A DNA stretch of 64,000 nucleotides from assembly GCF_900095825.1 (NCBI RefSeq), contig NZ_LT608315.1, positions 2,233,875-2,297,874 of the forward strand. Direction: 5' to 3'. The stretch is from Acidaminococcus massiliensis (GTDB lineage: Bacteria > Bacillota > Negativicutes > Acidaminococcales > Acidaminococcaceae). Shown one piece after another: positions 1 to 64,000 of the stretch. Numbering within the stretch: the first letter of the stretch is position 1; each line of letters starts with the position of its first letter. The notes beneath the pieces are model-generated. The model was not told the DNA's origin and ran no database searches. It saw only the letters and a program-made list of their open reading frames with translations. Both the position numbers and the translations under genes were made by a program.

Positions 1-324
1 TTCGCCGCAGGCAAACCCGTCCCGGCCTCCCAAAGGGGAAAAGTCCTCCTATACCCGTACTGACTTGCACCTCACCCTTCCGCTGGGAGGGCAGACCCGT
101 TCGTCCCTGGCGGGAGGCTCACAGCCTATCGCCTTGCCCTGACGGTCAAAGGCTGCGGCTACGGACCAGGAAGCCAAATGGTCTCGCCCGCGTGCTCCAC
201 CCGTTAAGCGACCACTGTCGATGTTATCCCGCCGACTCCTCCTGGGCCTGCCCTCCCGGCTCCCGGGGTATCGACGTATACCCGCAAAGAGCACCAGCAT
301 AGCCGGAGGCCAAGTCCGTCCTTA
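1..324. other. Non-coding stretch downstream of the ISLre2 remnant
   Basis: No convincing gene. The first 30 bases, read on the minus strand, resemble the arm of the dispersed inverted repeat seen at 58005-58043 and beside both IS110 copies (GGCCGGGACGGG, then GCCTGCGGC). The rest, between this arm and the transposase stop at 325, shows no clear terminal inverted repeat, so the left end of the ISLre2 element is either degraded or not recognisable. The open frames here have no start signals or family resemblance. Confidence 0.4.
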
Positions 325-1394
325 TTACCAGTTCAGTGCTGCGGCCAACTGTCCCATGGGACTGCAGCTGGGACCGTAATTGGCAATTCTGCACTGATGG
401 GTACCTACGTGAGGGACGAATATCGGCTTTTTCACCGCTTCTCTCACCGCATTCCGGTACTCTTTCCGGGTTTTCAACGGCATAACGCACAAATCTCCTG
501 CCAGGGCCTGCTCCAGGTCAGCGTTCTTCAGGCCACTGATCACCTTGACCATTGCCAGGCCGCCTCTATAGCTCCAGCGCCGTCCCTGTTTCTTCATCCG
601 ATAGGTATTTCACAAGTCCCCAGCCCTTTCCGACAGTCTTCCAGTCCCTCCCTCAGCGGCAAAGGAGTCAGCCATTCCCAGTTACGTTCCAAATAAGCCC
701 GCAGTTTCCTGACGTTCTTTTCCTCTTCGGCAGTGCTGGCTTCTCCTTCCAGCATGTCCAGGCAGCAGTGGACACCCTCCAGGTCGTGTTGCCAGACCTT
801 GTGATGGAAACGGTCAACCACGCTGCCCTTTGGCTGCCCTTTCATCAGGACACCGTCTCCCTCGATGAACAGGTATTTTGGTTTTTCCAATGGTTCATCA
901 CCGCAGAAGGCCGGGTTGGCTTGGGATTCCTCGTACTGGGCGTACTTGTCTCCCACCGTCCTGACTATCCTGCCTACTGTCTGATGGCTGATATCCAGCG
1001 GAGTCAGGGTATTCACTGCCTCAGCTGCAGCCCGATAGACGCTGCCGGCTGCCACTTTGGTTACTGAGTACAGGAGCAACGGAGAATACCGTTGATAAGG
1101 TGACAGACCCAGGATATTATCCAAAGGATAGAATGGCTTTCCGCCTTCGCGCCGGACCAGACGGCGGGAAAATGTGACCGTCCCGAACATGCAAAGCACA
1201 GTACGCTGGTCGATCCGCAGTACTTCCTGTTTTCCCGCATACTGCCTGGCCATCTCAGCATCGTAAATCTCCAGAGCCCGGGCGAAGGCCTGGGACTGGA
1301 GCTCGATTCCCCGCCGCCAGACCTCCTTTTCCAGTGCCAACCCGTTGGAACACCCCTTTATTAAGTTGATGGATTCTGATACAATGAAATCCAT
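325..1394 (-). pseudogene. ISLre2-family (UPF0236) transposase, degraded
   Basis: Transposase of the ISLre2/UPF0236 family in two pieces. The first (1394 to 594) starts MDFIVSESINL and contains the family's IEGDGV catalytic region; the second (597 to 325) carries the typical C-terminus, with GRRWSYRGGLAM and RIANYGPSCSPMGQL. The pieces lie in different frames and the reading would continue across a single-base indel in the TGTGAAATACC stretch near 600. The joined product is about 356 residues against roughly 450 usual for the family, and the text jumps from IEGDGV almost directly to VVDRFHHKV, so about 100 residues including the second GDG-type catalytic segment seem to be lost. I infer a dead element; programmed frameshifting would not explain the internal loss. 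Confidence 0.8.
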
Positions 1395-1500
1395 GGAAGA
1401 CCTTCTCTCCTATCTGTAGTGGTGTGGTAACTAATACTATAGGATGAAGGTCTTCCTTTTTGCAAGTTTATAAGGGATTATTCATTTCACCGAGAACTAT
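1395..1500. mobile_element. Probable right end of the ISLre2 element
   Basis: The region upstream of the transposase carries an inverted repeat GAAGACCTTC ... GAAGGTCTTC (about 1395-1460), then an AT-rich stretch ending CCGAGAACTATTTTACACTAA, after which integrase-like coding text begins near 1555. I take the change from element to integrase remnant, close to 1500, as the element end. No matching end was found at the left side, so this boundary is an inference. Confidence 0.35.
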
Positions 1501-1554
1501 TTTACACTAAGCAACAAGCGACAGGAACAATGGGGCCGCCGGGGCAACAGCCTT

Positions 1555-1849
1555 TGTAGCAAGTACAAGGACAGGGGCTATATATTCACCACTGACACGG
1601 GTATGCCCTACAATCTGCAATACATTAACAAACAGTTGCGTGCGATAGATATTCCAGGAAAGCATATTACCACCCATGTTTTCCGCCACACTCATATAAG
1701 CATGCTTGCGGCTATGGGTGTGCCGTTGAAAGCCATAAATGCAGAGAGTCGGTCACAATGACCCCAAAACGACACTGGCTATATACACCCATGTAACCGA
1801 ATCCATGGAAAAACAGCTACAGGACAGCCTGGAAAAAATGAGCATTTAA
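1555..1849 (+). pseudogene. Tyrosine recombinase (phage/ICE integrase) C-terminal remnant, frameshifted
   Basis: The text encodes the end of a tyrosine recombinase: GYIFTTDTGMPYN, then the HVFRHTHIS motif (catalytic H-x-x-R box) and MGVPLKAI. It then shifts frame and continues as MQRVGHNDPKTTLAIYTHV, which holds the last catalytic tyrosine, ending at TAA 1847-1849. One extra A in ATAAATGCAGAG at about 1737-1742 explains the shift. The N-terminal half is missing, probably replaced by the ISLre2 element. It lies 174 bp from a tRNA-Ser gene, the usual target class for such enzymes, so it is likely the scar of an integrated element. Confidence 0.8.
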
Positions 1850-2022
1850 AAAAGTGCGCAAACAAAAAGTGTGCAATCTGGAAAAATGCGCAAAAGTGCG
1901 CAAAAGGGGGGATAAAAAAAGAACAACGGAAAACGGTTCAAATCACTGTGAAAGCCCGCTACACCTTGTTTTCAGTAGGCTTTGAACAATGTCGAACTGT
2001 TGCCGTTGTCCCGGAAAATAAA
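1850..2022. other. Gap between integrase remnant and tRNA-Ser
   Basis: Contains tandem GTGCGCAAA-like words (AAAAGTGCGCAAAC, AAAAATGCGCAAAAGTGCGCAAAAGG) just after the integrase remnant. Such short direct repeats next to an integrase could be recombinase or excisionase arm sites. No attL/attR duplicate of the tRNA 3' end was recognised and no gene is seen. Confidence 0.3.
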
Positions 2023-2111
2023 TGGCGGAAGGGGTGGGATTCGAACCCACGGTCCCTTGCAGGATCGCCAGTTTTCAAGACTGGTGCCTTAAACCGCTCG
2101 GCCACCCTTCC
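2023..2111 (-). tRNA. tRNA-Ser (anticodon UGA)
   Basis: A complete class II tRNA reads on the minus strand: acceptor GGAAGGG pairs with CCCTTCC, D-arm GGCCGAGCGGTTTAAGGC, anticodon loop CTTGAAA with anticodon TGA between CAG and CTG stems, a long variable arm, and T-arm GGTTCGAATCC. The discriminator is G and CCA is encoded (2023-2025). The long variable arm and UGA anticodon identify serine. The neighbouring integrase remnant suggests past use as an integration site. Confidence 0.95.
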
Positions 2112-2163
2112 ATGTATAGAACAGATTAAGTATAGCGTAGGGGGGTGGGATTGTCAAGGTTCC

Positions 2164-2640
2164 TTATTTTTTCTCCCGGCTGCATTTCTCCGCATCCATG
2201 GCCAAGGCAAACATGAGCACATGGAGGGCGTCGGCCGGATTGCCGATATCCAGTACATAGGTATCGGACAGATGGAACAATTCCTTGCCGATGGTGGCGA
2301 TCCAATTGTCCTGGGCATCCCGGATGGTGTAATCCCATTCCAGGAAATTCCCATCCACCTTCCAGCCGTTGAAGTCAATGGCGAATTTGGGAGAGAACAG
2401 GGACAGCTTCTTGCTGATCCGTCCGATGTACCGTCCCCCTTCATACAATTCGAACTTGGGCAGGAAGGTGATGATTTTTTCCTTCACCAGGCCCAGCTCA
2501 TGGCCCTGGGGATCGCAGATCTTCAGGCAGTGCCCCCAGGCCAACTGCCCTTTCACCACAAAGACCGTACTGCCGTTTTCGTCGTAGATATCATAACTGT
2601 CGAACCAGGAAAAGATCCGCTGGCGGAATAAGAGTTTCAC
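2164..2640 (-). CDS. LURP-one-related (LOR/YxjI-like) family protein
   Basis: A 158-residue protein beginning MKLLFRQRIFSWFDSYDIYD from GTG at 2640, chosen because AAAGGAGG lies 7 bases upstream; an earlier in-frame ATG at 2664 has no ribosome site. The alternating beta-rich text (YDENGSTVFVVKGQ, FELYEGGRYIGRISKK, DIGNPADALHVLMFALAMD) is that of the YxjI/LURP-one-related family, which folds like the Tubby C-terminal domain; the bacterial function is unknown. No signal peptide or membrane segment. Its 5' side abuts an intergenic palindromic repeat that separates it from coaBC, so it is probably transcribed apart. Confidence 0.75.
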   Translation of the reverse strand: MKLLFRQRIFSWFDSYDIYDENGSTVFVVKGQLAWGHCLKICDPQGHELGLVKEKIITFLPKFELYEGGRYIGRISKKLSLFSPKFAIDFNGWKVDGNFLEWDYTIRDAQDNWIATIGKELFHLSDTYVLDIGNPADALHVLMFALAMDAEKCSREKK

Positions 2641-2660
2641 GGCCGTACCTCCTTTAAAAG

Positions 2661-2800
2661 ACATCAGACCCGGCCCTTGCGGGCCTTTCAGATGTCAGAC
2701 GTCAGATTGTTCGTAATAAAGCAGATCAGACCTGCTGCTTAACCGAACAAAAGCTGATATCTGACGTCTCAAGGCCCCTTGGGCCGTGTCTGACATCTTA
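2661..2800. repeat. Large intergenic palindromic repeat, family R1, copy 1
   Basis: About 140 bp imperfect inverted repeat. The outer arms are GACATCAGACCCGGCCC at one end and GGGCCGTGTCTGACATC at the other; inside lie GATGTCAGACGTCAGA and CTGATATCTGACGTCTC around a less symmetric centre (TTCGTAATAAAGCAGATCAG). The right end, TCTTA, supplies the TAA stop codon of coaBC (2798-2800). Related copies are at 23449, 24646, 43893, 57818 and 63905. Confidence 0.8.
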
Positions 2801-4003
2801 CCGGGTCCCCTTCACTGCATCTCTCACGATATCCAGGATATGGTTCCCCACTTCTTCCTTGCTCATGAGCTCCAGGCTGCGGATCTCGCCGCTGGGGAAC
2901 AGCAGCTTCACCACATTGGTATCGGTGCTGAAGCCAGCGCCCTTCATGGTCACGTCGTTGGCCACGATCATATCCAGGTTCTTTTTCTTTACCTTGGCCG
3001 CGGCATTTTCCAGCAGGTGCTGGGTCTCTGCCGCAAAGCCCACCAGGAACTGTCTTTTCTTTTCCTGGCCCAGCTGTTTCAGGATATCCGGGTTCTTGTC
3101 CAGGGCAATGGTCAGGGTCTCGTCGTTTTTCTTGATTTTCTGGGCTTCTGCATGGTGGGGCCGGTAATCTGCCACCGCAGCCGCCATGATCACCACATCC
3201 ACGGCTGGATAAGCGGCCAGCACGGCATCCATCATTTCCCGGGTGGTCTCCACATCCTGGAACACCACATTCCGAGGTACGGGAAGGGCTGTCGGACCGG
3301 AAATCAAGGTGACTTCTGCACCCCGCCGGGCAGCGTCCCGGGCAATGGCATACCCCATTTTCCCGCTGGAGCGGTTGCCGATGAAACGGACCGGATCGAT
3401 GGCTTCCCGGGTACCCCCGGCGGTCACCAAAATCCGGAGGCCCCGCAGGTCCCCTTCCCGGCTGGCCAAAAAGGCGTCGAGGAAGGCCTTGATGTCTTCC
3501 GGTTCCGGCAGCCGCCCGGAGCCGTTCACCCCGCAGGCCAGATGCCCAGCCGCACTGGGCATGATGGTGATCCCGTCCTGGCGCAGGGTAGCCAGGTTCC
3601 GGACCACTGCCGGATTTTCCAGCATATTGGTATTCATGGCCGGACAGATGATCTTGGGTCTGTCACAGGCCATCAGGGTGGTGGATAAAAGGTCATCGGC
3701 AATGCCATTGGCCATTTTCCCGATGATGTCCGCCGTCGCCGGTGCCACCACCATCAGGTCGCACCAGCGGCCGATGGCCACATGTTCCACATTGAACTCC
3801 GCATTGCCGGCCCACAGGTCCGTGGCCACCGGGTTCCCGCTGATTTCTTTGAACAGCAGCGGGGAAACCAGATGGGTGGCCGCTTCCGTCATGATCACCC
3901 GCACCTGGGCTCCGGCCTGGACCAATCGGCTCACCAGGGTCACGGCCTTGTAGGCGGCAATGCCCCCCGTCACGCCCAACGCAATCTTTTTGCCTTCCAG
4001 CAC
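2798..4003 (-). CDS. coaBC: Bifunctional phosphopantothenoylcysteine decarboxylase / phosphopantothenate-cysteine ligase
   Basis: Coenzyme A synthesis, steps 2 and 3: ligation of cysteine to 4'-phosphopantothenate (CoaB) and decarboxylation to 4'-phosphopantetheine (CoaC). The 401 residues match the usual length. The N-terminal flavoprotein part (about 1-180) starts KIALGVTGGIAAYKA and has PAMNTNML and ACGVNGSGRLPEP, which carries the active-site cysteine; the C-terminal CoaB part (about 186-401) has TAGGTREAIDPVR, NRSSGKMGYAIA and AAAVADYRP. Start is GTG at 4003 with AGGAGG five bases upstream, just after the rpoZ stop, so the two are cotranscribed. Last gene of the yicC-remA-gmk-rpoZ-coaBC operon. 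Confidence 0.95.
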   Translation of the reverse strand: MLEGKKIALGVTGGIAAYKAVTLVSRLVQAGAQVRVIMTEAATHLVSPLLFKEISGNPVATDLWAGNAEFNVEHVAIGRWCDLMVVAPATADIIGKMANGIADDLLSTTLMACDRPKIICPAMNTNMLENPAVVRNLATLRQDGITIMPSAAGHLACGVNGSGRLPEPEDIKAFLDAFLASREGDLRGLRILVTAGGTREAIDPVRFIGNRSSGKMGYAIARDAARRGAEVTLISGPTALPVPRNVVFQDVETTREMMDAVLAAYPAVDVVIMAAAVADYRPHHAEAQKIKKNDETLTIALDKNPDILKQLGQEKKRQFLVGFAAETQHLLENAAAKVKKKNLDMIVANDVTMKGAGFSTDTNVVKLLFPSGEIRSLELMSKEEVGNHILDIVRDAVKGTR

Positions 4004-4015
4004 GGCTGCCTCCTG

Positions 4016-4237
4016 TTATTTTTTCATTTCCTTCAGGTCTTCTTTGGTGGCAATGGTCACCAGACCTTCGCCGATTTCCTTCAGGGCGATGGAAACCGGT
4101 TTGTTGGAATCGCACTTCACCAGGGCAGGAGCATGGTCCACCAGCTGCCGGGCCCGCTTGGAAGCCATAATCACCAGGGCATACTTGCTGCCGACTTTAT
4201 CAGCCAGATAATCAATAGAAGGATCAATCATGGACAT
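4016..4237 (-). CDS. rpoZ: RNA polymerase omega subunit
   Basis: A 73-residue protein starting MSMIDPSIDYLADKVGSKY, with the omega signature YALVIMASKRARQLVDH and a second conserved part NKPVSIALKEIGEGLVTI. It binds the beta' subunit and helps polymerase assembly. The start is ATG 4237, preceded by AAAGGAGA; a longer in-frame reading to 4345 runs into gmk and has no support. It sits 13 bp after gmk and 12 bp before coaBC, the classical Firmicutes order. Confidence 0.95.
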   Translation of the reverse strand: MSMIDPSIDYLADKVGSKYALVIMASKRARQLVDHAPALVKCDSNKPVSIALKEIGEGLVTIATKEDLKEMKK

Positions 4238-4250
4238 AGTGTACTCTCCT

Positions 4251-4895
4251 TTACTTCTCCTGCGCCGGTGCGCAGTCACAGTTGCCGTTATGGCAGATTT
4301 CATCAACAATGTAATAGGTGCGTCCCACCCGCAGGTGTTCCACATCGATGATCTTGCTTACTTTATCCGTGGCCTTCTCCACTTCGTCGTTGACCACGAT
4401 GTAGTCATACTTGGAAGCATAGGCCAGTTCACTGGTAGCAGCACTGAGCCGGCGTTTGATCACGTCCACGGCATCGGTGCCCCGTTTGTAGATCCGCTTG
4501 GACAGTTCATCCAGGGAGGGGGGAACGATGAACACGAAGACCCCGTCCGGATAGCTTTTCTTCACCTGGAGGGCGCCCTGAGGATCGATTTCCAGGATTA
4601 CGTCCAGGCCTTCTGCCAGTTTGTCCAGCACATACTGCCGGGGAGTCCCGTAGTAGTTGCCGTAGACGGAAGCATGTTCCAAAAGGCCTCCATTTTTGAT
4701 CATCTCTTCGAACTCATCCCGGGTCTTGAAGAAATAATTCACTCCATCCACTTCCCCGTTCCGGGGCTGGCGGGTGGTGCAGGAAACCGAGTAGGCCATG
4801 TGTTCCCGTTTTTCCCGGAGCCGGGCACAGATGGTCCCCTTCCCGGCACCGCTGGGCCCGCTGAGCACCAGCAAAATCCCCTGAGGCTTATTCAT
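4251..4895 (-). CDS. gmk: Guanylate kinase
   Basis: Phosphorylates GMP to GDP with ATP. The 214 residues show P-loop GPSGAGKGT (about 12-20), the GMP-binding [19 protein letters not shown] segment and the lid region [16 protein letters not shown]. The last 15 residues include [10 protein letters not shown], a cysteine-rich tail beyond the core fold; whether it binds metal is unknown. The start at 4895 overlaps the end of remA by eight bases, indicating translational coupling. Confidence 0.95.
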
Positions 4896-5178
4896 CGTCT
4901 TCCTCCCTCTCTTCTGCAGCCGGTTCTTCCTGGGCTTCCTGGGTCACAAACCGGTTGGCAATGGTTTCAGGCTGCAGGGCAGACAGCACGATATGGCCGC
5001 TGTCCATAATCAATACGGCCCGGGTGCGCCGTCCGTAGGTGGCATCGATGACCACGCCCTTGTCCCGACCATCCTGGATGATCCGCTTAATGGGAGCGCT
5101 TTCCGGGCCGATGATGGTGATGACCCGCTGTGCGGAGACAATGTTGCCGAAGCCGATGTTGATCAGTTTGATGTCCAT
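4888..5178 (-). CDS. remA: RemA/DUF370 family DNA-binding regulator
   Basis: A 96-residue homologue of Bacillus Rem[37 protein letters not shown] and [18 protein letters not shown] are near-diagnostic. In Bacillus RemA activates biofilm matrix and osmoprotection genes as an oligomeric DNA-wrapping factor; its targets here are unknown. The tail (about 80-96) is an acidic extension rich in Glu and Asp not found in short family members. Sits between yicC and gmk, as in most Firmicutes. Confidence 0.9.
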
Positions 5179-5198
5179 AAATAACTTCTCTCCTAGTC

Positions 5199-6095
5199 TT
5201 ATTGTATATTCTGGATTTGTTCCCTTACCTTCTCGATTTCGCTTTTCATATCCACGATGGTCTGGATGATCGGAGCATCCCCTGCTTTGGAAGCAATGGT
5301 GTTGGCTTCCCGATTCATCTCCTGGACCAGGAAATCCATCCGCCGCCCCACAGGGGCCTCTTCCCGGAGCAGCTGGCGGAACTGCCGGAGATGGCTGTGG
5401 AGACGGACGATTTCCTCCGTCACATTCACCCGGTCTGCATAGATGGCCGTTTCCTGGATGACCCGGCTCTCGTCCAAAGGCCCGCTCCCTGCTTCCTGGA
5501 GCAGCTGGCGGAGCTGCCGTTCCAGCTTCTGCCGGTATTCCAGCACCGTTTCCGGTGCCCGTCCTTCGATGGTCTCCAGCTGCCCTTCGATGACAGCGAT
5601 GCGTTTTTCCAGGTCAGCTGCCAGCTGGCGGCCTTCTGTCCGGCGCATTTCCAGCAGATGGGCCAACGCTTCATCCGTTGCCTGGGCGATCCCCGGCCAC
5701 AGTCTTTCCAGATCTACGGCTCCTTCTTCCGGGAGCAGTACATCAGGACAGCCCGCGATGAAAAGCAGTTCCTGAGAGAATGATTCCCCAGGAGAACCCA
5801 GCAGGTGGGCAAGTTCTTTCAAACTATCATGATAAGCTTTTGCCAGCCCTTTGTCAATCTTAACTTGTCTGCCTTCCGCTCCCGTATATCCAGAAGTAAT
5901 GAATACATCGATGTGTCCCCGGCTGATCTGTGCCAAGATCTTCCGGCGCAGGCGGTTTTCCAGGGGATTCAGGAACCGAGGCAGCCGCAGGGCCGCCTCT
6001 CCGTACCGATGGTTCACGGTCTTGATCTCGATCTGGAAGGTGAAATCTTCCTCTTCCCATTGGCCCCGGCCGTAGCCGGTCATGCTCTGGACCAT
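5199..6095 (-). CDS. yicC: YicC family protein (endoribonuclease-like)
   Basis: 298 residues starting [12 protein letters not shown], the invariant YicC opening, and ending with the conserved block [21 protein letters not shown]. The middle (about 150-230) is helical and probably coiled-coil. E. coli YicC has been linked to ribonuclease activity on small RNAs; the Firmicutes role is less clear. It lies 20 bp before remA and 16 bp after the exported-protein gene, so it is in the middle of the operon driven from 6794-6822. Confidence 0.9.
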
Positions 6096-6111
6096 CTTTC
6101 CTCTCCTCTTT

Positions 6112-6735
6112 TCAGTTCATGGCAGTGAGCTTCAGGACAAATTCCCGAGTCCCCCCATATTCATCGGTGGCCGCCAGGACCATGGTCCGGCTGGGATCCA
6201 CCTTGGTCAAATCAAAATAGACGAAATACTGCAGGTCCCACACATTGTTGTCTTCCAGTTCCCCGCTCTGTTTGTTGGGGATCTCCATATCCCGCTGGGA
6301 AGCACTGTTCAGGTTGCAGTAATAAGGTTCCAGCACCTTCTGTCCCTGGTACAGCTTCACCTTCAGGTTCTTGGGTTCCAGTTTCACGCTGGTGCTCAAG
6401 TTGAGGCCCAAGGCCAACACCCCATCGTACTGCTTGGCCACCTTCATCCCCTGGGCCACCGTAGGAGTGTTCCCTTCACTGGCCCGCTGCCGGGCATCCA
6501 CCGCTGCTGTCAAATAGGGGGTATAGACCACCACCCGCTCCCGCAGCCCGTAGGGATTCATCTGCTTCCGGTCGTAAACTGTCCAGGGGGCCAGCACTTC
6601 TCCCAGGGAGGCCCCTTTCCTTTCGGCTCCGTAGGTCTGTGCCGACTGGATGGTATTGGGAGTCAGGGGAAGCATAGCAAAGACAGGTTGGGAAAACAGC
6701 AGGAAGACTGCTGTGCAGAAGCCCAGTTTTTTCAT
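6112..6735 (-). CDS. Exported protein of unknown function
   Basis: 207 residues with a clear signal peptide (MKKLGFCTAVFLLFSQPVFA, cleavage after AFA/MLP likely). The mature part is beta-rich with LSTSVKLEPKNLKVKLYQG and FVYFDLTKVDPSRTMVLAATD, which suggests an immunoglobulin-like or beta-sandwich periplasmic domain. I do not recognise a named family. It is the first gene after the divergent promoter at 6794-6822 and precedes yicC by 16 bp, so its expression is tied to the yicC-coaBC operon. Confidence 0.6.
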   Translation of the reverse strand: MKKLGFCTAVFLLFSQPVFAMLPLTPNTIQSAQTYGAERKGASLGEVLAPWTVYDRKQMNPYGLRERVVVYTPYLTAAVDARQRASEGNTPTVAQGMKVAKQYDGVLALGLNLSTSVKLEPKNLKVKLYQGQKVLEPYYCNLNSASQRDMEIPNKQSGELEDNNVWDLQYFVYFDLTKVDPSRTMVLAATDEYGGTREFVLKLTAMN

Positions 6736-6755
6736 GATATCCTCTCCTTTACAGT

Positions 6756-6784
6756 TTGACCGAAAAGTCTTATACGGTTATACT
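6756..6784 (+). promoter_or_regulatory. Sigma-70 promoter for rqcH
   Basis: Minus-35 TTGACC (6756-6761), 17-bp spacer, minus-10 TATACT (6779-6784), placing the transcript start near 6791, about 47 bases before the rqcH start. It overlaps the leader of the divergent minus-strand transcript. Confidence 0.65.
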
Positions 6785-6793
6785 AATCAATAT

Positions 6794-6822
6794 ATTATAA
6801 CGAATTTAACGAAACCGTGCAA
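6794..6822 (-). promoter_or_regulatory. Sigma-70 promoter for the exported protein-yicC-coaBC operon
   Basis: On the minus strand: minus-35 TTGCAC (6817-6822), 17-bp spacer, minus-10 TATAAT (6794-6799). It is back to back with the rqcH promoter; the two minus-10 boxes are only 9 bp apart, so simultaneous polymerase binding is unlikely and the two transcripts may compete. Confidence 0.7.
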
Positions 6823-6837
6823 ATATTGGAGGAAATC

Positions 6838-8577
6838 ATGAATTTAGAAGGAATTGCCCTGCAGCTCCTGACCCGGGAACTGACAGCTGCCCTCAGCGGC
6901 GGAAAGATTTTCAAGATTTTCATGCCCAGCCGGGCTTCCCTGCTGCTGCAGGTGAACCAGCAGAACCGGACGGTGAACCTGCTGGTGGATATGAACGGAG
7001 ATTCTCCTCTCATCACCCTGCCGGAAACTTTGCCGGAACGGCCGGACCTGCCGCCCAGTTTCTGCATGCTGCTCCGGAAGCATCTGGAAGAAGGGCGGAT
7101 TGCCAAAGTCTCCCAGCGGGGGCTGGACCGGATCCTGACCCTGGATGTGGACCTGATCGGAGCCGAACGGAAGATCATCACCAAGAAGCTGATCCTAGAG
7201 CTCACTGGCAAGAACAGCAACATCATCTTCGTGGACGAAAAAGGCATCATCCTGGATGCCCTCCGGCACATCAGCAAGGCCCAGAGCCGGTTCCGGCAGA
7301 TTCTGCCCAACCTGCCCTATGCCCTGCCTCCCGCCCAGGAAGGACTGGATTTTCTCCAGGCGGACCCCCATGCCATCCGGGAAGCCGCCGTGGCCCAGGG
7401 GGATGTTTCTCTGGTACAGGGCCTCATCGCTGCTACCCAGGGCATCGGGAAATACACTGCCCAGGAAACGGTCCTGCGCAGCGGCTGTGAAGGCCCGGTG
7501 AACCTGCTGGACCTGGAAGGAGCCCGGAAGCTGGAAGGCGCCATCACTGGGCTCCAGGAAGAGATCCGCCGGCGCTTGGACGGGACGGACCCTACCGTGG
7601 TAGCCCAGATCGACAGCCGGAACCGGATGAAGAACCTGGTACCCTACGTTCCCCAGACCCATCCAGAATGGACCCGGATGACTTTTCCGTCTCTCTTGGC
7701 GGCCCAGGCCTACAGTGCTTCCCTGATCCCGGTCCAGATCCCGGAAAAGGACCAGCTGACCAAACTGGTGGCCGTCCAAGAAGCCAAGACGGAAAAGAAG
7801 CTGAAGTTCCTGGCCCAGGACCTGGCTCGAGCGGAGAACGCCGAGACCCAGAAAATCATAGCGGATACCCTGATGGCCTACGGCTGGTCCCTGGAAAAAG
7901 GCCGGACTTCCTGTGAACTGGAAAGCCTCTACGACGGAAAGAAGCTGAAGATTGCCCTGGCCCCGGAACTCACGGCCATGGAAAATGCCCAGGCTTATTA
8001 CAAGCGGTACAACAAATTCAAGCGGGCGGTGGGAGAGATCCAGCAGCAGCAGACAGAAGCCCAGGAGCTCTTGACGTATCTCCAGAGCCTGGAAGTATCC
8101 CTGGAGACTGCCTCCACCAAAGGAGAAATCGCCGAAATCAAGCAGGAGATCATCGGTCTGGGGCTCCTGCCCCGTCCCCGGAAGAAGCAGCCTTCCCAGA
8201 GCCGTTCCACTCCTCTCAAAGTGGTGCTGACCCCGGAGACCTTCCTTTATATTGGAAAGAACAACCGGCAGAACGATGAAGTGACCTTCAAACTGGGCAG
8301 GGGCAGCGACCTGTGGTTCCACGCCAAGAACATCCCCGGATCCCATGTCATCTTGAAGACCACCCTGCCCCAGCCCCGGCAGGAAGATATCTTGGCCGCC
8401 GCCCAGCTGGCTGCCGGCTACAGCAAGGGCCGCAGCGCCGACCGGGTGCCGGTGGATTACACGGAAAAACGCTTGGTGAAAAAACCCAGCGGGGCCAAAC
8501 CCGGGTTCGTGATCTACACCGGCCAGACCACCTTATATGTTAAACCTTGTACAACTGTCCACGTATCAAAAGACTGA
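6838..8577 (+). CDS. rqcH: RqcH/NFACT family ribosome quality-control factor
   Basis: A 579-residue member of the NFACT family (Rqc2/RqcH, formerly annotated FbpA or fibronectin-binding). RqcH binds stalled 50S-peptidyl-tRNA complexes and drives alanine tailing. The N-terminal NFACT-N part (MNLEGIALQLLTREL, then FKIFMPSRASLLLQVN) is followed by a helical coiled-coil middle (about 290-430) and the NFACT-R domain from about residue 461 (FLYIGKNNRQNDEVTF, DLWFHAKNIPGSHVIL). Start ATG 6838 has GGAGG six bases upstream; an earlier ATG-like start at 6817 lacks a site. Monocistronic from the 6756 promoter. Confidence 0.9.
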   Translation: MNLEGIALQLLTRELTAALSGGKIFKIFMPSRASLLLQVNQQNRTVNLLVDMNGDSPLITLPETLPERPDLPPSFCMLLRKHLEEGRIAKVSQRGLDRILTLDVDLIGAERKIITKKLILELTGKNSNIIFVDEKGIILDALRHISKAQSRFRQILPNLPYALPPAQEGLDFLQADPHAIREAAVAQGDVSLVQGLIAATQGIGKYTAQETVLRSGCEGPVNLLDLEGARKLEGAITGLQEEIRRRLDGTDPTVVAQIDSRNRMKNLVPYVPQTHPEWTRMTFPSLLAAQAYSASLIPVQIPEKDQLTKLVAVQEAKTEKKLKFLAQDLARAENAETQKIIADTLMAYGWSLEKGRTSCELESLYDGKKLKIALAPELTAMENAQAYYKRYNKFKRAVGEIQQQQTEAQELLTYLQSLEVSLETASTKGEIAEIKQEIIGLGLLPRPRKKQPSQSRSTPLKVVLTPETFLYIGKNNRQNDEVTFKLGRGSDLWFHAKNIPGSHVILKTTLPQPRQEDILAAAQLAAGYSKGRSADRVPVDYTEKRLVKKPSGAKPGFVIYTGQTTLYVKPCTTVHVSKD

Positions 8578-8590
8578 TTTGTTTTTTTCA

Positions 8591-8619
8591 TTGACAGCTG
8601 TTACACTCCGTGCTAGATT
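8591..8619 (+). promoter_or_regulatory. Sigma-70 promoter for ilvD
   Basis: Minus-35 TTGACA (8591-8596), 17-bp spacer, minus-10 TAGATT (8614-8619), lying 13 bp after the rqcH stop. It leaves a leader of about 45 bases before the ilvD start; no leader peptide or attenuator is visible. Confidence 0.65.
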
Positions 8620-8669
8620 ATTCCTTATATCGCGGCACAATGCCAGTTTTAAGGGAAAAGAGGAGTATT

Positions 8670-10337
8670 ATGAGAAGTACGACAGTGAAAAAAGGTTCTA
8701 CCCGGGCGGCTCACCGCTCTCTGTTCTATGCGATGGGATATACGGAAGATGAATTGAAGAAGCCCCTGATCGGGATCTGCAATGCCCAGAATGAGATCAT
8801 TCCCGGCCATATGGATCTGGACCGGATCGCCAAAGCTGTAAAATATGGTGTGCTGGAAAACGGCGGCACCCCTATTGAATTCCCTGCTATCGGCATTTGC
8901 GACGGCATCGCCATGGGCCATGACGGGATGAAGTATCCCCTGGCCAGCCGGGAACTGGTGGCGGACAGCATCGAAGCCGTGGCCAACGGCCATGCTTTCG
9001 ACGCCCTGGTGCTGATCCCCAACTGCGACAAGATCGTCCCCGGGATGCTGATGGCGGCGGCCCGGCTGAACATCCCTACGGTGGTTGTGAGCGGCGGGCC
9101 CATGCTCCCCGGCCGCTACCAGGGAAAAGACATCAGCGTCAGCACGGTATTCGAAGCTGCCGGCCGTTTCGAAGCCGGAAGCATCAGCAAAAAGGAACTG
9201 TCGGAGATCGAACACTGTGCCTGCCCTGGCTGCGGTTCCTGTGCCGGCCTCTTCACTGCCAACACCATGAATTCCCTGACGGAAGTGCTGGGCATGGGAC
9301 TGCCGGGCAACGGGACCATCCCGGCTGCCTACCAGGGAGCCCGGATCGCCCTGGCCAAGGAAGCCGGGAAACAGGTGATGGAAATGCTGGCCAAGAATAT
9401 CTGCCCCAAGGACATCATGACCGCCAAGGCCTTCCGGAACGCCATTACCGTGGATATGGCCATGGGGGGCTCCACCAATACCTGCCTCCATCTGCCGGCC
9501 ATCGCCCATGAAGCAGGGGTGGACCTGCCGCTGGAACTGTTCGATGAAATCAGCAAGCATACCCCCTACTTGACCAAGCTGAGCCCTGGCGGGACCTTCC
9601 ATATGATCGACGTGGAAGAAGCCGGCGGGATCCGTGCCGTCATGAACGAACTGGCCAAACACGGCCTGATTGAAAAGGACTGCCTGACCGTCACCGGCAA
9701 GACCGTGGGCCAGAACATCAAAGGAGCCAAGATTCTCCGTCCGGAAGTGATCCATACAGTGAAAGACCCCATCCGGAAGACCGGCGGCATCGCCGTGCTG
9801 AAAGGGAACATCGCCCGGGACTGCTCCGTGGTGAAAGAAAGCGCCGTGGCTCCGGAAATGCTGAAGCACTCCGGGCCGGCCCGGGTCTTCAATTCAGAAG
9901 ACGAAGCCATCGAAGCCATCGTGGGCAAGAAAATCAAACCGGGTGACGTAGTGGTGATCCGCTATGAAGGACCCAAGGGCGGTCCTGGCATGCGGGAAAT
10001 GCTGAATCCCACTGCCGTGATCACCGGCATGGGCCTGGGCAAATCGGTGGCCCTCCTGACCGACGGCCGTTTCTCCGGTGCCACCCAGGGAGCCTGCATC
10101 GGCCATATCTCTCCGGAAGCCCGGGAAGGTGGCAATATCGCCCTGATCGAAGAAGGGGACATCATCGACATCGACATCCCCAACCGGACCCTGAACGTAC
10201 GGGTCAGCGACGAAGAGCTGGCCAAACGGAAAGAGAACTGGGTCTGCCCTCCCCCGAAGGTGAAAAAAGGCTACCTGGCCCGGTACGCCTCCTTGGTATC
10301 TTCCGCTGCACAGGGAGCGGTGCTGAAGTATAATTGA
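8670..10337 (+). CDS. ilvD: Dihydroxy-acid dehydratase
   Basis: Iron-sulfur dehydratase of branched-chain amino acid and pantothenate synthesis, converting 2,3-dihydroxy-isovalerate or -methylvalerate to the 2-keto acids. The start ATG 8670 ([20 protein letters not shown], 555 residues) follows GAGGAG; the longer reading to 8610 is not supported. Conserved cluster-ligand regions are visible: [23 protein letters not shown] and [17 protein letters not shown]. No other ilv gene is adjacent. The gene ends 2 bp before the left arm of a terminator that has been split by an IS3 element. Confidence 0.95.
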
Positions 10338-10339
10338 TG

Positions 10340-10358
10340 AAAAAGGGGTTGTTGCACG
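10340..10358. terminator. Left arm of the ilvD / M18 peptidase bidirectional terminator (split by IS3)
   Basis: AAAAAGGGGTTGTTGCACG at 10340-10358 is the exact reverse complement of CGTGCAACAACCCCTTTTT at 11905-11923. Without the 1.5-kb insertion the two would form a 19-bp hairpin with a five-base loop (CGCAA) and A/T runs on both sides, serving ilvD (+) and the aminopeptidase gene (-) which converge on it. The insertion leaves the arms 1.5 kb apart. Confidence 0.85.
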
Positions 10359-10423
10359 CGCTGATGTGACTCCAAAAAGTTAGACCTTAGTAACGAGATG
10401 GTTTTTACTGTCTCGTTACTTTT

Positions 10424-11269
10424 TTATGCTGCCAGCAAAGAAAGCCTGTATTGAACAGGACTTTTCCAGCCCAGTTTTTCCTTGATCCTTTGTTCGTTAT
10501 AGTATTTGATGTATCGTTCGATAGCGGCTTTTAGTTCTTCGTAGCTGTAGTAGATCACTCCATAATACATTTCCTGTTTCATTAAGCCGAAAAAGTTTTC
10601 CATTACAGCGTTATCATGACAGTTACCCTTTCGAGACATGCTCTGAAAAATTCGTTCTTTTTTTAGTTTCCTGGTATAGGCCTTCATTTGGTATGCCCAG
10701 CCCTGATCGGAGTGAAACGTTCTTCGATATGGACAATCAGCAGTAATTTCGATTGCTTCAGCTTGAGCTTCCAGTATGCTTTCAGCCGAAGGACGTTTGG
10801 CTATTCCATAGCTGATGATTTCATCATCGAACATGTCCAGGAAAGGATCCAGATAAAGCTTGTGCAGGGTCAGATGTCCCTGTGTATCTACTTCATAATA
10901 TTTGAATTCTGAAGTATCGGTCGTAATCTTCTGATGTGGGATATTCGTCTCAAAACGACGATGTATTCTATTCGGAGCAATGGTCCCTACCTTACCCTTA
11001 TAGGAACTGTATTTACGGCTTTTCCGGGTAAAGGATGTTACCTGAAGGCTCAGTTTCTGCATGATACGTTGAACTTTCTTCTTGTTCACGCAAATCCCTT
11101 GATTCTTCAGCTCACCGGTCATGCGCCGATATCCATAATCTTTATGCTGGCTGCGGATTTCCTGTATTTTGTCCTCTACTTCCTGGTCTGGATTCACGCG
11201 GTCAAACCGTTTCTGCCAGTACATATAGGTCGCTTTGGGCATTTGAGTATAGGAGAGAAGGTCTTTCAA
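10424..11269 (-). CDS. IS3-family transposase OrfB (integrase catalytic part)
   Basis: 281 residues with the retroviral-integrase-like core: a HTH_21 segment (KDYGYRRMTGELKNQG), then TTDTSEFKYY (first Asp), FHSDQGWAYQ (second Asp) and NCHDNAVMENFFGLMKQE (Glu), the DDE triad, ending NEQRIKEKLGWKSPVQYR. It starts at TTG 11269 inside the OrfA stop (TTGA overlap); in IS3 elements the active protein is an OrfAB fusion made by minus-1 frameshifting, but no classical A6G slippery run is seen here, so coupled reinitiation is equally possible. Confidence 0.9.
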   Translation of the reverse strand: MKDLLSYTQMPKATYMYWQKRFDRVNPDQEVEDKIQEIRSQHKDYGYRRMTGELKNQGICVNKKKVQRIMQKLSLQVTSFTRKSRKYSSYKGKVGTIAPNRIHRRFETNIPHQKITTDTSEFKYYEVDTQGHLTLHKLYLDPFLDMFDDEIISYGIAKRPSAESILEAQAEAIEITADCPYRRTFHSDQGWAYQMKAYTRKLKKERIFQSMSRKGNCHDNAVMENFFGLMKQEMYYGVIYYSYEELKAAIERYIKYYNEQRIKEKLGWKSPVQYRLSLLAA

Positions 11270-11844
11270 TTTGAATGATCTTCGGAGACTGGAGATGATT
11301 TTCGCAACTCTCTCATTTTTGCTTCGTCCTCTAAACGCAGTCTCCTCAGTTCTTTTAAAAAAGCATTCTCTATACGGAGTTTAAGATTTTCATCCTCTAA
11401 CTCCTTGACATGTTCCACACTGATGTCGACCATCGGCTGCTGAACCTGGGTATCTGTTTTTTTGGTTTGAGATTTGTTCAAAGTTCTCTTCCTGCCTTTT
11501 TTATGTGACCGTAAAGCATCTGGTCCCGCAATTCTAAATTCATTGACCCATCTGGCAATCATTGATGGGTTGTTGATCCCTACTTGAATTGCTAGTTCCT
11601 GATATGAGATTTCATTTGTTAAGTAAGACTCTACCACAGAAAGTTTTTCTTTGAAAGAGTATATTTTTTGAGAGCGGGATCTTTTCAGTCCATCATCACC
11701 AAATGCCTTGTAAGCAGCAACCCACTTTAGCAGCTGGCTGCTACTTGCCATCCCATATTTACGTGAAATAGAAATACACCCTTCGTCACTGTTCAAATAT
11801 TCCAGTACTATTTTTTTCTTAAATTCATAGCTGTGTTTTGCCAT
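11266..11844 (-). CDS. IS3-family transposase OrfA (helix-turn-helix part)
   Basis: 192 residues. Two helix-turn-helix units: SYEFKKKIVLEYLNSDEG with ISRKYGMASSSQLLKW, and FKEKLSVVESYLTNEISYQE with NNPSMIARWVNEF. A leucine-zipper-like segment near the end (VEHVKELEDENLKLRIE) would allow OrfA/OrfAB pairing. The two-HTH layout is that of the IS150 subgroup. Provides terminal inverted repeat recognition. Confidence 0.9.
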   Translation of the reverse strand: MAKHSYEFKKKIVLEYLNSDEGCISISRKYGMASSSQLLKWVAAYKAFGDDGLKRSRSQKIYSFKEKLSVVESYLTNEISYQELAIQVGINNPSMIARWVNEFRIAGPDALRSHKKGRKRTLNKSQTKKTDTQVQQPMVDISVEHVKELEDENLKLRIENAFLKELRRLRLEDEAKMRELRKSSPVSEDHSN

Positions 11845-11904
11845 AAAAAACTGACCCCCAATTGTTAGATTTTTGGTCTAACAATTGGGGGTCAGCTCAC
11901 GCAA

Positions 11905-11923
11905 CGTGCAACAACCCCTTTTT
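11905..11923. terminator. Right arm of the split bidirectional terminator
   Basis: CGTGCAACAACCCCTTTTT, exact complement of 10340-10358. The last base overlaps the TGA stop of the minus-strand aminopeptidase gene. Confidence 0.85.
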
Positions 11924-13296
11924 CATTTGCTCTCAAAAAACGCTTTGTACGCCCGGTAGGTCTCGTAGGCATCGGCTTTGCTCAACAGGTCATAGGGAGA
12001 ATGCATGCTCAGCATGGCGGTGCCGCAGTCCACCACCTCGCAGCCCCAGTCCGCCAGCATGAAGGCGATAGTGCCGCCGCCTCCCTGGTCCACCTTCCCC
12101 AGTTCCCCGATCTGCCAGGCCACTCCAGCTGCATTGAAGATGGTCCGGATTTTCTGGATGAATTCGCTGTTGGCATCGTTGCTGCCAGCCTTGCCCCGGG
12201 CCCCGGTGTATTTGGTCAGGGCGACCCCGTACCCTAGAAGGGCCGCATTGTCCTTCTCTGTCACTTCCGGGAACATGGGATCCAGGCAGCTGTTCACATC
12301 CCCGGAAAGCATCTCGCTGTTTTCCATGGTTTCATAAAAGTCCAACAGCGTGCCCCGATCCTGGAGAGCCAGGAGCTTCATGACGAATTTGACGAAGTAA
12401 GAAGACTGCATCCCTGTATTCCCGTAGGAACCGATTTCTTCCTTATCCGTAAAGAGGGCCGCCTGGGTCTTCCGGCCGGGAGCGGCTTCCAGGATGGCTT
12501 CCAAGTTGGCATAGGAGCACACCCGGTCATCCTGGCCGTAGCCGGTGATCAAGGAACGGTCGAAGCCCACATCCCTGCTTTTCATAGCCGGGACCAATTC
12601 CAGTTCCGCCGTGGTGAAGTCCTCTTCTTCCACCCCATAGGTCTGTTCCAAAAGGTCCAGCAGGGCATCCTTCACCTTCTTGTCCTTTTCTGTATGGGTG
12701 CCGATCACCGCCTGGAGCTGCTCCCCGGTGACTCCTTCCGCCAAGGTCTTCTTCATCTGGTCCTGGGCCATGTGGATCAATAGATCTGTAATGTAGAATA
12801 CCGGATCCTTTTCGTCCATGCCGATGTTCACTTCGATGGTCTTTCCCTCTTTGGTATGGATGACCCCTGCCAGGGCCAAGGGGATGCAGGGCCATTGGTA
12901 CTTCTTGATGCCCCCGTAGTAGTGGGTGCGGAAATACACCACCCCGTCCTGTTCATGGACTGGGTTTCCCTTCAGATCCAGCCGGGGAGAATCGATATGG
13001 GAGCCCACGATCTTCAGCCCTTCGTGGACGGGTTCTTCGCCGATGACGGCCAGGATGCAGGCTTTGCCCTTCTGGTTCCAGTAAACTTTGTCCCCGGGCT
13101 TCAATTCTTTACAGTCATACAGGGGCCGGAAGCCAGCCTTCTCTGCCTGTGCCAGGATCTCCCGCACTGCCAGCCGTTCAGTTCGTGCCCTGTCCAGGAA
13201 CGCCTTGTAGCGTTCTCCGTAGGCCATGACTTCTTTCCGCTCTGTATCATCCATCCGCGCCCAGGCGGGAGCTTTTCTGCTGTAAGGTTCATGCAT
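11923..13296 (-). CDS. M18 family aminopeptidase (aspartyl aminopeptidase type)
   Basis: 457 residues of the dinuclear-zinc M18 family, cytosolic enzymes removing N-terminal acidic or neutral residues. Visible metal-site motifs are IVGSHIDSPRLDLK (first His and Asp), TDKEEIGSYGNTG (Glu pair), SGDVNSCLDP and the late CGTAMLSMHSPYDLLSKAD (His). The start MHEPYSRKAPAW is at 13296. Length agrees with the family. Its terminator is the one split by the IS3 element, so its transcripts may now read into the element. Confidence 0.9.
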   Translation of the reverse strand: MHEPYSRKAPAWARMDDTERKEVMAYGERYKAFLDRARTERLAVREILAQAEKAGFRPLYDCKELKPGDKVYWNQKGKACILAVIGEEPVHEGLKIVGSHIDSPRLDLKGNPVHEQDGVVYFRTHYYGGIKKYQWPCIPLALAGVIHTKEGKTIEVNIGMDEKDPVFYITDLLIHMAQDQMKKTLAEGVTGEQLQAVIGTHTEKDKKVKDALLDLLEQTYGVEEEDFTTAELELVPAMKSRDVGFDRSLITGYGQDDRVCSYANLEAILEAAPGRKTQAALFTDKEEIGSYGNTGMQSSYFVKFVMKLLALQDRGTLLDFYETMENSEMLSGDVNSCLDPMFPEVTEKDNAALLGYGVALTKYTGARGKAGSNDANSEFIQKIRTIFNAAGVAWQIGELGKVDQGGGGTIAFMLADWGCEVVDCGTAMLSMHSPYDLLSKADAYETYRAYKAFFESK

Positions 13297-13354
13297 CGTA
13301 AAAAACCTCCTATTTCTTTACTGTACTGTGCCCAGTATACCATATTTTACTGGA

Positions 13355-14464
13355 CTACAGGGTTCCTTTTGCCTTGAGGATCCGGTACAAGGATTCATCC
13401 ACCTGATCCTGGGGCAGCTTCCCTGCCTGGATGGCCCGGGCTATAGCAGCGTGGACCCGGCGGATCTGTTCCGGATCGTGGCACACCATCACCAAGTCCG
13501 CCCCGGACAACAGAGCCCGGACCGCCGCTTCTTCCAGGGGCCAGCTGCCCGCAATGGCCCCCATGGTCAGATCGTCGGTCAGGATGAGCCCGTCAAAATG
13601 GAGCCGCTTCCGGAGCAGGTCTCCCATGATGGTTTGGGACAAAGAGGCAGGCCATTCCGGATCCAGGGCCGGATAATCCACATGGGTCACCATGATGGCG
13701 AACCGAGGATCGGGATATTTTTCCAGGGCCCGGCGGAAGGGCATCAGGTCTTCCCGCTCCAGGGTTTCCCGACTGGCGGAGACCGTGACCCTGCCCTTGT
13801 GGGTGTCTTCCTGTCCTTTCCCCAGCCCGGGGAAGTGCTTGAGGCAGGCCATCAGGTGGACCTCCTGGTATCCCGCCAGAGCCTGTTCCACGAAGCTGGC
13901 GGCAGTGGCTGGATGGCTGCTGTAGCTGCGGCCGGCACCGCTGCCCACATCCGCCACCGGGGCCAGGTTCAGGTTGAATCCCAGCTGCTTCAGGGCCTTA
14001 CCGGTTTTTGCCGCCCATTTCCGGGCTTCTTCCGGTTTCCCGGCAGCCCCGATGGAAGCCTGGGAAGGTGGGGCCGGCAGGCTGTCCTTCATCCGGGCCA
14101 CTTGACCTCCCTCTTCGTCCAGGCCGATGAACAGAGGCATCTTGCCGGCCAAAGCCTGGAGACGCCTGTTCAATTCCTTCACCTGGGCGGGGCTTTCCAT
14201 GTTCCGGTCAAAAAGGATCACACCCCCGTAGGGATGATCCTTCATCTCCTGCTGGAAAGAAGTGGAGGGAGAAACGCCGTCCATCCCCACCAGCATCAGC
14301 TGTCCGGCTTTTTCCTCAGGGGTCATGGTGGCGATTCTTGCGGCGATAGGGTCCAATTCCGCCGGCTGTCCCGTCCCCGGTTCCTCTGGAAAACGGGGCC
14401 GCAGCACCATCCCCACCACAGCCGTCAAGAGGATGCAAAAAATACAAAGCCAGAGTTTTTTCAT
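13355..14464 (-). CDS. Glycoside hydrolase family 3 protein (NagZ-like), exported
   Basis: 369 residues with an N-terminal membrane-spanning signal (KKLWLCIFCILLTAVVGMV) without a clear cleavage or lipobox, so perhaps membrane-anchored. The single GH3 N-terminal domain has GLDEEGGQVARM (substrate-side Asp), KHFPGLGKGQEDTHKG (the NagZ catalytic His/Asp loop) and LILTDDLTMGAI (nucleophile Asp). Such enzymes release N-acetylglucosamine from peptidoglycan fragments. No GH3 C-terminal domain is present, typical of the NagZ type. An external rather than cytosolic location is an inference. Confidence 0.85.
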   Translation of the reverse strand: MKKLWLCIFCILLTAVVGMVLRPRFPEEPGTGQPAELDPIAARIATMTPEEKAGQLMLVGMDGVSPSTSFQQEMKDHPYGGVILFDRNMESPAQVKELNRRLQALAGKMPLFIGLDEEGGQVARMKDSLPAPPSQASIGAAGKPEEARKWAAKTGKALKQLGFNLNLAPVADVGSGAGRSYSSHPATAASFVEQALAGYQEVHLMACLKHFPGLGKGQEDTHKGRVTVSASRETLEREDLMPFRRALEKYPDPRFAIMVTHVDYPALDPEWPASLSQTIMGDLLRKRLHFDGLILTDDLTMGAIAGSWPLEEAAVRALLSGADLVMVCHDPEQIRRVHAAIARAIQAGKLPQDQVDESLYRILKAKGTL

Positions 14465-14482
14465 TTTATTTCCTCATAGTAA

Positions 14483-14512
14483 AAAGAACCCGTCTGTTGA
14501 GGCGGGTTCTTT
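14483..14512 (-). terminator. Intrinsic terminator downstream of crt
   Basis: Stem AAAGAACCCG / CGGGTTCTTT around 14493-14502, one mismatch allowed, followed on the minus strand by TTTTT. It ends the thl-bcd-hbd-crt direction of transcription before the GH3 gene. Confidence 0.75.
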
Positions 14513-14515
14513 CCT

Positions 14516-14552
14516 TCGGCCGCTGACCATTGACAGCTGACCGCTGACAGGC
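14516..14552. repeat. TGAC heptad repeat, family R2
   Basis: TTCGGCC followed by four 7-bp units GCTGACC/ATTGACA/GCTGACC/GCTGACA. Similar runs lie at 29643, 51418 and 61399, each in a gene-end region. Confidence 0.6.
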
Positions 14553-14565
14553 TGCGCAGCAGCCC

Positions 14566-15354
14566 TTATTTGTTCAAAAACACCGGTTTCCGTTTTTCCA
14601 GGAACGCCTTCATGCCTTCCTTCTGGTCCAGTGTAGCGAAACAGGTCCCGAACACCTGGGCTTCGTAGCTGAGGCTGGATTCCAGATCCATGCTTGCGCC
14701 CCGGTTGATGGCATCCTTCGCGCTGGCAATGGCAATGGGTGCTTTTTTCATGATCTTCCGGCAGATTTCTTCGCAGGCAGGGATCAGCTGATCCGGTTCC
14801 ACCACCCGGTTCACCAGGCCGATCCGGAAAGCTTCCTGGGCATCCACCATGGCACCGGTATAGATCATTTCCTTGGCATAGCCCTTCCCGATCAGACGGG
14901 ACAGGCGCTGGGAGCCGCCGAATCCAGGGATGATCCCATAGTTCACTTCCGGCTGGCCAAATTTGGCCGTAGTAGAAGCAAACCGGAAATCGCAGGCCAG
15001 AGCCAGTTCACAGCCGCCCCCTAAGGCATAGCCGTTGACGGCAGCCACCGCAACCACCGGCAGCTTTTCAATGGCATCGAACACTTCATGGCCCAGGTTG
15101 GAGAAGTCTCTCCCTTCCACTGCTGTCATGGTGCTCATGGCTTTCAGATCCGCACCGGCTACGAAAGCCTTTTCGCCGGCACCCCGGATGATCACTGCTT
15201 TGACCTCCGGATCCGTTGCCAAGCGATTGAAGCAGTCTTTCATTTCCTGCAGGGTGGCGGTATCCAGGGCATTCAGGAATTTCGGACGGTTGACAGATAC
15301 TGTAGTCACACCGTCATCTGCAATTTCCACCAACAAATTTTTATATTCGTACAT
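14566..15354 (-). CDS. crt: 3-hydroxybutyryl-CoA dehydratase (crotonase)
   Basis: 262 residues from ATG 15354 (AGGGGTG lies six bases upstream; a GTG three codons earlier is less well placed). Enoyl-CoA hydratase fold with oxyanion-hole segments KAFVAGADLKAM and GYALGGGCELALACD and the glutamates of the NYGIIPGFGGSQRLSR segment. It interconverts 3-hydroxybutyryl-CoA and crotonyl-CoA. Last gene of a cluster with thl, bcd and hbd, 20 bp after hbd. In amino-acid fermenters such as Acidaminococcus crotonyl-CoA is the branch point to acetate and butyrate. Confidence 0.9.
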   Translation of the reverse strand: MYEYKNLLVEIADDGVTTVSVNRPKFLNALDTATLQEMKDCFNRLATDPEVKAVIIRGAGEKAFVAGADLKAMSTMTAVEGRDFSNLGHEVFDAIEKLPVVAVAAVNGYALGGGCELALACDFRFASTTAKFGQPEVNYGIIPGFGGSQRLSRLIGKGYAKEMIYTGAMVDAQEAFRIGLVNRVVEPDQLIPACEEICRKIMKKAPIAIASAKDAINRGASMDLESSLSYEAQVFGTCFATLDQKEGMKAFLEKRKPVFLNK

Positions 15355-15374
15355 GGGTGACACCCCTATTCAGA

Positions 15375-16235
15375 TTATTTCTTGTTGTATTCGTAGAAGC
15401 CCTTGCCGGTCTTCCGGCCCAGGTATCCAGCTTCCACCATTTTCCGCAGGAGAGGAGCCGGACGGTACTTGGGATCGCCGAAGCCCTTGTACAGCACTTC
15501 CATAATGGCCAGTACCGTATCGTTGCCGATCAGGTCGGACAGTGCCAGAGGCCCCATGGGATGGTTGAAGCCCAGTTTGGCCACGGCATCGATATCTTCG
15601 GCACTGGCAACCCCTTCACTCAGGGTGAAGATGGCTTCGTTGATCATGGGGATCATGATCCGGTTGCCTACGAAACCAGGAGCATCGTTGACTTTCACTG
15701 GGTTCTTATCCAGCGCCTTGGCCAGTTCATAGACTTTGTTGAAGGTATCTTCGGAAGTCCCCAGTCCCTTGGTCACTTCCACCAGCTTCATCACAGGAGC
15801 TGGGTTGAAGAAATGCATGCCGATGAATTTGTCCGGACGGGAAGTCCCGGCAGCCAGCATCGTGATGGAAACAGAAGAAGTATTGCTGGCAATGATGGCA
15901 TCTTTCGGCATCTTTTCATCCAATTCCTTGAAGATCCCTTGTTTGATCTTGATGTTTTCCGTAGCCGCTTCAATGGCCAGGTGCACATCGCAGTTTTCCG
16001 GAGTCAGTTCCACCACGCCGTGGATCCGTGCCAGAGTGGCCTTTTTGTCCTCTTCGGTGATCCGGCCCTTAGCCACACTGTGGGCCAGGTTCTTTTCGAT
16101 GTTCCCCAGTCCCCGGTCGACGAATTCTTGTTTGATGTCCCGCAGGGTCACTTCCACACCATGGGCCGCCATGACCTGAGCGATCCCGCTGCCCATCTGA
16201 CCGGCGCCGATAACCATGACTTTCTTCAGTTCCAT
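15375..16235 (-). CDS. hbd: 3-hydroxybutyryl-CoA dehydrogenase
   Basis: 286 residues. N-terminal Rossmann motif [17 protein letters not shown] (NAD(P)H), catalytic region [14 protein letters not shown] (His) and C-terminal domain [15 protein letters not shown] with [16 protein letters not shown]. It reduces acetoacetyl-CoA to 3-hydroxybutyryl-CoA, or the reverse when crotonyl-CoA is oxidised. An internal terminator-like hairpin (16274-16305) separates it from bcd upstream, so bcd and hbd-crt may be expressed at different levels. Confidence 0.93.
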
Positions 16236-16273
16236 AAGAAAAGATCTCCTTTACAATGAATTTAGAAATCTCT

Positions 16274-16305
16274 AAAAATCCAGGAACTTTTCTGTAGAAA
16301 AGTCC
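16274..16305 (-). terminator. Hairpin with T-run between bcd and hbd
   Basis: On the minus strand CAGGGACTTTTC, loop TACA, GAAAAGTTCCTG, then GATTTTTA. A second hairpin without a T-run (GGGCTGG / CCAGCCC, 16318-16342) precedes it. Either it ends the thl-bcd message or it processes it before hbd-crt. Confidence 0.55.
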
Positions 16306-16369
16306 CTGGGTAAAGGAAGGGCTGGCAAAACACCAGCCCCCCTTGTTCCTTCTTCCTTATCGAAAGAAA

Positions 16370-17521
16370 TTATTTTTTCTTGTCCTTCAGCAGAGCACGG
16401 GAAGTCACGATCCGCATAACCTGGTTGGTGCCTTCGTAGATCTGGGTGATCTTGGCATTCCGCATGTAGCGTTCTGCAGGGTAATCCACGGTGTAGCCAT
16501 AGCCGCCGAAGATCTGTACCGCATCGGTGGTCACTTCCATGGCCACATCGGAAGCGAAGCATTTTGCCATGGCAGCTGCTTCGGAATAAGGTTTCCCTTC
16601 GTTCTTCAGCATGGCAGCATGGTATACCAGATACCGGGCAGCTTCGATCTTGGTAGCCATATCGGCCATCATGAACTGCAGAGCCTGGAATTTGGAAATA
16701 GGACGGCCGAACTGTTCCCGTTCCTTGGAATATTTCACAGCAGCAGCCAGAGCGCCTTCTGCAATGCCCAGAGCCTGAGCAGCTACGCCGATACGGCCGC
16801 CATCCAGGGTTTCCATGGCAATCTTGAAGCCTTCCCCTTCTTTGCCCAACAGGTTTTCTTTGGGGACTTCGCAGTCTTCAAAGATCAATTCTGCGGTGAT
16901 GGAGGTATGGCCGCCCATCTTGTCTTCCACTTTGCCGAAACGGAACCCGGGCATGCCCTTTTCCAGGATGAAAGCAGAAATCCCATGTACGCCCTGGCTC
17001 TTGTCGGTCATGGCGAATACCACGTAGGTATCAGCTTCCTTGCCGTTGGTGATGAAGATCTTGGAGCCGTTCAGGATGTATTTGTCACCCTTCAGGACAG
17101 CTGTGGTCTGCTGAGCGGAAGCATCGGTCCCGGCAGAAGGTTCGGTCAGGCCGAATGCCCCTACGTGGGTCCCTTCAGCAATGGGGGCCAGGTATTTCTG
17201 TTTCTGTTCTTCCGTCCCGAACATGTAAATCGGGGTAGCACACAGAGAAACGTTGGCGCTGAGGGTGATACCGGTACCATCATCTACTTTGGACATTTCT
17301 TCCACTGCCAGGATGTAGCTCAGGACATCCAGGCCCATGCCGCCGTATTCTTCCGGGAAGCAGATGCCGCAGAACCCGGCTTCACCCATCTTATCGATCA
17401 GTTTCCGATCCCAGATATGGGCTTTGTCTCTTTCTTCTACCGTAGGAGCCAGGAATTTTTCAGCAAATTCCGCAGCCATATCTTTGATCATCTGTTGGTC
17501 TTCAGTCAGGTTAAAATCCAT
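16370..17521 (-). CDS. bcd: Butyryl-CoA dehydrogenase (acyl-CoA dehydrogenase family)
   Basis: 383 residues, FAD-dependent, reducing crotonyl-CoA to butyryl-CoA. Starts MDFNLTEDQQMIKDMAAEFA; has the ACAD signature FGLTEPSAGTDAS, FITNGKEADTYVVFA and the late catalytic glutamate in QIYEGTNQVMRIV. No etfAB genes are next to it, so the electron-transferring partner must be encoded elsewhere. It lies 90 bp downstream of thl. Confidence 0.92.
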   Translation of the reverse strand: MDFNLTEDQQMIKDMAAEFAEKFLAPTVEERDKAHIWDRKLIDKMGEAGFCGICFPEEYGGMGLDVLSYILAVEEMSKVDDGTGITLSANVSLCATPIYMFGTEEQKQKYLAPIAEGTHVGAFGLTEPSAGTDASAQQTTAVLKGDKYILNGSKIFITNGKEADTYVVFAMTDKSQGVHGISAFILEKGMPGFRFGKVEDKMGGHTSITAELIFEDCEVPKENLLGKEGEGFKIAMETLDGGRIGVAAQALGIAEGALAAAVKYSKEREQFGRPISKFQALQFMMADMATKIEAARYLVYHAAMLKNEGKPYSEAAAMAKCFASDVAMEVTTDAVQIFGGYGYTVDYPAERYMRNAKITQIYEGTNQVMRIVTSRALLKDKKK

Positions 17522-17610
17522 AGTGATATACCTCTTTCCTCTTTTTTCCTTTTTGTAAGGATATTTTTTAGAGGGAACCCCGCTTCAGGAAGCAGTGCTC
17601 CCTGGATTGC

Positions 17611-18792
17611 TTAGAGCATTTCCACAACAGTGGCCGTTCCCATGCCGCCGCCGATGCAGAGGGTAGCCAGCCCGCGTTTCTTGTCTCTGTGTTTCAGGGC
17701 ATACAGCAGGGTGACCAGGATCCGGGCACCGGAAGCACCGATGGGATGGCCCAGGGCGATGGCCCCGCCGTTCACATTGGTCTTGGCCCAATCCAGCTGC
17801 AGTTCCCGGCCCACTTCCACAGTCTGGGCGGCGAAAGCTTCGTTGGCTTCCACCAGATCCATGTCCTTCACTTCCAGTCCGGCTTTAGCCAGGGCCTTCC
17901 GGCTGGCAGGGATGGGTCCGATCCCCATGATGGCAGGATCCACACCGGCAGAAGCATAGGATACGATCTTGGCCATAGGTTTGATCCCCAGTTCTTTGGC
18001 TTTGTCAGCGCTCATGATGACCAGAGCAGCAGCGCCATCGTTCAGGCCGGAAGCGTTGCCGGCGGTGACAGTGCCGCCTTTCTTGAAGGCTGGGCGCAGT
18101 TTGGCCAGGACTTCCATAGTGGTCCCCTCTTTGGGGAATTCATCGGTATCGAAGACTTTTTCGCCTTTTTTCGTTTTAATGGTCACAGGGACGATTTCTT
18201 CTTTGAAAGCACCGCTCTTGATGGCTTCGATGGCTCTCTGCTGAGAACGGCAGGCCACTTCATCCTGGTCTTCCCGGGTGACGCCGAATTTTTCAGCGAC
18301 GTTTTCAGAAGTGATGCCCATGTGGTAATCATTGAAAGCATCCCACAGGCCGTCCCGGATCATCACGTCCACCATTTTCTGGTCACCCATCTTCAGGCCC
18401 CAACGGGCTTTCCCAGGGACCGTGAAAGGTGCATTGGACATGCTTTCCATGCCGCCGGCTACTACGATGTCATTGTCGCCGGCCAGGATGGACTGGGCAG
18501 CCAGTTCCACGCATTTCAGCCCGGAACCGCAGACTTTATTGACCGTAAATGCAGGGACTTCCACCGGCAGTCCGGCAAAGATGGCAGCTTGTCTTGCAGG
18601 GTTTTGGCCCAGGCCTGCCTGCAGCACGTTCCCCATGATGACTTCATCCACCTGTTCCGGCTTCAAAGCAGCCCGGTCCAGGGCTTCCTTGATGACTACG
18701 GCACCCATCTGAGGAGCAGAGAGCGGGGTCAGGCTTCCGCCAAATTTCCCGATAGCCGTTCTTACAGCACTTGCAATGACAACTTCACGCAT
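17611..18792 (-). CDS. thl: Acetyl-CoA C-acetyltransferase (thiolase)
   Basis: 393 residues with all three thiolase landmarks: [14 protein letters not shown] (acyl-enzyme Cys near 88), [17 protein letters not shown] (His) and [14 protein letters not shown] (second Cys). It condenses two acetyl-CoA or cleaves acetoacetyl-CoA. First gene of the thl-bcd-hbd-crt set. The upstream region has TATAAT-like minus-10 words on the minus strand near 18940-18955 but no good minus-35. Confidence 0.93.
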
Positions 18793-18987
18793 AACAAAAC
18801 CATCCCTTCTAAAATTGAATTAGAAACAAACAGTATTGCATCCATACAGCAGCACTCCGGGGGCGTTTCCCCTCCTGCCGCCACACTGATTGGTTCAGGC
18901 AAATTGCAATCAGGGTTTTCTTATGGACTTGATTATACACTAATTATAGCGCAAAGGGAAGCCTCCAGTTTTCTGAAAATTGGCTGT
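18793..18987. other. Intergenic region upstream of thl
   Basis: Holds two TATAAT words on the minus strand (within GCGCTATAATTAGTGTATAATC, reverse of about 18936-18957), likely alternative minus-10 boxes for thl, but the matching minus-35 boxes are weak. No gene seen. Confidence 0.4.
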
Positions 18988-19389
18988 TTACCATCTGATG
19001 AAAAAATTACGAAAAAATGTCCATACCAAGATGGCTCCTACACCCACCAAAGCAAAGCCCAAGAGGGTGGGCAGCAGGAATACCACCCCCAGGAGCAGGG
19101 CGGTCGCCACCAGCACCAGCCGGGCATTCATCTTCACCAATTCCCAGATACCCCGCCACTTGGCCTTTTTGGCCTCTTTTTCCTGCTGACGGCGCAGATC
19201 TTCCCGGTCGTAGACCCTCCAGTCCCCATCTCGGGGGCCTTCCCGGCCGGTCTCAATAGTCACCCCTTCAAAAGCATCCCTTTCTTCCTCGCTCATCACC
19301 TGGGCTTCCACGTCTTCATTGGGCGTACCGCAGCCCGGACAGGCTTCCATATCGTCCGGATATTCCAATCCGCAATGCTTACAGATCAT
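18988..19389 (-). CDS. Zinc-ribbon membrane protein
   Basis: 133 residues. The first 25 hold a C4 zinc ribbon (CKHCGLEY ... CPGCGTPN). A charged linker follows (EDLRRQQEKEAKKAKW), then two closely packed membrane segments (about 88-104 and 108-126, LVLVATALLLGVVFL and LGFALVGVGAILVW). Function unknown; such ribbon-plus-membrane proteins are common in Firmicutes. It starts 9 bp after the 508-residue gene and is probably cotranscribed with it. Confidence 0.6.
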   Translation of the reverse strand: MICKHCGLEYPDDMEACPGCGTPNEDVEAQVMSEEERDAFEGVTIETGREGPRDGDWRVYDREDLRRQQEKEAKKAKWRGIWELVKMNARLVLVATALLLGVVFLLPTLLGFALVGVGAILVWTFFRNFFIRW

Positions 19390-19398
19390 AACTTACTC

Positions 19399-20925
19399 CT
19401 ACACAAATTTAGAAAACAGCATCAGGAACCCCATTTCATCCAAGTAACGGGGGTCCGAGGGTTCCAGTTTCAGCTGGTTCCGGATTTCCATATATGCCCG
19501 GGTCAGATCCCGGTGAGGGATCCCAAAGGTTTCCAGATAGAAAGGCTTCTTCTGGGCCGCCCGTTTCTCATTGATCTCCAGGAAGTTTTCCACCAGGGCC
19601 GCCGCCCACACCTGGGGTTCATAGGCTCCCGTATACGGCTCTCTTTTCTGGAAGTCCGCCCACATGTGGCGGATGAGCCGGATGTCATACTCGCTGCGTC
19701 CACTGACCAGGAGGATTTCCTGGATGAGTTTTTCCACCGGAGAAAGTTCCTCCGGAAGGGCAACCGGCAGATAGTCCAGCTGCTTCGTTGCATAGGGAAA
19801 CCGGCAGCCAGCGGGATTTTTCCCCATGAGCCTCAGCACCTGGCGGCAGACCAGGGCATGGCGGGAAAGGAATTCCGACCAATCCGCACCGGGGAGCTGG
19901 ATATCGTACCAGTCCCGGCATTCTGCCAGCACTTCCAGGAGCCGTTTCCGGGCCAGAGGCTTCAAGTTGTAGCTTTGGAGATAATTCATCCCCATACTCC
20001 GGTTGTAGAACACATGGCCCATCATGACCCGGTCCTCCAGCGGCGCCTCTCCCTCCAGAGAGAAGCTCAAGTAATAGGGTTCCCCTGTGAGGAAATCCCG
20101 GCAGACATACCGGTACTCATCCACTGCCTCCTCGATGGTGAAAATAGACAGGAAACCCATGCACAGTTCATTCACCAGCTGGAGATAGGCGCTGTGCCCG
20201 TTTTTCCGGAAATATTCCAAGGGGGTCAGATCGCCTTCAATCAGGTGGTAATCGAAGAGGAAATAATCCCAGTAACCCCGCCAGAAGGCATCCATTCCAT
20301 CGTTTTCCAGGTCCAGGGTCCCCAGAGCTGTTTCATACAAAGTGACGGAACGTTCAAAATCCAGGTTGAATTCATCCTTCTGGAAAAACTGATGGATTTC
20401 TTCCATCACACCATGGAGGGCTTCCCCTGCATTCAGGAACACCCTGCCTTCCGGCGGCGGGGCGCTCCTTTCTTCCCTGGCTTCTTCCCCAGGCAGGTAC
20501 TCCCCGTTTTCGTCGATGATGGCCAAGGTCCCGTCATCCCGGAGCAGCTGTTCCCGGGCCAGATAAGGAGCCAGGGAACTGGACAGTTTCCCCTGCTGCT
20601 TCAGGAACACGAAAAAACTGCCCAAGGTATCCAAGAAATCCCGTACCGAAGCATAGGAAACCTGGAAATCTACCACATTCCGTCCGCACCAGGAAACCAG
20701 ATCCACAATGTCGTCTTCTGTCATTTCGTCCAGGGTCATTTCTGCGTTCTCTATGTAGATGCACAGCATCACCAGCTGTTCCCACTGATGCTGCATGGCC
20801 GGGTCATCCACACCATGCCACCCCAGGTTCCGGAAGTACGCTTCCACGTCTTCCTGAGGCAGCACCATTTCCCAGCCGCTGTCATTGGTGTAAAAATTTT
20901 CTATTGCGTCATAGACATTCGGCAT
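19399..20925 (-). CDS. Large soluble protein of unknown function
   Basis: 508 residues, no signal peptide, no membrane span, acidic and rich in aromatic residues. Helix-rich text throughout, with an acidic linker at about 138-165 (IIDENGEYLPGEEAREERSAPPPEG) that splits an N-terminal part from a C-terminal part resembling helical-repeat proteins (DYHLIEGDLTPLEYF, AAALVENFLEINEKRA). I do not recognise the family. It lies between nth and a zinc-ribbon membrane protein, same strand. Confidence 0.5.
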   Translation of the reverse strand: MPNVYDAIENFYTNDSGWEMVLPQEDVEAYFRNLGWHGVDDPAMQHQWEQLVMLCIYIENAEMTLDEMTEDDIVDLVSWCGRNVVDFQVSYASVRDFLDTLGSFFVFLKQQGKLSSSLAPYLAREQLLRDDGTLAIIDENGEYLPGEEAREERSAPPPEGRVFLNAGEALHGVMEEIHQFFQKDEFNLDFERSVTLYETALGTLDLENDGMDAFWRGYWDYFLFDYHLIEGDLTPLEYFRKNGHSAYLQLVNELCMGFLSIFTIEEAVDEYRYVCRDFLTGEPYYLSFSLEGEAPLEDRVMMGHVFYNRSMGMNYLQSYNLKPLARKRLLEVLAECRDWYDIQLPGADWSEFLSRHALVCRQVLRLMGKNPAGCRFPYATKQLDYLPVALPEELSPVEKLIQEILLVSGRSEYDIRLIRHMWADFQKREPYTGAYEPQVWAAALVENFLEINEKRAAQKKPFYLETFGIPHRDLTRAYMEIRNQLKLEPSDPRYLDEMGFLMLFSKFV

Positions 20926-20967
20926 TGTTCGTCACCTTACTTCAGATTGTTTGCTGTGATCAGGCCC

Positions 20968-21600
20968 TCATTCCAGGATCCGGGAAGGACAGAAATCCAC
21001 CACCGGACAGGCACTGCACTCCGGTTTCCGGGCCTTGCAGATTTTCCGTCCATGCCAGATGAACCAGTGGTGGGCTTCCCCCCACTGGGACCGCGGGATC
21101 AGCTTCATCAAGTCCTGTTCCACGGCCAGGGGATCATTCCCATCCGAAAGACCCAGCCGGTGGGCCACCCGGAACACATGGGTATCCACGGCGATGGCCG
21201 GCTGGCCAAAGGCCACGCTGAGCATCACGTCCGCCGTTTTCCGCCCCACCCCGGGGAGACTCAGGAGGCTTTTCATATCCTGAGGCACTTCCGAGTGGAA
21301 CTCTTCCACCAGTTTCCGGCAAAGACCCAGGAGGTTCCGGGCCTTGGAACGGAACAGGCCGCAGTCCCGGATCTTTTCCTCCAGCTGTTCCTGGGTCAGG
21401 GCACCCAGCTTTTCCGGTGTATTGAATTCCGGGAACAGCCGGGCCGTCACTTTATTCACCCGTTCATCGGTGCACTGGGCCGAAAGGACCACAGCCACCA
21501 GCAGTTCAAAAGGCGACCCGTAATGGAGGGCCGTCCCCTGTCCCCGATAGGTTTCCTCCAGTCCTTTGAGGATGGCCTGCACCCTTTCTTTCTTCCGCAT
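20968..21600 (-). CDS. nth: Endonuclease III (DNA glycosylase/AP lyase)
   Basis: 210 residues, removes oxidised pyrimidines and cleaves abasic sites. Helix-hairpin-helix LPGVGRKTADV carries the catalytic Lys, VDTHVFRVAHRLGL the catalytic Asp, and the C-terminal C-x6-C-x2-C-x5-C cluster loop (CKARKPECSACPVVDFC) binds [4Fe-4S]. Its start overlaps the stop of the preceding UPF0210 gene by one base, so the two are coupled. Confidence 0.95.
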   Translation of the reverse strand: MRKKERVQAILKGLEETYRGQGTALHYGSPFELLVAVVLSAQCTDERVNKVTARLFPEFNTPEKLGALTQEQLEEKIRDCGLFRSKARNLLGLCRKLVEEFHSEVPQDMKSLLSLPGVGRKTADVMLSVAFGQPAIAVDTHVFRVAHRLGLSDGNDPLAVEQDLMKLIPRSQWGEAHHWFIWHGRKICKARKPECSACPVVDFCPSRILE

Positions 21601-22961
21601 CAGTTGGTCAGGCTCCGTACCGGTGCCGGGATCCGTCCGCCCCGATGGATGAACACATCGGGTTTGAAGGAGTTCACGGCAATGATGGGAGCATAGCCCA
21701 GGAGCCCGCCGAATTCCACCTTGTCCCCCACCTTCTTGCCGGGTACAGGGATCAGCCGGACGGCGGTGGTCTTGTTGTTGATCATCCCCACTGCCGCTTC
21801 GTCGGCGATAACCGCAGAAATGGTCTCTGCCGTGGTGTCCCCCGGCACTGCGATCATATCCAGGCCCACAGAGCAGACGCAGGTCATGGCTTCCAGTTTC
21901 TCAATGGTCAGAGACCCTTTTTCCACAGCAGCGATCATGCCTGCATCTTCAGAAACAGGGATGAAGGCGCCGCTCAGGCCGCCCACATAGCTGGAAGCCA
22001 TGAGACCGCCCTTTTTCACCGCATCATTGAGCATGGCCAGGGCCGCCGTAGTGCCCGGGCAGCCGCAGGATTCCAGGCCGATTTCTTCCAGGATATGGGC
22101 CACGGAATCCCCTACCGCCGGAGTGGGCGCCAGGGAAAGATCGATGATCCCGAACTGGGTATCCAGCCGTTTGGCCGCTTCCTGGGCCACCAATTGGCCC
22201 ACCCGGGTGATCTTGAAGGCAGTTTTCTTGATGGTTTCCGCCACCACACCGATATCTTCTCCCCGGACCGCTTCCAGGGCATGTTTCACCACACCGGGCC
22301 CGGATACCCCTACATTGATGACCGTTTCCGGTTCCGTGACCCCGTGGAAAGCGCCGGCCATGAACGGGTTGTCCTGGACCGGGTTGCAGAAGATCACCAG
22401 TTTGGCACAGCCCAGGGCATCCTGATCTGCCGTGAGACGGGCAGTTTCCTTCACCACCTGGCCCATTTCCCGGACGGCGTCCATATTGATGCCGGCCTTG
22501 GTGGAGCCGATGGCCACGGAAGAGCAGACGATGTCCGTGGTGGCAAGGGCTTCCGGGATGGATTTGATCAAAGTCCGATCGCCGTGGGTATAGCCCTTTT
22601 CCACCAGGGCGCTGAAGCCTCCGATGAAGTTGACCCCCACCGCTTTGGCTGCGTCATCCAAGGCCTTAGCCAGGGGCACGTAGCTGTCAGTCTGGCAGGA
22701 TTCCCCCACCAGAGAAATGGGAGTCACGGAAATCCGTTTGTGGATGATGGGCACTCCCAGCTCCGCTTCCAGCTCTTCTCCCACCTTCACCAGGTTCCGG
22801 GCTTTGTCCGTGATCTTCTCATAAATCTTCCGGGCGCAGACCTTCACATCCGGATCTGCACAGTCCCTGAGGCTGATGCCCATGGTGATGGTCCGCACAT
22901 CCAGGTTGTTCTGGGTGATCATCCGGGTGGTTTCCAGTACATCTTTGATTTCGTAAAACAT
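21600..22961 (-). CDS. PFL/UPF0210 (DUF711) family protein
   Basis: 453 residues of the UPF0210/DUF711 family, which shares the pyruvate-formate-lyase-like barrel but lacks a demonstrated reaction. Typical segments are [28 protein letters not shown] and [20 protein letters not shown]. It is 12 bp downstream of an ACT-domain gene, the conserved pairing in Firmicutes; a role in amino-acid-related metabolism is only inferred from that pairing. Confidence 0.85.
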
Positions 22962-22973
22962 GGATGGGCCTCC

Positions 22974-23243
22974 TTAGATCCGGTGCATGGCCGTAAAGAT
23001 CTGTTCGCTCTGGACCCGGATCTCCACACCCAGTTCCTTGCCCAGGGCCGTGGCCTTTTCCTTCAGGGTTTCTACAGAAACCTTTGCGTTGTCCAAGTCG
23101 CCGATCAGGACCATGTTGAAGAAGCCGTCATCGATGTTCTGGTTGATGTTCAGGATATTCACATTGTTTTCAGCCAGCAGGGTGCTCGCCTTGGCAATGA
23201 TGCCCACTCTGTCTACACCTACAATTGTCATAACGATACGCAT
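22974..23243 (-). CDS. ACT domain protein (UPF0237)
   Basis: 89 residues: one complete ACT domain starting MRIVMTIVGVDRVGIIAKAS, with INQNIDDGFFNMVLIGDL. Stand-alone ACT proteins of this family bind small ligands, often amino acids, and are nearly always next to the UPF0210 gene, as here. Driven by the promoter at 23305-23333. Confidence 0.85.
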   Translation of the reverse strand: MRIVMTIVGVDRVGIIAKASTLLAENNVNILNINQNIDDGFFNMVLIGDLDNAKVSVETLKEKATALGKELGVEIRVQSEQIFTAMHRI

Positions 23244-23304
23244 AAGCTAACATCCTTTCTTTTTCAGGGACTCCGGGATTTGTTTATACAGGAGTTTACA
23301 ATTT

Positions 23305-23333
23305 ATTATACGATAAATTTCCATCAGCTTCAA
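23305..23333 (-). promoter_or_regulatory. Sigma-70 promoter for the ACT-UPF0210-nth operon
   Basis: On the minus strand minus-35 TTGAAG (23328-23333), 17-bp spacer, minus-10 TATAAT (23305-23310). Transcript start near 23298, about 55 bases before the ACT gene. Confidence 0.65.
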
Positions 23334-23448
23334 TGTTACTGACAGAATCCACGAGAATTTCACGATTTTCCGCGGAGGGTGGAATGGGGAAACGTTTCGC
23401 GCAAAGGGAGACCAAGTGCTCCCTTATTTGCCTTCGAACACCAAGGAA

Positions 23449-23583
23449 GAGGTCAGACCGGCCCTTACGGGCCTTTCAGATGTCAGACATCAGCTTGTCC
23501 GCAATAAGCAGAACGGGCCTGAATCCAATCCCGACAAAGCTGACGTCTGATGTCTCAAGGCCCCTTGGGGCCGTGTCTGAAAC
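23449..23583. repeat. Intergenic palindromic repeat R1, copy 2
   Basis: Outer arms GGTCAGACCGGCCC and GGGGCCGTGTCTGA, inner GATGTCAGACATCAGC and GCTGACGTCTGATGTCTC. This copy lies between two divergent genes, not at a gene end, about 140 bp upstream of the purC start. It lacks the TAAGAT end seen in copies 1 and 3. Confidence 0.75.
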
Positions 23584-23650
23584 CGCTGCAGGCCCATTCC
23601 CCATTCCGTATCATATGAAACAAACATTCTCCCACATAACGATAAAATTA

Positions 23651-23680
23651 TTCGACTTAAATCCCATCCTGTGATATGAT
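23651..23680 (+). promoter_or_regulatory. Likely sigma-70 promoter for purC
   Basis: Minus-35-like TTCGAC (23651-23656), 18-bp spacer, minus-10 TATGAT (23675-23680), 43 bp upstream of the start. No PurR or purine riboswitch sequence was recognised between it and the gene. Confidence 0.5.
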
Positions 23681-23723
23681 AGGAGTACAGATTTTTACTG
23701 TTTATTTTCAAGGAGGATGGATC

Positions 23724-24599
23724 ATGCAGGAATACAAACCCGTTAAATCTGGGAAAGTTCGTGAAATCTACGATCTGGGCGACAGCCTGATCATGGTGGC
23801 TTCCGACCGGATCTCCGCGTTCGACCACATTCTGAAAAACACCATTACCGACAAAGGGGCCGTCCTGACCCAGATGTCCAAATTCTGGTTCGACTATACC
23901 AAAGACATCATCCCCAACCATATGATCAGTGTGGATCCTGCGGATATGCCTGAATTCTTCCAGACTCCAGAATTCGCCGGCAAGAGCATGAAATGCCGGA
24001 AGCTGAACATGATCCCGGTGGAATGCATCGTCCGGGGATACATCACCGGAAGCGGCTGGGAATCCTACAAAGAAAACGGCACGGTCTGCGGCATCAAGAT
24101 GCCGGAAGGGCTGAAAGAATGCCAGAAACTCCCTGAACCTCTCTTCACCCCCAGCACCAAAGCAGAACTGGGCGACCACGATGAAAACATCACCGAAGAA
24201 CAGTGCGTCACCTACCTGGAAAAGATCTTCCCGGGAAAGGGTGCGGAATACACCAAGGCCATCAAGGATGCTACCATCGCCCTCTATAAGAAATGTGCTG
24301 ATTATGCTTACCAGAGAGGCATCATCATCGCAGATACCAAATTCGAATTCGGCCTGAACGAAAAAGGAGAAGTAGTCCTGGGAGACGAAATGCTCACTCC
24401 GGACAGCTCCCGTTTCTGGCCTCTGGAAGGCTATGAAGCCGGCAAGACCCAGCCTTCTTACGACAAGCAGTTCGTCCGTGACTGGCTGAAAGCCAACCCG
24501 GACAGCGACTATCTGCTGCCCCAGGATGTAATCGACAAGACCATTGCTAAATATAAAGAAGCCTACGAAATGCTCACCGGGAAGAAGTTCGGAGAGTAA
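23724..24599 (+). CDS. purC: SAICAR synthetase (phosphoribosylaminoimidazole-succinocarboxamide synthase)
   Basis: 291 residues from ATG 23724 (AGGAGG seven bases upstream). Joins aspartate to CAIR with ATP in purine synthesis. Recognisable SAICAR motifs: SGKVREIYDLGD, VASDRISAFDHIL, ECIVRGYITGSGWESY and DTKFEFGLNEKGEVVLGDE. This is the longer form with the C-terminal extension. It stands alone, without other pur genes, and ends in a strong terminator. Confidence 0.95.
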   Translation: MQEYKPVKSGKVREIYDLGDSLIMVASDRISAFDHILKNTITDKGAVLTQMSKFWFDYTKDIIPNHMISVDPADMPEFFQTPEFAGKSMKCRKLNMIPVECIVRGYITGSGWESYKENGTVCGIKMPEGLKECQKLPEPLFTPSTKAELGDHDENITEEQCVTYLEKIFPGKGAEYTKAIKDATIALYKKCADYAYQRGIIIADTKFEFGLNEKGEVVLGDEMLTPDSSRFWPLEGYEAGKTQPSYDKQFVRDWLKANPDSDYLLPQDVIDKTIAKYKEAYEMLTGKKFGE

Positions 24600-24602
24600 T
24601 CG

Positions 24603-24635
24603 AAAAAAGCTGCCGCCCAGTGCGGCAGCTTTTTT
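24603..24635 (+). terminator. Intrinsic terminator of purC
   Basis: AAAAAAGCTGCCGC, loop CCAGT, GCGGCAGCTTTTTT: a 14-bp perfect stem starting two bases after the purC stop, with runs of A and T on both sides, so it may work in both directions. Confidence 0.9.
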
Positions 24636-24645
24636 ATGATCAGAA

Positions 24646-24786
24646 AGATGTCAGACCGGCCTTTCAGGCCTTTCAGGAGTCAGAGGTCAGCTTGCCTGCG
24701 ATGAGGAGGACCGGACCTGCATCCAAGCCGAACAGAGCTGAGTCTGGTGTCCCACGGCCCCCTTGGGGGCCGTGTCTGACATCTTA
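24646..24786. repeat. Intergenic palindromic repeat R1, copy 3
   Basis: Between the ends of purC (+) and the nucleosidase gene (-). Outer arms GATGTCAGACCGGCC and GGGCCGTGTCTGACATC; as in copy 1 the right end TCTTA supplies the TAA stop (24784-24786) of the minus-strand gene. Confidence 0.75.
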
Positions 24787-25557
24787 CCACTCCCCCTCTT
24801 CCTTCTTCACTATCCCAACAATCCACTCCTGTACCGCCCGGGCGGTTTCTGGGTTGAAAGGTTCCCCGGTCCGGTTGTTGTTGGAGATCACCCGCACGGC
24901 TCCGAAAGGGACGCCGAAACGGGCTGCCGTTTCCCCGGCTGCCGCTGTTTCCATCTCTTCGCACAGGGCTCCTGTAGCTGTTTCCAGCTGCCGGATGGTA
25001 TCCGGGCAGTCGTTCCACCGGTCTGCCGAAGCAATGGTCCCCAACAAGACCTGTCCCTGGGTATATTTTCCGGTCATCTGATCCAGCCACCGAACAGCTG
25101 CCTCACTGCACCGATGGTAAAAAGGCCGTTCTCCGGTGAACCCGCTTTCTTTGCTTTCCCCTTCCAGGGCCTCCAGATCCAAGTAATAGTCCTTCCCATA
25201 CCGGGACTGGAACAGGGCATTGGCATTGAACCAACGTTCTCCCACTACCAGATCGAAGGGATGGAGATCTTCCGGGTAGCCTCCCGCCGTCCCCTGGTTC
25301 AGCACCAGCGACGGTTGGAAAACCGCGCACCCTACAGCCGTCGCCGCTGCTGCAGCGGCTGCCCCGATGCCCGTCCGGCTCAGGACCACTGGCTGGTCTC
25401 CCAGCTTCCCTTCCCAGAAAAGGAATGTCCCGTATTGGAAGCTCCGGCAGCCCGTCAGGGCCCCCCGCAGCTGGGCGATTTCCAATTCCATGGCTCCCTG
25501 CAGTAAAACCGGCTTTCCCCCTTGGAGAAAAGCCGGTTTTTGCTTGTACCCTTCCAT
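24784..25557 (-). CDS. MTA/SAH nucleosidase-family purine nucleosidase
   Basis: 257 residues of the PNP/UDP phosphorylase fold: VLLQGAMELEIAQL, LNQGTAGGYPEDL, TIASADRW, CEEMETAAAGETAARF (catalytic and ribose-binding Glu) and VRVISNN. This is closest to MTA/SAH nucleosidase (mtnN), but futalosine hydrolase is a possible alternative. An internal ATG at 25491 would cut off the first beta strand (PVLLQ), so I keep the start at 25557, which has GGAG six bases upstream and overlaps the end region of the SIMPL gene. The N-terminal codons contain a perfect 12-bp hairpin (25508-25541). Confidence 0.8.
   Translation of the reverse strand: MEGYKQKPAFLQGGKPVLLQGAMELEIAQLRGALTGCRSFQYGTFLFWEGKLGDQPVVLSRTGIGAAAAAAATAVGCAVFQPSLVLNQGTAGGYPEDLHPFDLVVGERWFNANALFQSRYGKDYYLDLEALEGESKESGFTGERPFYHRCSEAAVRWLDQMTGKYTQGQVLLGTIASADRWNDCPDTIRQLETATGALCEEMETAAAGETAARFGVPFGAVRVISNNNRTGEPFNPETARAVQEWIVGIVKKEEGEW
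25507..25541 (-). promoter_or_regulatory. Strong hairpin inside the 5' coding region of the nucleosidase gene
   Basis: On the minus strand AAAACCGGCTTT, 12-base loop, AAAGCCGGTTTT. It looks like an intrinsic terminator of the upstream SIMPL gene but lies about 20 bases inside the nucleosidase frame; it encodes KPAFLQGGKPVL. Possible attenuation of the downstream gene. Confidence 0.45.
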
Positions 25558-25560
25558 CTC

Positions 25561-26280
25561 CTACTCCAAGGTCAGAGCGAATAAGGTGTCCACCCGCACG
25601 CTGACCGTCAGGGCTTTGGGTGCCAACTGGGTAGGCGTCGCCTCATCTTCTGCTGCCATTTTGTTCATCCGGGCCAACAGAACGGGCTGAGCTGCCACTA
25701 CGGAACTAGAGGGTACGCTGGCCTGCCGGAGCACGCCAAGACCTCTGCCCCCTGCATTGGCCACTGTCTGGGCAGTATATCTGGCGTTCTCCACCGCCTC
25801 ACCCAGCAGCTGCCGTTTGATCAGGTCTTCATTCTGGAGGCCGAACCGGACCCCATTCAGCCGATTGGCGCTTTCCAGCCCTTTGTCGATGAGAGTTCCC
25901 AGCTGATCCAGGTTCTTCTCCTTCACTTCCCAGGCCCCGTACACCTGATAGCCTGCCAGTTTCTGGGTGCCGTTCTTCTGGTATTCATACCGAGGAGCCA
26001 CATTGTAGCTGATGGTGGCAATATCGTCTCGAGCCACTCCCTGGGCCAGCATGGTATGGATGAATTTCTGGCTGGCCTGGGCCCCGGCTTCCCGGACTTC
26101 CTCCAGCGTGGCTCCCTGCTTCTCAAAGGCAAAATTTACCGTGGCCATATCCGGATCCACCGTACGGCTGGCCGTTCCCGTGATCTGGATGGTGTCCAAA
26201 GGCTGGTCAGCCCAGGCCGGTGTGGCGTGGAGGCTGAAAGCCAGGACTGCTGCTGCAAACAAAGCTCCGAATTTTTTCAT
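25561..26280 (-). CDS. SIMPL-domain (DUF541) periplasmic protein
   Basis: 239 residues with a cleavable signal peptide (KKFGALFAAAVLAFSLHATPAWA). The mature part is one SIMPL/DUF541 domain: IQITGTASRTVDPDMATVNF, GVARDDIATISYNVAP and GYQVYGAWEVKEKNLDQLG. Homologues include E. coli YggE and Bacillus Bp26-type proteins, linked to oxidative stress or forming ring assemblies; function here unknown. Last residues VDTLFALTLE match the usual end. Confidence 0.85.
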   Translation of the reverse strand: MKKFGALFAAAVLAFSLHATPAWADQPLDTIQITGTASRTVDPDMATVNFAFEKQGATLEEVREAGAQASQKFIHTMLAQGVARDDIATISYNVAPRYEYQKNGTQKLAGYQVYGAWEVKEKNLDQLGTLIDKGLESANRLNGVRFGLQNEDLIKRQLLGEAVENARYTAQTVANAGGRGLGVLRQASVPSSSVVAAQPVLLARMNKMAAEDEATPTQLAPKALTVSVRVDTLFALTLE

Positions 26281-26346
26281 AGAATCACCCCATAAGAATT
26301 ATGTGAACACAGGTATTATAGCACACTTCTGAAGAAAAATGACCGA

Positions 26347-26868
26347 TCAGTCACACTTGTCCTGTTTTTCCCCGGCGGATTCTTCTTCCTGGACCTTCTG
26401 CCAGGCCGGGCAGTCCCCGCTGAGTGCCCCATGGCATTCCTTCATGCTGCTGCGCTGGGTCTCCACGATTTCCCGGGTCACATCTCCCAGGGTGATCCCC
26501 TTCAGATGTTCCATGCACAGACGGTCCAGATCCCGGTACAGGGCATCGAATACCGAAGACATCCCGCTGCTGATGAAGCAGTTGTTCTCTTCATTGCCGC
26601 TGCGCCATTTGGTATCCACAAAGACCGTACCCATGCCCTGGGCAATCTCATACAAGGTGACTTTTTCCAACCCTTCACAGGGACAGTAGCCTCCCACATG
26701 GCCTTCCCGGGTGGTTATGATGCCCATTTTCTTCAATTTGCCCATGATTTTCCGGACCCGCGCCGGGTTGGTGCAGATGTTTTCCGCCAATTCCTCGCTG
26801 GAAGCCAGGCACCCCCGATGAGACAAATAGACTAACGCATGGACAGCCACAATAAAATCACTTTTCAT
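26347..26868 (-). CDS. Rrf2-family transcriptional regulator
   Basis: 173 residues. N-terminal winged helix (DFIVAVHALVYLSHRG, SSEELAENICTNPARVRKIMGKL, GHVGGY) typical of Rrf2. Cysteines occur at CPCEG, NNCFIS and ECHGALSGDCPAW; three suitably spaced ones might hold an iron-sulfur cluster as in IscR or NsrR, but the spacing is not that of IscR. It lies 49 bp downstream of trxB on the same strand, which suggests, but does not prove, a redox role. Confidence 0.85.
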   Translation of the reverse strand: MKSDFIVAVHALVYLSHRGCLASSEELAENICTNPARVRKIMGKLKKMGIITTREGHVGGYCPCEGLEKVTLYEIAQGMGTVFVDTKWRSGNEENNCFISSGMSSVFDALYRDLDRLCMEHLKGITLGDVTREIVETQRSSMKECHGALSGDCPAWQKVQEEESAGEKQDKCD

Positions 26869-26917
26869 GATTGCTCACAAAGCAGGCCGGATCCATCCAG
26901 CCTGCTCCTTCCTCCTC

Positions 26918-27835
26918 TTATTTTTCATTCAGGTATTCTTCTGCGAAATGGACAGCCACCGCCCCGTCAGCTGCAGCAGTGATGATCTGCCGGACTGCTT
27001 TGGTCCGCACATCCCCTGCCGCGAACACCCCGGGCACAGAAGTCTTCGTATCTTCTCCAGCAATGATGTAGCCTGCCTGATCAGCGGCCACCTGCCCTGC
27101 AGCCAAGCTGCTCTCCGGCAGCTGTCCGATGGCTACGAAAAGTCCGTCCGCCCGCAGTACCCGGGTTTCCCCGGTCTTTACATCTTTCAGTTCCACAGCA
27201 GTGAGCTTCTTGTCCGCCTGGAGCCCAGTCACTACACTGTTCCAGATGATTTCCACACCGGCATCTTTCAGCCGCTGGAGATAGATGGGAGTGGCCCGGA
27301 GAGTATCCCGCCGGTGGACCAGATAGACTTTTTTCGCCAGCTTGGCCAGGTACAGGGCGTCCCCTACTGCTGTATTGCCGCCACCGTTGACCACGACGAT
27401 CTTATCCTTATAGAAGCTGCCGTCACAGGTGGCACAGTAAGCCACGCCGCGGTTCACCAAAGCCTCTTCCTGAGGGATCCCCAATTTCCGGGGATGGGCC
27501 CCGGTAGCCAAGATCACCGTTTTTCCCAGGAAAGTCCCTTCGGAAGTTTCTGCCACTTTGGGATCGGCCAAAAGATCCAGACGGGTCACATCGGCATAAA
27601 TCGTTTCCGCTCCGGCCTTTTCAGCCCCTTCCTGCATCCGTTCTCCCAATTCGAAGCCGTCCACTACACCGGGAAAGCCAGGATAGTTTTCCACGTCGCT
27701 GGTAGTGGCCATCTGTCCGCCGGGTGACAGCTTTTCCAGCACCGCTGTGGAAAAACCGCTCCGGGCTCCGTAAAGAGCCGCCGTATAGCCGGCAGGGCCC
27801 CCGCCGATGATCAGGATATCATAGACTTTGCTCAT
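26918..27835 (-). CDS. trxB: Thioredoxin reductase
   Basis: 305-residue flavoprotein transferring electrons from NADPH to thioredoxin. FAD motif IIGGGPAGYTAALYGAR, redox pair CATCDG, NADPH motif GGGNTAVGDALYL and C-terminal FAADVRT-like FAAGDVRTK. Its start overlaps trxA by four bases (ATGA), so the two are translated together. Confidence 0.95.
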   Translation of the reverse strand: MSKVYDILIIGGGPAGYTAALYGARSGFSTAVLEKLSPGGQMATTSDVENYPGFPGVVDGFELGERMQEGAEKAGAETIYADVTRLDLLADPKVAETSEGTFLGKTVILATGAHPRKLGIPQEEALVNRGVAYCATCDGSFYKDKIVVVNGGGNTAVGDALYLAKLAKKVYLVHRRDTLRATPIYLQRLKDAGVEIIWNSVVTGLQADKKLTAVELKDVKTGETRVLRADGLFVAIGQLPESSLAAGQVAADQAGYIIAGEDTKTSVPGVFAAGDVRTKAVRQIITAAADGAVAVHFAEEYLNEK

Positions 27836-28158
27836 AATACCCCTTTCTCCTGGAGCCAGGTCTTCACTGCCGCTTTGGAGGGCGGGTTCACCAGCAGTTC
27901 ACTGCACTGGCCGCCCTTCACCAGCATCAGGCTGGGGATAGTCTCGACCTTGTACTGTTCTGCCAATTCCCGTTCTTCATCGATGTTCACGCCGCCAAAA
28001 GAAACCTTGTCGGCAATTTCCATGGCCAGCTGGCCCAGTGCCGGTTTCAGCCGTTTGCAGTAACCGCACCAGGGAGCGGAAAAGCCCACTACCATCGGTT
28101 TGCTGCTTTGGAGTACCTCTTTGTCAAAATTATCTTTCGTAATATGTAAGAATTCCAT
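27832..28158 (-). CDS. trxA: Thioredoxin with WCGYC active site
   Basis: 108 residues from ATG 28158, with AAGGAGG nine bases upstream; an in-frame extension to 28257 has no support. Thioredoxin fold with SAPWCGYCKRLKP: the usual CGPC is CGYC, a change expected to raise the redox potential and seen in some anaerobes' thioredoxins and glutaredoxin-like proteins. The cis-Pro is present (VETIPSLMLVKGG). Overlaps trxB by 4 bp. Confidence 0.92.
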   Translation of the reverse strand: MEFLHITKDNFDKEVLQSSKPMVVGFSAPWCGYCKRLKPALGQLAMEIADKVSFGGVNIDEERELAEQYKVETIPSLMLVKGGQCSELLVNPPSKAAVKTWLQEKGVL

Positions 28159-28204
28159 CAAAATGACCTCCTTGAAGGATCCCCTTGGGATCTTTAATAC
28201 TGTA

Positions 28205-28233
28205 ATTCTAGCAAATACAGTTAAGAAAGTCAA
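28205..28233 (-). promoter_or_regulatory. Sigma-70 promoter for trxA-trxB
   Basis: On the minus strand minus-35 TTGACT (28228-28233), 17-bp spacer, minus-10 TAGAAT (28205-28210). Transcript start near 28198, about 40 bases before trxA. Confidence 0.7.
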
Positions 28234-28236
28234 GAG

Positions 28237-28260
28237 GGGGATGCCGGCTCTCGGCATCCC
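28237..28260 (-). terminator. Terminator after the NhaC-type gene
   Basis: GGGATGCCG, loop of five, CGGCATCCC, followed on the minus strand by CCTCTTGACTTTCTT; the T-rich tail doubles as the minus-35 of the trxA promoter. Confidence 0.6.
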
Positions 28261-28286
28261 CTTCTTTGTCAGCAGTCAACAGTCCC

Positions 28287-29599
28287 CTATTTCCCCTCAT
28301 GTGTTCCCAGCTGGATGGTGATGCAGGCAGCGATGAGAAGGGCATATACGTAGTAGCAGTATTTCATCACGTCCAGGGGAGAAGTGCCTGCCAGCTGGGT
28401 GACGATCAGCATCCCCCCGTCGTGGGGCATGACGCACAGAAAACTGCAGGCAAAGATATCCACCAGGCTGGCCAGCCGCTTGGGAGCAATATCGTACTTT
28501 TTCCCGATGACCTTGGCAATGGGGCAAGTGACGATGATGGCGATGGTGTTGTTCACCATGGCCGCTGAAAGGATCCCTGAAAGGAGGCCGATGCCGTATT
28601 CCGCCCCTTTCCGGCCGTGGATCCAGCCGGTGATCTTCGCCACCAGCCATTCTACGCCCCCGTAGTACCGGACCAGGCCGATGATCCCAGAAACCAGGAT
28701 GGCCACCATACTGATGGAAAACATATCCGCCATCCCATCTCCCAGACCTTTGGACCAGGTAAAGATGTCCACTGTTCCCTGGGCAAGGCCGATGATCCCG
28801 GTCAAAAGGATCCCCCCGAACAGCACCAGAGCCACATTGATGCCCATGAGAGCCATCACCAGGACCACCACATAGGGCATACCTGGAAGATGTCGTAATC
28901 CCCCACCTGGATGCCGCCCTGGACCTGGCCGCTGACCAGATAGAACAGCACCAGGCTCACCAGGGCCGCCGGCAGAGCGATGGCAAAGTTCATCCGGAAC
29001 TTGTCCCGCATTTTGGATCCGCACCCTTCTGCTGCTGCAATGGTAGTATCAGAAATCATGGAAAGGTTATCCCCGAAATAAGAGCCGCAGATCACTGCCG
29101 CGCACACAGCAGCTGCGTTGAGCCCAGCTCCCTGGGCCACCCCGATGGCCACCGGCGCCATGGCTGCAATGGTCCCCATGCTGGTGCCGATGGCGGTGGA
29201 AATGAAGCAGCACATGAGGAACACCCCAGGGATCAGGAAAGAAGGCGGGATGAACTGGAGACAGAAGTTCACCACGGAAGTCTTGCCCCCGATGGCGGCC
29301 GCCGCTCCCTGGAATCCTCCGGCCAAAAGATAGATCAGTACGATCATCATGACCCCGGGATCTCCCATGCCGGTACAGTAGACCTTCAGTTTTTCGTCAA
29401 TGGGGCCTTTTTTCCAGAGATAAAACGCCGCCAATGTCCCGGCCAGAAGTGCCACGTGCCGAGGCAGGAAACTGAAAGGTTTCGGGACCCCCATGAGGGT
29501 AAAACAAAGTCCGCAGCCAATGTACAGACCCAGGAACACCAAAAGGGGCAGGAAGGCCAAGCCCCCCAGATTGCGGCCATCGTCGTTGTGATTCATCAT
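28287..29599 (-). pseudogene. NhaC-family Na+/H+ antiporter, frameshifted
   Basis: Two frames that together make one antiporter of about 437 residues. The first (29599 to 28856) covers the N-terminal membrane segments (GGLAFLPLLVFLGLYIGCG, VICGSYFGDNLSMISDTTI, the conserved GDN/SDTT site); the second continues from about 28880 with MPYVVVLVMALMGINVAL to MLIVTQLAGTSPLDVMKY and the end at 28287. The reading passes from one frame to the other at GGTATGCCC (28874-28882), consistent with loss of one base. Either a recent pseudogene or a sequencing error; all family motifs are otherwise intact. Confidence 0.85.
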
Positions 29600-29611
29600 C
29601 GTTTCCTTTCT

Positions 29612-29642
29612 AAAAAAAAGGCTGTTGCCTGCGCAACAGCCC
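29612..29642 (-). terminator. Terminator of ompH
   Basis: On the minus strand GGGGCTGTTGC, loop GCAG, GCAACAGCC, then eight T. Lies about 47 bp after the ompH stop. Confidence 0.85.
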
Positions 29643-29680
29643 CGTCAATGCTCAATGGTCAATTGTCAATGGCCGAAGCC
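29643..29680. repeat. TGAC heptad repeat, family R2
   Basis: Read on the minus strand: TTCGGCC then ATTGACA/ATTGACC/ATTGAGC/ATTGACG, directly before the ompH terminator. Confidence 0.55.
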
Positions 29681-29688
29681 AGGTCCTT

Positions 29689-30123
29689 TTATTTCGCTCC
29701 TACGGCCTTCAGCACATCATTGGTGATGTCCACACCGCCGTCCACTACGGCACCGGCACTCAGCACCGTGTTGATGCCTTTTTCCTTGGCCACTTTATGG
29801 ACAGCATCCAGGATCTTTTTCCGGATGGGATCGAACAAATCCTGTTCTCTCTTGGCGATCTGTTCCGTCAAGGTGTTATCCAGAGCCCGTTTGCCATTGT
29901 CATCCAAGCTGGGTGCCTTTTCCTGGAATTCCTTCTGGGCCTTCTGCTGTTCCAGGCTCATGGCAGCCCGGGCAGAAGCGAAATCAGGATGGTTGGAGAA
30001 CACCTTATTTAAATCCACATAGCCGATGGAGTCAGCCGCATAAGCCGTAGCCGGTACCAGAGCGCCGGAGTATCCAACACACACCAGCAATGCCATAACC
30101 AGTGCCATAAATTGTTTTTTCAC
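29689..30123 (-). CDS. OmpH/Skp-family periplasmic chaperone
   Basis: 144 residues with a signal peptide ending ATAYAA, then the Skp opening IGYVDLNKVFSNHPDF and a long charged coiled-coil (AAMSLEQQKAQKEFQEKA to EQDLFDPIRKKILDAVHKVA). Skp-like proteins carry outer-membrane proteins through the periplasm, so this supports a diderm cell envelope. Stands alone between the antiporter and the copper genes. Confidence 0.85.
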   Translation of the reverse strand: MKKQFMALVMALLVCVGYSGALVPATAYAADSIGYVDLNKVFSNHPDFASARAAMSLEQQKAQKEFQEKAPSLDDNGKRALDNTLTEQIAKREQDLFDPIRKKILDAVHKVAKEKGINTVLSAGAVVDGGVDITNDVLKAVGAK

Positions 30124-30223
30124 GTAAAATCATCCTTTCTGTGAGCAAACTTACAAAGTTGCAAAAAGAGAATCTAACAGGAGTCATTATATCATGAGTG
30201 GTTTTTGGACGCAAGCGGAAAAG

Positions 30224-30249
30224 GGGGTGTGAAAGAATTCACACCCCCG
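30224..30249. terminator. Perfect palindrome between ompH and copZ
   Basis: GGGGGTGTGAA, loop AGAA, TTCACACCCCC: an 11-bp perfect stem. No good T-run follows, so it may be a factor-independent terminator of the csoR-copZ message or an operator. About 115 bp downstream of copZ. Confidence 0.5.
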
Positions 30250-30362
30250 GTCGCTTGCCTGGTCGTTCAAGCCGTTTGCTCTTTTCCTACAGTATGATAG
30301 AAGAAAATCCGCAGGGATCAGCAAAACTGAATCTTCGGTCTGCACCAACAAGCCCGCGGCTC

Positions 30363-30563
30363 TCACGCCAGCTCATATCCCGCGTCTTCGATGACTTTCT
30401 TGAATTCAGCTTGGGGGATATCCCGGTCCGCAGTCACTTTGGCCGTGCCTTTTTCCAGGTTCACTTCTACGGCAGATACACCGGCCATGGCCGCCAGGGC
30501 ATCATGGACGTGTTTCTGGCAGTTGACGCACATCATTCCATTGACTTTCAGTTCTTTTTCCAT
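30363..30563 (-). CDS. copZ: Heavy-metal-associated domain copper chaperone
   Basis: 66 residues, one HMA domain: MEKELKVNGMMCVNCQKHV with the metal-binding M-x-C-x-x-C, ending VIEDAGYELA. Start ATG 30563 has GGAGG eight bases upstream. It binds Cu(I) for transfer to a copper pump; no copA is in the window. 52 bp downstream of csoR and presumably controlled by it. Confidence 0.88.
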   Translation of the reverse strand: MEKELKVNGMMCVNCQKHVHDALAAMAGVSAVEVNLEKGTAKVTADRDIPQAEFKKVIEDAGYELA

Positions 30564-30615
30564 TGTAATTTCCTCCTTCAAGGTCTACAGGCAATCCAAC
30601 CTTTTTTCACTTTTT

Positions 30616-30906
30616 TCATTTCATCAGTTTCTGCAGGGTTTCGCACAGCTCATCCACTACAGAATCATCCCCCGCCCGGATATCGTTCACCACACAGCTT
30701 TTGATGTGGTTGGCCAGGAGCTTTTTATTGAAGGCATTGAGGCCGTTGGTGATGGCACTGACCTGGGTCAGGATGTCCACACAGTACCGGTCCTCCTCCA
30801 GCATTTTTTTCACTCCCCGCACCTGGCCCTCGATCCGGTTCAGACGGGTGATCAGGTCCTGATAATCCTTGCAGTCTTTATCCCGCACTGTCTTCAGATG
30901 TTCCAT
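30616..30906 (-). CDS. csoR: CsoR-family copper-sensing repressor
   Basis: 96 residues, all-helical CsoR/FrmR fold. Copper-site residues are all present: Cys in EEDRYCVDILTQ and His plus Cys in ANHIKSCVV (C-x(n)-H-x3-C). The opening RLNRIEGQVRGVKKMLE is the family signature. It represses its own operon with copZ until Cu(I) binds. The promoter upstream has a perfect palindrome over the minus-35. Confidence 0.92.
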   Translation of the reverse strand: MEHLKTVRDKDCKDYQDLITRLNRIEGQVRGVKKMLEEDRYCVDILTQVSAITNGLNAFNKKLLANHIKSCVVNDIRAGDDSVVDELCETLQKLMK

Positions 30907-30929
30907 GGTACTATACCTCCGTTACGTAT

Positions 30930-30971
30930 ATTGTAGACGGAAGAAAAGGGATTGTCAAGATGACAATCCCT
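30930..30971 (-). promoter_or_regulatory. csoR-copZ promoter with 25-bp palindromic operator
   Basis: On the minus strand minus-35 TTGACA (30953-30958), 17-bp spacer, minus-10 TACAAT (30930-30935). An exact inverted repeat AGGGATTGTCA/TCT/TGACAATCCCT (30947-30971) covers the minus-35 box, placed to block polymerase when bound. It differs from the GC-tract CsoR operators described elsewhere, so assignment to CsoR is an inference from position. Confidence 0.75.
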
Positions 30972-31000
30972 TGATTTCTGCAGCCTAGCAGCAGAAATCA

Positions 31001-31171
31001 GTCAGAAGTCGGAAGTCTGGAGTCAGAAGCCTTTGGACAGAATCTGCCTGGCTGGCAGATTCTTTTGATTGTATAAAACCTCCGCTTTACATCTTCAAAG
31101 AATTTGCCTGCAAATTTTACCTTTGGCTTCCGACTTCAGACTCCGGACTCCAGACTAAGCCGCTCAGCGGC
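31001..31171. repeat. Inverted array of GTCNGRA heptads downstream of ileS
   Basis: Left arm (31001-31030): GTCAGAA/GTCGGAA/GTCTGGA/GTCAGAA/GCC. Right arm read on the minus strand (31127-31155): GTCTGGA/GTCCGGA/GTCTGAA/GTCGGAA/GCC. Between them are two hairpins: AGAATCTGCC/GGCAGATTCT (31039-31063) and AAATTTGC/GCAAATTC (31098-31117), the second likely the ileS terminator. A 15-base stem GCCGCTGAGCGGC follows the ileS stop directly. Confidence 0.65.
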
Positions 31172-33976
31172 TCAGTCCACCGCCTCACAGCACTTGGCAC
31201 AGAGAGTAGGATGCTTGGGATCCTGGCCCACGGTCTTGCTGTAGCACCAGCACCGTTCGCACTTCTGCCCTTCGGCGGCTTCCACCACCACTTTCAAGTC
31301 GTCCCGGCCAGTGGCTTCTCCAGCATCGGTGAGCCCTTCGTGGACCACTGCCTGGGACACGATCAAGAGGGTGGGCAGATCCTTTTCTACGGCCTTCAGT
31401 TCCGCCAGGGCATCCCCGGTGGCATACAGTTCCACCTTAGCGTCCAGGGAATGGCCGATGGTCTTGGCCCGACGGGCACCTTCCAGCACCTTGGTGATTT
31501 CACCCCGGATAGCGATGAAGGCATCCCATTTGGCTTTCAGGTCTTCCTTCACATATTCCGGATGAGCCTGAGGCCAAGGCAGCATCTGCACGCTCTTCGG
31601 CGCATCTGCCGGCTTGTTCATGTATTGGTACACTTCTTCCATGGTGAAGCTCAGGACGGGCATCAGCATCACCATCAGTTCCCGGAGGATCTGGGTCATG
31701 GCAGTCTGGGCGGACCGGCGGGCCTGGCTGTCCTTCCGGCTGGTGTACAGACGGTCTTTGATGATGTCCAGATAGAAGGAGCTCATATCCACAGTGCAGA
31801 AATCGTGGATGGCATGGAACAGCACATGGAAGTCATAGGTCTCATAAGCTTCGGTGACTTCCTTCTTCAGGGCTTCGAAGCGCATGAGGGCCCATTGATC
31901 CAGTTCTTCCATTTCTGCAAAAGGCACCTTTTCTGTTTCGTAATCGAAATCATGGGTATTCCCCAGGATGTACCGGATGGTGTTCCGGACTTTCCGGTAG
32001 GCTTCTGCCAGCTGCTTCAAGATCACAGGAGAGATCCGCACATCCTGCTTGTAGTCAGAAGAAGCCGCCCACAGCCGGACGATATCGGCCCCATACTGGT
32101 CGATGACTTCCTGAGGCACTACTACATTCCCCAGGGATTTGGACATCTTCCGGCCTTCCCCATCCAGCACGTAGCCGTGGGTCAGTACGCTCCGGTAAGG
32201 AGCCTTGCCGGTGACGGCCACACTGGTCAAAAGGGAGCTCTGGAACCAGCCTCTGTGCTGATCGCTGCCTTCCAGGTACATATCCGCCGGCCAGCTCAGT
32301 TCCGGACGGCGCTTGCACACCCCCATGTGGGAGGAGCCGCTGTCGAACCACACGTCCATGATGTCCTTTTCCTTCCGGAAGTGGGTGCCGCCGCATTTGG
32401 GGCATTTGATCCCTTCCGGCAGCAGTTCTTCGGCAGTGTGGTTCCACCAGGCATCGCTGCCTTCTTTATCGAAGATGGTGGCGATCTTTTCCACCGTCTC
32501 TTCGTTGATCAGAGGTTCCCCGCAGTCTTCACAGTAGAAGATGGGGATGGGTACGCCCCAGACTCTCTGCCGGGAAATACACCAGTCATGCCGGTCGGCC
32601 ACCATGTTGTGGATCCGGGATTCGCCCCAGCTGGGGATCCACTGGACGTCTTCGGCGATGGCTTTCAGGGCTTCATCCCGGAACCCGTCCACAGAGGCGA
32701 ACCACTGCTCGGAAGCCCGGAAGATGATGGGGTTCTTGCAGCGCCAGCAGTGGGCGTACTGGTGATGGATGTTCTTCTTGCCCAGGAGCACGTTCTGTTC
32801 TGCCAGATGTTTGATCACCAGGCCGTTGCTGTCAAAGACGAATTTGCCTTGGAGCAGTTCCCCTGCTTCCGCAGTGAAACAGCCCTTCTGGTCCACCGGA
32901 CACAGGATGGGCAGTTTGTATTTCAGGCCGGTGAGATAGTCCACATCCCCATGGCCGGGAGCCGTGTGGACGCAGCCGGAACCGGATTCCTTGTCCACAT
33001 AGTCCGCCAGCACCACCAGGGATTTCCGGTGGTCGTATTCCGGGAAGGGATGTTCACATTCCGCATATTCGAAGGCACGGCCTTTGGTGGTGCCCAGCAC
33101 AGGGCCGAATTCCACGCCGCATTCTTCTGCCACTTTGTCCACCAGGTCCGCTGCCATGATCAGCACTTCCCCGTTGTATTCCACCCAGGCATAGTCGAAA
33201 TCCGGGTTCAGTGCCACAGCCACGTTGGCAGGAATGGTCCAGGGGGTGGTGGTCCAAATCACCATATAAGCCTTTTTGCCCTTGGCTGCTTCTGGAGTCA
33301 GGCCGTTATCCTTCACCAGGGGCATCTTCACAAAAATAGTCGGCGTCTTCTGGTCGGCATATTCGATTTCTGCTTCTGCCAGAGCCGTTTCGCAGTGAGG
33401 ACACCAGTAAACAGTCTTTTTGCCTTTATAGATGTAGCCTTTGTTGGCCATGGTGCCGAACACCCGGATCTGTTCTGCTTCAAAATGAGGATCCAGCGTC
33501 ACATAGGGATGGTCCCAGTCACCCAGCACGCCCAGCCGTTTGAAATCTTTCCGCTGGGTATCGATCCACTGGAGGGCATATTCCCGGCACATTTTCCGCA
33601 GTTCCACCGGCGACAGTTTGTGACGGTCCACCCCGGTGGCCTTCAGGCAGGCGTGTTCGATGGGCATGCCATGGGTATCCCAGCCAGGGACATAAGGGGT
33701 ATCGTACCCCTGGGCATATTTATATTTCACGATGATGTCCTTCAGGACTTTGTTCAGGGCATGGCCCATGTGGATCTTGCCGTTGGCATAGGGAGGTCCG
33801 TCGTGGAGGACGAATTTCTTATGGCCTGCATGGAGTTTCTGCTTTTCTCCATAGATATCATTTTTATACCAGAAATCCAGGAAATCCGGTTCCCGTTTGG
33901 GCAGCCCTGCCCGCATGGGGAATTCCGTTTCCGGCAGATTCAGGGTCGCAGCGTATTTGTCGTCTTTTTTACTCAC
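31172..33976 (-). CDS. ileS: Isoleucyl-tRNA synthetase
   Basis: 934 residues from GTG 33976 (GGAGG nine bases upstream); an upstream in-frame reading to 34102 is T-box leader, not protein. Class I synthetase with HMGH (69-72, in PPYANGKIHMGHALN), KMSKS near residue 600 (GRKMSKSLGN), an editing (CP1) domain (TTTPWTIPANVAVALN) and a C-terminal zinc site CERCWCYS ... CAKCC. It charges tRNA-Ile with isoleucine. Controlled by the T-box at 33991-34237. Confidence 0.96.
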   Translation of the reverse strand: MSKKDDKYAATLNLPETEFPMRAGLPKREPDFLDFWYKNDIYGEKQKLHAGHKKFVLHDGPPYANGKIHMGHALNKVLKDIIVKYKYAQGYDTPYVPGWDTHGMPIEHACLKATGVDRHKLSPVELRKMCREYALQWIDTQRKDFKRLGVLGDWDHPYVTLDPHFEAEQIRVFGTMANKGYIYKGKKTVYWCPHCETALAEAEIEYADQKTPTIFVKMPLVKDNGLTPEAAKGKKAYMVIWTTTPWTIPANVAVALNPDFDYAWVEYNGEVLIMAADLVDKVAEECGVEFGPVLGTTKGRAFEYAECEHPFPEYDHRKSLVVLADYVDKESGSGCVHTAPGHGDVDYLTGLKYKLPILCPVDQKGCFTAEAGELLQGKFVFDSNGLVIKHLAEQNVLLGKKNIHHQYAHCWRCKNPIIFRASEQWFASVDGFRDEALKAIAEDVQWIPSWGESRIHNMVADRHDWCISRQRVWGVPIPIFYCEDCGEPLINEETVEKIATIFDKEGSDAWWNHTAEELLPEGIKCPKCGGTHFRKEKDIMDVWFDSGSSHMGVCKRRPELSWPADMYLEGSDQHRGWFQSSLLTSVAVTGKAPYRSVLTHGYVLDGEGRKMSKSLGNVVVPQEVIDQYGADIVRLWAASSDYKQDVRISPVILKQLAEAYRKVRNTIRYILGNTHDFDYETEKVPFAEMEELDQWALMRFEALKKEVTEAYETYDFHVLFHAIHDFCTVDMSSFYLDIIKDRLYTSRKDSQARRSAQTAMTQILRELMVMLMPVLSFTMEEVYQYMNKPADAPKSVQMLPWPQAHPEYVKEDLKAKWDAFIAIRGEITKVLEGARRAKTIGHSLDAKVELYATGDALAELKAVEKDLPTLLIVSQAVVHEGLTDAGEATGRDDLKVVVEAAEGQKCERCWCYSKTVGQDPKHPTLCAKCCEAVD

Positions 33977-33990
33977 CGTTCTACACCTCC

Positions 33991-34237
33991 AAAAAAATAA
34001 GTCCCGTCCCCCGAAAGGGACGGGACAAAGGGCCCGTGGTACCACCCTCATGACAGCTTGGCTGCCACTCTCTATGAGATAACGATCATAACCCGGGTCC
34101 ACCTACTGCTGGTTCGATGACCGGCTCCAGAGTGATCTTCTTCCCAAAGGCCTCCTGCCCGGGCTCCCACCCTCCCCGGATCGCTGTACCAGCCTTCAGG
34201 CGTACTGTCTCTTTCATCGCCTGTTGGTTTAAAATTC
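33991..34237 (-). ncRNA. T-box riboswitch upstream of ileS
   Basis: The minus strand has the T-box AGGGTGGTACCACGGG (34033-34048), followed by a terminator GTCCCGTCCC/GGGACGGGAC (34001-34026) with a T-run (33991-34000). Uncharged tRNA-Ile should pair with the T-box and favour the antiterminator. Upstream is stem I with an AGTA element (CAGTACGCC), an apical GGGTGGGAGCC and a likely specifier ATC at 34134-34136 in AGAAGATCACTC, agreeing with isoleucine. Confidence 0.93.
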
Positions 34238-34243
34238 GTGTCT

Positions 34244-34272
34244 ATTATACACTTCTTATACAGAGAGGTCAA
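34244..34272 (-). promoter_or_regulatory. Sigma-70 promoter for the ileS T-box transcript
   Basis: On the minus strand minus-35 TTGACC (34267-34272), 17-bp spacer, minus-10 TATAAT (34244-34249). The minus-35 box includes the stop codon of the upstream methyltransferase gene (34269-34271). Confidence 0.8.
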
Positions 34273-35051
34273 CTGGAAAAGGAGCGGGCTGCTTCAAACA
34301 TCACGATTCCCCCGGCCACGGCCACGTTCAGGCTTTCGGCCTGGCCGGCCATAGGGATCTTCACCTTCTGGTCCGCAGCGGCGAGGATCTCCGGGGAGAC
34401 CCCTTCCGCCTCACTGCCCAGTACCAGGGCGGTCTTTGCCGGCCACTGGAGCTTCGTCACGTCTTCCGCCCCTTCCAGGGCCGTAGCCCATAGGGCGTAT
34501 CCGTTTTTCCTGCACCAGGTTTCCATTTCCCCAGCCTTGACTCCAGTGTACACCGGCAGATGGAACAAGGACCCCATGGTGGACCGGACCACTTTGGGAT
34601 TATACAGGTCGGCGGTATCTTCCAGCAGCACCACCCCAGCTGCCCCCAGGGCGTCGGCGGTGCGGATCAGGGTCCCCAGGTTCCCCGGGTCCCGGATCTG
34701 ATCCAGCACCAGCACAAGCCCCCGCTCCGGGGCAAAGCTGTCCAGATTTTCCTGGCGGATCTCCACCAGGGCCGCCACGCTCTGGGGGTCTTCCGTAGCT
34801 GTGATCTTCTGGAGCACCGGCAGGGGCACTTCATACCAGGGCAGAGCGCTTTCTTCCGCCCGGCGTTCCCAGCCTTCCGGCAGCCGGGTAAAGAAGAGGG
34901 CCCGGAGTGTCCAGCGAGAAGCAAGGGCTTCTTCCACTGCCCGTTTCCCTTCCAGCAGGAACAAGCCCTCCTTCTGGCGGTATTTTTTCATTTTCAGGGA
35001 AGCTGCCCGCTTCACCAGATCATTCTTCAACGATGTCAGGGTGCTGATCAT
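34269..35051 (-). CDS. SpoU/TrmH-family RNA 2'-O-methyltransferase
   Basis: 260 residues with an N-terminal substrate-binding domain (KNDLVKRAASLKMKKYRQKEGLFLLEG) and the SPOUT knot: motif 1 LDQIRDPGNLGTLIRTADA, motif 2 ALVLGSEAEGVS, motif 3 KIPMAGQAESLNVAVAGGI. Methylates a ribose in rRNA or tRNA using S-adenosylmethionine; the site cannot be told from sequence. Its ATG overlaps the ktrA stop by four bases. Often next to a tRNA synthetase gene in Firmicutes (there pheST). Confidence 0.88.
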   Translation of the reverse strand: MISTLTSLKNDLVKRAASLKMKKYRQKEGLFLLEGKRAVEEALASRWTLRALFFTRLPEGWERRAEESALPWYEVPLPVLQKITATEDPQSVAALVEIRQENLDSFAPERGLVLVLDQIRDPGNLGTLIRTADALGAAGVVLLEDTADLYNPKVVRSTMGSLFHLPVYTGVKAGEMETWCRKNGYALWATALEGAEDVTKLQWPAKTALVLGSEAEGVSPEILAAADQKVKIPMAGQAESLNVAVAGGIVMFEAARSFSS

Positions 35052-35707
35052 ATGCCGTCCTCCAGGGCTTCCACGCTTTTCCGGCTGCCGATGACCACCA
35101 GCAGATCCCCTTCCAGGAGGGGCTTGGTGGGTTCCAAGGTCATTTCCGTGGTACCGTCCGCATGCTTGATGGCCACCACATTCACCTGGTATTTCTTCCG
35201 CACATCCAGTTCTGCCAGGCTCTTCCCTACCACCTTCCGGGTCAGGTTCACTTCCATGAGGCAGATGTTGTCAGAGAGTTCCACGAAATCCAAGATGTTG
35301 GTATAGGCCAAGTTGTGGCCCACCCGGCGGCCCATGTCCCGTTCCGGATAGATGATCTTGGTAGCCCCCAATTTTTCCAGCATCTTCCCATGGAGGGCAT
35401 TGGAGGCCTTGGCCACAATGGTCTTCAGCCCCGCTTCCCGGAGCAGCATGGTAGCCAGGAGGCTGGGTTCCAAGGTCCCGATGGCCACGATCCCTACATC
35501 GAAATTCCGGATGCCCAGGCTGTTCACGGTCTTTTCGTCGATCACATCGCAGACCACTGCATGGGTCAATTTGTCCGCCATGTTTTCCACTACATCTTCA
35601 TTGTTGTCGATGCCCAGAACCTCATGGCCCAGGGCCGTCAGGGTCTCTGCCACACTGCTGCCGAAGCGGCCCAGCCCCCAGACGATAAATTGCCGTTTGT
35701 CTTTCAT
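35048..35707 (-). CDS. ktrA: Potassium uptake regulatory subunit (KtrA/TrkA type, RCK)
   Basis: 219 residues: RCK N-domain with nucleotide-binding VWGLGRFGSSVAE and the acidic residue in EVLGIDNN (about 1-130), then RCK C-domain (about 135-219, VNLTRKVVGKSLAEL). It forms the cytosolic ring gating KtrB. Coded 9 bp after ktrB on the same strand and overlapping the methyltransferase gene downstream. Confidence 0.92.
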   Translation of the reverse strand: MKDKRQFIVWGLGRFGSSVAETLTALGHEVLGIDNNEDVVENMADKLTHAVVCDVIDEKTVNSLGIRNFDVGIVAIGTLEPSLLATMLLREAGLKTIVAKASNALHGKMLEKLGATKIIYPERDMGRRVGHNLAYTNILDFVELSDNICLMEVNLTRKVVGKSLAELDVRKKYQVNVVAIKHADGTTEMTLEPTKPLLEGDLLVVIGSRKSVEALEDGI

Positions 35708-35715
35708 GATGACTC

Positions 35716-37044
35716 CTAACCGATGATGATATTTTCCTTGGGATAATGGATGTGTCCCGAAGGCTTGTTGGCCGCCAAGGCCAGGGCAAAGGTCATGAAC
35801 CCCACCCGCCCGGCATACATGGACAGGATCAGGATGATCTTGCTGGCGGTACAGATATGCTGGCTGAGCCCGGTGGAAAGCCCCACTGTGGCATAGGCCG
35901 AGACCACTTCAAAAGCCGCCGCCAGGAAGGTGGTATCTTCCAGGCAGGTAAGGGCCAGGATGGCGAATACCACCCACAAAAGGGACATGCTGGTAATGGC
36001 AAAAGCCTGGAACATGGTCTCGCTGGTGATCCGCCGCCCGAAGATCTCACATTCCCCCCGGCCCCGGACCACCTGCCAGATGTTCAGGAGCAGCAGGGCA
36101 AAGGTGGTGGTCTTGATGCCGCCCCCAGTAGATGCCGGTGACGCTCCGATGAACATGAGCAGGATGGTGAAGATCATGGTGGGGACCCGGAGACTGTTCA
36201 GGTCCACCGTGTTGAAGCCCGCTGTCCGGGGGCTCACCGACTGCATGAAACTGGCCCAGAAGGCGTCGTTCCAAGAAAGTCCGGCCAAGGTTCCCGGATT
36301 GTCTTTTTCCAACAGGGCAAATCCCACCATGCCACCCACGATCAAAAGGATCGTACTGGTCAGGACCATCTTGCTGTGGAGCTTCAGTTTCCGGAAATCC
36401 CGGTTCTTCACCACATCCCGCATGACTGCGAACCCCAGCCCTCCCAGGATGATGAGGAAGCAGATGGACAGGTTCACCACCGGGTCCCCCACATAGGCCG
36501 TCAGGCTCTGGTAGTGGCCGAACAAATCGAAGCCAGCGTTGCAGAAGGCGGAAACCGCATGCCAGTACCCGTAGTAAATCCCTCGGATCCCATACTGGGG
36601 CCAAAATCGGAGGGCCAATACTGTACCGAAGAAGCCCTCGATCACCGCTGTGTATTTGGCGATCCGCAGGCTCATCCGCACCACCCCATCCAGTTCATCT
36701 TGGTTCAGGGAAGCTTGGATGTTGAGCCGGGACTGGAGATCGATCTTTTTCCGCAGGAGCACCGAGAAAAGGGTGGCGAAGAGTACCAGCCCCAGACCTC
36801 CCAGCTGGATCAGGGCAATGATCACCAATTGGCCGAAGGTGGAAAAATACGTCCCTGTATCCACCACAATGAGCCCGGTGACGCAGGAGGCGGAAGTAGC
36901 GGTGAAAAGGGCGTCCACAAAGGACAGGGAAGACCCTTCTGCACTGGAAAAGGGCAGCATCAGCAAAAGAGCTCCAGCCAGGATCAGCCCGGCAAAAGTC
37001 AGGGCGATCAGCTGGGAGGGAGAAAAATGTCTGATCTGGTTCAA
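35716..37044 (-). CDS. ktrB: Potassium uptake channel subunit (KtrB/TrkH type)
   Basis: 442 residues, about ten membrane segments. The four selectivity-filter repeats are recognisable: TSASCVTGLIVVDTG, AVSAFCNAGFDLFG, SVSPRTAGFNTVDL and SAYATVGLSTGLS, each centred on the conserved glycine. Na+- or K+-driven K+ entry with KtrA. The gene starts 12 bp after the FMN oxidoreductase gene, so all four genes down to the methyltransferase look like one transcript. Confidence 0.92.
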   Translation of the reverse strand: MNQIRHFSPSQLIALTFAGLILAGALLLMLPFSSAEGSSLSFVDALFTATSASCVTGLIVVDTGTYFSTFGQLVIIALIQLGGLGLVLFATLFSVLLRKKIDLQSRLNIQASLNQDELDGVVRMSLRIAKYTAVIEGFFGTVLALRFWPQYGIRGIYYGYWHAVSAFCNAGFDLFGHYQSLTAYVGDPVVNLSICFLIILGGLGFAVMRDVVKNRDFRKLKLHSKMVLTSTILLIVGGMVGFALLEKDNPGTLAGLSWNDAFWASFMQSVSPRTAGFNTVDLNSLRVPTMIFTILLMFIGASPASTGGGIKTTTFALLLLNIWQVVRGRGECEIFGRRITSETMFQAFAITSMSLLWVVFAILALTCLEDTTFLAAAFEVVSAYATVGLSTGLSQHICTASKIILILSMYAGRVGFMTFALALAANKPSGHIHYPKENIIIG

Positions 37045-37056
37045 GACCCCTCCACC

Positions 37057-38070
37057 TTATTTCCGGACCATTTCCCTGGTGATTTCTTGGAGAGAAGCGG
37101 CCCCGCACATTTCCATGGTGTCTGCCAGCTCAGCCCCCAATTTGGCTGCCAGGAGCCCAGCGCCTTCTTTGCCGCCCCCATAGACCGCATTGACGAAAGG
37201 ACGGGCGATGAGCACCGCATCGGCCCCCAGGGCCAGGGCTTTGAATACATCCACCCCGCTGCGGATGCCCCCATCCACGAAGATCTTCAGGGTGCCGCCC
37301 ACCGCCTGAGCGATTTCTTCCAGCACTTCCGCCGTTGCCGGGCTCTGGTCCAACACCCGGCCCCCGTGGTTGGACACCACGATGGCTGCCGCGCCGGCTT
37401 CCCGGGCCTTCAGGGCCCCTTTGACGCTCATGATCCCTTTGATGATGAAGGGCAGACCAGCATCTTTGATGATGGCCTTCATTTCCTCCACGGATTTGCT
37501 CCCCGCAGGAGGCACGAAGTTCTTCAGGAAGGGCAGACCGGCTGCATCTACGTCCATGGCCACCGCAAAGGCTCCGGATTTTTTCACCAATTCCATTTTT
37601 TCGGCAATCATCTGGGCATTCCAAGGCTTCACCGTAGGTACCCCCACGCCTCCGCAGGCTTTGATGGCGTCCGTGGCTCCCTGCATCACCATGGGATCCA
37701 TGCCGTCACCGGTGAAAGCGGCAATGCCGGCTTCTGCACAGCCGGGCACCAGTTCCGCATTGTAGGTCACATCATTGTATTTGTCGCTGTAATGCATGGC
37801 CACAGCCCCCACCGGGCCGGCAAAGATCGGATATTTGAAGGAGCGGCCGAACAGTTCGATAGAAGTATCCACCGGCCGTTTCTCACAGAGGGTATCCATG
37901 ACGACCCGGACTTCCTGCCATTTGGCATAGTTCCGGATGGCTGTATCCCCCACTCCTTTGGCACCGGGCCCCGGGATGGTATTCCGGCAGGCGACCCCGT
38001 TGCACACCGGGCATCCCTTGCATTTTCCCAGACACTTTCTGGCATTTTCCATGACTTCCTTGAAATCCAT
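37057..38070 (-). CDS. FMN-dependent alpha-hydroxy-acid dehydrogenase-like protein with N-terminal cysteine cluster
   Basis: 337 residues from ATG 38070 (GGGGAG upstream). The TIM-barrel part has GLPFIIKGIMSVKGALKA (FMN-binding Lys), VVSNHGGRVLDQSPAT (active-site His and Arg) and IFVDGGIRSGVDVFKALALGAD, as in lactate/glycolate oxidases and type 2 isopentenyl-diphosphate isomerase. The N-terminus has CLGKCKGCPVCNGVAC, five cysteines in 16 residues, a feature of a clostridial subgroup. An iron-sulfur or metal site is likely but unproven; substrate unknown. Confidence 0.75.
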   Translation of the reverse strand: MDFKEVMENARKCLGKCKGCPVCNGVACRNTIPGPGAKGVGDTAIRNYAKWQEVRVVMDTLCEKRPVDTSIELFGRSFKYPIFAGPVGAVAMHYSDKYNDVTYNAELVPGCAEAGIAAFTGDGMDPMVMQGATDAIKACGGVGVPTVKPWNAQMIAEKMELVKKSGAFAVAMDVDAAGLPFLKNFVPPAGSKSVEEMKAIIKDAGLPFIIKGIMSVKGALKAREAGAAAIVVSNHGGRVLDQSPATAEVLEEIAQAVGGTLKIFVDGGIRSGVDVFKALALGADAVLIARPFVNAVYGGGKEGAGLLAAKLGAELADTMEMCGAASLQEITREMVRK

Positions 38071-38194
38071 ACCTGTCACTCCCCTGTGTATAAAGAGGCA
38101 AAGCCTCTTAGATTCGATTCCTATTATACCACATTGCAGCCCTGGGATTAGTGATTAAGTGGTTTTCTTCCCTCTGCACTCTTCACTTTATCCC
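38071..38194. other. Intergenic region between the FMN oxidoreductase and the decarboxylase subunit
   Basis: Divergent region. TATAATAGG on the minus strand (reverse of about 38119-38127) is a likely minus-10 for the oxidoreductase-ktrBA operon. A short AAAGCCTCTTAGA / AGAGGCAAAGC stretch lies at 38090-38110. No gene. Confidence 0.4.
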
Positions 38195-38223
38195 TTGCAC
38201 TTCCCCCAAAAATACGCTATAAT
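38195..38223 (+). promoter_or_regulatory. Sigma-70 promoter of the decarboxylase beta-subunit transcript
   Basis: Minus-35 TTGCAC (38195-38200), 17-bp spacer, minus-10 TATAAT (38218-38223). Transcript start near 38230, giving a leader of about 126 bases. Confidence 0.75.
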
Positions 38224-38229
38224 ACCCAT

Positions 38230-38317
38230 ACCAATTGGATAGTCCCTTCCTGCGGATGGCACAGGGGTAGGAAGGATCATGAGGACCTGGCATTGTAAAA
38301 TGTCCGGTCCTCTTTTT
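38230..38317 (+). ncRNA. Candidate cis-regulatory leader RNA with terminator, upstream of the decarboxylase beta subunit
   Basis: Between promoter and gene lies a hairpin CCTTCCT/AGGAAGG (38245-38251 with 38269-38275) enclosing TGCGGATGGCACAGGGGT, then an intrinsic terminator GAGGACCTGGCATT, loop GTAA, AATGTCCGGTCCTC (38281-38312) followed by TTTTT. A terminator placed before the only downstream gene means transcription is probably attenuated. I do not recognise a named riboswitch class; a Na+-sensing element is tempting because the gene is a Na+ pump, but this is inference. Confidence 0.6.
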
Positions 38318-38355
38318 AATGTTCTACCTGGCACATTCTATGATGAGGTGATTGT

Positions 38356-39507
38356 ATGTCAAACGCAAGCAGAGTCTTTCAAGAATTGTTCGCCGGTGTC
38401 ATCGGCATGGGCGACTGGACCGTCTGGGTCATGCTGGCCATCGGCGCCCTGCTGATCTGGCTGGGGGTCCGCAAGGGATACGAACCGGTCCTATTGTTCC
38501 CCATGGGGGTGGGTTGCATCCTGGCCAATATCCCCGGTCATTTCGCCGTGATGCCCACCAGCGGCGGAGAACCTGGCTTCCTGACCGTCCTGTATCAGAT
38601 GGGGATCGCCAATGAGCTGTTCCCGGTGCTGATCTTCATCGGGATCGGCGCCATGTGTGACTTCACCCCCCTGCTCCGGGCCCCCTACATGATGCTGTTC
38701 GCTGCGGCTGCCCATCTGGGGATCTTCGCCGCCACCCTCTGTGCAGCCCTGGCAGGTTTCCCCTTCAATGAAGCTGCTTCCATCGGCATCATCGGAGCCG
38801 CCGACGGCCCCACCACCATCTTCGTGGCCCAGAAATTTGCCACCGAGATGTTGGCGCCCCTGACAGTCACCGCCTTCTGCTACATGTCCCTGGTGCCCAT
38901 CATCCAGCCTCCCGTAGTAAAGCTGCTGACCACCAAGGAAGAACGACTGATCCGGATGCCCTATCAGGAAGAAAAGCCCGTCTCCCAGGCAGCCCTCTTC
39001 CTGTTCCCGCTTATGGTCACCCTGATTGCCGGGATCATCGCCCCCATCTCCGTACCCCTGATCGGAGCCCTGATGTTCGGGAACCTGCTGAAAGTGTCCG
39101 GCTGCTGTGACAGCCTGTCCAACTGTGCCCAGAATGAACTGACCAACCTGGTGACCCTGCTCCTGGGGATCACCGTAGGAGCCACCATGACCGCGGAAAA
39201 CATCCTGACCCTCCAGGTCCTGAAGATCCTGGCCCTGGGTGCGGTAGCTTTCGTATTCGATACGGTGGGAGGCCTCTTATTCGCCAAACTGGCCAACTTG
39301 TTCCTGAAGAAAAAGATCAATCCCATGATCGGGGCCTGCGGCATTTCCGCTTTCCCCATCTCCGGACGGGTCATCTCCAAAATGGCCTTGAAGGAAGATC
39401 CTACCAATTTCATCATCCAGCAGGCCATCGGCGTGAATGTGGCCGGTCAGGTAGCCAGCGTGGTTGCCGGCGGCCTGGTCATGGCCCTGATCCCTGTGCT
39501 CATGTAA
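38356..39507 (+). CDS. Na+-translocating decarboxylase beta subunit
   Basis: 383 residues, about eleven membrane segments, the family of oxaloacetate (OadB), methylmalonyl-CoA and glutaconyl-CoA (GcdB) decarboxylases. It couples decarboxylation of carboxybiotin to Na+ export. The essential Asp is in SIGIIGAADGPTTIFVAQ, and the second polar region is NCAQNELTNLV with CGISAFPISGRVISKM. SD GAGGTG precedes ATG 38356. No alpha or biotin-carrier gene is adjacent, only a tiny membrane protein. In Acidaminococcus glutaconyl-CoA decarboxylase would be the expected partner. Confidence 0.88.
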   Translation: MSNASRVFQELFAGVIGMGDWTVWVMLAIGALLIWLGVRKGYEPVLLFPMGVGCILANIPGHFAVMPTSGGEPGFLTVLYQMGIANELFPVLIFIGIGAMCDFTPLLRAPYMMLFAAAAHLGIFAATLCAALAGFPFNEAASIGIIGAADGPTTIFVAQKFATEMLAPLTVTAFCYMSLVPIIQPPVVKLLTTKEERLIRMPYQEEKPVSQAALFLFPLMVTLIAGIIAPISVPLIGALMFGNLLKVSGCCDSLSNCAQNELTNLVTLLLGITVGATMTAENILTLQVLKILALGAVAFVFDTVGGLLFAKLANLFLKKKINPMIGACGISAFPISGRVISKMALKEDPTNFIIQQAIGVNVAGQVASVVAGGLVMALIPVLM

Positions 39508-39520
39508 AGGAGGCAAAGAG

Positions 39521-39643
39521 ATGGATTCCGTTACCGCATCTTTGGAACTGCTCATCATCGCTTATCCCCTGGTGTTCGTGGTCATGGCCCTTTTCGCCGG
39601 CCTGACCTGGGGCTTGACCAAACTGTTCCCGGCGAAAGAATGA
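39521..39643 (+). CDS. 40-residue single-span membrane protein (OadG-like small subunit candidate)
   Basis: A short frame starting MDSVTASLELLIIAYPLVFV, one membrane segment (about residues 9-32) and a basic/acidic end LTKLFPAKE. The start at 39521 has AAAGGAGG seven bases upstream and begins 13 bp after the beta subunit stop; a terminator overlaps its stop. Gamma/delta subunits of these pumps are small single-span proteins that hold the complex together, usually with a longer soluble tail. This one lacks the tail, so the assignment is by context. Confidence 0.7.
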   Translation: MDSVTASLELLIIAYPLVFVVMALFAGLTWGLTKLFPAKE

Positions 39644-39681
39644 AAAAGGGTGTGCTGCACATTGCGTGCAGCACACCCTTT
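39643..39681. terminator. Bidirectional terminator between the decarboxylase genes and yqeY
   Basis: AAAAAGGGTGTGCTGCAC, loop ATTGC, GTGCAGCACACCCTTTATTTTT. Perfect GC-rich stem with A- and T-runs on each side; serves the plus-strand decarboxylase transcript and minus-strand yqeY. Confidence 0.9.
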
Positions 39682-39686
39682 ATTTT

Positions 39687-40136
39687 TCAGCCCAACAGAG
39701 ATTTCACCATGGCATTGACCCTCTGGCCGCTTGCTTGGCCTTTGGCTCTGGCCATCACAGTCCCCATGACCTTGCCCATATCCTTCATGGATTTGGCACC
39801 GGTCTTGGCAATCGCCTCTTCCACGATGGCTTTCAGTTCGTCATCGCTCAGCTGCTGGGGCAGATACTTTTTCAGCACATCGATTTCCTGCTGATTCTTC
39901 TCCACCACATCCGGCCGATTGGCATCCTTGACTTCTTTGATGGTATCTTCTCTTTGTTTGACTTCCTTCATGATGACCGCCAGGACGGCATCATCATTCA
40001 GCTCTGTCTTTTCGTCAATTTCCTTATTCCGAATGGCAGCCCAGACCATACGCAAAACGGCCAGCCGAAGCTTGCCGTTTTCCCGGTCTTTCATGGCTTG
40101 TTTCATGTCGGTTTGCAGAATCTCTCGTAAAGACAT
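39687..40136 (-). CDS. yqeY: GatB/YqeY-domain protein
   Basis: 149 residues: MSLREILQTDMKQAMKDREN, RMVWAAIRNKEID, then the helical YqeY tail IVEEAIAKTGAKSMKDMGKVMG. The tail resembles the tRNA-binding end of GatB; the free-standing protein may act on tRNA but its role is unsettled. 31 bp after rpsU, the usual Firmicutes pair. Confidence 0.9.
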   Translation of the reverse strand: MSLREILQTDMKQAMKDRENGKLRLAVLRMVWAAIRNKEIDEKTELNDDAVLAVIMKEVKQREDTIKEVKDANRPDVVEKNQQEIDVLKKYLPQQLSDDELKAIVEEAIAKTGAKSMKDMGKVMGTVMARAKGQASGQRVNAMVKSLLG

Positions 40137-40167
40137 CTTCTACGCCCCCAAATCAAGTCCCTGAAGA

Positions 40168-40344
40168 TTATCTGGATTTGCGTTTTCTAGCAGCTTCAGA
40201 CTTCTTTTTCCGTCTTACGCTGGGTTTTTCATAATGTTCGCGTTTTCTCACTTCGGACAGAACGCCAGCTTTCTGCGTAGCCCGTTTGAAACGGCGCAGA
40301 GCGCTATCCAAAGATTCGGTTTTGCCAACTCTGATCTCAGTCAT
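40168..40344 (-). CDS. rpsU: Ribosomal protein S21
   Basis: A 58-residue basic protein beginning [19 protein letters not shown] and continuing through [20 protein letters not shown], the S21 pattern, with a Lys/Arg-rich tail. S21 joins the small subunit platform near the anti-Shine-Dalgarno end. GGAGGG lies upstream of ATG 40344. Promoter at 40404-40433. Confidence 0.96.
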
Positions 40345-40403
40345 CTATATCCCTCCCTCCACGATCTCTTTCGGGAAGTGTAATTTAACATTAACACCTA
40401 GTC

Positions 40404-40433
40404 ATTATACCTTAGATTTATGGTCTCTGTCAA
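40404..40433 (-). promoter_or_regulatory. Sigma-70 promoter for rpsU-yqeY
   Basis: On the minus strand minus-35 TTGACA (40428-40433), 18-bp spacer, minus-10 TATAAT (40404-40409). The minus-35 lies about 18 bp after the hinT stop, so rpsU-yqeY can be expressed apart from prmA-hinT. Confidence 0.8.
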
Positions 40434-40450
40434 CAGAAAATCCGCAATCT

Positions 40451-40786
40451 TCAGCAGGGAGGCCAGCCCAGTTCTTTTCCGCCCAGGATGTGGATATGCA
40501 GATGGGGCACGGTCTGTCCCCCTTCCACGCCGGTGTTCACCACAATCCGGAAGCCTTTTTCGGCAATGCCCAGTTTCTTCACGATTTCCGGCAGTACCTT
40601 CTTCACATGGACCAGGATCTCAGGGGATGCGGTGAGGATATTCTCCGTATGTTCCTTGGGAATCACCAGCACATGGACCGGCGCCCCGGGATTCAGATCG
40701 TTGATCACGATCACCTGGTCATCTTCGTAAACCCGTTTGCTGGGGATCTCCCCGGAAACGATTTTGCAGAATACGCAGTCAGTCAC
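40451..40786 (-). CDS. hinT: HIT-family nucleotide-binding hydrolase (HinT)
   Basis: 111 residues. CVFCKIVSGEIPSK opening, HVLVIPKEHTENI and the HIT triad HLHIHILGG near the end. The opening pair of cysteines (C-x-x-C) suggests a zinc site as in many HinT proteins. Hydrolyses adenosine phosphoramidates. 27 bp downstream of mtaB. Confidence 0.93.
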   Translation of the reverse strand: MTDCVFCKIVSGEIPSKRVYEDDQVIVINDLNPGAPVHVLVIPKEHTENILTASPEILVHVKKVLPEIVKKLGIAEKGFRIVVNTGVEGGQTVPHLHIHILGGKELGWPPC

Positions 40787-40813
40787 AGTCTCACCCCCTG
40801 TTCATGGAATATC

Positions 40814-42127
40814 TTATATTATATCACCCTTCAGCCCGTCCTCAAAGAGCTTTTCTAAGCGAACGGGAGAAATTTTTCCCTTCATGTTTTCCGGACTGTC
40901 CGCATACACCCGCACATATCCGGGAGTGAGGCCTTCCCACAGGCCGTTCTTCTTGTTCCGGCGCTCCCAGAGCACGGTGCTTTCCCGGCCGATCTGTTCC
41001 TGCCGGTAAGCCAGGTTCCCTTCCTTATCCACTTCTTCCAGCCGGTGGACCCGGTCCTGTTTTTCCTGGTTGGAGATCTGGTCCGGCATCACCGCCGCCG
41101 GAGTCCCCTTCCGCTGGGAATAGGGGAAAATGTGGATCTTGCTGAACCGGCACTGGCGGATAAAATCCAGGGAGGCCTGGAAGTCCGCTTCCGTCTCGCC
41201 AGGAAAGCCCACGATCACGTCGGTGGTAATGGCCACATGGGGCACCAGGCGCCGGATCTTCTCCAGCAGCTGGGCGAATTTGGCCGTGTCATAGGGCCGG
41301 TGCATCCGTTCCAGGGTGCTGTCGCAGCCTGCCTGGAGAGGCAGATGGAGATGGGCGCACAGCCGGGGCTCTTGGGCCATCAGTTCCAGCAGGGCATCTT
41401 CCACTTCCACGCTTTCCAAGCTTCCCAACCGCAGCCGGGGCACCTGGGGCTGTGCAGAAAGAGCCGCCTTCACCGCGTCGGACAGATGGGGTCCCCCGGG
41501 GATTTCCTTCCCGTAGCAGCCCAGATGGATGCCGATCAGGACGATTTCCTTGTACTGCTCCGCCGTCAGTTTGGCCACTTCTTCCCGGATGTTTTCCAGG
41601 GACCGGGAGCGGAGATGGCCCCGGGCGTAGGGGATGATGCAGTAGGCGCAGTACTGGTCGCACCCTTCCTGGATCTTCAGGAAGGCCCGGTTCCGGCTGG
41701 CATCCACCGCCGCATCCAGTTCTTCGAATTCCCGTCCCACCGGCAGGTCGTGGACCGCATTGATGGGGGCTTCTTCCGGGCTTTCTCCCAGCCGTTCCTG
41801 GACCAGTTCCACCACCTTGCTCCGGTCCTGGTTCCCGATGATCAGGTCCACCCCGTCGATGTGGACCACTTCGTCAGGAGAAGTCTGGGGATAGCAGCCG
41901 GTGACCACGATGAGAGGCTTGGGGTCCCGTCGGGCCGCCCGGTGGATGATCTTCCGGCTCTTGCTCTGGCCCATGTTGGTCACCACGCAGGTGTTGATGA
42001 GACAGATGTCCGCCGGCTCCTCGAAATCCACGATCTCATAGCCCGCATCCCGGAACAGTTTCTCCATGGAAGCGGTATCCGACTGGTTCACCTTGCATCC
42101 CAGTGTATAAAAAGCGATTTTCTTCAT
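40814..42127 (-). CDS. mtaB: tRNA t6A37 C2-methylthiotransferase
   Basis: 437-residue radical-SAM enzyme adding a methylthio group to t6A37 of ANN-decoding tRNAs. N-terminal UPF0004 domain with cluster cysteines in YTLGCKVNQSD, INTCVVTN and VVTGCYPQ; radical-SAM CDQYCAYCIIPYARG; C-terminal TRAM domain from about 375. The opening TLGCKVNQSDT and lack of the MiaB insert favour MtaB over MiaB. Confidence 0.92.
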   Translation of the reverse strand: MKKIAFYTLGCKVNQSDTASMEKLFRDAGYEIVDFEEPADICLINTCVVTNMGQSKSRKIIHRAARRDPKPLIVVTGCYPQTSPDEVVHIDGVDLIIGNQDRSKVVELVQERLGESPEEAPINAVHDLPVGREFEELDAAVDASRNRAFLKIQEGCDQYCAYCIIPYARGHLRSRSLENIREEVAKLTAEQYKEIVLIGIHLGCYGKEIPGGPHLSDAVKAALSAQPQVPRLRLGSLESVEVEDALLELMAQEPRLCAHLHLPLQAGCDSTLERMHRPYDTAKFAQLLEKIRRLVPHVAITTDVIVGFPGETEADFQASLDFIRQCRFSKIHIFPYSQRKGTPAAVMPDQISNQEKQDRVHRLEEVDKEGNLAYRQEQIGRESTVLWERRNKKNGLWEGLTPGYVRVYADSPENMKGKISPVRLEKLFEDGLKGDII

Positions 42128-42139
42128 GCTGTGTTTTTC

Positions 42140-42874
42140 TTATCCTCCCAAATTCCCTGTTTCGTACATAATGGCCGTAAGGGTGGCCAGAGCCGCCGTT
42201 TCCGTCCGCATGATCCGGGGCCCCAGGCTCACCGAATGCCAGCCCAGTTCCTGGGTCAGGGCGAATTCGTCCTTGGAGATGCCCCCTTCCGGACCGATCA
42301 GGAAGGCGATGGAGGTTGCTTCCTTATGGGCCGCCAGCACCTCCCGGATGCCCCGGGTGTCTTCCACTTCATAGGCCACGATCTTCAGTTCCGCCGGACA
42401 CTGGGTCACTATGTCCCGGAACCTGGCCGGCAGGGCCACCTGGGGAATGATGTCCCGCTTGCTCTGCTTGGCCGCCGCTTCGGCGATTTTCTGCCACCGT
42501 TCCTGCTTTTTGGCCGCCTTGGCCGGGTCCACCTTCACCACCGAATGGTCCATGATGGCCGGGCGGATCTCCGTGACCCCCAGTTCGATGGCCTTCTGGA
42601 TCACCCATTCCAGCTTGTCCTGTTTGGGCAGCCCCTGGATCAGGGTCACTTTCACCGAAGGTTCGTGGCTTTTTTCCAGGGTTTCCACCAGAGCCAGGTC
42701 CACCCGGTTTTCCCCGAAGCCGGTGATCTTCATCACTGCCGCCACCTGGTCCAGGCTTACGATCTGGAGCTGTTCCCCCAGCTTCATCCGCAGCACATGG
42801 GTGATGTGGTGGGCGTCCTGGCCGTCGATGGACATGGTTTCCCCGAAATCCCGGGGTACAAAGAACCGGTACAC
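42140..42874 (-). CDS. rsmE: 16S rRNA m3U1498 methyltransferase
   Basis: 244 residues. N-terminal PUA-like part MYRFFVPRDFGETMSIDGQDAHHI and SPOUT knot with ALVETLEKSHEPSVKVTLIQG, GVTEIRPAIMDHSV, FLIGPEGGISKDEFAL and VSLGPRIMRTETAAL. Methylates U1498 in the decoding region. Starts 1 bp after prmA. Confidence 0.95.
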   Translation of the reverse strand: MYRFFVPRDFGETMSIDGQDAHHITHVLRMKLGEQLQIVSLDQVAAVMKITGFGENRVDLALVETLEKSHEPSVKVTLIQGLPKQDKLEWVIQKAIELGVTEIRPAIMDHSVVKVDPAKAAKKQERWQKIAEAAAKQSKRDIIPQVALPARFRDIVTQCPAELKIVAYEVEDTRGIREVLAAHKEATSIAFLIGPEGGISKDEFALTQELGWHSVSLGPRIMRTETAALATLTAIMYETGNLGG

Positions 42875-42875
42875 G

Positions 42876-43817
42876 TCAGCCTTCCTTTCCCATGGTCACG
42901 GCACACCAGCCTGCCTTCCGTTTCACATCCAGGAAGGTGAAGCCGTTTTCCCCAGCCGCTTTTTCCACATCCGGCAGCCGTTCCTCGATGATGCCGCTGG
43001 CCAGGAACCGGCCGTTCTGCCGCAGCTTCACCGCCACTTCCGGGAGCACCAGGATGATGATGTCCGCAATGATGTTGGCAATGATCAGATCCGCCTGGCC
43101 CGGGGTGCCGTCCAGCAGGTTCCCCTGGTTCACGGTGATCCGGCTGCTGAGCCCGTTCTGGGCAATGTTCTCTTGGGCCACTTCCACGGCCTTTTCGTCG
43201 ATGTCCGCCGCATGGATGGTCTTGGCCCCCAGAAGAGCCGCCGCCATAGCCAAAATGCCGCTGCCGGTGCCCACATCGAACACTTCACAGTCCGGTGTCA
43301 CCAGGTCTTCCAACCGTTGGATGCACATGCTGGTGGTGGCATGGGTGCCGGTGCCGAAGGCCATTCCCGGATCCAGGGCGATGACCTTTTCGTCCCCCTG
43401 GGGGGCATAGGTTTCCCAAGAAGGTTTGATCACGATCTTCTTCCCCACTTTGGTGGTGTGGAAGTACTGTTTCCAGGTGTTGGCCCAGTCCTTTTCGCTG
43501 ATCTGCCGGAACAGGGTGGGGCCGAAGCGGAATTTCCCGATCCGGCCTTCGATCACCTGGAGGCCCTGTTCAATGGCGTCCAGTTTCTGCTGGAGCTGGT
43601 CGTTTTCCGGGTAGTAGGCAGAAACGGTGACCACTTCCGTATTTTCCTGATGGGGGATGTCGCACAGTTCCCAGGTGGCACTTTCCCGCAGCTGGTTCAG
43701 CAGCAGAGGGTCTTCGATTTCCACCCCGTTCCGGGCCCCCACCTCCCGGAGCAGATCTGCCACAGCCTCTACGGCCTCATGGGTAACTTTTATGCTAACT
43801 TGCAGCCAAGATTCCAT
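42876..43817 (-). CDS. prmA: Ribosomal protein L11 methyltransferase
   Basis: 313 residues. N-terminal L11-recognition part, then a Rossmann methyltransferase: IALDPGMAFGTGTHATTSMC, VFDVGTGSGILAMAAALLGA and ADLIIANIIADIIILVLPE. Trimethylates several L11 amino groups. First gene of prmA-rsmE-mtaB-hinT. Confidence 0.95.
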   Translation of the reverse strand: MESWLQVSIKVTHEAVEAVADLLREVGARNGVEIEDPLLLNQLRESATWELCDIPHQENTEVVTVSAYYPENDQLQQKLDAIEQGLQVIEGRIGKFRFGPTLFRQISEKDWANTWKQYFHTTKVGKKIVIKPSWETYAPQGDEKVIALDPGMAFGTGTHATTSMCIQRLEDLVTPDCEVFDVGTGSGILAMAAALLGAKTIHAADIDEKAVEVAQENIAQNGLSSRITVNQGNLLDGTPGQADLIIANIIADIIILVLPEVAVKLRQNGRFLASGIIEERLPDVEKAAGENGFTFLDVKRKAGWCAVTMGKEG

Positions 43818-43892
43818 ATGTAACGCTCCTTTGTACAGATATCATATTATTATACCATATTACGTTGGTGGGGGGAAGGTGGATAAGTGGAA

Positions 43893-43996
43893 GACGTCAG
43901 ATTGCCCGTAATAAGCAGGACGGGCCTCCATCCGATTCAAAGAAAGCTGACGTCTGACATCTCAAGGCCTGTCAGGGCGGTATCTGATATCTTTTG
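43893..43996. repeat. Intergenic palindromic repeat R1, copy 4 (left outer arm missing)
   Basis: Contains GACGTCAGATTGCCCGTAAT, AAGCAGGACGGGCC and GCTGACGTCTGACATCTC, then GGTATCTGATATC; the outer left arm of other copies is absent. Lies upstream of prmA and downstream of the adhesin gene. Confidence 0.7.
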
Positions 43997-44015
43997 ATGC
44001 ATTGACTACTGACAG

Positions 44016-44055
44016 GCACACAAAAAGGACTGCCGCAGCAGTCCTTTTTGTGTGC
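44016..44055 (-). terminator. Terminator of the adhesin gene
   Basis: GCACACAAAAAGGACTGC, loop CGCA, GCAGTCCTTTTTGTGTGC: an 18-bp perfect stem that contains its own A5/T5 pairing, starting 4 bp after the adhesin stop codon. Confidence 0.85.
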
Positions 44056-44059
44056 AACC

Positions 44060-47000
44060 TCAATTAAATCTCACATACACCGCCTTCAGGTCTTCCAGCC
44101 CCAGGCCCATTTTCTGGAACCCGGTGTGGAGGGCCGCTTCGGACAGTTCCTTGTTCTTCTTCGGATCCCCGGCTTCCAGCAGCTGGAGGGCTGCTGCATC
44201 CACAGGATGGATATTGAAGGAGACGCCGTTGTACACCAGCCGGTAGGTCCCTTCCCCGCCCGGCAGGGTCAGGGTGGTGGTGTATTCCCGGTGCTGGGTC
44301 TTTGCCTGATCCGGTTCCGGCAGCCGCATGCCGCTGGGAGTGATCTGCACCTTCTCCGGCAGGCTTTCCACGTCGAAGGTACCGTAGTTGGTCACCTTGC
44401 CGTCCAGTACCTTGAAGAAGGGGATGGATTTCTTTTCCCGGTACCAGGTCCGTCCGCCGTCCCGATGTTCCTCTTCGCCCCGGAAATCGTCCATGGAAGG
44501 TTCTTCCACTTCTCCTTTCCCTTCGGGCACCGGATTGGGTCTGTCCGGCGTGATATCCGGCTTCACCGGTCTTTCCACCGGGGTGATGGTCACCGTGGCG
44601 TCCCCGCCCAGGATGTTGTAGTTCTTCAGGAAGTCCAGATACTGATTGGTGGTTTCCGTAGTGAACTCATACCGTCCCGGAGCGTTGGTGTAGGAATTGT
44701 TGTCCAGGTACGCATTGCCGTAGGACCCGTAGTTGAACTTCAGGTCGGATACGTTCTTTGCGTCCCCGTTGGTGAGGCCCGTCACTCCGGATGTGGTGAA
44801 CTTCACAGTGCCAAAAGGCGTAGTCACGTCTTTGGTAGTAACGGTCAGGTCCGCCTTCTTGACGATCACATCCCCGGTAATGGTGACGAGGTAGTTTTTC
44901 CGGGCATCGCTGCCATTTTCATGGACGATCCCGCCTCCGTCAGATTCCAGGTCATTTTTGTAGATCCCGGCATCCGCCGTAGTCCGGCCGGCCCGGTTGG
45001 TTTCATAGGCCCCGCCGGCTTTGGGGGTCATGGTGAGCCCAGCGGTGGAAATGGTATCCCCATTCACCAGTGGCGGCGTAGCGATTTCCTTGAAGGACCG
45101 GTCCGCCGAACCGTAGGTCTGGATCATCTCATTATCCACGGTGATGGCCACCGGGGTCAGGGTCATGGTCCCTTCGGACAGTTCCAGATTGTAGTTCTTC
45201 AGCGTGTCTTTATCCAGCTGGGTATCGATCCGGTAGCTGTCCAGGCTGCCGTCCGCCTTGTACTTCACATCATTGGTCCGAGTGTCGCTCAGCAGGGCCT
45301 TAGAGGTGTTGTGGATGCCGATTTCAGAAACCAGATCCGCCAAGTCATCCCCGTTCTGTTCCCCGGTGACTTCCGTTTGCTTCAGGTCCGCTCCCACTTT
45401 GTCCGCGGCCCCGTAAGCTTCGGTGTAGTCCCCCACCTTCAGTTTCAGGGTGGCCTTGTCGATGGAAGCATCGGCTCCGTCGATCTTTACGGTGTAGTTC
45501 TGCAGGGTCTTCTCTGTAGTCCCGGTCAGTTGATACCCAGTGCCTGCATCCTGGGTCTTGGCGCCCTTGGCGATCTTATCCGGATCCGTAGCGTCCCCGG
45601 TATTGGTGTAGGTGATATCCCCGTTGGCAATGGCTTTCGTCACTACATCCGTGCTGTCCCCGTTGGCCATCTCCAGCTTACTGGCGTCGTAGCCGTACTT
45701 GCCGGTATCGAAAGCCGTACCGTAGGTAGTGGATACGTCGTTGAGCTTCAGATGGATCTCTGCTGGGGTGACAGTGGATGTCCCATCCACGTAGGTAACA
45801 TCATAGTTGTTGGCTGTATCGCCGGCAACCGTGAAATTCCCGATCAGCTTCCAGTCCCCCACGTCCTGGGTCTTTACCTTGTCGTTATTGGCATCGGTCT
45901 TTTCCCCGGTGTTGGTGTAAGTGACGCTGATCTGGTTGTTCTTCAGGGTTTCATCCGTATCTCCGTTGGCGTTGCCGGAAATGGTGTAAGTGTACTTCGT
46001 CTTATCGAAGCCCGTACCGTAGACCGTGCTCACGTCTCCTACGGTCAGGGTCAGTTTGGCCTTCTTCACCGTAGAAGTCCCCGGGTTCACCACTTTGATG
46101 TTGTAGTTGTCCAGGGTCTTGGCAGTGCTGCCGGTAATCTGGTAACTGCCTGCGTTCTGGGTCTTGACATTTTCGTTATTGGGATCGGATTTCGCCCCGC
46201 CGTTCACATAAGTGAAATCGCTGTCCTGGAGGACATCGGTGATGGCCGCTGCGGCATCCCCGTTGGTCAGCCCCTGCAGATCTGCCGCATCCTTTTTGTA
46301 CCCATAGGTGCTGCTGTCGAAGCCCTGCCCATAGGTAGTGGAAACGTCTTTCAAAGTCAGGGTCAAGTCCGCCTTATCCACGGTGGAATCAGCCCCGTCG
46401 ATGAACACCTTATAATTCTGCAAGGTCTTCTCCGTGGTCCCGGTCAGTTTGTATCCTGTTCCTGCGTTTTGGGTCTTCACATTCTCATTGTCCGGATCCG
46501 CAGCGTCCCCGGTGTTGGTGTAGGTGATATCCCCGTTGCCAATGGCTTTCGTCACTACATCCGTGCTGTCCCCGTTGGCCATCTCCAGCTTACTGGCATC
46601 GTAGCCGTACTTGCTGGTATCGAAAGCCGTGCCGTAGGTGGTAGATACGTCGTTGAGCTTCAGATGGATCTCTGCTGGGGTGACAGTGGATGTCCCATCC
46701 ACGTAGGTAACATCATAGTTGTTGGCTGTATCGCCGGCAACCGTGAAATTCCCGATCAGCTTCCAATCTCCCACATCCTGGGTCTTTACCTTGTCGTTAT
46801 TGGCATCGGTCTTTTCCCCGGTGTTGGTGTAGGTGACGCTGATCTGGTTGTTCTTCAGGGTTTCATCCGTATCCCCGTTGGCGTTGCCGGAAATGGTATA
46901 GGTGTACTGGCTCTTGTCGAAGTCATTTCCGTAGACTGTGTTCACGTCCCCTACGGTCAGGGTCAGTTTGGCCTTTTCCACCGTGGATTTCCCATTGGTG

Positions 47001-49069
47001 ATATGGACGGTATAGTCAGAGAGTTCCTTGCTGGCAGCCCCCTGGAGTGCATAGGTCCCGGCATTCTGGGTCAGGGCCCCATTGGCAATCTTGACCGGAT
47101 CGGTGGCATCCCCGGTGTTGGTGTAATTCAGGAACTTTTCTCCCAGAACAGCATCCTGGGTATCCCCGTTCACCAGTCCGCCTTTTGCCGTATCAATGGT
47201 GTAGGTATACTTGTCCGTGTCAAAGGCCGTCCCATAAGTGGTGGACACATCCCCCACCGTCAGGTAGAGATCCGCCGGGTTCACCGTGAGGGTGCCGCTG
47301 CCGGTGACCTCATAGTTGGCCGAAGCATCGCTGCCGTCGCTGGCCTTTATCTCTGCACTGGAAGTCAAGTATTGCTTATCATAACTGCCTACGTGGGCCG
47401 TATCGTTGCTGCCCTTGCTGTCCGCATAGCTGCCGTCGGTGGCAATGGTATATTGGATATCGCCCAGCTTATCTCCGTTTACCAGCTGGGTTTTGTCGTA
47501 AGAAGGCGTCCCATTGGTCACTGCAGTATTGCCATAGGTCTGGGTGCCATCGGTGCTGATGGTCAAGGTCTTCCGGAGAATTTCGATATCCCCATTGACC
47601 GTTTTCAGGTCATACCCGTTCAGCGCCTTGGCCCCATTTTCATCTACATGGAATACATAGAAGGCCTTTTTCCCATCAGAAGCCGTCTTGTCTTCGTCCC
47701 CCTGGGTCCGGGTGGCCCCTGCCGCTGCCCCATCACTGGAAACAGCCACAGCATCCGTCCCGGTTTTTGTCCCATCAGAACTGGTCACGTAGGTCAGATA
47801 GTCGGCTTCCTTGAAATTGCTGAACTGGGTCACATCGATATCGCTGCCGTTGGAATCCTTATAGGTGGCCGAGGTGCTCAGCAGATCCCGCAGCTGGTCA
47901 TCGGTAAGGGTATCCCCGTAGGTCTTCTGTTGGCTGCCCCCGGAAATGGTGATCACCGGAGTCACCTGGAAGATGAACTTGTTGCTGCTGGTATCCGTAT
48001 AGTCCGTAAGGGTATTGCCGGAACTGTTGCCGAGTACCGTGCTGTTGGCATCGGATTTGGCCGTCCACTGGGCATTGGTACCGCTGATCAGATTGCTGCC
48101 CAGGCTGGTACCGTAGTCGCTGGGGGAATTCACATAGACCTGCCAGGTGCCTCCGGTACCGGTGGTGATGGCAGATGTGCCGGTGGTGCTGTTCACCAGG
48201 GACCCCTGGCTGCCTTGGGCATCCACCACCACGGCTCCTTCTGCAGTGCTGGCTGCGGCCAGAGTACCTTCCGTGGCTTCTCCCTTGTAGTCCACCCCGG
48301 TGCCCAAAGTGATCCGTCCCTTATCTCCGGTGGAAGTGAGGCTGATCTTCCCGCCGTTCAGGGTGTTATTGCTGTCGGTATACCCGTTAGATTCCACCCC
48401 GTGGACTGTCAGATCACCGGCCGCTTGGATGGTCACACTGTCCAGCTGGAAGGCGGTGTTCTGATACCCATCGGTACGGGTGGCGATGTCGCTGGCAGAA
48501 GAAGTGGTATCCGTGGTGCCGGAATGGATTTCCCCGCCTACCGATACGGTGCCCCCGGAAAGGTAGACCCCATGGTCCGCATAGATGGTGCCGTATTTGT
48601 AGTTGGTGGCTGTATTCTTTTCATTCCCGATGGTCACAGCCCCGGTGCTTTCGATATTCACCGTATCCAGGGCCTTGCCCTTCCCGATATCCCCTTCTAG
48701 GCTGACAGTGCCAGTGCCGGCTTTGATGTTCAGGCTGGAATTGGCCAGGTTGGTTTCCTTGATGAAGCCTACGGTGGTATCCCCGCCCATGGCCGCATCG
48801 TCCCATTTGCCGGTGGTGCCATACCCTACGGTCAGGAAAGGTGCACTGTTGTCCGGCTGGGAACGGGTCTTGTTCCCGTCTTTATAGGTATCCCAGTTCA
48901 CATACCCATAAACGGTTTCTCCATAATTCCCCGTCTTCCAGTTGGAATTGGCATTGCTGTAGAACTGGGTCCCCTTTCCATTGTTGGCTTCCCCTTCGGG
49001 ACCGGTGACCCAGTACATCCCATCCTGATAGGTAGGATCATCGGGCATGCCGTAATAGGAATAGACCAA
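44060..49069 (-). CDS. Giant MBG/YDG-repeat surface adhesin, N-terminus lost at an IS110 element
   Basis: 1669 codons remain. The first about 400 residues are Gly/Ser/Thr-rich beta-helix-like text with IEST/GKISLTS words as in two-partner-secretion haemagglutinins. Then come about eleven MBG/YDG units of 75-80 residues, each with a (G/N)DVSTTYG-like start and an NGD/YTNTG middle, e.g. KLTLTVGDVNTVYGNDFD. The C-terminal 150 residues form a proline/acidic linker and a separate domain ending AVYVRFN. No signal peptide or secretion domain: the frame opens at a TTG inside the IS110 end. Likely a broken exoprotein. Confidence 0.8.
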   Translation of the reverse strand: MVYSYYGMPDDPTYQDGMYWVTGPEGEANNGKGTQFYSNANSNWKTGNYGETVYGYVNWDTYKDGNKTRSQPDNSAPFLTVGYGTTGKWDDAAMGGDTTVGFIKETNLANSSLNIKAGTGTVSLEGDIGKGKALDTVNIESTGAVTIGNEKNTATNYKYGTIYADHGVYLSGGTVSVGGEIHSGTTDTTSSASDIATRTDGYQNTAFQLDSVTIQAAGDLTVHGVESNGYTDSNNTLNGGKISLTSTGDKGRITLGTGVDYKGEATEGTLAAASTAEGAVVVDAQGSQGSLVNSTTGTSAITTGTGGTWQVYVNSPSDYGTSLGSNLISGTNAQWTAKSDANSTVLGNSSGNTLTDYTDTSSNKFIFQVTPVITISGGSQQKTYGDTLTDDQLRDLLSTSATYKDSNGSDIDVTQFSNFKEADYLTYVTSSDGTKTGTDAVAVSSDGAAAGATRTQGDEDKTASDGKKAFYVFHVDENGAKALNGYDLKTVNGDIEILRKTLTISTDGTQTYGNTAVTNGTPSYDKTQLVNGDKLGDIQYTIATDGSYADSKGSNDTAHVGSYDKQYLTSSAEIKASDGSDASANYEVTGSGTLTVNPADLYLTVGDVSTTYGTAFDTDKYTYTIDTAKGGLVNGDTQDAVLGEKFLNYTNTGDATDPVKIANGALTQNAGTYALQGAASKELSDYTVHITNGKSTVEKAKLTLTVGDVNTVYGNDFDKSQYTYTISGNANGDTDETLKNNQISVTYTNTGEKTDANNDKVKTQDVGDWKLIGNFTVAGDTANNYDVTYVDGTSTVTPAEIHLKLNDVSTTYGTAFDTSKYGYDASKLEMANGDSTDVVTKAIGNGDITYTNTGDAADPDNENVKTQNAGTGYKLTGTTEKTLQNYKVFIDGADSTVDKADLTLTLKDVSTTYGQGFDSSTYGYKKDAADLQGLTNGDAAAAITDVLQDSDFTYVNGGAKSDPNNENVKTQNAGSYQITGSTAKTLDNYNIKVVNPGTSTVKKAKLTLTVGDVSTVYGTGFDKTKYTYTISGNANGDTDETLKNNQISVTYTNTGEKTDANNDKVKTQDVGDWKLIGNFTVAGDTANNYDVTYVDGTSTVTPAEIHLKLNDVSTTYGTAFDTGKYGYDASKLEMANGDSTDVVTKAIANGDITYTNTGDATDPDKIAKGAKTQDAGTGYQLTGTTEKTLQNYTVKIDGADASIDKATLKLKVGDYTEAYGAADKVGADLKQTEVTGEQNGDDLADLVSEIGIHNTSKALLSDTRTNDVKYKADGSLDSYRIDTQLDKDTLKNYNLELSEGTMTLTPVAITVDNEMIQTYGSADRSFKEIATPPLVNGDTISTAGLTMTPKAGGAYETNRAGRTTADAGIYKNDLESDGGGIVHENGSDARKNYLVTITGDVIVKKADLTVTTKDVTTPFGTVKFTTSGVTGLTNGDAKNVSDLKFNYGSYGNAYLDNNSYTNAPGRYEFTTETTNQYLDFLKNYNILGGDATVTITPVERPVKPDITPDRPNPVPEGKGEVEEPSMDDFRGEEEHRDGGRTWYREKKSIPFFKVLDGKVTNYGTFDVESLPEKVQITPSGMRLPEPDQAKTQHREYTTTLTLPGGEGTYRLVYNGVSFNIHPVDAAALQLLEAGDPKKNKELSEAALHTGFQKMGLGLEDLKAVYVRFN
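45460..47290. repeat. Near-identical 912-bp tandem repeat inside the adhesin
   Basis: The text at about 45455-46080 recurs almost base for base 912 bp further (for example GGTGATATCCCCGTTG at 45611 and 46523). 912 bp is 304 codons, four MBG/YDG units. The two blocks differ by scattered single changes, indicating a recent duplication and scope for length variation by recombination. Confidence 0.8.
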
Positions 49070-49168
49070 CTATATAAAGTCAAGCCAATTTTAAAATAAA
49101 TTTCAGTTGCTATGGATCTTGGCAAAAGGGCGCACTTACCCAAGCCCCCTCTTGTGGGCTTAAAAAAA

Positions 49169-50338
49169 TCAGGCTAAATAAGGGCAGCCACTAATACCCA
49201 GCCGGTAAATCAATCGGATCAGTTTCTTGGCTACATGGGACAAAGCGATTTTGTAAGGCTTGTGTTCTGACAGTTTCTTTTCAAGGTATTCTTTGAATCT
49301 CGGTACGTTCTGTGCAACCAGGCGGGCGGCAAGGTACAGTGTCTTTCGCAGATAGGGGGATCCTCTTTTTTCCATCTTGTTATGCTTCGAATGGTAGTCT
49401 CCAGAGTCATGTTTGGAAGGTGACATCCCTGCGTAAGCCAGGAGCTTGTCGACATCCGGAAAACGCTTGAAATCACCAACTTCGCCCAGAATGCTGGCAC
49501 AAAGGGTATAACCGATCCCTGGTATGTCAATAATCGAAGATTCTTCCTGGTCCACCATTTCCTTAAGCTTCTCATCGATTTCAACGATATGCTGCTTCAA
49601 CACTTCAATATCCGTAATGGTATGGACGAGTTCCATAGAAGCCGAAAGCGAGACTTTACCGATAGAACGGCATGCTGCCTGGTGGATTTCCAAAGCCTTG
49701 CTTTTGTCAAATCTCCCCTGTGAGGCATCACTTAACAGGCGCGTCAGCCGCTTCATGCTGCAATGAGCAATCTGTTCATGGCCAGGATAGGCTTTTAGAA
49801 GCGCATAGATTGAAGCAAGATGGATGGAAGATGTCAGCCCTTCCAGCTCTGGGAATAAAATCGTAACCAGACGGGAAACTGATATCTTTAGCTTGGAACA
49901 CTTCTGCATGGTTTGAGATCTGTAACGAGAGAGTGATTTCATTTCCTCGTTATGGTACAATGAAGAAGAGTAGGTTTGGGATCCTTTCCCTGACACAATC
50001 ATCTGTGCAATAGCGCAGGCATCGACTTTATCAGTCTTGGTCTTACGCAGGCTGAATCCTTGCTTGTATCTATTCGTGAGAAGCGGATTGAAAGTGAGCA
50101 GTGGAAGGTCATGTTCTGAGATGAAATGGGCGAGATTCGAGGAATAGTGACCGGTTGCTTCCAATCCTACTCTTATTTTATCTTTTGGAATGCCCAGTTC
50201 AGAAATCTTGGAAAGGAGCATGTCAAAGCCTTCCCGTGAATTGGGAAATGTAAAAGATTCAACTGTTTTCAATGCATCCGAGTCAATGATACAGCAGTCA
50301 TGTTTCCGCTTTGCAACGTCAATTCCGACACAAAGCAT
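49169..50338 (-). CDS. IS110-family transposase (DEDD recombinase), copy 1
   Basis: 389 residues from ATG 50338 with AAAGGAGG upstream; the frame stays open further upstream but that part is the non-coding RNA region. The RuvC-like DEDD domain shows CVGIDVAKRKHD (Asp), RVGLEATGHYS (Glu) and KTDKVDACAIA (Asp pair); the C-terminal transposase_20 domain has IIDIPGIGYTLCASILGEVG and LAYAGMSPSKHDSG with the likely active Ser. A long coiled-coil linker joins them. RNA-guided recombination is known for relatives. Confidence 0.93.
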   Translation of the reverse strand: MLCVGIDVAKRKHDCCIIDSDALKTVESFTFPNSREGFDMLLSKISELGIPKDKIRVGLEATGHYSSNLAHFISEHDLPLLTFNPLLTNRYKQGFSLRKTKTDKVDACAIAQMIVSGKGSQTYSSSLYHNEEMKSLSRYRSQTMQKCSKLKISVSRLVTILFPELEGLTSSIHLASIYALLKAYPGHEQIAHCSMKRLTRLLSDASQGRFDKSKALEIHQAACRSIGKVSLSASMELVHTITDIEVLKQHIVEIDEKLKEMVDQEESSIIDIPGIGYTLCASILGEVGDFKRFPDVDKLLAYAGMSPSKHDSGDYHSKHNKMEKRGSPYLRKTLYLAARLVAQNVPRFKEYLEKKLSEHKPYKIALSHVAKKLIRLIYRLGISGCPYLA

Positions 50339-50389
50339 AAAAATCAACCTCCTTTTTTTGAATTGGCAGCTGTGCATCAAAGCCACAGA

Positions 50390-50550
50390 GACTTCATCAT
50401 AATGTATCCTCGCTAGATATGAACCGTCGAGCGGTATCCAACTCATTAACAAATTGAATGAATTCTGTGGTCGGACTCTACAAAAACCGTCAAGCGGTAG
50501 GGGCGCGCAACCGATCCACAGCTCCATTCTAATCGTACCGTAATTCACTA
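50390..50550 (-). ncRNA. Bridge-RNA-like non-coding RNA of IS110 copy 1
   Basis: Two loops in the LE. Target-type loop: closing stem CTGTGG/CCACAG (50465-50521), core hairpin ACCG/CTTGA/CGGT (50486-50498), left guide CGCCCCTACC (50496-50505) equal to the reconstructed target, right guide TGTAG (50478-50482) complementary to CTACA. Donor-type loop: TAATG/CATTA stem, core hairpin ACCG/CTCGA/CGGT (50423-50435), AGTTGG (50438-50443) as in the RE end, and AGCGAG (50409-50414) pairing with CTCGT at the LE end. Layout as in the IS621 bridge RNA; ends are approximate. Confidence 0.75.
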
Positions 50551-50634
50551 TAAAAGGGAATATCTGGTACAACTCTATTATACGAGGGGCGAGCCAAAGG
50601 CCCGCCCTTCCCGGCCGCCCGGAGGGTTCCCTTT

Positions 50635-50656
50635 AAAAAAATTTGCCTGCAAATTT
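50635..50656 (-). terminator. Terminator of higBA
   Basis: On the minus strand AAATTTGC, AG, GCAAATTT, then TTTT. The same hairpin sequence recurs at 31098-31117 behind ileS. Confidence 0.65.
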
Positions 50657-50705
50657 TATCCTTGTGCACCTCCCTAAAGGCACGCCTGGTGAAAAAACAA
50701 AGCAA

Positions 50706-50978
50706 TCATACAAACTTAATTTCCAGTTTTTTCCCCAATCCATGAGCAATCTTGCACAGCGTTGCAATGGAGGGCATGGCCTGTCCTTTTTCAATCCGGC
50801 TGATATTGGACTGGCGGATGCCCGTCCGCTGTGCCAGTTCAGACTGGGTCAGTTTTTGTTCGCTCCTGGCTTTCAAAACCATCATCATCAGCTGGTATTC
50901 CATCTCGCTCTTATCCCACTCCTTTTTGAATGTGGGATTTTTCATCTGTTCTTTCAGATACTTATCAAAATCATCCAT
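50706..50978 (-). CDS. higA: HigA-type antitoxin (XRE family)
   Basis: 90 residues, a Cro/C1 helix-turn-helix in the second half (LTQSELAQRTGIRQSNISRIEKGQAMPS) and a helical toxin-facing N-terminus. Follows the toxin gene by 13 bp, the reversed toxin-first order typical of HigBA. Expected to neutralise HigB and repress the operon through the palindrome at 51342-51382. Confidence 0.85.
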   Translation of the reverse strand: MDDFDKYLKEQMKNPTFKKEWDKSEMEYQLMMMVLKARSEQKLTQSELAQRTGIRQSNISRIEKGQAMPSIATLCKIAHGLGKKLEIKFV

Positions 50979-50991
50979 GATCTTTCACCCC

Positions 50992-51336
50992 TCAATCCAT
51001 GCATCGATGCAGATAATCTATCCTTATCTCTTTAGCTCGTTTGATTTCTCGAGCCGGCGTTTTTTGCGTTTTCTTAACAAAGCCGTGGGTTAATACAGCC
51101 CTGTCGCCTACAATAAAGAAATATAATACTCGGGTAATATCGCTGCCGACCTTTGCCCGCAATTCTAATATACCATCATCCAACGACTCCGATAATGGCA
51201 TTCTGAGATTGTGCCCCAAATCCTGCAGGGCCATAATGGAACGAAGCATTTTTGTCCGCATTTTCACATCAAGACTGTCTAAGAATTCTTTTACTGGTAC
51301 ATTGCCGTTTATATCGGTGTAGAATATAATCTCCAT
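50992..51336 (-). CDS. higB: HigB/Gp49-type toxin (RelE superfamily)
   Basis: 114 residues: MEIIFYTDINGNVPVKEFLDSL, LSESLDDGILELRAKVG, RVLYFFIVGDRAVLTHGFVKKTQKTP, the phage-derived Gp49/HigB pattern. Such toxins cut mRNA on the ribosome. The A+T content is higher than in neighbouring genes, suggesting transfer. Pairs with higA. Confidence 0.87.
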   Translation of the reverse strand: MEIIFYTDINGNVPVKEFLDSLDVKMRTKMLRSIMALQDLGHNLRMPLSESLDDGILELRAKVGSDITRVLYFFIVGDRAVLTHGFVKKTQKTPAREIKRAKEIRIDYLHRCMD

Positions 51337-51341
51337 AAATT

Positions 51342-51390
51342 ATTCCTTTCATGATATATTTATTATATATCACGAAAGGAATAAAAGCAA
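51342..51390 (-). promoter_or_regulatory. higBA promoter and palindromic operator
   Basis: ATTCCTTTC ... GAAAGGAAT with inner GATATAT/ATATATC arms (51342-51382). On the minus strand TATAAT (51362-51367) and TTGCTT (51385-51390) at 17 bp form the promoter, so the palindrome covers the minus-10 and spacer. Confidence 0.75.
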
Positions 51391-51763
51391 ACTTTTAAAT
51401 CTTGGATATACCATCCTTCGGCCGCTGACCGTTGACAAAATTCGTTCAAAATCATCTTGCCCTGGCAGATGATCTCTATCTGCGTGAGACGTGAGGCGCT
51501 GGGCTTGAGGCGATTCCTGCTTCCAAATATATTTACTTCCGAATGGGTAAAACCTTCTCTACCCTGATCTGTTCCAGCAGCATCCTGGGAACATTCAGCC
51601 CATATACAATGATAAAATAGCCTCTTTCAAAAAAACGGACCCTCTTTCCAGAAGGTCCGTTTTCTTTACGCCAAACGTCTCTCGCCCCACGCAATAGGGC
51701 GCCGGCCATTCCGGCCGGCCCGTTTCACCGGGGCTTCGATGAAAGCCGGATTTTATCCCGCCT
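51391..51763. other. Gap between higB and hsdR, with hsdR terminator
   Basis: Holds a short R2 heptad repeat at 51418-51436 (TTCGGCC/GCTGACC/GTTGACA), the hsdR terminator on the minus strand (AAAACGGACC/GGTCCGTTTT, 51632-51663, then T7) and a GGCCGGC-rich hairpin at 51700-51722. A short minus-strand stretch near 51530-51605 reads YGLNVPRMLLEQIRVEKV, perhaps a remnant of a lost gene; not identified. Confidence 0.5.
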
Positions 51764-54700
51764 TTACTGTTCAATCAACTTCTGCAGCTTCTCCACGTAC
51801 ATCGTCCTGATCGCGTTCAACAAATTTCCCCAGTACTTCAACCCGATATCCGGATGGGTCTGCCGGTATTCTTTTACATGGCTGTTCTTCTTCAAGGCGT
51901 CCTGGTTCACCTGTTTGTCGTGGGGATCTTTTCCTGCATCGTAGGTTTCCATGAAGAATTCCAGGGCTTCCGGGTCCACGCACCATTCCTGGGCGAAGCT
52001 GTCGATGATGGCCTTTGCTTTGGCCCGCACCCGGTCGTTCATTACATCCACGAAGCTCTGGTTCACAAAGGCTGCCGGATTGTCCCGGTATTCCTGCCAG
52101 ATTTCTTCCAGAATCTGGGCTCTGGCTGGATTGGTCTTCCGGAACCGTTCGATTTCTTCGGCAATTTCCTGGAAAATCTTCTGGTTTTTGGCACTGTCCG
52201 CAATCATCAGAGCCGATTCATCGGGCCGGGTGGCTTCCATCAGTTTCAGGATATAGTCCTCGTCGATCTGGTCCCGGTGCCAGCAGCGCAGTTGGTAGTT
52301 GACGACGATGTTGGTCTCTTCATCCCCATCATCATCCTGGTCCTTCTTGAGTTCTTCTTTCACATTGTTGAACTTGCCGCTGTACCTTTCGATGATTTCT
52401 TCGGCAATCTTGTAATCCCGTTCCAGGTCACGGTCCTGGAATTCAGAATACACCTGGATATCCCCATAGGCATCGTCAAAATTCCGGAAGGCCTTCAAAA
52501 AGGCGATTTTCTGCTTCTTCGTCAGCCCATCTACCGCTTCCGGGCTGGCAGCTGCCTGGCGGAGTTTCCCCAGGGCTTCCCGGAATTTCATTTCCGCTTC
52601 TTCCCAGGTGGGCGCCTGGACAAAGCTGCCGCCCCCCGCGGAATACAGGGTCATGGCCTCATCCACCGCCCGTTTGAAATGGGCCGGCACCTGGAAGGTG
52701 ACGATCTGCCCGAACCGTTTCTGGCTGTCAAAGAGCCGGTTGGTCCGGGAAAAGGCCTGGATGATCCCGTAGGACCGCATAGGCTTCCGGTCGATGAACA
52801 GGGTGGAAAGGCAGGGCGCATCGAACCCGGTAAGCAGCCGGTCCACCACGATCACCAGGTCCAGCTGGGCTTCCCGCACCTGGTACCGGGCCTTCTTACG
52901 GGCCAGACGGTCGTTTACATTGGCGTTGTAGGCGTTCAGCTGGTCCAGGCCGAACTGGGTGCCGAACATCTCGTTGTAATCCTGCAGGGATTCCTTCATC
53001 CGGTCCTGGTTCACCGTGCTGTTGTCCTCATTTTCCGTGACGGAATAGGTAATGGCCACTTTGGGGAAATCCGCCAGCTTCCGTTTGATGGCGCTGCTCA
53101 CTTCCACCCCTGGCACTTCTCCGGCCTTCACCTTCTGGAACAGCTGGTAATACCGCTGGGCCTGCTGGATGGAACTGGTGGTGAGAATGGCGGTGAAGCT
53201 GTTCCCCTTCCCCCGGTCCAGGCCCAACTTCCCGCTGGAACGGTTGATGATGAAATCCACCACCTGGCGCATGTGCCCTTCGTCCTCGTAGGCGGCATCC
53301 AGGATTTTCTCCTGGAGCAGGGCTTTTTCCACGCTGAATCCGTCCTGGTCTTCTTCCCAGCCGGTTACATGGTTCTCCCGGGCCAGTTCTTCCATGTCGA
53401 AAGTGTTGTGGTATTCCACCTGGAACCCCAGCACCGCCCCGTCGTGGAGGGCTTCTTTGATGGTGTACCGGTGGAGGCACTTGCCGTACTGTTCCTGGGT
53501 GGTCTTGGGCAGGTTCCCGGCGCTGTTCTTGGCATCCTGTTCAAAAATCGGGGTGCCGGTGAACCCGTACCACAGGGGCCGGGTGAAATACTGGTCCAGC
53601 TGGGCCTGGGCTGCCGGGGACACCGCCCGGTGACATTCATCCACCACAAACACCAGCCGGAGCTTGTGGAGCTTTTCGTATTTGTCGCACCCTTCCGGGT
53701 ACCGCTTCATAACAATCTGGAGCTTCTGGATGGTGGTGACGATCACGTCCCCGCCTTTGGCCTGGAGCTTCTTGACCAGGTCCCCGGTGTTGTCCGTTTC
53801 GTTCACATCGATGGTGTCATACTGGGCATAGGCCTGGAAAGCCCCGGTGGTCTGGTTGTCCAGGTCTTTCCGGTCCACCACGAAGATTACCTTGTCCACA
53901 CTGGGGATCTGGGTCAGATAATGGGCCGTTTTGTAGGAAGTGAGGGTCTTGCCGCTCCCGGTGGTGTGCCAGATGAAGCCGGACTGGGTGCCCCCATCCG
54001 TATAGGGATTCACGGCGTTTTTCACCGCTTCGATGGCATGGATCTGGTAGGGCCGGAGCAGGATGATGGCCTTCCGTTCGCTGTCCAGCACCGTATACTG
54101 GGACACCATCCGATGGGCCGCGGGAATGGACAATACCTCCCGGGCAAAGGACAGATAGTCTGTCTGGGGCTGGTTCTTGTCATCCAGCCACAGGGACAGG
54201 AACTGGGGATTCAGGCTGCTTTCCGCTGCTGCTGCAATGTACCGGGTATCCGTTCCGTTGGATACCACGAACATCTGGAGGGTGGAAAAAATATCCCGGA
54301 ACACCCCTTCTTTCAGGTATTTCTTGATCTGGTTGAAGGCCTCCATATAGGGATGGGCCCGGTTCTTCAGCTCGATGTGGATCATGGGCAGCCCGTTGAT
54401 GAGGAGGGTCACGTCTCCCCTGCGGTTCCGGTCCAGAGCCTCCCTCCGGGGGAACTGGATCTGGTGCACCACTTCGTATACAGAAGAACCCCCGGCCACA
54501 TCCACCCGTTTGAACACCACCGGATGGATGGTGCCCAGGCTGGCGTCTTCCCGCTGGATGTCCACCCGGGCCACTCCGTTTTCGCCCAGCATCCATTTGG
54601 CCCCGTCATAAAAGGTGGGGAAACGGAGCTGGTTCTGCACCTGGAGGAATTCCCCGTCGGTGAGCGGATGGGCGTCAAACAGCTCCTTGTTGTTGTTCAC

Positions 54701-54835
54701 CAGGATCCGCCGGAAATTGTCCCACAGGTCCTGGATGGTGTGGAGGTCCTCCCGGAGGGTCCACTGGGACTGCTGTTCCGTCAGCTGCCGGAGCAGGTGC
54801 TGCTCCATGCTTTCTTCCGATTCATAGGAAGTCAT
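51764..54835 (-). CDS. hsdR: Type I restriction endonuclease subunit R
   Basis: 1023 residues. N-terminal PD-(D/E)xK nuclease (LLINGLPMIHIELKN, ending at residue 158), superfamily 2 translocase with Walker A TTGSGKT (291-297) and DECH (399-402), later helicase motifs VVDRLLTGFDAP and QAFSRTNR, and a C-terminal helical domain. Cuts DNA lacking the methylation made by HsdMS after translocation. The PF-type overall pattern resembles EcoR124I (type IC). Ends the hsdM-hsdS-hsdR operon. Confidence 0.95.
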   Translation of the reverse strand: MTSYESEESMEQHLLRQLTEQQSQWTLREDLHTIQDLWDNFRRILVNNNKELFDAHPLTDGEFLQVQNQLRFPTFYDGAKWMLGENGVARVDIQREDASLGTIHPVVFKRVDVAGGSSVYEVVHQIQFPRREALDRNRRGDVTLLINGLPMIHIELKNRAHPYMEAFNQIKKYLKEGVFRDIFSTLQMFVVSNGTDTRYIAAAAESSLNPQFLSLWLDDKNQPQTDYLSFAREVLSIPAAHRMVSQYTVLDSERKAIILLRPYQIHAIEAVKNAVNPYTDGGTQSGFIWHTTGSGKTLTSYKTAHYLTQIPSVDKVIFVVDRKDLDNQTTGAFQAYAQYDTIDVNETDNTGDLVKKLQAKGGDVIVTTIQKLQIVMKRYPEGCDKYEKLHKLRLVFVVDECHRAVSPAAQAQLDQYFTRPLWYGFTGTPIFEQDAKNSAGNLPKTTQEQYGKCLHRYTIKEALHDGAVLGFQVEYHNTFDMEELARENHVTGWEEDQDGFSVEKALLQEKILDAAYEDEGHMRQVVDFIINRSSGKLGLDRGKGNSFTAILTTSSIQQAQRYYQLFQKVKAGEVPGVEVSSAIKRKLADFPKVAITYSVTENEDNSTVNQDRMKESLQDYNEMFGTQFGLDQLNAYNANVNDRLARKKARYQVREAQLDLVIVVDRLLTGFDAPCLSTLFIDRKPMRSYGIIQAFSRTNRLFDSQKRFGQIVTFQVPAHFKRAVDEAMTLYSAGGGSFVQAPTWEEAEMKFREALGKLRQAAASPEAVDGLTKKQKIAFLKAFRNFDDAYGDIQVYSEFQDRDLERDYKIAEEIIERYSGKFNNVKEELKKDQDDDGDEETNIVVNYQLRCWHRDQIDEDYILKLMEATRPDESALMIADSAKNQKIFQEIAEEIERFRKTNPARAQILEEIWQEYRDNPAAFVNQSFVDVMNDRVRAKAKAIIDSFAQEWCVDPEALEFFMETYDAGKDPHDKQVNQDALKKNSHVKEYRQTHPDIGLKYWGNLLNAIRTMYVEKLQKLIEQ

Positions 54836-54847
54836 ACGGTTTCCCCC

Positions 54848-56071
54848 TTATACAAACAGATTTTGGAGCAGGAATTTTTTTACTGCCTGGAGCTGGGTGA
54901 TTTTTTGCTGGTGGAGGGTGATGAGGTTATCAATGTTATTAAAGTAATTTCCAATTATTATTTGTTCTTGTACAGAAGGAATCAAAATTTTTGTTTTAAG
55001 AATATTATCGTTATACAATCTCTTAATTGTACTGCCTTCTATACCCGCCCATTTCACAATCTTATAAAGTTGTATTAAAAACGAATTTTGGATCCTATTA
55101 TCATGTTTAAGCCAAACAATATTGGAATCCTGATAATAAGCATCTTCTCCCGTATATTCGACGGTTCTGCCAATACTTCCAGATGCGGAAATCAGAATAT
55201 CACCTTTCTCTGGATATGGATATTTCTTTTTGTATTCATCAAAAAGATTTTTTGAAATATAGGCATCAGGTTTTCCACCAAATGTACCAATTTTATAAAA
55301 AGGGATATCACCATTCTCCGTCGTCTGATTCTTAAAAATACGCTTACACATAGCAACTGAGCCAAAATCCCCCAACTTCCGCTGTTCCCACTCCCCTGTA
55401 AATCCTTTAAACCGGATTTTCGGGACCTTCTCTCCTTTGGCCGGGAACAGATTCTGGAGGAAATAGGCTTTCAGCTTTTTCAGCTGGTCGGACTTGCGCT
55501 GATGAAGGGTTATAGTGTCATCAATTTCAGAAAAGAAGGTACCAATTTGATGCTGTTCTTCTTCTGATGGCACTAAAACTTTTTGGCTTTCCAATTCACT
55601 TTTATTTAGATTTCCAATAGCCCCATTGCCACCTGCAACATGAGTTCTAATAAACCTTTGATACCACAGCGAGCCTAGTAATGCATTTACAAATTTAGTG
55701 TCAGTTCCTGATCCTAAAAGCATAAAGCCACCATGAACTGCCATACTATCAGTAATATTCTTAATAATTGCATGCTTTCCGACGAGTTTAGAAGAGCCAT
55801 TTGCAGCAGTAATTAAGATGTCACCATTATTAACTAATGGTATATTTACCGATGCTGCATCAACAAAAACATCATCGTCATTGATTGTAAATGTATTTCC
55901 GTTGATATTCGATGACCGTAATACTCTTATACCTGACTGTCTCACATCAGCCGGAGAATAAGTTAACCCACGTCTTAATTGAAGCAAGTCTCTGAACTTA
56001 CGCTGTTCCCAATCATCCGTAAACCCCTTGAACCGTACCGCCGGAACCTTCTTCATGTCTTTTTTCATCAT
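54848..56071 (-). CDS. hsdS: Type I restriction-modification specificity subunit S
   Basis: 407 residues with two target-recognition domains (about 25-165 and 230-365), each followed by a conserved helix (DQLKKLKAYFLQNLF and TQLQAVKKFLLQNLF) and preceded by KVP-x2-RFKGFT-x2-WEQRK. The conserved parts have the genome's normal base use, while both recognition domains are strongly A+T-rich, as if exchanged with foreign DNA. Determines the two halves of the methylated site. Confidence 0.93.
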   Translation of the reverse strand: MMKKDMKKVPAVRFKGFTDDWEQRKFRDLLQLRRGLTYSPADVRQSGIRVLRSSNINGNTFTINDDDVFVDAASVNIPLVNNGDILITAANGSSKLVGKHAIIKNITDSMAVHGGFMLLGSGTDTKFVNALLGSLWYQRFIRTHVAGGNGAIGNLNKSELESQKVLVPSEEEQHQIGTFFSEIDDTITLHQRKSDQLKKLKAYFLQNLFPAKGEKVPKIRFKGFTGEWEQRKLGDFGSVAMCKRIFKNQTTENGDIPFYKIGTFGGKPDAYISKNLFDEYKKKYPYPEKGDILISASGSIGRTVEYTGEDAYYQDSNIVWLKHDNRIQNSFLIQLYKIVKWAGIEGSTIKRLYNDNILKTKILIPSVQEQIIIGNYFNNIDNLITLHQQKITQLQAVKKFLLQNLFV

Positions 56072-56080
56072 CCCATCTCC

Positions 56081-57688
56081 TTACTGAAACAGGTGAAGCA
56101 GGTCCTGGAGGTCTTTGGCCTTTTTCGGGTCGTCGGTGGTCAGCTCTTCCATCATATCCGCCAGTTCTTTTTCTGCAGCCTGGATCTGGTGGTTGGTATC
56201 CGCCATTTCCCGGTTCACTTCTCCCAGATCGATTTCCGGTTCCGGTTCGGAGGTATCCACATACCGGGGGATGTTCAGGTTGAAGTCGTTTTCCTGGATT
56301 TCCTCAAAGGAGGCCACATGGGCAAATTTGTCCACGTCCTTCCGGTCCACGTAGGCCTGGAACAGCTTCTGGATGTTGGCCTGGGTCAGGGTGTTCTTAG
56401 CCTTGCCTTTTTCAAATTCCTGGCTGCCGTCGATGAACAGCACATCCCGGCCGGGACGGTCTTTTTTCAGCACCATGATGATGGTGGGGATGCCGGTGGA
56501 ATAGAAGATCCCTGCCGGAAGGCCGATTACTGCATAGATGTACCCTTTTTCCAGCAGCTTTTGGCGGATCTTCCCTTCCGCAGCCCCCCGGAACAGTACC
56601 CCGTGGGGCAGGACGATGCCCATGGTGCCGGACTCTTTCAGATGGTACAGGCCGTGGAGCAAAAAGGCATAGTCGGCCTTGGATTTGGGAGCCAGCACCC
56701 CGTAATCGGAAAACCGGGGGTCACTTTCAAACCCCTTGTCCGCACTCCAGTGCTGGGAATAGGGCGGGTTCATCATGACCCCGTCAAAATTCGTCACTTC
56801 ATCACTGGGCCAATCCCGGTCCAGGGTGTCCGCATTCCGCAGATGCTGGTTGGTGGCAGCGATCCCGTGGATGATCATGTTCATCCGGGCCAGGTTGTAG
56901 GTGGAAGTTTTGATTTCCTGTCCATAATAGGCAATGGAATCCACATCCTGGATATAATGACGCACATTCAGCAGCAGGGACCCGGACCCCATGGCCGGGT
57001 CGTAGGCGCTGAAGCCCTTTTTGGCTTCCTGGCCCCAGGTCACAATGTGGGTCAGCAGTTGGGAAACCGATTGGGGGGTATAGAATTCTCCTGCCTTCTG
57101 GCCCATATCGGAAGCAAAGGTGCCGATCAGATATTCATAAGCATCCCCCAGCACATCCCCGCTGTGGCTGTCCAGGTTCAAGGGAGACAGGGCCGTCATC
57201 ACCTGGGCGATCATGTCATTCCGCTTCTGGGGAGTGGACCCCAGCTTGGTGGAATACAGGTCCACATCGTCGAACAGATGGCCCAGAAGGTCCGGATTGG
57301 ACTGTTCAATGTCCCGGAAGGCCTGGTTCAGATTTTCCAGCTGGAAGGTCTGCTTCCGGATGGAATCCATCAAAGCGGCAAAGGTAAAGTCCGGTTTGAT
57401 TTCATAATCCATGTTCATGGTTTCCAGCAGGTCTTCGTGGAATTCTTCCGCATCGTAATATTTTTTATACACCCCCTGACGGGCCTCTTCCGTGGCCACA
57501 TCCTGTGCTTCCACTTCCCCGGCATCCACCAGGGCATTGGCAGCCGCTTCCAGGGTTTTGTCGGACAAATGCTTGTAAAAAATAAGGCCCAGAGCATAGT
57601 TCATATAGTCCGCTGCCCCCATGGTCTGGCGCATCACGTTGGCAGAATCCCACAGAACCTGTTCCAGGCTTTTTTCGTCAGTGCTCAT
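56081..57688 (-). CDS. hsdM: Type I restriction-modification methyltransferase subunit M
   Basis: 535 residues, N6-adenine methyltransferase: N-terminal HsdM helical domain, SAM-binding DPAMGSGSLLL (230-240) and catalytic NPPYS (307-311), C-terminal part ending DDPKKAKDLQDLLHLF. It forms M2S with HsdS and adds HsdR for restriction. First gene of the operon, 9 bp before hsdS. Confidence 0.95.
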   Translation of the reverse strand: MSTDEKSLEQVLWDSANVMRQTMGAADYMNYALGLIFYKHLSDKTLEAAANALVDAGEVEAQDVATEEARQGVYKKYYDAEEFHEDLLETMNMDYEIKPDFTFAALMDSIRKQTFQLENLNQAFRDIEQSNPDLLGHLFDDVDLYSTKLGSTPQKRNDMIAQVMTALSPLNLDSHSGDVLGDAYEYLIGTFASDMGQKAGEFYTPQSVSQLLTHIVTWGQEAKKGFSAYDPAMGSGSLLLNVRHYIQDVDSIAYYGQEIKTSTYNLARMNMIIHGIAATNQHLRNADTLDRDWPSDEVTNFDGVMMNPPYSQHWSADKGFESDPRFSDYGVLAPKSKADYAFLLHGLYHLKESGTMGIVLPHGVLFRGAAEGKIRQKLLEKGYIYAVIGLPAGIFYSTGIPTIIMVLKKDRPGRDVLFIDGSQEFEKGKAKNTLTQANIQKLFQAYVDRKDVDKFAHVASFEEIQENDFNLNIPRYVDTSEPEPEIDLGEVNREMADTNHQIQAAEKELADMMEELTTDDPKKAKDLQDLLHLFQ

Positions 57689-57727
57689 CGTTGTGAATCT
57701 CCTTTAGGATAATTTGGCATGCTTGTT

Positions 57728-57750
57728 TGTGATATTTTTATTGTATCACA
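57728..57750. promoter_or_regulatory. Palindrome upstream of hsdM
   Basis: TGTGATA, 9 bases, TATCACA, located 40-62 bp before the hsdM start. Either an operator or part of the promoter region (TACAAT lies within it on the minus strand, without a good minus-35). Confidence 0.45.
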
Positions 57751-57817
57751 GAATCAGGGCCTCTTTTTCGTCAATTTTATTATACCCCACCCCCTGTCCA
57801 AAAAGGCGGACAAAAAA

Positions 57818-57858
57818 AGACGTCAGACTGGCCCTTGGGGCCGCATCTGACGTCTTAC
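57818..57858. repeat. Short R1-type palindrome, copy 5
   Basis: GACGTCAGACTGGCCCTTGG followed by GGCCGCATCTGACGTCTTA: only the outer arms of the R1 family, joined directly. This could be the minimal unit from which longer copies grew. Confidence 0.65.
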
Positions 57859-57867
57859 AAGAGCCCT

Positions 57868-58043
57868 GCCGGGCGGCCAGGGAAGGGCTTCCCTGAGGGC
57901 AGCCCCTACCACGTTGGGGTCAGAGATGCAACAGAAAATCAGAGAAACGGGGTTGTCAAAAAATCCGTTCCTGTGACCGTTGTATCCAACATCCGACCCC
58001 AACGGTGTAAGGGCGAGCCCCAGGCCCGCCCGTCCCGGCCCCT
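57868..58043. repeat. MITE-like inverted-repeat element (IS110 target family)
   Basis: Left arm GGGCAGCCCCTACCACGTTG, then GGGTC; right arm on the minus strand GGGCTCGCCCTTACACCGTT, then GGGGTC. The arms enclose about 85 bp with no gene. Outside the right arm is GGCCGGGACGGGCGGGCCTG. Similar arms lie beside both IS110 copies (50587-50625, 63045-63085) and at 1-30. Confidence 0.7.
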
Positions 58044-58055
58044 ATGTCCCCCTCT

Positions 58056-58592
58056 TCACTCTCCCCTCTTCATCTTCTCCAGCGCCTTCCGGTATCTGCC
58101 ATACAGGGTGGACAGGGGGCACTGGTAGGCTTCCTGGAGCTTTTTCCAGGGGATTTGCTGGACGGCCGCCTGGCGGACCAGGAGCCGTTCCTTGGGGGTG
58201 AGCTGTCGGAAGGCTCTGCGGATTTCTTCCGCCTGGATCCCCCGGAGGAAATCTTCCTGGTAGCTGGATCTTCCTCCTTCCATCACTTGGACCTTCTCCT
58301 GGATGCGTTTCTGCCTGGCTTCTTTCCGGATGTAATGGGACAGCAGGTAGGTCAAATGGGTCTTCACGAAGCCAGGGAACTTTCTGGCATCTTCTCCCGG
58401 ATATTTCCGGATGGCTTCCAAAAGGCCCAGCACCAATTGGCTGGCCAGGTCCGTCCGCCGGGAATAGTCCCGTTCCTGGGCGGCCAGTTTCCGTACCAAG
58501 GGCCGGAAAGTGGTGACGATGGCCAGCTGGGCCTCCTGGTCACCCTGTTTCGCCAAAACAAGCAATTTTTCCAGTTCTCTTTCTTTTTCCAT
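58056..58592 (-). CDS. Sigma-70-like factor with C-terminal HTH
   Basis: 178 residues from ATG 58592 (AAGGTGG five bases upstream). N-terminal helices resemble sigma region 2 (LVLAKQGDQEAQLAIVTTFR, SRRTDLASQLVLGLLEAIRKY) and the end is a region-4-type HTH (QLTPKERLLVRQAAVQQIPW, LQEAYQCPLSTLYGRYRKA). Phages and mobile elements use such factors for late transcription. It lies 14 bp after the helicase-loader gene. Confidence 0.7.
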   Translation of the reverse strand: MEKERELEKLLVLAKQGDQEAQLAIVTTFRPLVRKLAAQERDYSRRTDLASQLVLGLLEAIRKYPGEDARKFPGFVKTHLTYLLSHYIRKEARQKRIQEKVQVMEGGRSSYQEDFLRGIQAEEIRRAFRQLTPKERLLVRQAAVQQIPWKKLQEAYQCPLSTLYGRYRKALEKMKRGE

Positions 58593-58606
58593 AGTGCCAC
58601 CTTCCT

Positions 58607-59545
58607 TCATCCCTTCTCGAATAGTTCCATGGGTTCTTCCCCTCCTGGCCGGCTGCAGCAGATTCCCCCAGGTTCCAATGCCCAGCGCCGGTCCAGCCCA
58701 TAGAAGGGCAGGGGCACGGTCATCCCGGCCAGACGGCTGACGATCCGGGCCGCTGTTTCTGCATCCTGCTTGTCCCCATTGCCCCGCACCTGGGCCATCT
58801 TTTCTCCCAAGGCCTTCAGACTGTCGTTACTGGTCACCAGGGTCATTTTCTGCTGCCGGTACCGGACGTCGATGACCCGGGCCAATTGCTCCAGCCCCCA
58901 AGCATTGAACCGTTCCGACCCCAGGTCGTCGATGATCAGACAGTCTGCATTTTCCAGGCTCCGGTCCGGGGTATCGGGATGTTTCAGATTCTCCCGGAAG
59001 CGGCACCGGAGCTGGGAGGTATTGGTGAAAAGGACCCGCTGGCCCTGCTGGACCAGGAGATTCCCCACGATGGCTGCCAGCAGGGTCTTGCCGGTGCCTC
59101 GGCTGCCGTAAAGATACAGGCCCTTTCCCGGATCTTTCTGCCGGACCAAGCGTTGAGCCATCCGCACCGCCAGCCGGTTGCCGTCCGTCACCTGGTAATC
59201 GGCAAAGGTCTTTCCCTGGAACAGCTTGGGAAGGTTGGCTTCCTGCCTCCGTTCCTGGATCCGGAGCTTCCGTTCCCGCAGCTTCTTCCGGGGGCAGGGC
59301 GTCAGCGGGAAATACAGATAGCCCCGATGGCTGGTCAAAAGAGGCATCATCCCCGGAATGGGCTGCCGGCAAATGTCCCCGCTGCATGCCCTGCAAAGAT
59401 CCTGCTGTTCCTTCACCTTTTGGATATGGAATCCGCGGTTCTCATAGTACTCCCGTTTCACGTAAGCCGGAGGACCGATCAAATTGGTCACTTCCACGTA
59501 ATCCAGTTTTGCTTCTCCAGAAGCCTGTTTCTTTACTTCCACCAC
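58607..59545 (-). CDS. DnaC/DnaI-like helicase loader (AAA+ ATPase)
   Basis: 312 residues from GTG 59545 (AAAGGAG upstream). An N-terminal zinc-binding part with CRACSGDIC and a late C (in PLTPCPRKK), then AAA+ core: Walker A GSRGTGKTLLAA, Walker B ADCLIIDDLGSERF, sensor VTSNDS. Ending PLPFYGLDRRW. DnaC-like proteins load the replicative helicase; in mobile elements they serve the element's origin. Located between the replication initiator and the sigma-like gene. Confidence 0.85.
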   Translation of the reverse strand: MVEVKKQASGEAKLDYVEVTNLIGPPAYVKREYYENRGFHIQKVKEQQDLCRACSGDICRQPIPGMMPLLTSHRGYLYFPLTPCPRKKLRERKLRIQERRQEANLPKLFQGKTFADYQVTDGNRLAVRMAQRLVRQKDPGKGLYLYGSRGTGKTLLAAIVGNLLVQQGQRVLFTNTSQLRCRFRENLKHPDTPDRSLENADCLIIDDLGSERFNAWGLEQLARVIDVRYRQQKMTLVTSNDSLKALGEKMAQVRGNGDKQDAETAARIVSRLAGMTVPLPFYGLDRRWALEPGGICCSRPGGEEPMELFEKG

Positions 59546-59707
59546 AATGTCTCCTTTCCAAAGACCCTGACGGCTCCATGGCTGTCGGGATTTTTTTCTT
59601 TTTTATCACTTTTTCTTTTCTGACTCTACCCTAACCTAAACTAACCTGTGGCTTCCGTTGGTATGCCCACGGGGACGTCAAGGCTTGTAGAGCCAGGTTG
59701 GATGGGC

Positions 59708-60226
59708 TTATCCCTCCTCCCTTCCAAAATCTTTTCCGGCCGCTTGGCTGTCACTGGGCTGCCATTTGTCATCCGGTCCGTCATACCACGAGTCTTCCCC
59801 ATGGCTGTCATCCAGGCAGTCCCAAAGGATGCCAGGATGGCTGTCAGGGCGGCTGCCCGAATGGCTGACGTAAGATCTACAATCATCCAATACAGCATAG
59901 CTTCTGTCCCGTAAAACTGTAACATAACGTTTCTCCTGGTGGATACTCGGGGTGTACCGGTCTTTGCGGATCCAGTTGTGCTGCCCCCAGTGGGTGATGC
60001 AGAGGACTCCGCTGATGAAGGGGATCACAAAGCCGGATTGTTTCAGCTCTTCCAGAGATTCCGGCTGACATCCGGTGAGCCTCACGATGCCCAGGGGATT
60101 GCTGACGAAACCGTCATCATCGGCATGGAGGACCAGGTGCATATAGAGCGCCTGGGTATCAGGCGCCAGCACCAAGAAGCGTTCATCATCGGTGATTTTT
60201 GAATTGATCATACGGCGGCAGGCCAT
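59708..60226 (-). CDS. Replication-initiator-like protein (phage/ICE type)
   Basis: 172 residues. MACRRMINSKITDDERFL, TQALYMHLVLHADDDGFVSN and THWGQHNWIRKDRYTPSIHQ match the N-terminal domain of phage replication (DnaD-like or replisome organiser) proteins. The C-terminal part (from about 125) is low-complexity polar (SGSRPDSHPG, DSHGEDSWYDGPDD) and lacks a DnaD helicase-binding domain, so the gene may be shortened. Upstream of the helicase loader on the same strand. Confidence 0.75.
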   Translation of the reverse strand: MACRRMINSKITDDERFLVLAPDTQALYMHLVLHADDDGFVSNPLGIVRLTGCQPESLEELKQSGFVIPFISGVLCITHWGQHNWIRKDRYTPSIHQEKRYVTVLRDRSYAVLDDCRSYVSHSGSRPDSHPGILWDCLDDSHGEDSWYDGPDDKWQPSDSQAAGKDFGREEG

Positions 60227-60271
60227 AAGAAAAGCACTCCTTTCTCTTTCGCACTATTCTGTCTATAAGAA

Positions 60272-60302
60272 AAGCCAGGACCCCCGGAAGAGACCCTGGC
60301 TT
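60272..60302 (-). terminator. Terminator of the HTH gene
   Basis: On the minus strand AAGCCAGG, 15-base loop, CCTGGCTT, then TTCTT. About 60 bp after the HTH stop. Confidence 0.6.
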
Positions 60303-60361
60303 CGGGACAGCAGTCACCGTTTGTCCCTGTCGTTTCTTTTCGATTCCCTCCTTTGCTGTCC

Positions 60362-60580
60362 TTAGGGCAGGTTGTCCATCATTTCTTCAATGGGCAGATT
60401 GGTTACTTTGCTGATTTCTTGCAGAGTCCTGATGGATGGCATGTACTTGGGGTTCTGTTCCCTGGTCGCTTTCTTCATACGGGTCAGTGTACGGACGGAA
60501 ATCCCCGTATCTTCTGACAGCTGTTTCATGGTGATCTCATGGAATGTGAGCCAGAAGAAAAGTGATTGGAAAACAGGCAT
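60362..60580 (-). CDS. Small HTH regulator
   Basis: 72 residues from ATG 60580, with AAGGAG nine bases upstream; the open frame begins earlier at a TTG that overlaps this site. Cro/C1-like helix-turn-helix (EITMKQLSEDTGISVRTLTR, SIRTLQEISKVTNLPIEEM). Divergent from the amidase gene and downstream of a palindrome, so probably an autoregulator of this phage-like group. Confidence 0.75.
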   Translation of the reverse strand: MPVFQSLFFWLTFHEITMKQLSEDTGISVRTLTRMKKATREQNPKYMPSIRTLQEISKVTNLPIEEMMDNLP

Positions 60581-60621
60581 CTGCAGCATCTCCTTCAAAT
60601 AAGATTTTGGTTATAGTTATT

Positions 60622-60649
60622 ATTATACTTGTGTAGAAATATCTGTAAA
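60622..60649 (-). promoter_or_regulatory. Promoter of the HTH gene
   Basis: On the minus strand minus-35 TTTACA (60644-60649), 16-bp spacer, minus-10 TATAAT (60622-60627). Confidence 0.65.
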
Positions 60650-60655
60650 TACTTT

Positions 60656-60669
60656 GGACACATGTGTCC
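60656..60669. promoter_or_regulatory. 14-bp perfect palindrome GGACACATGTGTCC
   Basis: Lies directly upstream of the minus-35 of the HTH gene and in the region divergent from the amidase gene. A typical operator length and position for a Cro/C1-like dimer. Confidence 0.65.
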
Positions 60670-60838
60670 GGTCCGCCCTAAAAAATGCGCCGAAAAATGA
60701 TCCAAAATGTAAACCCCGTAAGGCACAAGACAGTGCATCGTCCATATGGCAGCAGGGAGACTGATTCGGCCCCGTTCGCAAAAAATACTCGAAAAAATCC
60801 TCGCTCCCGTCTCTTATACAGTGTAAGGAGGCGGTGAC
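60670..60838. other. Intergenic region between HTH and amidase genes
   Basis: No gene. Contains AAAAATGCGCCGAAAAATGA and GCAAAAAATACTCGAAAAAA-type A-runs and ends with TTATACAGTGTAAGGAGG, where the amidase ribosome site is. No convincing plus-strand promoter; TATACA near 60817 is a possible minus-10. Confidence 0.35.
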
Positions 60839-61390
60839 ATGGAAGAAATCAAACGGCAGGAAGTCCTGGAACTGGCCCGCAGGGCCCGTGGGCGCATCCA
60901 GAAAATCTACCTGCACTGGACGGCTGGACGGTATGACCAGCTGTTCCCAGACTATCACCTGCTGATCCGGGGGGACGGGAGCCTGGTCACCAGTACCCGG
61001 GACTGGACCCGGACCCTTCCCCACACCTGGAACCGGAATACCGGTGCCCTAGGCATTGCCCTGTGCTGTGCCAGAGATGCCGTGCTCTATGCCGACGGCA
61101 CCTTCGATTTGGGGGACTATCCCCCCACTTCCCTGCAGGTGGAAAGCGCATCCATCCTGCTGGCTGCTCTGTCGGATGTCTGGAAACTCCCTCTGGAGCC
61201 TGCCCATGTCATGACCCATGCAGAGGCTGCCGACCTGGACGGTTACGGGCCGAGCATGGCCGGGACTCCCGCTTTTGAACGGTGGGATCTGTGGAAGCTG
61301 AAAGACTACGACGGAGTATGGCGCGGCGGCGGGGCGGTACTCCGGGGAAAGGGGCTGTATTATCAGTGGCTGAAGCGGAAAAAGGCGTGA
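60839..61390 (+). CDS. N-acetylmuramoyl-L-alanine amidase (Amidase_2, endolysin-like)
   Basis: 183 residues, no signal peptide. Zinc ligand His 26 in KIYLHWTAG, a second His in AHVMTHAEAAD, and WDLWKLKDYDGVW at the end. Family 2 amidases cut the bond between muramic acid and L-Ala in peptidoglycan. The cytosolic form with no wall-binding domain is like a phage endolysin. AAGGAGG precedes the ATG by seven bases. The DUF1659 trio on the same strand follows, interrupted by IS110. Confidence 0.85.
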   Translation: MEEIKRQEVLELARRARGRIQKIYLHWTAGRYDQLFPDYHLLIRGDGSLVTSTRDWTRTLPHTWNRNTGALGIALCCARDAVLYADGTFDLGDYPPTSLQVESASILLAALSDVWKLPLEPAHVMTHAEAADLDGYGPSMAGTPAFERWDLWKLKDYDGVWRGGGAVLRGKGLYYQWLKRKKA

Positions 61391-61398
61391 GCCTTTTT

Positions 61399-61436
61399 CC
61401 TGTCCGCGGTCAGCTGTCAACGGTCAACGGCCGATA
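61399..61436. repeat. TGAC heptad repeat, family R2
   Basis: Read on the minus strand TCGGCC/GTTGACC/GTTGACA/GCTGACC/GCGGACA, starting 8 bp after the amidase stop. Confidence 0.6.
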
Positions 61437-61626
61437 GATGCCAAATACTGCGCATTTGCCTTTGAACGTATAGCCCTCTGGACGGCCGGGATGGGCTCCC
61501 CCGTTCGATTGCAACGAGGTAGACCAACTATATAAAGTCAAGCCAATTTTAAAATAAATTTCAGTTGCTATGGATCTTGGCAAAAGGGCGCACTTACCCA
61601 AGCCCCCTCTTGTGGGCTTAAAAAAA

Positions 61627-62796
61627 TCAGGCTAAATAAGGGCAGCCACTAATACCCAGCCGGTAAATCAATCGGATCAGTTTCTTGGCTACATGGGACA
61701 AAGCGATTTTGTAAGGCTTGTGTTCTGACAGTTTCTTTTCAAGGTATTCTTTGAATCTCGGTACGTTCTGTGCAACCAGGCGGGCGGCAAGGTACAGTGT
61801 CTTTCGCAGATAGGGGGATCCTCTTTTTTCCATCTTGTTATGCTTCGAATGGTAGTCTCCAGAGTCATGTTTGGAAGGTGACATCCCTGCGTAAGCCAGG
61901 AGCTTGTCGACATCCGGAAAACGCTTGAAATCACCAACTTCGCCCAGAATGCTGGCACAAAGGGTATAACCGATCCCTGGTATGTCAATAATCGAAGATT
62001 CTTCCTGGTCCACCATTTCCTTAAGCTTCTCATCGATTTCAACGATATGCTGCTTCAACACTTCAATATCCGTAATGGTATGGACGAGTTCCATAGAAGC
62101 CGAAAGCGAGACTTTACCGATAGAACGGCATGCTGCCTGGTGGATTTCCAAAGCCTTGCTTTTGTCAAATCTCCCCTGTGAGGCATCACTTAACAGGCGC
62201 GTCAGCCGCTTCATGCTGCAATGAGCAATCTGTTCATGGCCAGGATAGGCTTTTAGAAGCGCATAGATTGAAGCAAGATGGATGGAAGATGTCAGCCCTT
62301 CCAGCTCTGGGAATAAAATCGTAACCAGACGGGAAACTGATATCTTTAGCTTGGAACACTTCTGCATGGTTTGAGATCTGTAACGAGAGAGTGATTTCAT
62401 TTCCTCGTTATGGTACAATGAAGAAGAGTAGGTTTGGGAACCTTTCCCTGACACAATCATCTGTGCAATAGCGCAGGCATCGACTTTATCAGTCTTGGTC
62501 TTACGCAGGCTGAATCCTTGCTTGTATCTATTCGTGAGAAGCGGATTGAAAGTGAGCAGTGGAAGGTCATGTTCTGAGATGAAATGGGCGAGATTCGAGG
62601 AATAGTGACCGGTTGCTTCCAATCCTACTCTTATTTTATCTTTTGGAATGCCCAGTTCAGAAATCTTGGAAAGGAGCATGTCAAAGCCTTCCCGTGAATT
62701 GGGAAATGTAAAAGATTCAACTGTTTTCAATGCATCCGAGTCAATGATACAGCAGTCATGTTTCCGCTTTGCAACGTCAATTCCGACACAAAGCAT
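61627..62796 (-). CDS. IS110-family transposase (DEDD recombinase), copy 2
   Basis: Identical in protein to copy 1 (389 residues, GIDVAKRKHD, EATGHYS, DKVDACAIA, AGMSPSKHDSG). The single base difference falls in the third position of a glycine codon (GGA/GGT). Intact, therefore probably active or very recently so. Confidence 0.93.
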   Translation of the reverse strand: MLCVGIDVAKRKHDCCIIDSDALKTVESFTFPNSREGFDMLLSKISELGIPKDKIRVGLEATGHYSSNLAHFISEHDLPLLTFNPLLTNRYKQGFSLRKTKTDKVDACAIAQMIVSGKGSQTYSSSLYHNEEMKSLSRYRSQTMQKCSKLKISVSRLVTILFPELEGLTSSIHLASIYALLKAYPGHEQIAHCSMKRLTRLLSDASQGRFDKSKALEIHQAACRSIGKVSLSASMELVHTITDIEVLKQHIVEIDEKLKEMVDQEESSIIDIPGIGYTLCASILGEVGDFKRFPDVDKLLAYAGMSPSKHDSGDYHSKHNKMEKRGSPYLRKTLYLAARLVAQNVPRFKEYLEKKLSEHKPYKIALSHVAKKLIRLIYRLGISGCPYLA

Positions 62797-62847
62797 AAAA
62801 ATCAACCTCCTTTTTTTGAATTGGCAGCTGTGCATCAAAGCCACAGA

Positions 62848-63008
62848 GACTTCATCATAATGTATCCTCGCTAGATATGAACCGTCGAGCGGTATCCAAC
62901 TCATTAACAAATTGAATGAATTCTGTGGTCGGACTCTACAAAAACCGTCAAGCGGTAGGGGCGCGCAACCGATCCACAGCTCCATTCTAATCGTACCGTA
63001 ATTCACTA
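62848..63008 (-). ncRNA. Bridge-RNA-like non-coding RNA of IS110 copy 2
   Basis: Identical in sequence to the RNA of copy 1, shifted by 12458 bp: target guide CGCCCCTACC at 62954-62963, core hairpins at 62944-62956 and 62881-62893. In this copy the guide matches the flanking target over ten consecutive bases. Confidence 0.75.
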
Positions 63009-63049
63009 TAAAAGGGAATATCTGGTACAACTCTATTATACGAGGGGCG

Positions 63050-63202
63050 TGCCGCAGGCCCGCCCTTCCCGGCCTGTGGGTTTAACCCTTTAAAGGAACC
63101 CGCCCCGGTGGGTTCCCTCCATCGGCGTGAGACGCTTTTCTCCCCCCGCCCCCTTACACTCTCTGACCTGGATCATCTTGTAAACAAAGGAGGAATGAAC
63201 CA
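63050..63202. other. Region between IS110 copy 2 and the DUF1659 gene
   Basis: Starts with the repeat arm (GCCGCAGGCCCGCCCTTCCC), then a hairpin GGGTTTAACC/TTTAAAGGAACCCG and AACCCGCC/GGTGGGTT, then a pyrimidine-rich stretch ending in AAAGGAGG, the ribosome site of the DUF1659 gene. No convincing promoter, which fits the idea that the trio was once transcribed with the amidase gene. Confidence 0.4.
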
Positions 63203-63430
63203 ATGGCAGCAACGAAAGACCTGACTGCAGTGACCCTGCAGCTAGAAGTGAAGAATGGGGTGGACAAGAATGACCAGCCCAAATTCAAGAACATCAGCTA
63301 CGACAACCTGGACACCAAGGCCACAGCGGACCAGCTGGCGGAAATGGGCAAAGAATTCGGCGGGCTGATGGAAGAAGCTCCCCACGGCCTGTACGTGGTG
63401 GAACGGCATCAGCTCACGGAAGAAGTGTAA
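63203..63430 (+). CDS. DUF1659 family protein
   Basis: 75 residues: VTLQLEVKNGVDKNDQPKFK and YDNLDTKATADQLAEMGKEF, the DUF1659 pattern; function unknown. AAAGGAGG lies upstream. First of a three-gene set (DUF1659, DUF2922, YvrJ) repeatedly found together in Firmicutes. Confidence 0.8.
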   Translation: MAATKDLTAVTLQLEVKNGVDKNDQPKFKNISYDNLDTKATADQLAEMGKEFGGLMEEAPHGLYVVERHQLTEEV

Positions 63431-63444
63431 AGGAGGCATGACAG

Positions 63445-63693
63445 ATGGCAGATTCCCGGAAATTGGACCTGATCTTCAAAGACAGCAAAAAAGCCACCAA
63501 GAACATCCGCATCCCCAATCCCCGTACGGACGTGGATAAGGAAGCGGTGCTCCCGGTGATGGAAAAGGTGGTGGAAAGCAAGATTTTCCTCTCCCGGAAC
63601 AACCTTCCGGTGGAAACCGTCCAGGCAGCCAAGGTGACGGACGTACAGGACCTGTTGGCGGACCCGGCCGCTGACGAAAGCGCCGAGGGCTGA
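63445..63693 (+). CDS. DUF2922 family protein
   Basis: 82 residues: KLDLIFKDSKKATKNIRIPN, PVMEKVVESKIF and KVTDVQDLLADP; the DUF2922 pattern. Function unknown. 14 bp after the DUF1659 gene, AAAGGAGG upstream; 2 bp before the YvrJ gene. Confidence 0.8.
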   Translation: MADSRKLDLIFKDSKKATKNIRIPNPRTDVDKEAVLPVMEKVVESKIFLSRNNLPVETVQAAKVTDVQDLLADPAADESAEG

Positions 63694-63695
63694 CC

Positions 63696-63845
63696 ATGGA
63701 CGACCTGACCCTGCTGGCCGGCCAGGCTGCTCAGTACGGCTTCCCCATGGTCATCTCCTGGTACCTGTTGGTACGGATGGAAGAGAAACTGGAGAACCTG
63801 ACCCAGAGCATCGAACGGCTGCGCATGGCAGTGAAGATGGAATAG
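63696..63845 (+). CDS. YvrJ-family small membrane protein
   Basis: 49 residues, start MDDLTLLAGQAAQYGFPMVI: one short membrane segment (about 8-26) then a coiled-coil-like tail RMEEKLENLTQSIERLRMA. The fold is that of small phage holin-like or YvrJ proteins. Starts 2 bp after DUF2922, so translationally coupled; next to an amidase, a holin-like role is a plausible but unproven idea. Confidence 0.75.
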   Translation: MDDLTLLAGQAAQYGFPMVISWYLLVRMEEKLENLTQSIERLRMAVKME

Positions 63846-63846
63846 A

Positions 63847-63887
63847 GAAAAAGCGTGCTGCGAAAAAAATCGCGGCACGCTTTTTTT
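63847..63887 (+). terminator. Terminator of the DUF1659-DUF2922-YvrJ set
   Basis: AAAAAGCGTGCTGCGA, loop, TCGCGGCACGCTTTTTTT, starting right after the YvrJ stop. Confidence 0.85.
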
Positions 63888-63904
63888 CAATGGTCAAGAG
63901 AGAA

Positions 63905-64000
63905 GTCAGGCCGGCCCGCCGGGCCTTTCAGAAGTCAGACGTCAGATTGACCTGAGCTAAGCAAATCGGTCCTGCTGCTAGACTGGACAAATCTGAATTC
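63905..64000. repeat. Intergenic palindromic repeat R1, copy 6, cut by the window end
   Basis: GAAGTCAGGCCGGCCCGCCG, GGGCCTTTCAGAAGTCAGAC, GTCAGATTGACC, then the asymmetric centre; the right arm lies beyond the window. Confidence 0.65.

Follow-up and report, generated by a model that had tools for sequence, protein, structure and literature searches.

In Na+-translocating decarboxylases, the membrane motor is the beta subunit. In Acidaminococcus massiliensis, one gene for such a subunit is preceded by a short region with hairpins (38195-38355 of the 64,000-nucleotide stretch analysed, hereafter the window), naturally raising the question of whether this region is a regulatory RNA and to which class it might belong. 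The original prediction placed a promoter, a structured stretch and an intrinsic terminator ahead of the start codon, and we found all three there.

Architecture of the leader

All features lie on the forward strand. The promoter (38195-38223) is of the sigma-70 type, with TTGCAC at 38195-38200 and TATAAT at 38218-38223 separated by a 17-nt spacer, and it scored 9/12 in a direct scan; TTGCAC itself scores 3/6, below the minimum of 4 in the standard consensus scan, and the promoter is absent from that scan's list. The direct scan revealed the same type of promoter, TTGCNN-17-TATAAT/TATACT, in 6/6 Acidaminococcus genomes. A promoter 5' of the RNA is thus clear in Acidaminococcus, and it is clear in only some Dialister. 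From the position of the boxes, transcription is expected to start near 38230. The 5' flank TGGATA (38236-38241) is kept in Acidaminococcus only (as TGCATA in G008) and not in Dialister, according to alignments A1-A4.

The flank is followed by a hairpin, P1 (38245-38275), whose 9-bp covarying stem is formed by the strands CCTTCCTGC (38245-38253) and GTAGGAAGG (38267-38275) and closes the loop GGATGGCACAGGG (38254-38266). The near-invariant segment C-G-K-AUGGCAC-R-GGGG (38253-38267), defined by its conservation in 11 genomes, is the putative sensor or binding site. An intrinsic terminator (38281-38317) comes next, recognised from sequence and fold, with a hairpin at 38281-38312 (arms GAGGACC-T-GGCATT and AATGTC-C-GGTCCTC) and a run of five T at 38313-38317; ACCUGG in its 5' arm (38285-38290) is 100% conserved. 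Between the terminator and the Shine-Dalgarno sequence GAGGTG (38345-38350) the terminator-arm sequence recurs as ACCTGGCAC / ACCTGGCA (38326-38334) and could there pair with the 3' arm of the terminator or compete for the P1 loop; this CCTGGCA copy occurs in 5/6 Acidaminococcus leaders and is missing in Dialister. For the 94-nt leader the folding energy is -35.8 kcal/mol, compared with -25.2 +/- 3.5 kcal/mol for shuffled sequences (z -3.1).

The beta gene starts at 38356, only 38 nt beyond the T-run, and a promoter between terminator and gene is therefore unlikely in the window. In Dialister G324 the Shine-Dalgarno sequence follows the T-run directly (TTTTTTTTGAGGAGGAGGTTTTATG), with about 14 nt to the start codon, so that upstream transcripts must read through the terminator. 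A start site 3' of the terminator, named beforehand as an observation that would speak against a regulatory leader, is consequently implausible in at least these two loci. In G326 the gene begins about 280 nt past the terminator, and a promoter-like TATAAT is present in the gap.

Conservation and inheritance with the beta gene

A covariance model of the six Acidaminococcus leaders (R1), run over 380 Negativicutes genomes, retrieved the RNA from 11 of them, six Acidaminococcus (99-111 bits) and five Dialister, which belong to another family (50-73 bits). The next matches scored no more than 32 bits, and those inspected proved to be ordinary terminators. A mismatch-free P1 motif with its flanks is confined to these 11 genomes, and by both R1 and the P1 motif pattern each genome has one real copy, with no sign of further copies or a regulon. 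A pattern scan of genome and viral contigs gave, among the matches listed, two that stand out, Dialister sp. UBA1703 and A. provencensis; apart from these two members, the matches listed were chance matches without a stem. A second model (R2) added no new member from 398 genomes of the phylum, its best match reaching 38 bits and its matches being ordinary terminators where inspected, and the RNA was not found in the plasmids and phages searched.

The covariation check proposed with the original prediction bore it out, since both hairpins persist, with compensating changes, not only among close relatives but also in a second order. Alignment A4 comprises 11 sequences and 22 pairs in two helices, P1 and the terminator, and 98.3% of its cells are standard pairs. 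Seven pairs are changed on both sides, three in P1, where 99% of cells are paired, and four in the terminator; these changes cover 18 cells, compared with 7.0 +/- 2.1 cells in shuffled alignments, and 0/500 shuffles reach the observed covariation. As the 11 sequences are related, the pair counts are inflated and lean towards the structure derived from them, yet slid-register controls, which keep the relatedness, still differ strongly from the true pairing, the signal being lost when partner columns are slid by 1-3. The P1 loop is identical across the 11 genomes except at the K and R positions, and between Acidaminococcus and Dialister identity amounts to 94% in the P1 loop and 100% in ACCUGG, compared with 9% in the linker and 38% in the 5' flank. 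Stem letters that vary while pairing is kept, together with a nearly fixed loop, are the signature of an RNA site that would be sensed or bound, a pattern of conservation for which a plain terminator has no need. The element is a real, conserved leader RNA of no assigned class, which arose once and is known from two host genera.

The RNA is exclusively associated with one gene. It lies directly 5' of an orthologous beta gene in 11/11 genomes, the beta genes being 77-100% identical and followed, in the loci examined, by a gene for a 40-aa protein, and all 11 genomes among the 380 with a beta gene at least 77% identical have it. It is absent from the 32 genomes among the 380 with only a 66-71% identical homologue, and also from G002, G003, G005 and G323, which belong to the same genera and lack the gene. 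Among those 32 is the sister genus g93, in which as many as three beta copies occur and whose leaders are unrelated by eye. In the gene tree, the RNA-bearing beta genes form one branch (support 100/99) with Acidaminococcus nested among Dialister next to G326, a placement supported at only 80/83. Given this nesting within one branch, the RNA and the gene most likely moved as a unit from a Dialister-like donor to Acidaminococcus. The gene upstream is a divergent FMN-dependent dehydrogenase gene in Acidaminococcus and a co-directional gene for a 103-aa membrane protein in Dialister; since upstream genes and promoters thus differ between the two genera, the element belongs to the downstream gene, and RNA and gene appear to have entered a new promoter context together. 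As a side observation, 35048-38079 contains TrkA- and TrkH-like genes for K+ uptake as well as a gene like those of FMN-dependent alpha-hydroxyacid dehydrogenases; all are divergent from the leader, and their order is kept in other Acidaminococcus.

The gene itself (38356-39507) encodes an orphan beta subunit of the OadB/MmdB type (383 aa; Pfam OAD_beta 8.6e-139; TIGR01109), about 70% identical to relatives' beta subunits whose genes directly follow a biotin-carrier gene. Directly 3' of it, tblastn revealed an unannotated gene (39521-39643) for the 40-aa protein, which has a single transmembrane segment and no Pfam family. In Acidaminococcus and Dialister, tblastn placed this protein behind the orphan beta gene at each of the RNA-bearing loci examined; it is also found behind mmdB of other Negativicutes and is possibly a small pump subunit.

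In relatives such as G009, a 67-70% identical gene follows mmdA and the biotin-carrier gene near methylmalonyl-CoA mutase genes. The mmd region of Dialister G322, G324 and G327 and of the sister genus g93 consists of mutase, mmdA and carrier genes, and the stretch fetched there has no beta gene; by inference, the Dialister orphan gene likely encodes the beta subunit of the succinate-to-propionate Na+ pump, and thus appears to provide what the mmd operon lacks. Acidaminococcus gave no match to methylmalonyl-CoA mutase and has its own mmdA-like, carrier and beta set (G000:C4:899591-903148, beta 46% identical), so the orphan subunit may serve another complex there. In the mmd regions of Dialister and g93 (L316, L317, L318 and L321), where the stretch fetched is without a beta subunit, the beta genes lie elsewhere as orphans. 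A Dialister relative (L292, G329:C10) has three beta copies, each with a 40-aa partner; an apparent dicarboxylate transporter adjoins two of these copies, and the copies' leaders differ from the RNA. In Dialister sp. UBA1703 (L261), several OadB paralogues adjoin CitMHS-type transporters, with no other decarboxylase subunits noticed nearby.

Proposed control of the pump subunit and rival readings

The terminator lies between promoter and start codon, as in an attenuator, and the covarying structure, the near-invariant unpaired nucleotides and the attachment to one gene family are the general marks of a riboswitch. These findings support the riboswitch or attenuator layout proposed originally, and the element is a good riboswitch candidate. 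We read it, with a probability of roughly 0.6, as an attenuator of transcription that acts in cis and whose class is absent from Rfam; its P1 loop would be the sensing site, and it would control the beta subunit of the Na+ pump. RNA polymerase starting at the 38195-38223 promoter would produce a leader with P1 and then the intrinsic terminator, a partner bound to the P1 loop would decide whether the terminator forms, and the outcome would determine production of the beta subunit of the biotin-dependent pump and of its 40-aa partner.

The most economical coupling would be a contact from loop to terminator, in which CRGG of the P1 loop pairs with CCUG of the terminator 5' arm as a putative pseudoknot. 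This pairing is available in 11/11 sequences (44/44 cells), the change at R giving a G-U pair. However, a column-shuffled alignment contains several 4-bp stems by chance, and we therefore treat the pseudoknot as a hypothesis only. Pseudoknot-free prefix folds contained no antiterminator, P1 and terminator standing side by side, and alternative pairings against the terminator amounted to short candidates, of a kind that column-shuffled alignments also give. Two other folds were rejected. An outer helix P0 around P1 appeared in some prefix folds (G004, G008, G001 and G324) at differing positions and is not general. A slipped hairpin, UUCCUG/CAGGGG, is pairable in most sequences; it was discarded as the main fold because P1 covaries and its pairing in G008 is poor, mostly G-U with an A-C mismatch.

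What the loop would recognise is the point at which the readings diverge; the signals named in the original prediction, Na+, a CoA ester or a trans-acting factor, are guesses. Recognition of the P1 loop hairpin by a trans-acting RNA-binding protein, which would make the leader an attenuator without direct ligand binding, we regard as unlikely. Protein sites, too, usually take the form of one hairpin whose loop does not vary, and the element has no second domain or junction, yet the same protein would be needed in Acidaminococcus and in Dialister after the transfer, a motif present once per genome would call for a protein dedicated to one site, and no candidate gene travels along except that of the 40-aa membrane protein. 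With one copy per genome and a loop kept across a transfer between orders, we prefer a ligand-binding RNA to a protein site, and a small-molecule or ion aptamer, riboswitch-like, would be the likeliest sensor, the preference being modest. The element is thus probably a small riboswitch-like one of an undescribed class. We more tentatively propose, at somewhat under even odds, that it represents a new and very small riboswitch class whose hairpin docks on its own terminator and senses a metabolite or ion of the succinate-to-propionate or Na+-pump pathway (e.g. Na+, biotin or a CoA thioester), and which was transferred between orders with the pump gene.

Promoter, hairpin and terminator are equally the anatomy of a stand-alone sRNA of about 88 nt that would act in trans with the beta gene as a mere neighbour, for which the long spacing and promoter-like box in G326 would also speak. 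We hold this to be improbable, as the RNA stands directly 5' of the same gene in 11/11 genomes despite the differing upstream gene, was apparently co-transferred with that gene, and abuts the Shine-Dalgarno sequence with its T-run in G324. Terminators 5' of genes can simply damp transcription, and folding gives no antiterminator, both as expected of a constitutive terminator or insulator without sensing in which P1 only stabilises the RNA; but the loops of plain terminators and stability hairpins are free to drift, whereas few parts of the element are as conserved as the P1 loop, which makes this reading very improbable. Some species have ATG-AGG-ACC-TGG-CAT-TGA together with an SD-like 3' strand of P1, which would suit a ribosome-mediated attenuator with a leader peptide. 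To this reading we assign almost no probability: G004, G008 and every Dialister lack the ORF start, and the frame is not conserved. As a general mechanism a leader peptide is refuted, the short ORF over the terminator not being conserved.

If the attenuator carries the aptamer that we favour, the energy metabolism of an anaerobe would have a new class of sensor for Na+, biotin or CoA esters. The class is tiny and easily tested, with one hairpin, one terminator and 11 natural variants.

Comparison with known RNA classes

The original prediction did not recognise the class, which agrees with our searches: Rfam 15, with the Na+ and Li+ classes included, gave no match in the window at gathering level and no credible one at E up to 10, and none in eight other homologous loci at E up to 5. 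We found no description of the leader in the full-text papers searched; motifs published elsewhere or only in supplements could be missed. The T-box string UGGNAC resembles UGGCAC in the P1 loop, which is a lead only; unlike in a T-box, the leader here is too short for a specifier stem (stem I), and the T-box Rfam model had no match in the window (E up to 10) or the eight loci (E up to 5).

Some oxaloacetate decarboxylase genes are among the targets of Na+-I riboswitches (PMC9337991), and sodium would therefore be a natural candidate signal. The Na+-I class (DUF1646 motif) likewise is a terminator-controlled leader before Na+-related genes, but it has conserved nucleotides in the loop of P2 and at the P1 base (PMC9337991), whereas the present element has one hairpin and a terminator; the Na+-I covariance model matched neither the window (E up to 10) nor the eight homologous loci (E up to 5). 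The Li+ riboswitches (nhaA-I/II) are similar as leader RNAs that control cation-transport genes (PMC9646797). They differ in the gene controlled, and the nhaA-I and nhaA-II models gave no match in the window (E up to 10) or the eight loci (E up to 5). The nqrA-II motif is also a riboswitch candidate before a Na+ pump gene, but it has four stem-loops and belongs to the NADH:quinone oxidoreductase of Pasteurellaceae (PMC11109978). The gltD and ldh2 motifs are rare riboswitch candidates of the Negativicutes, the bacterial class of the present element; they precede other genes, and ldh2 has a three-stem junction (PMC8632094). The HMP-PP riboswitch (thiS motif) resembles the element in being very compact, with an unusually conserved terminator sequence and a loop pseudoknot (PMC6478431), the pseudoknot here being putative; the element has no Rfam match to it, and while the HMP-PP aptamer sits inside the terminator, here a separate P1 comes first.
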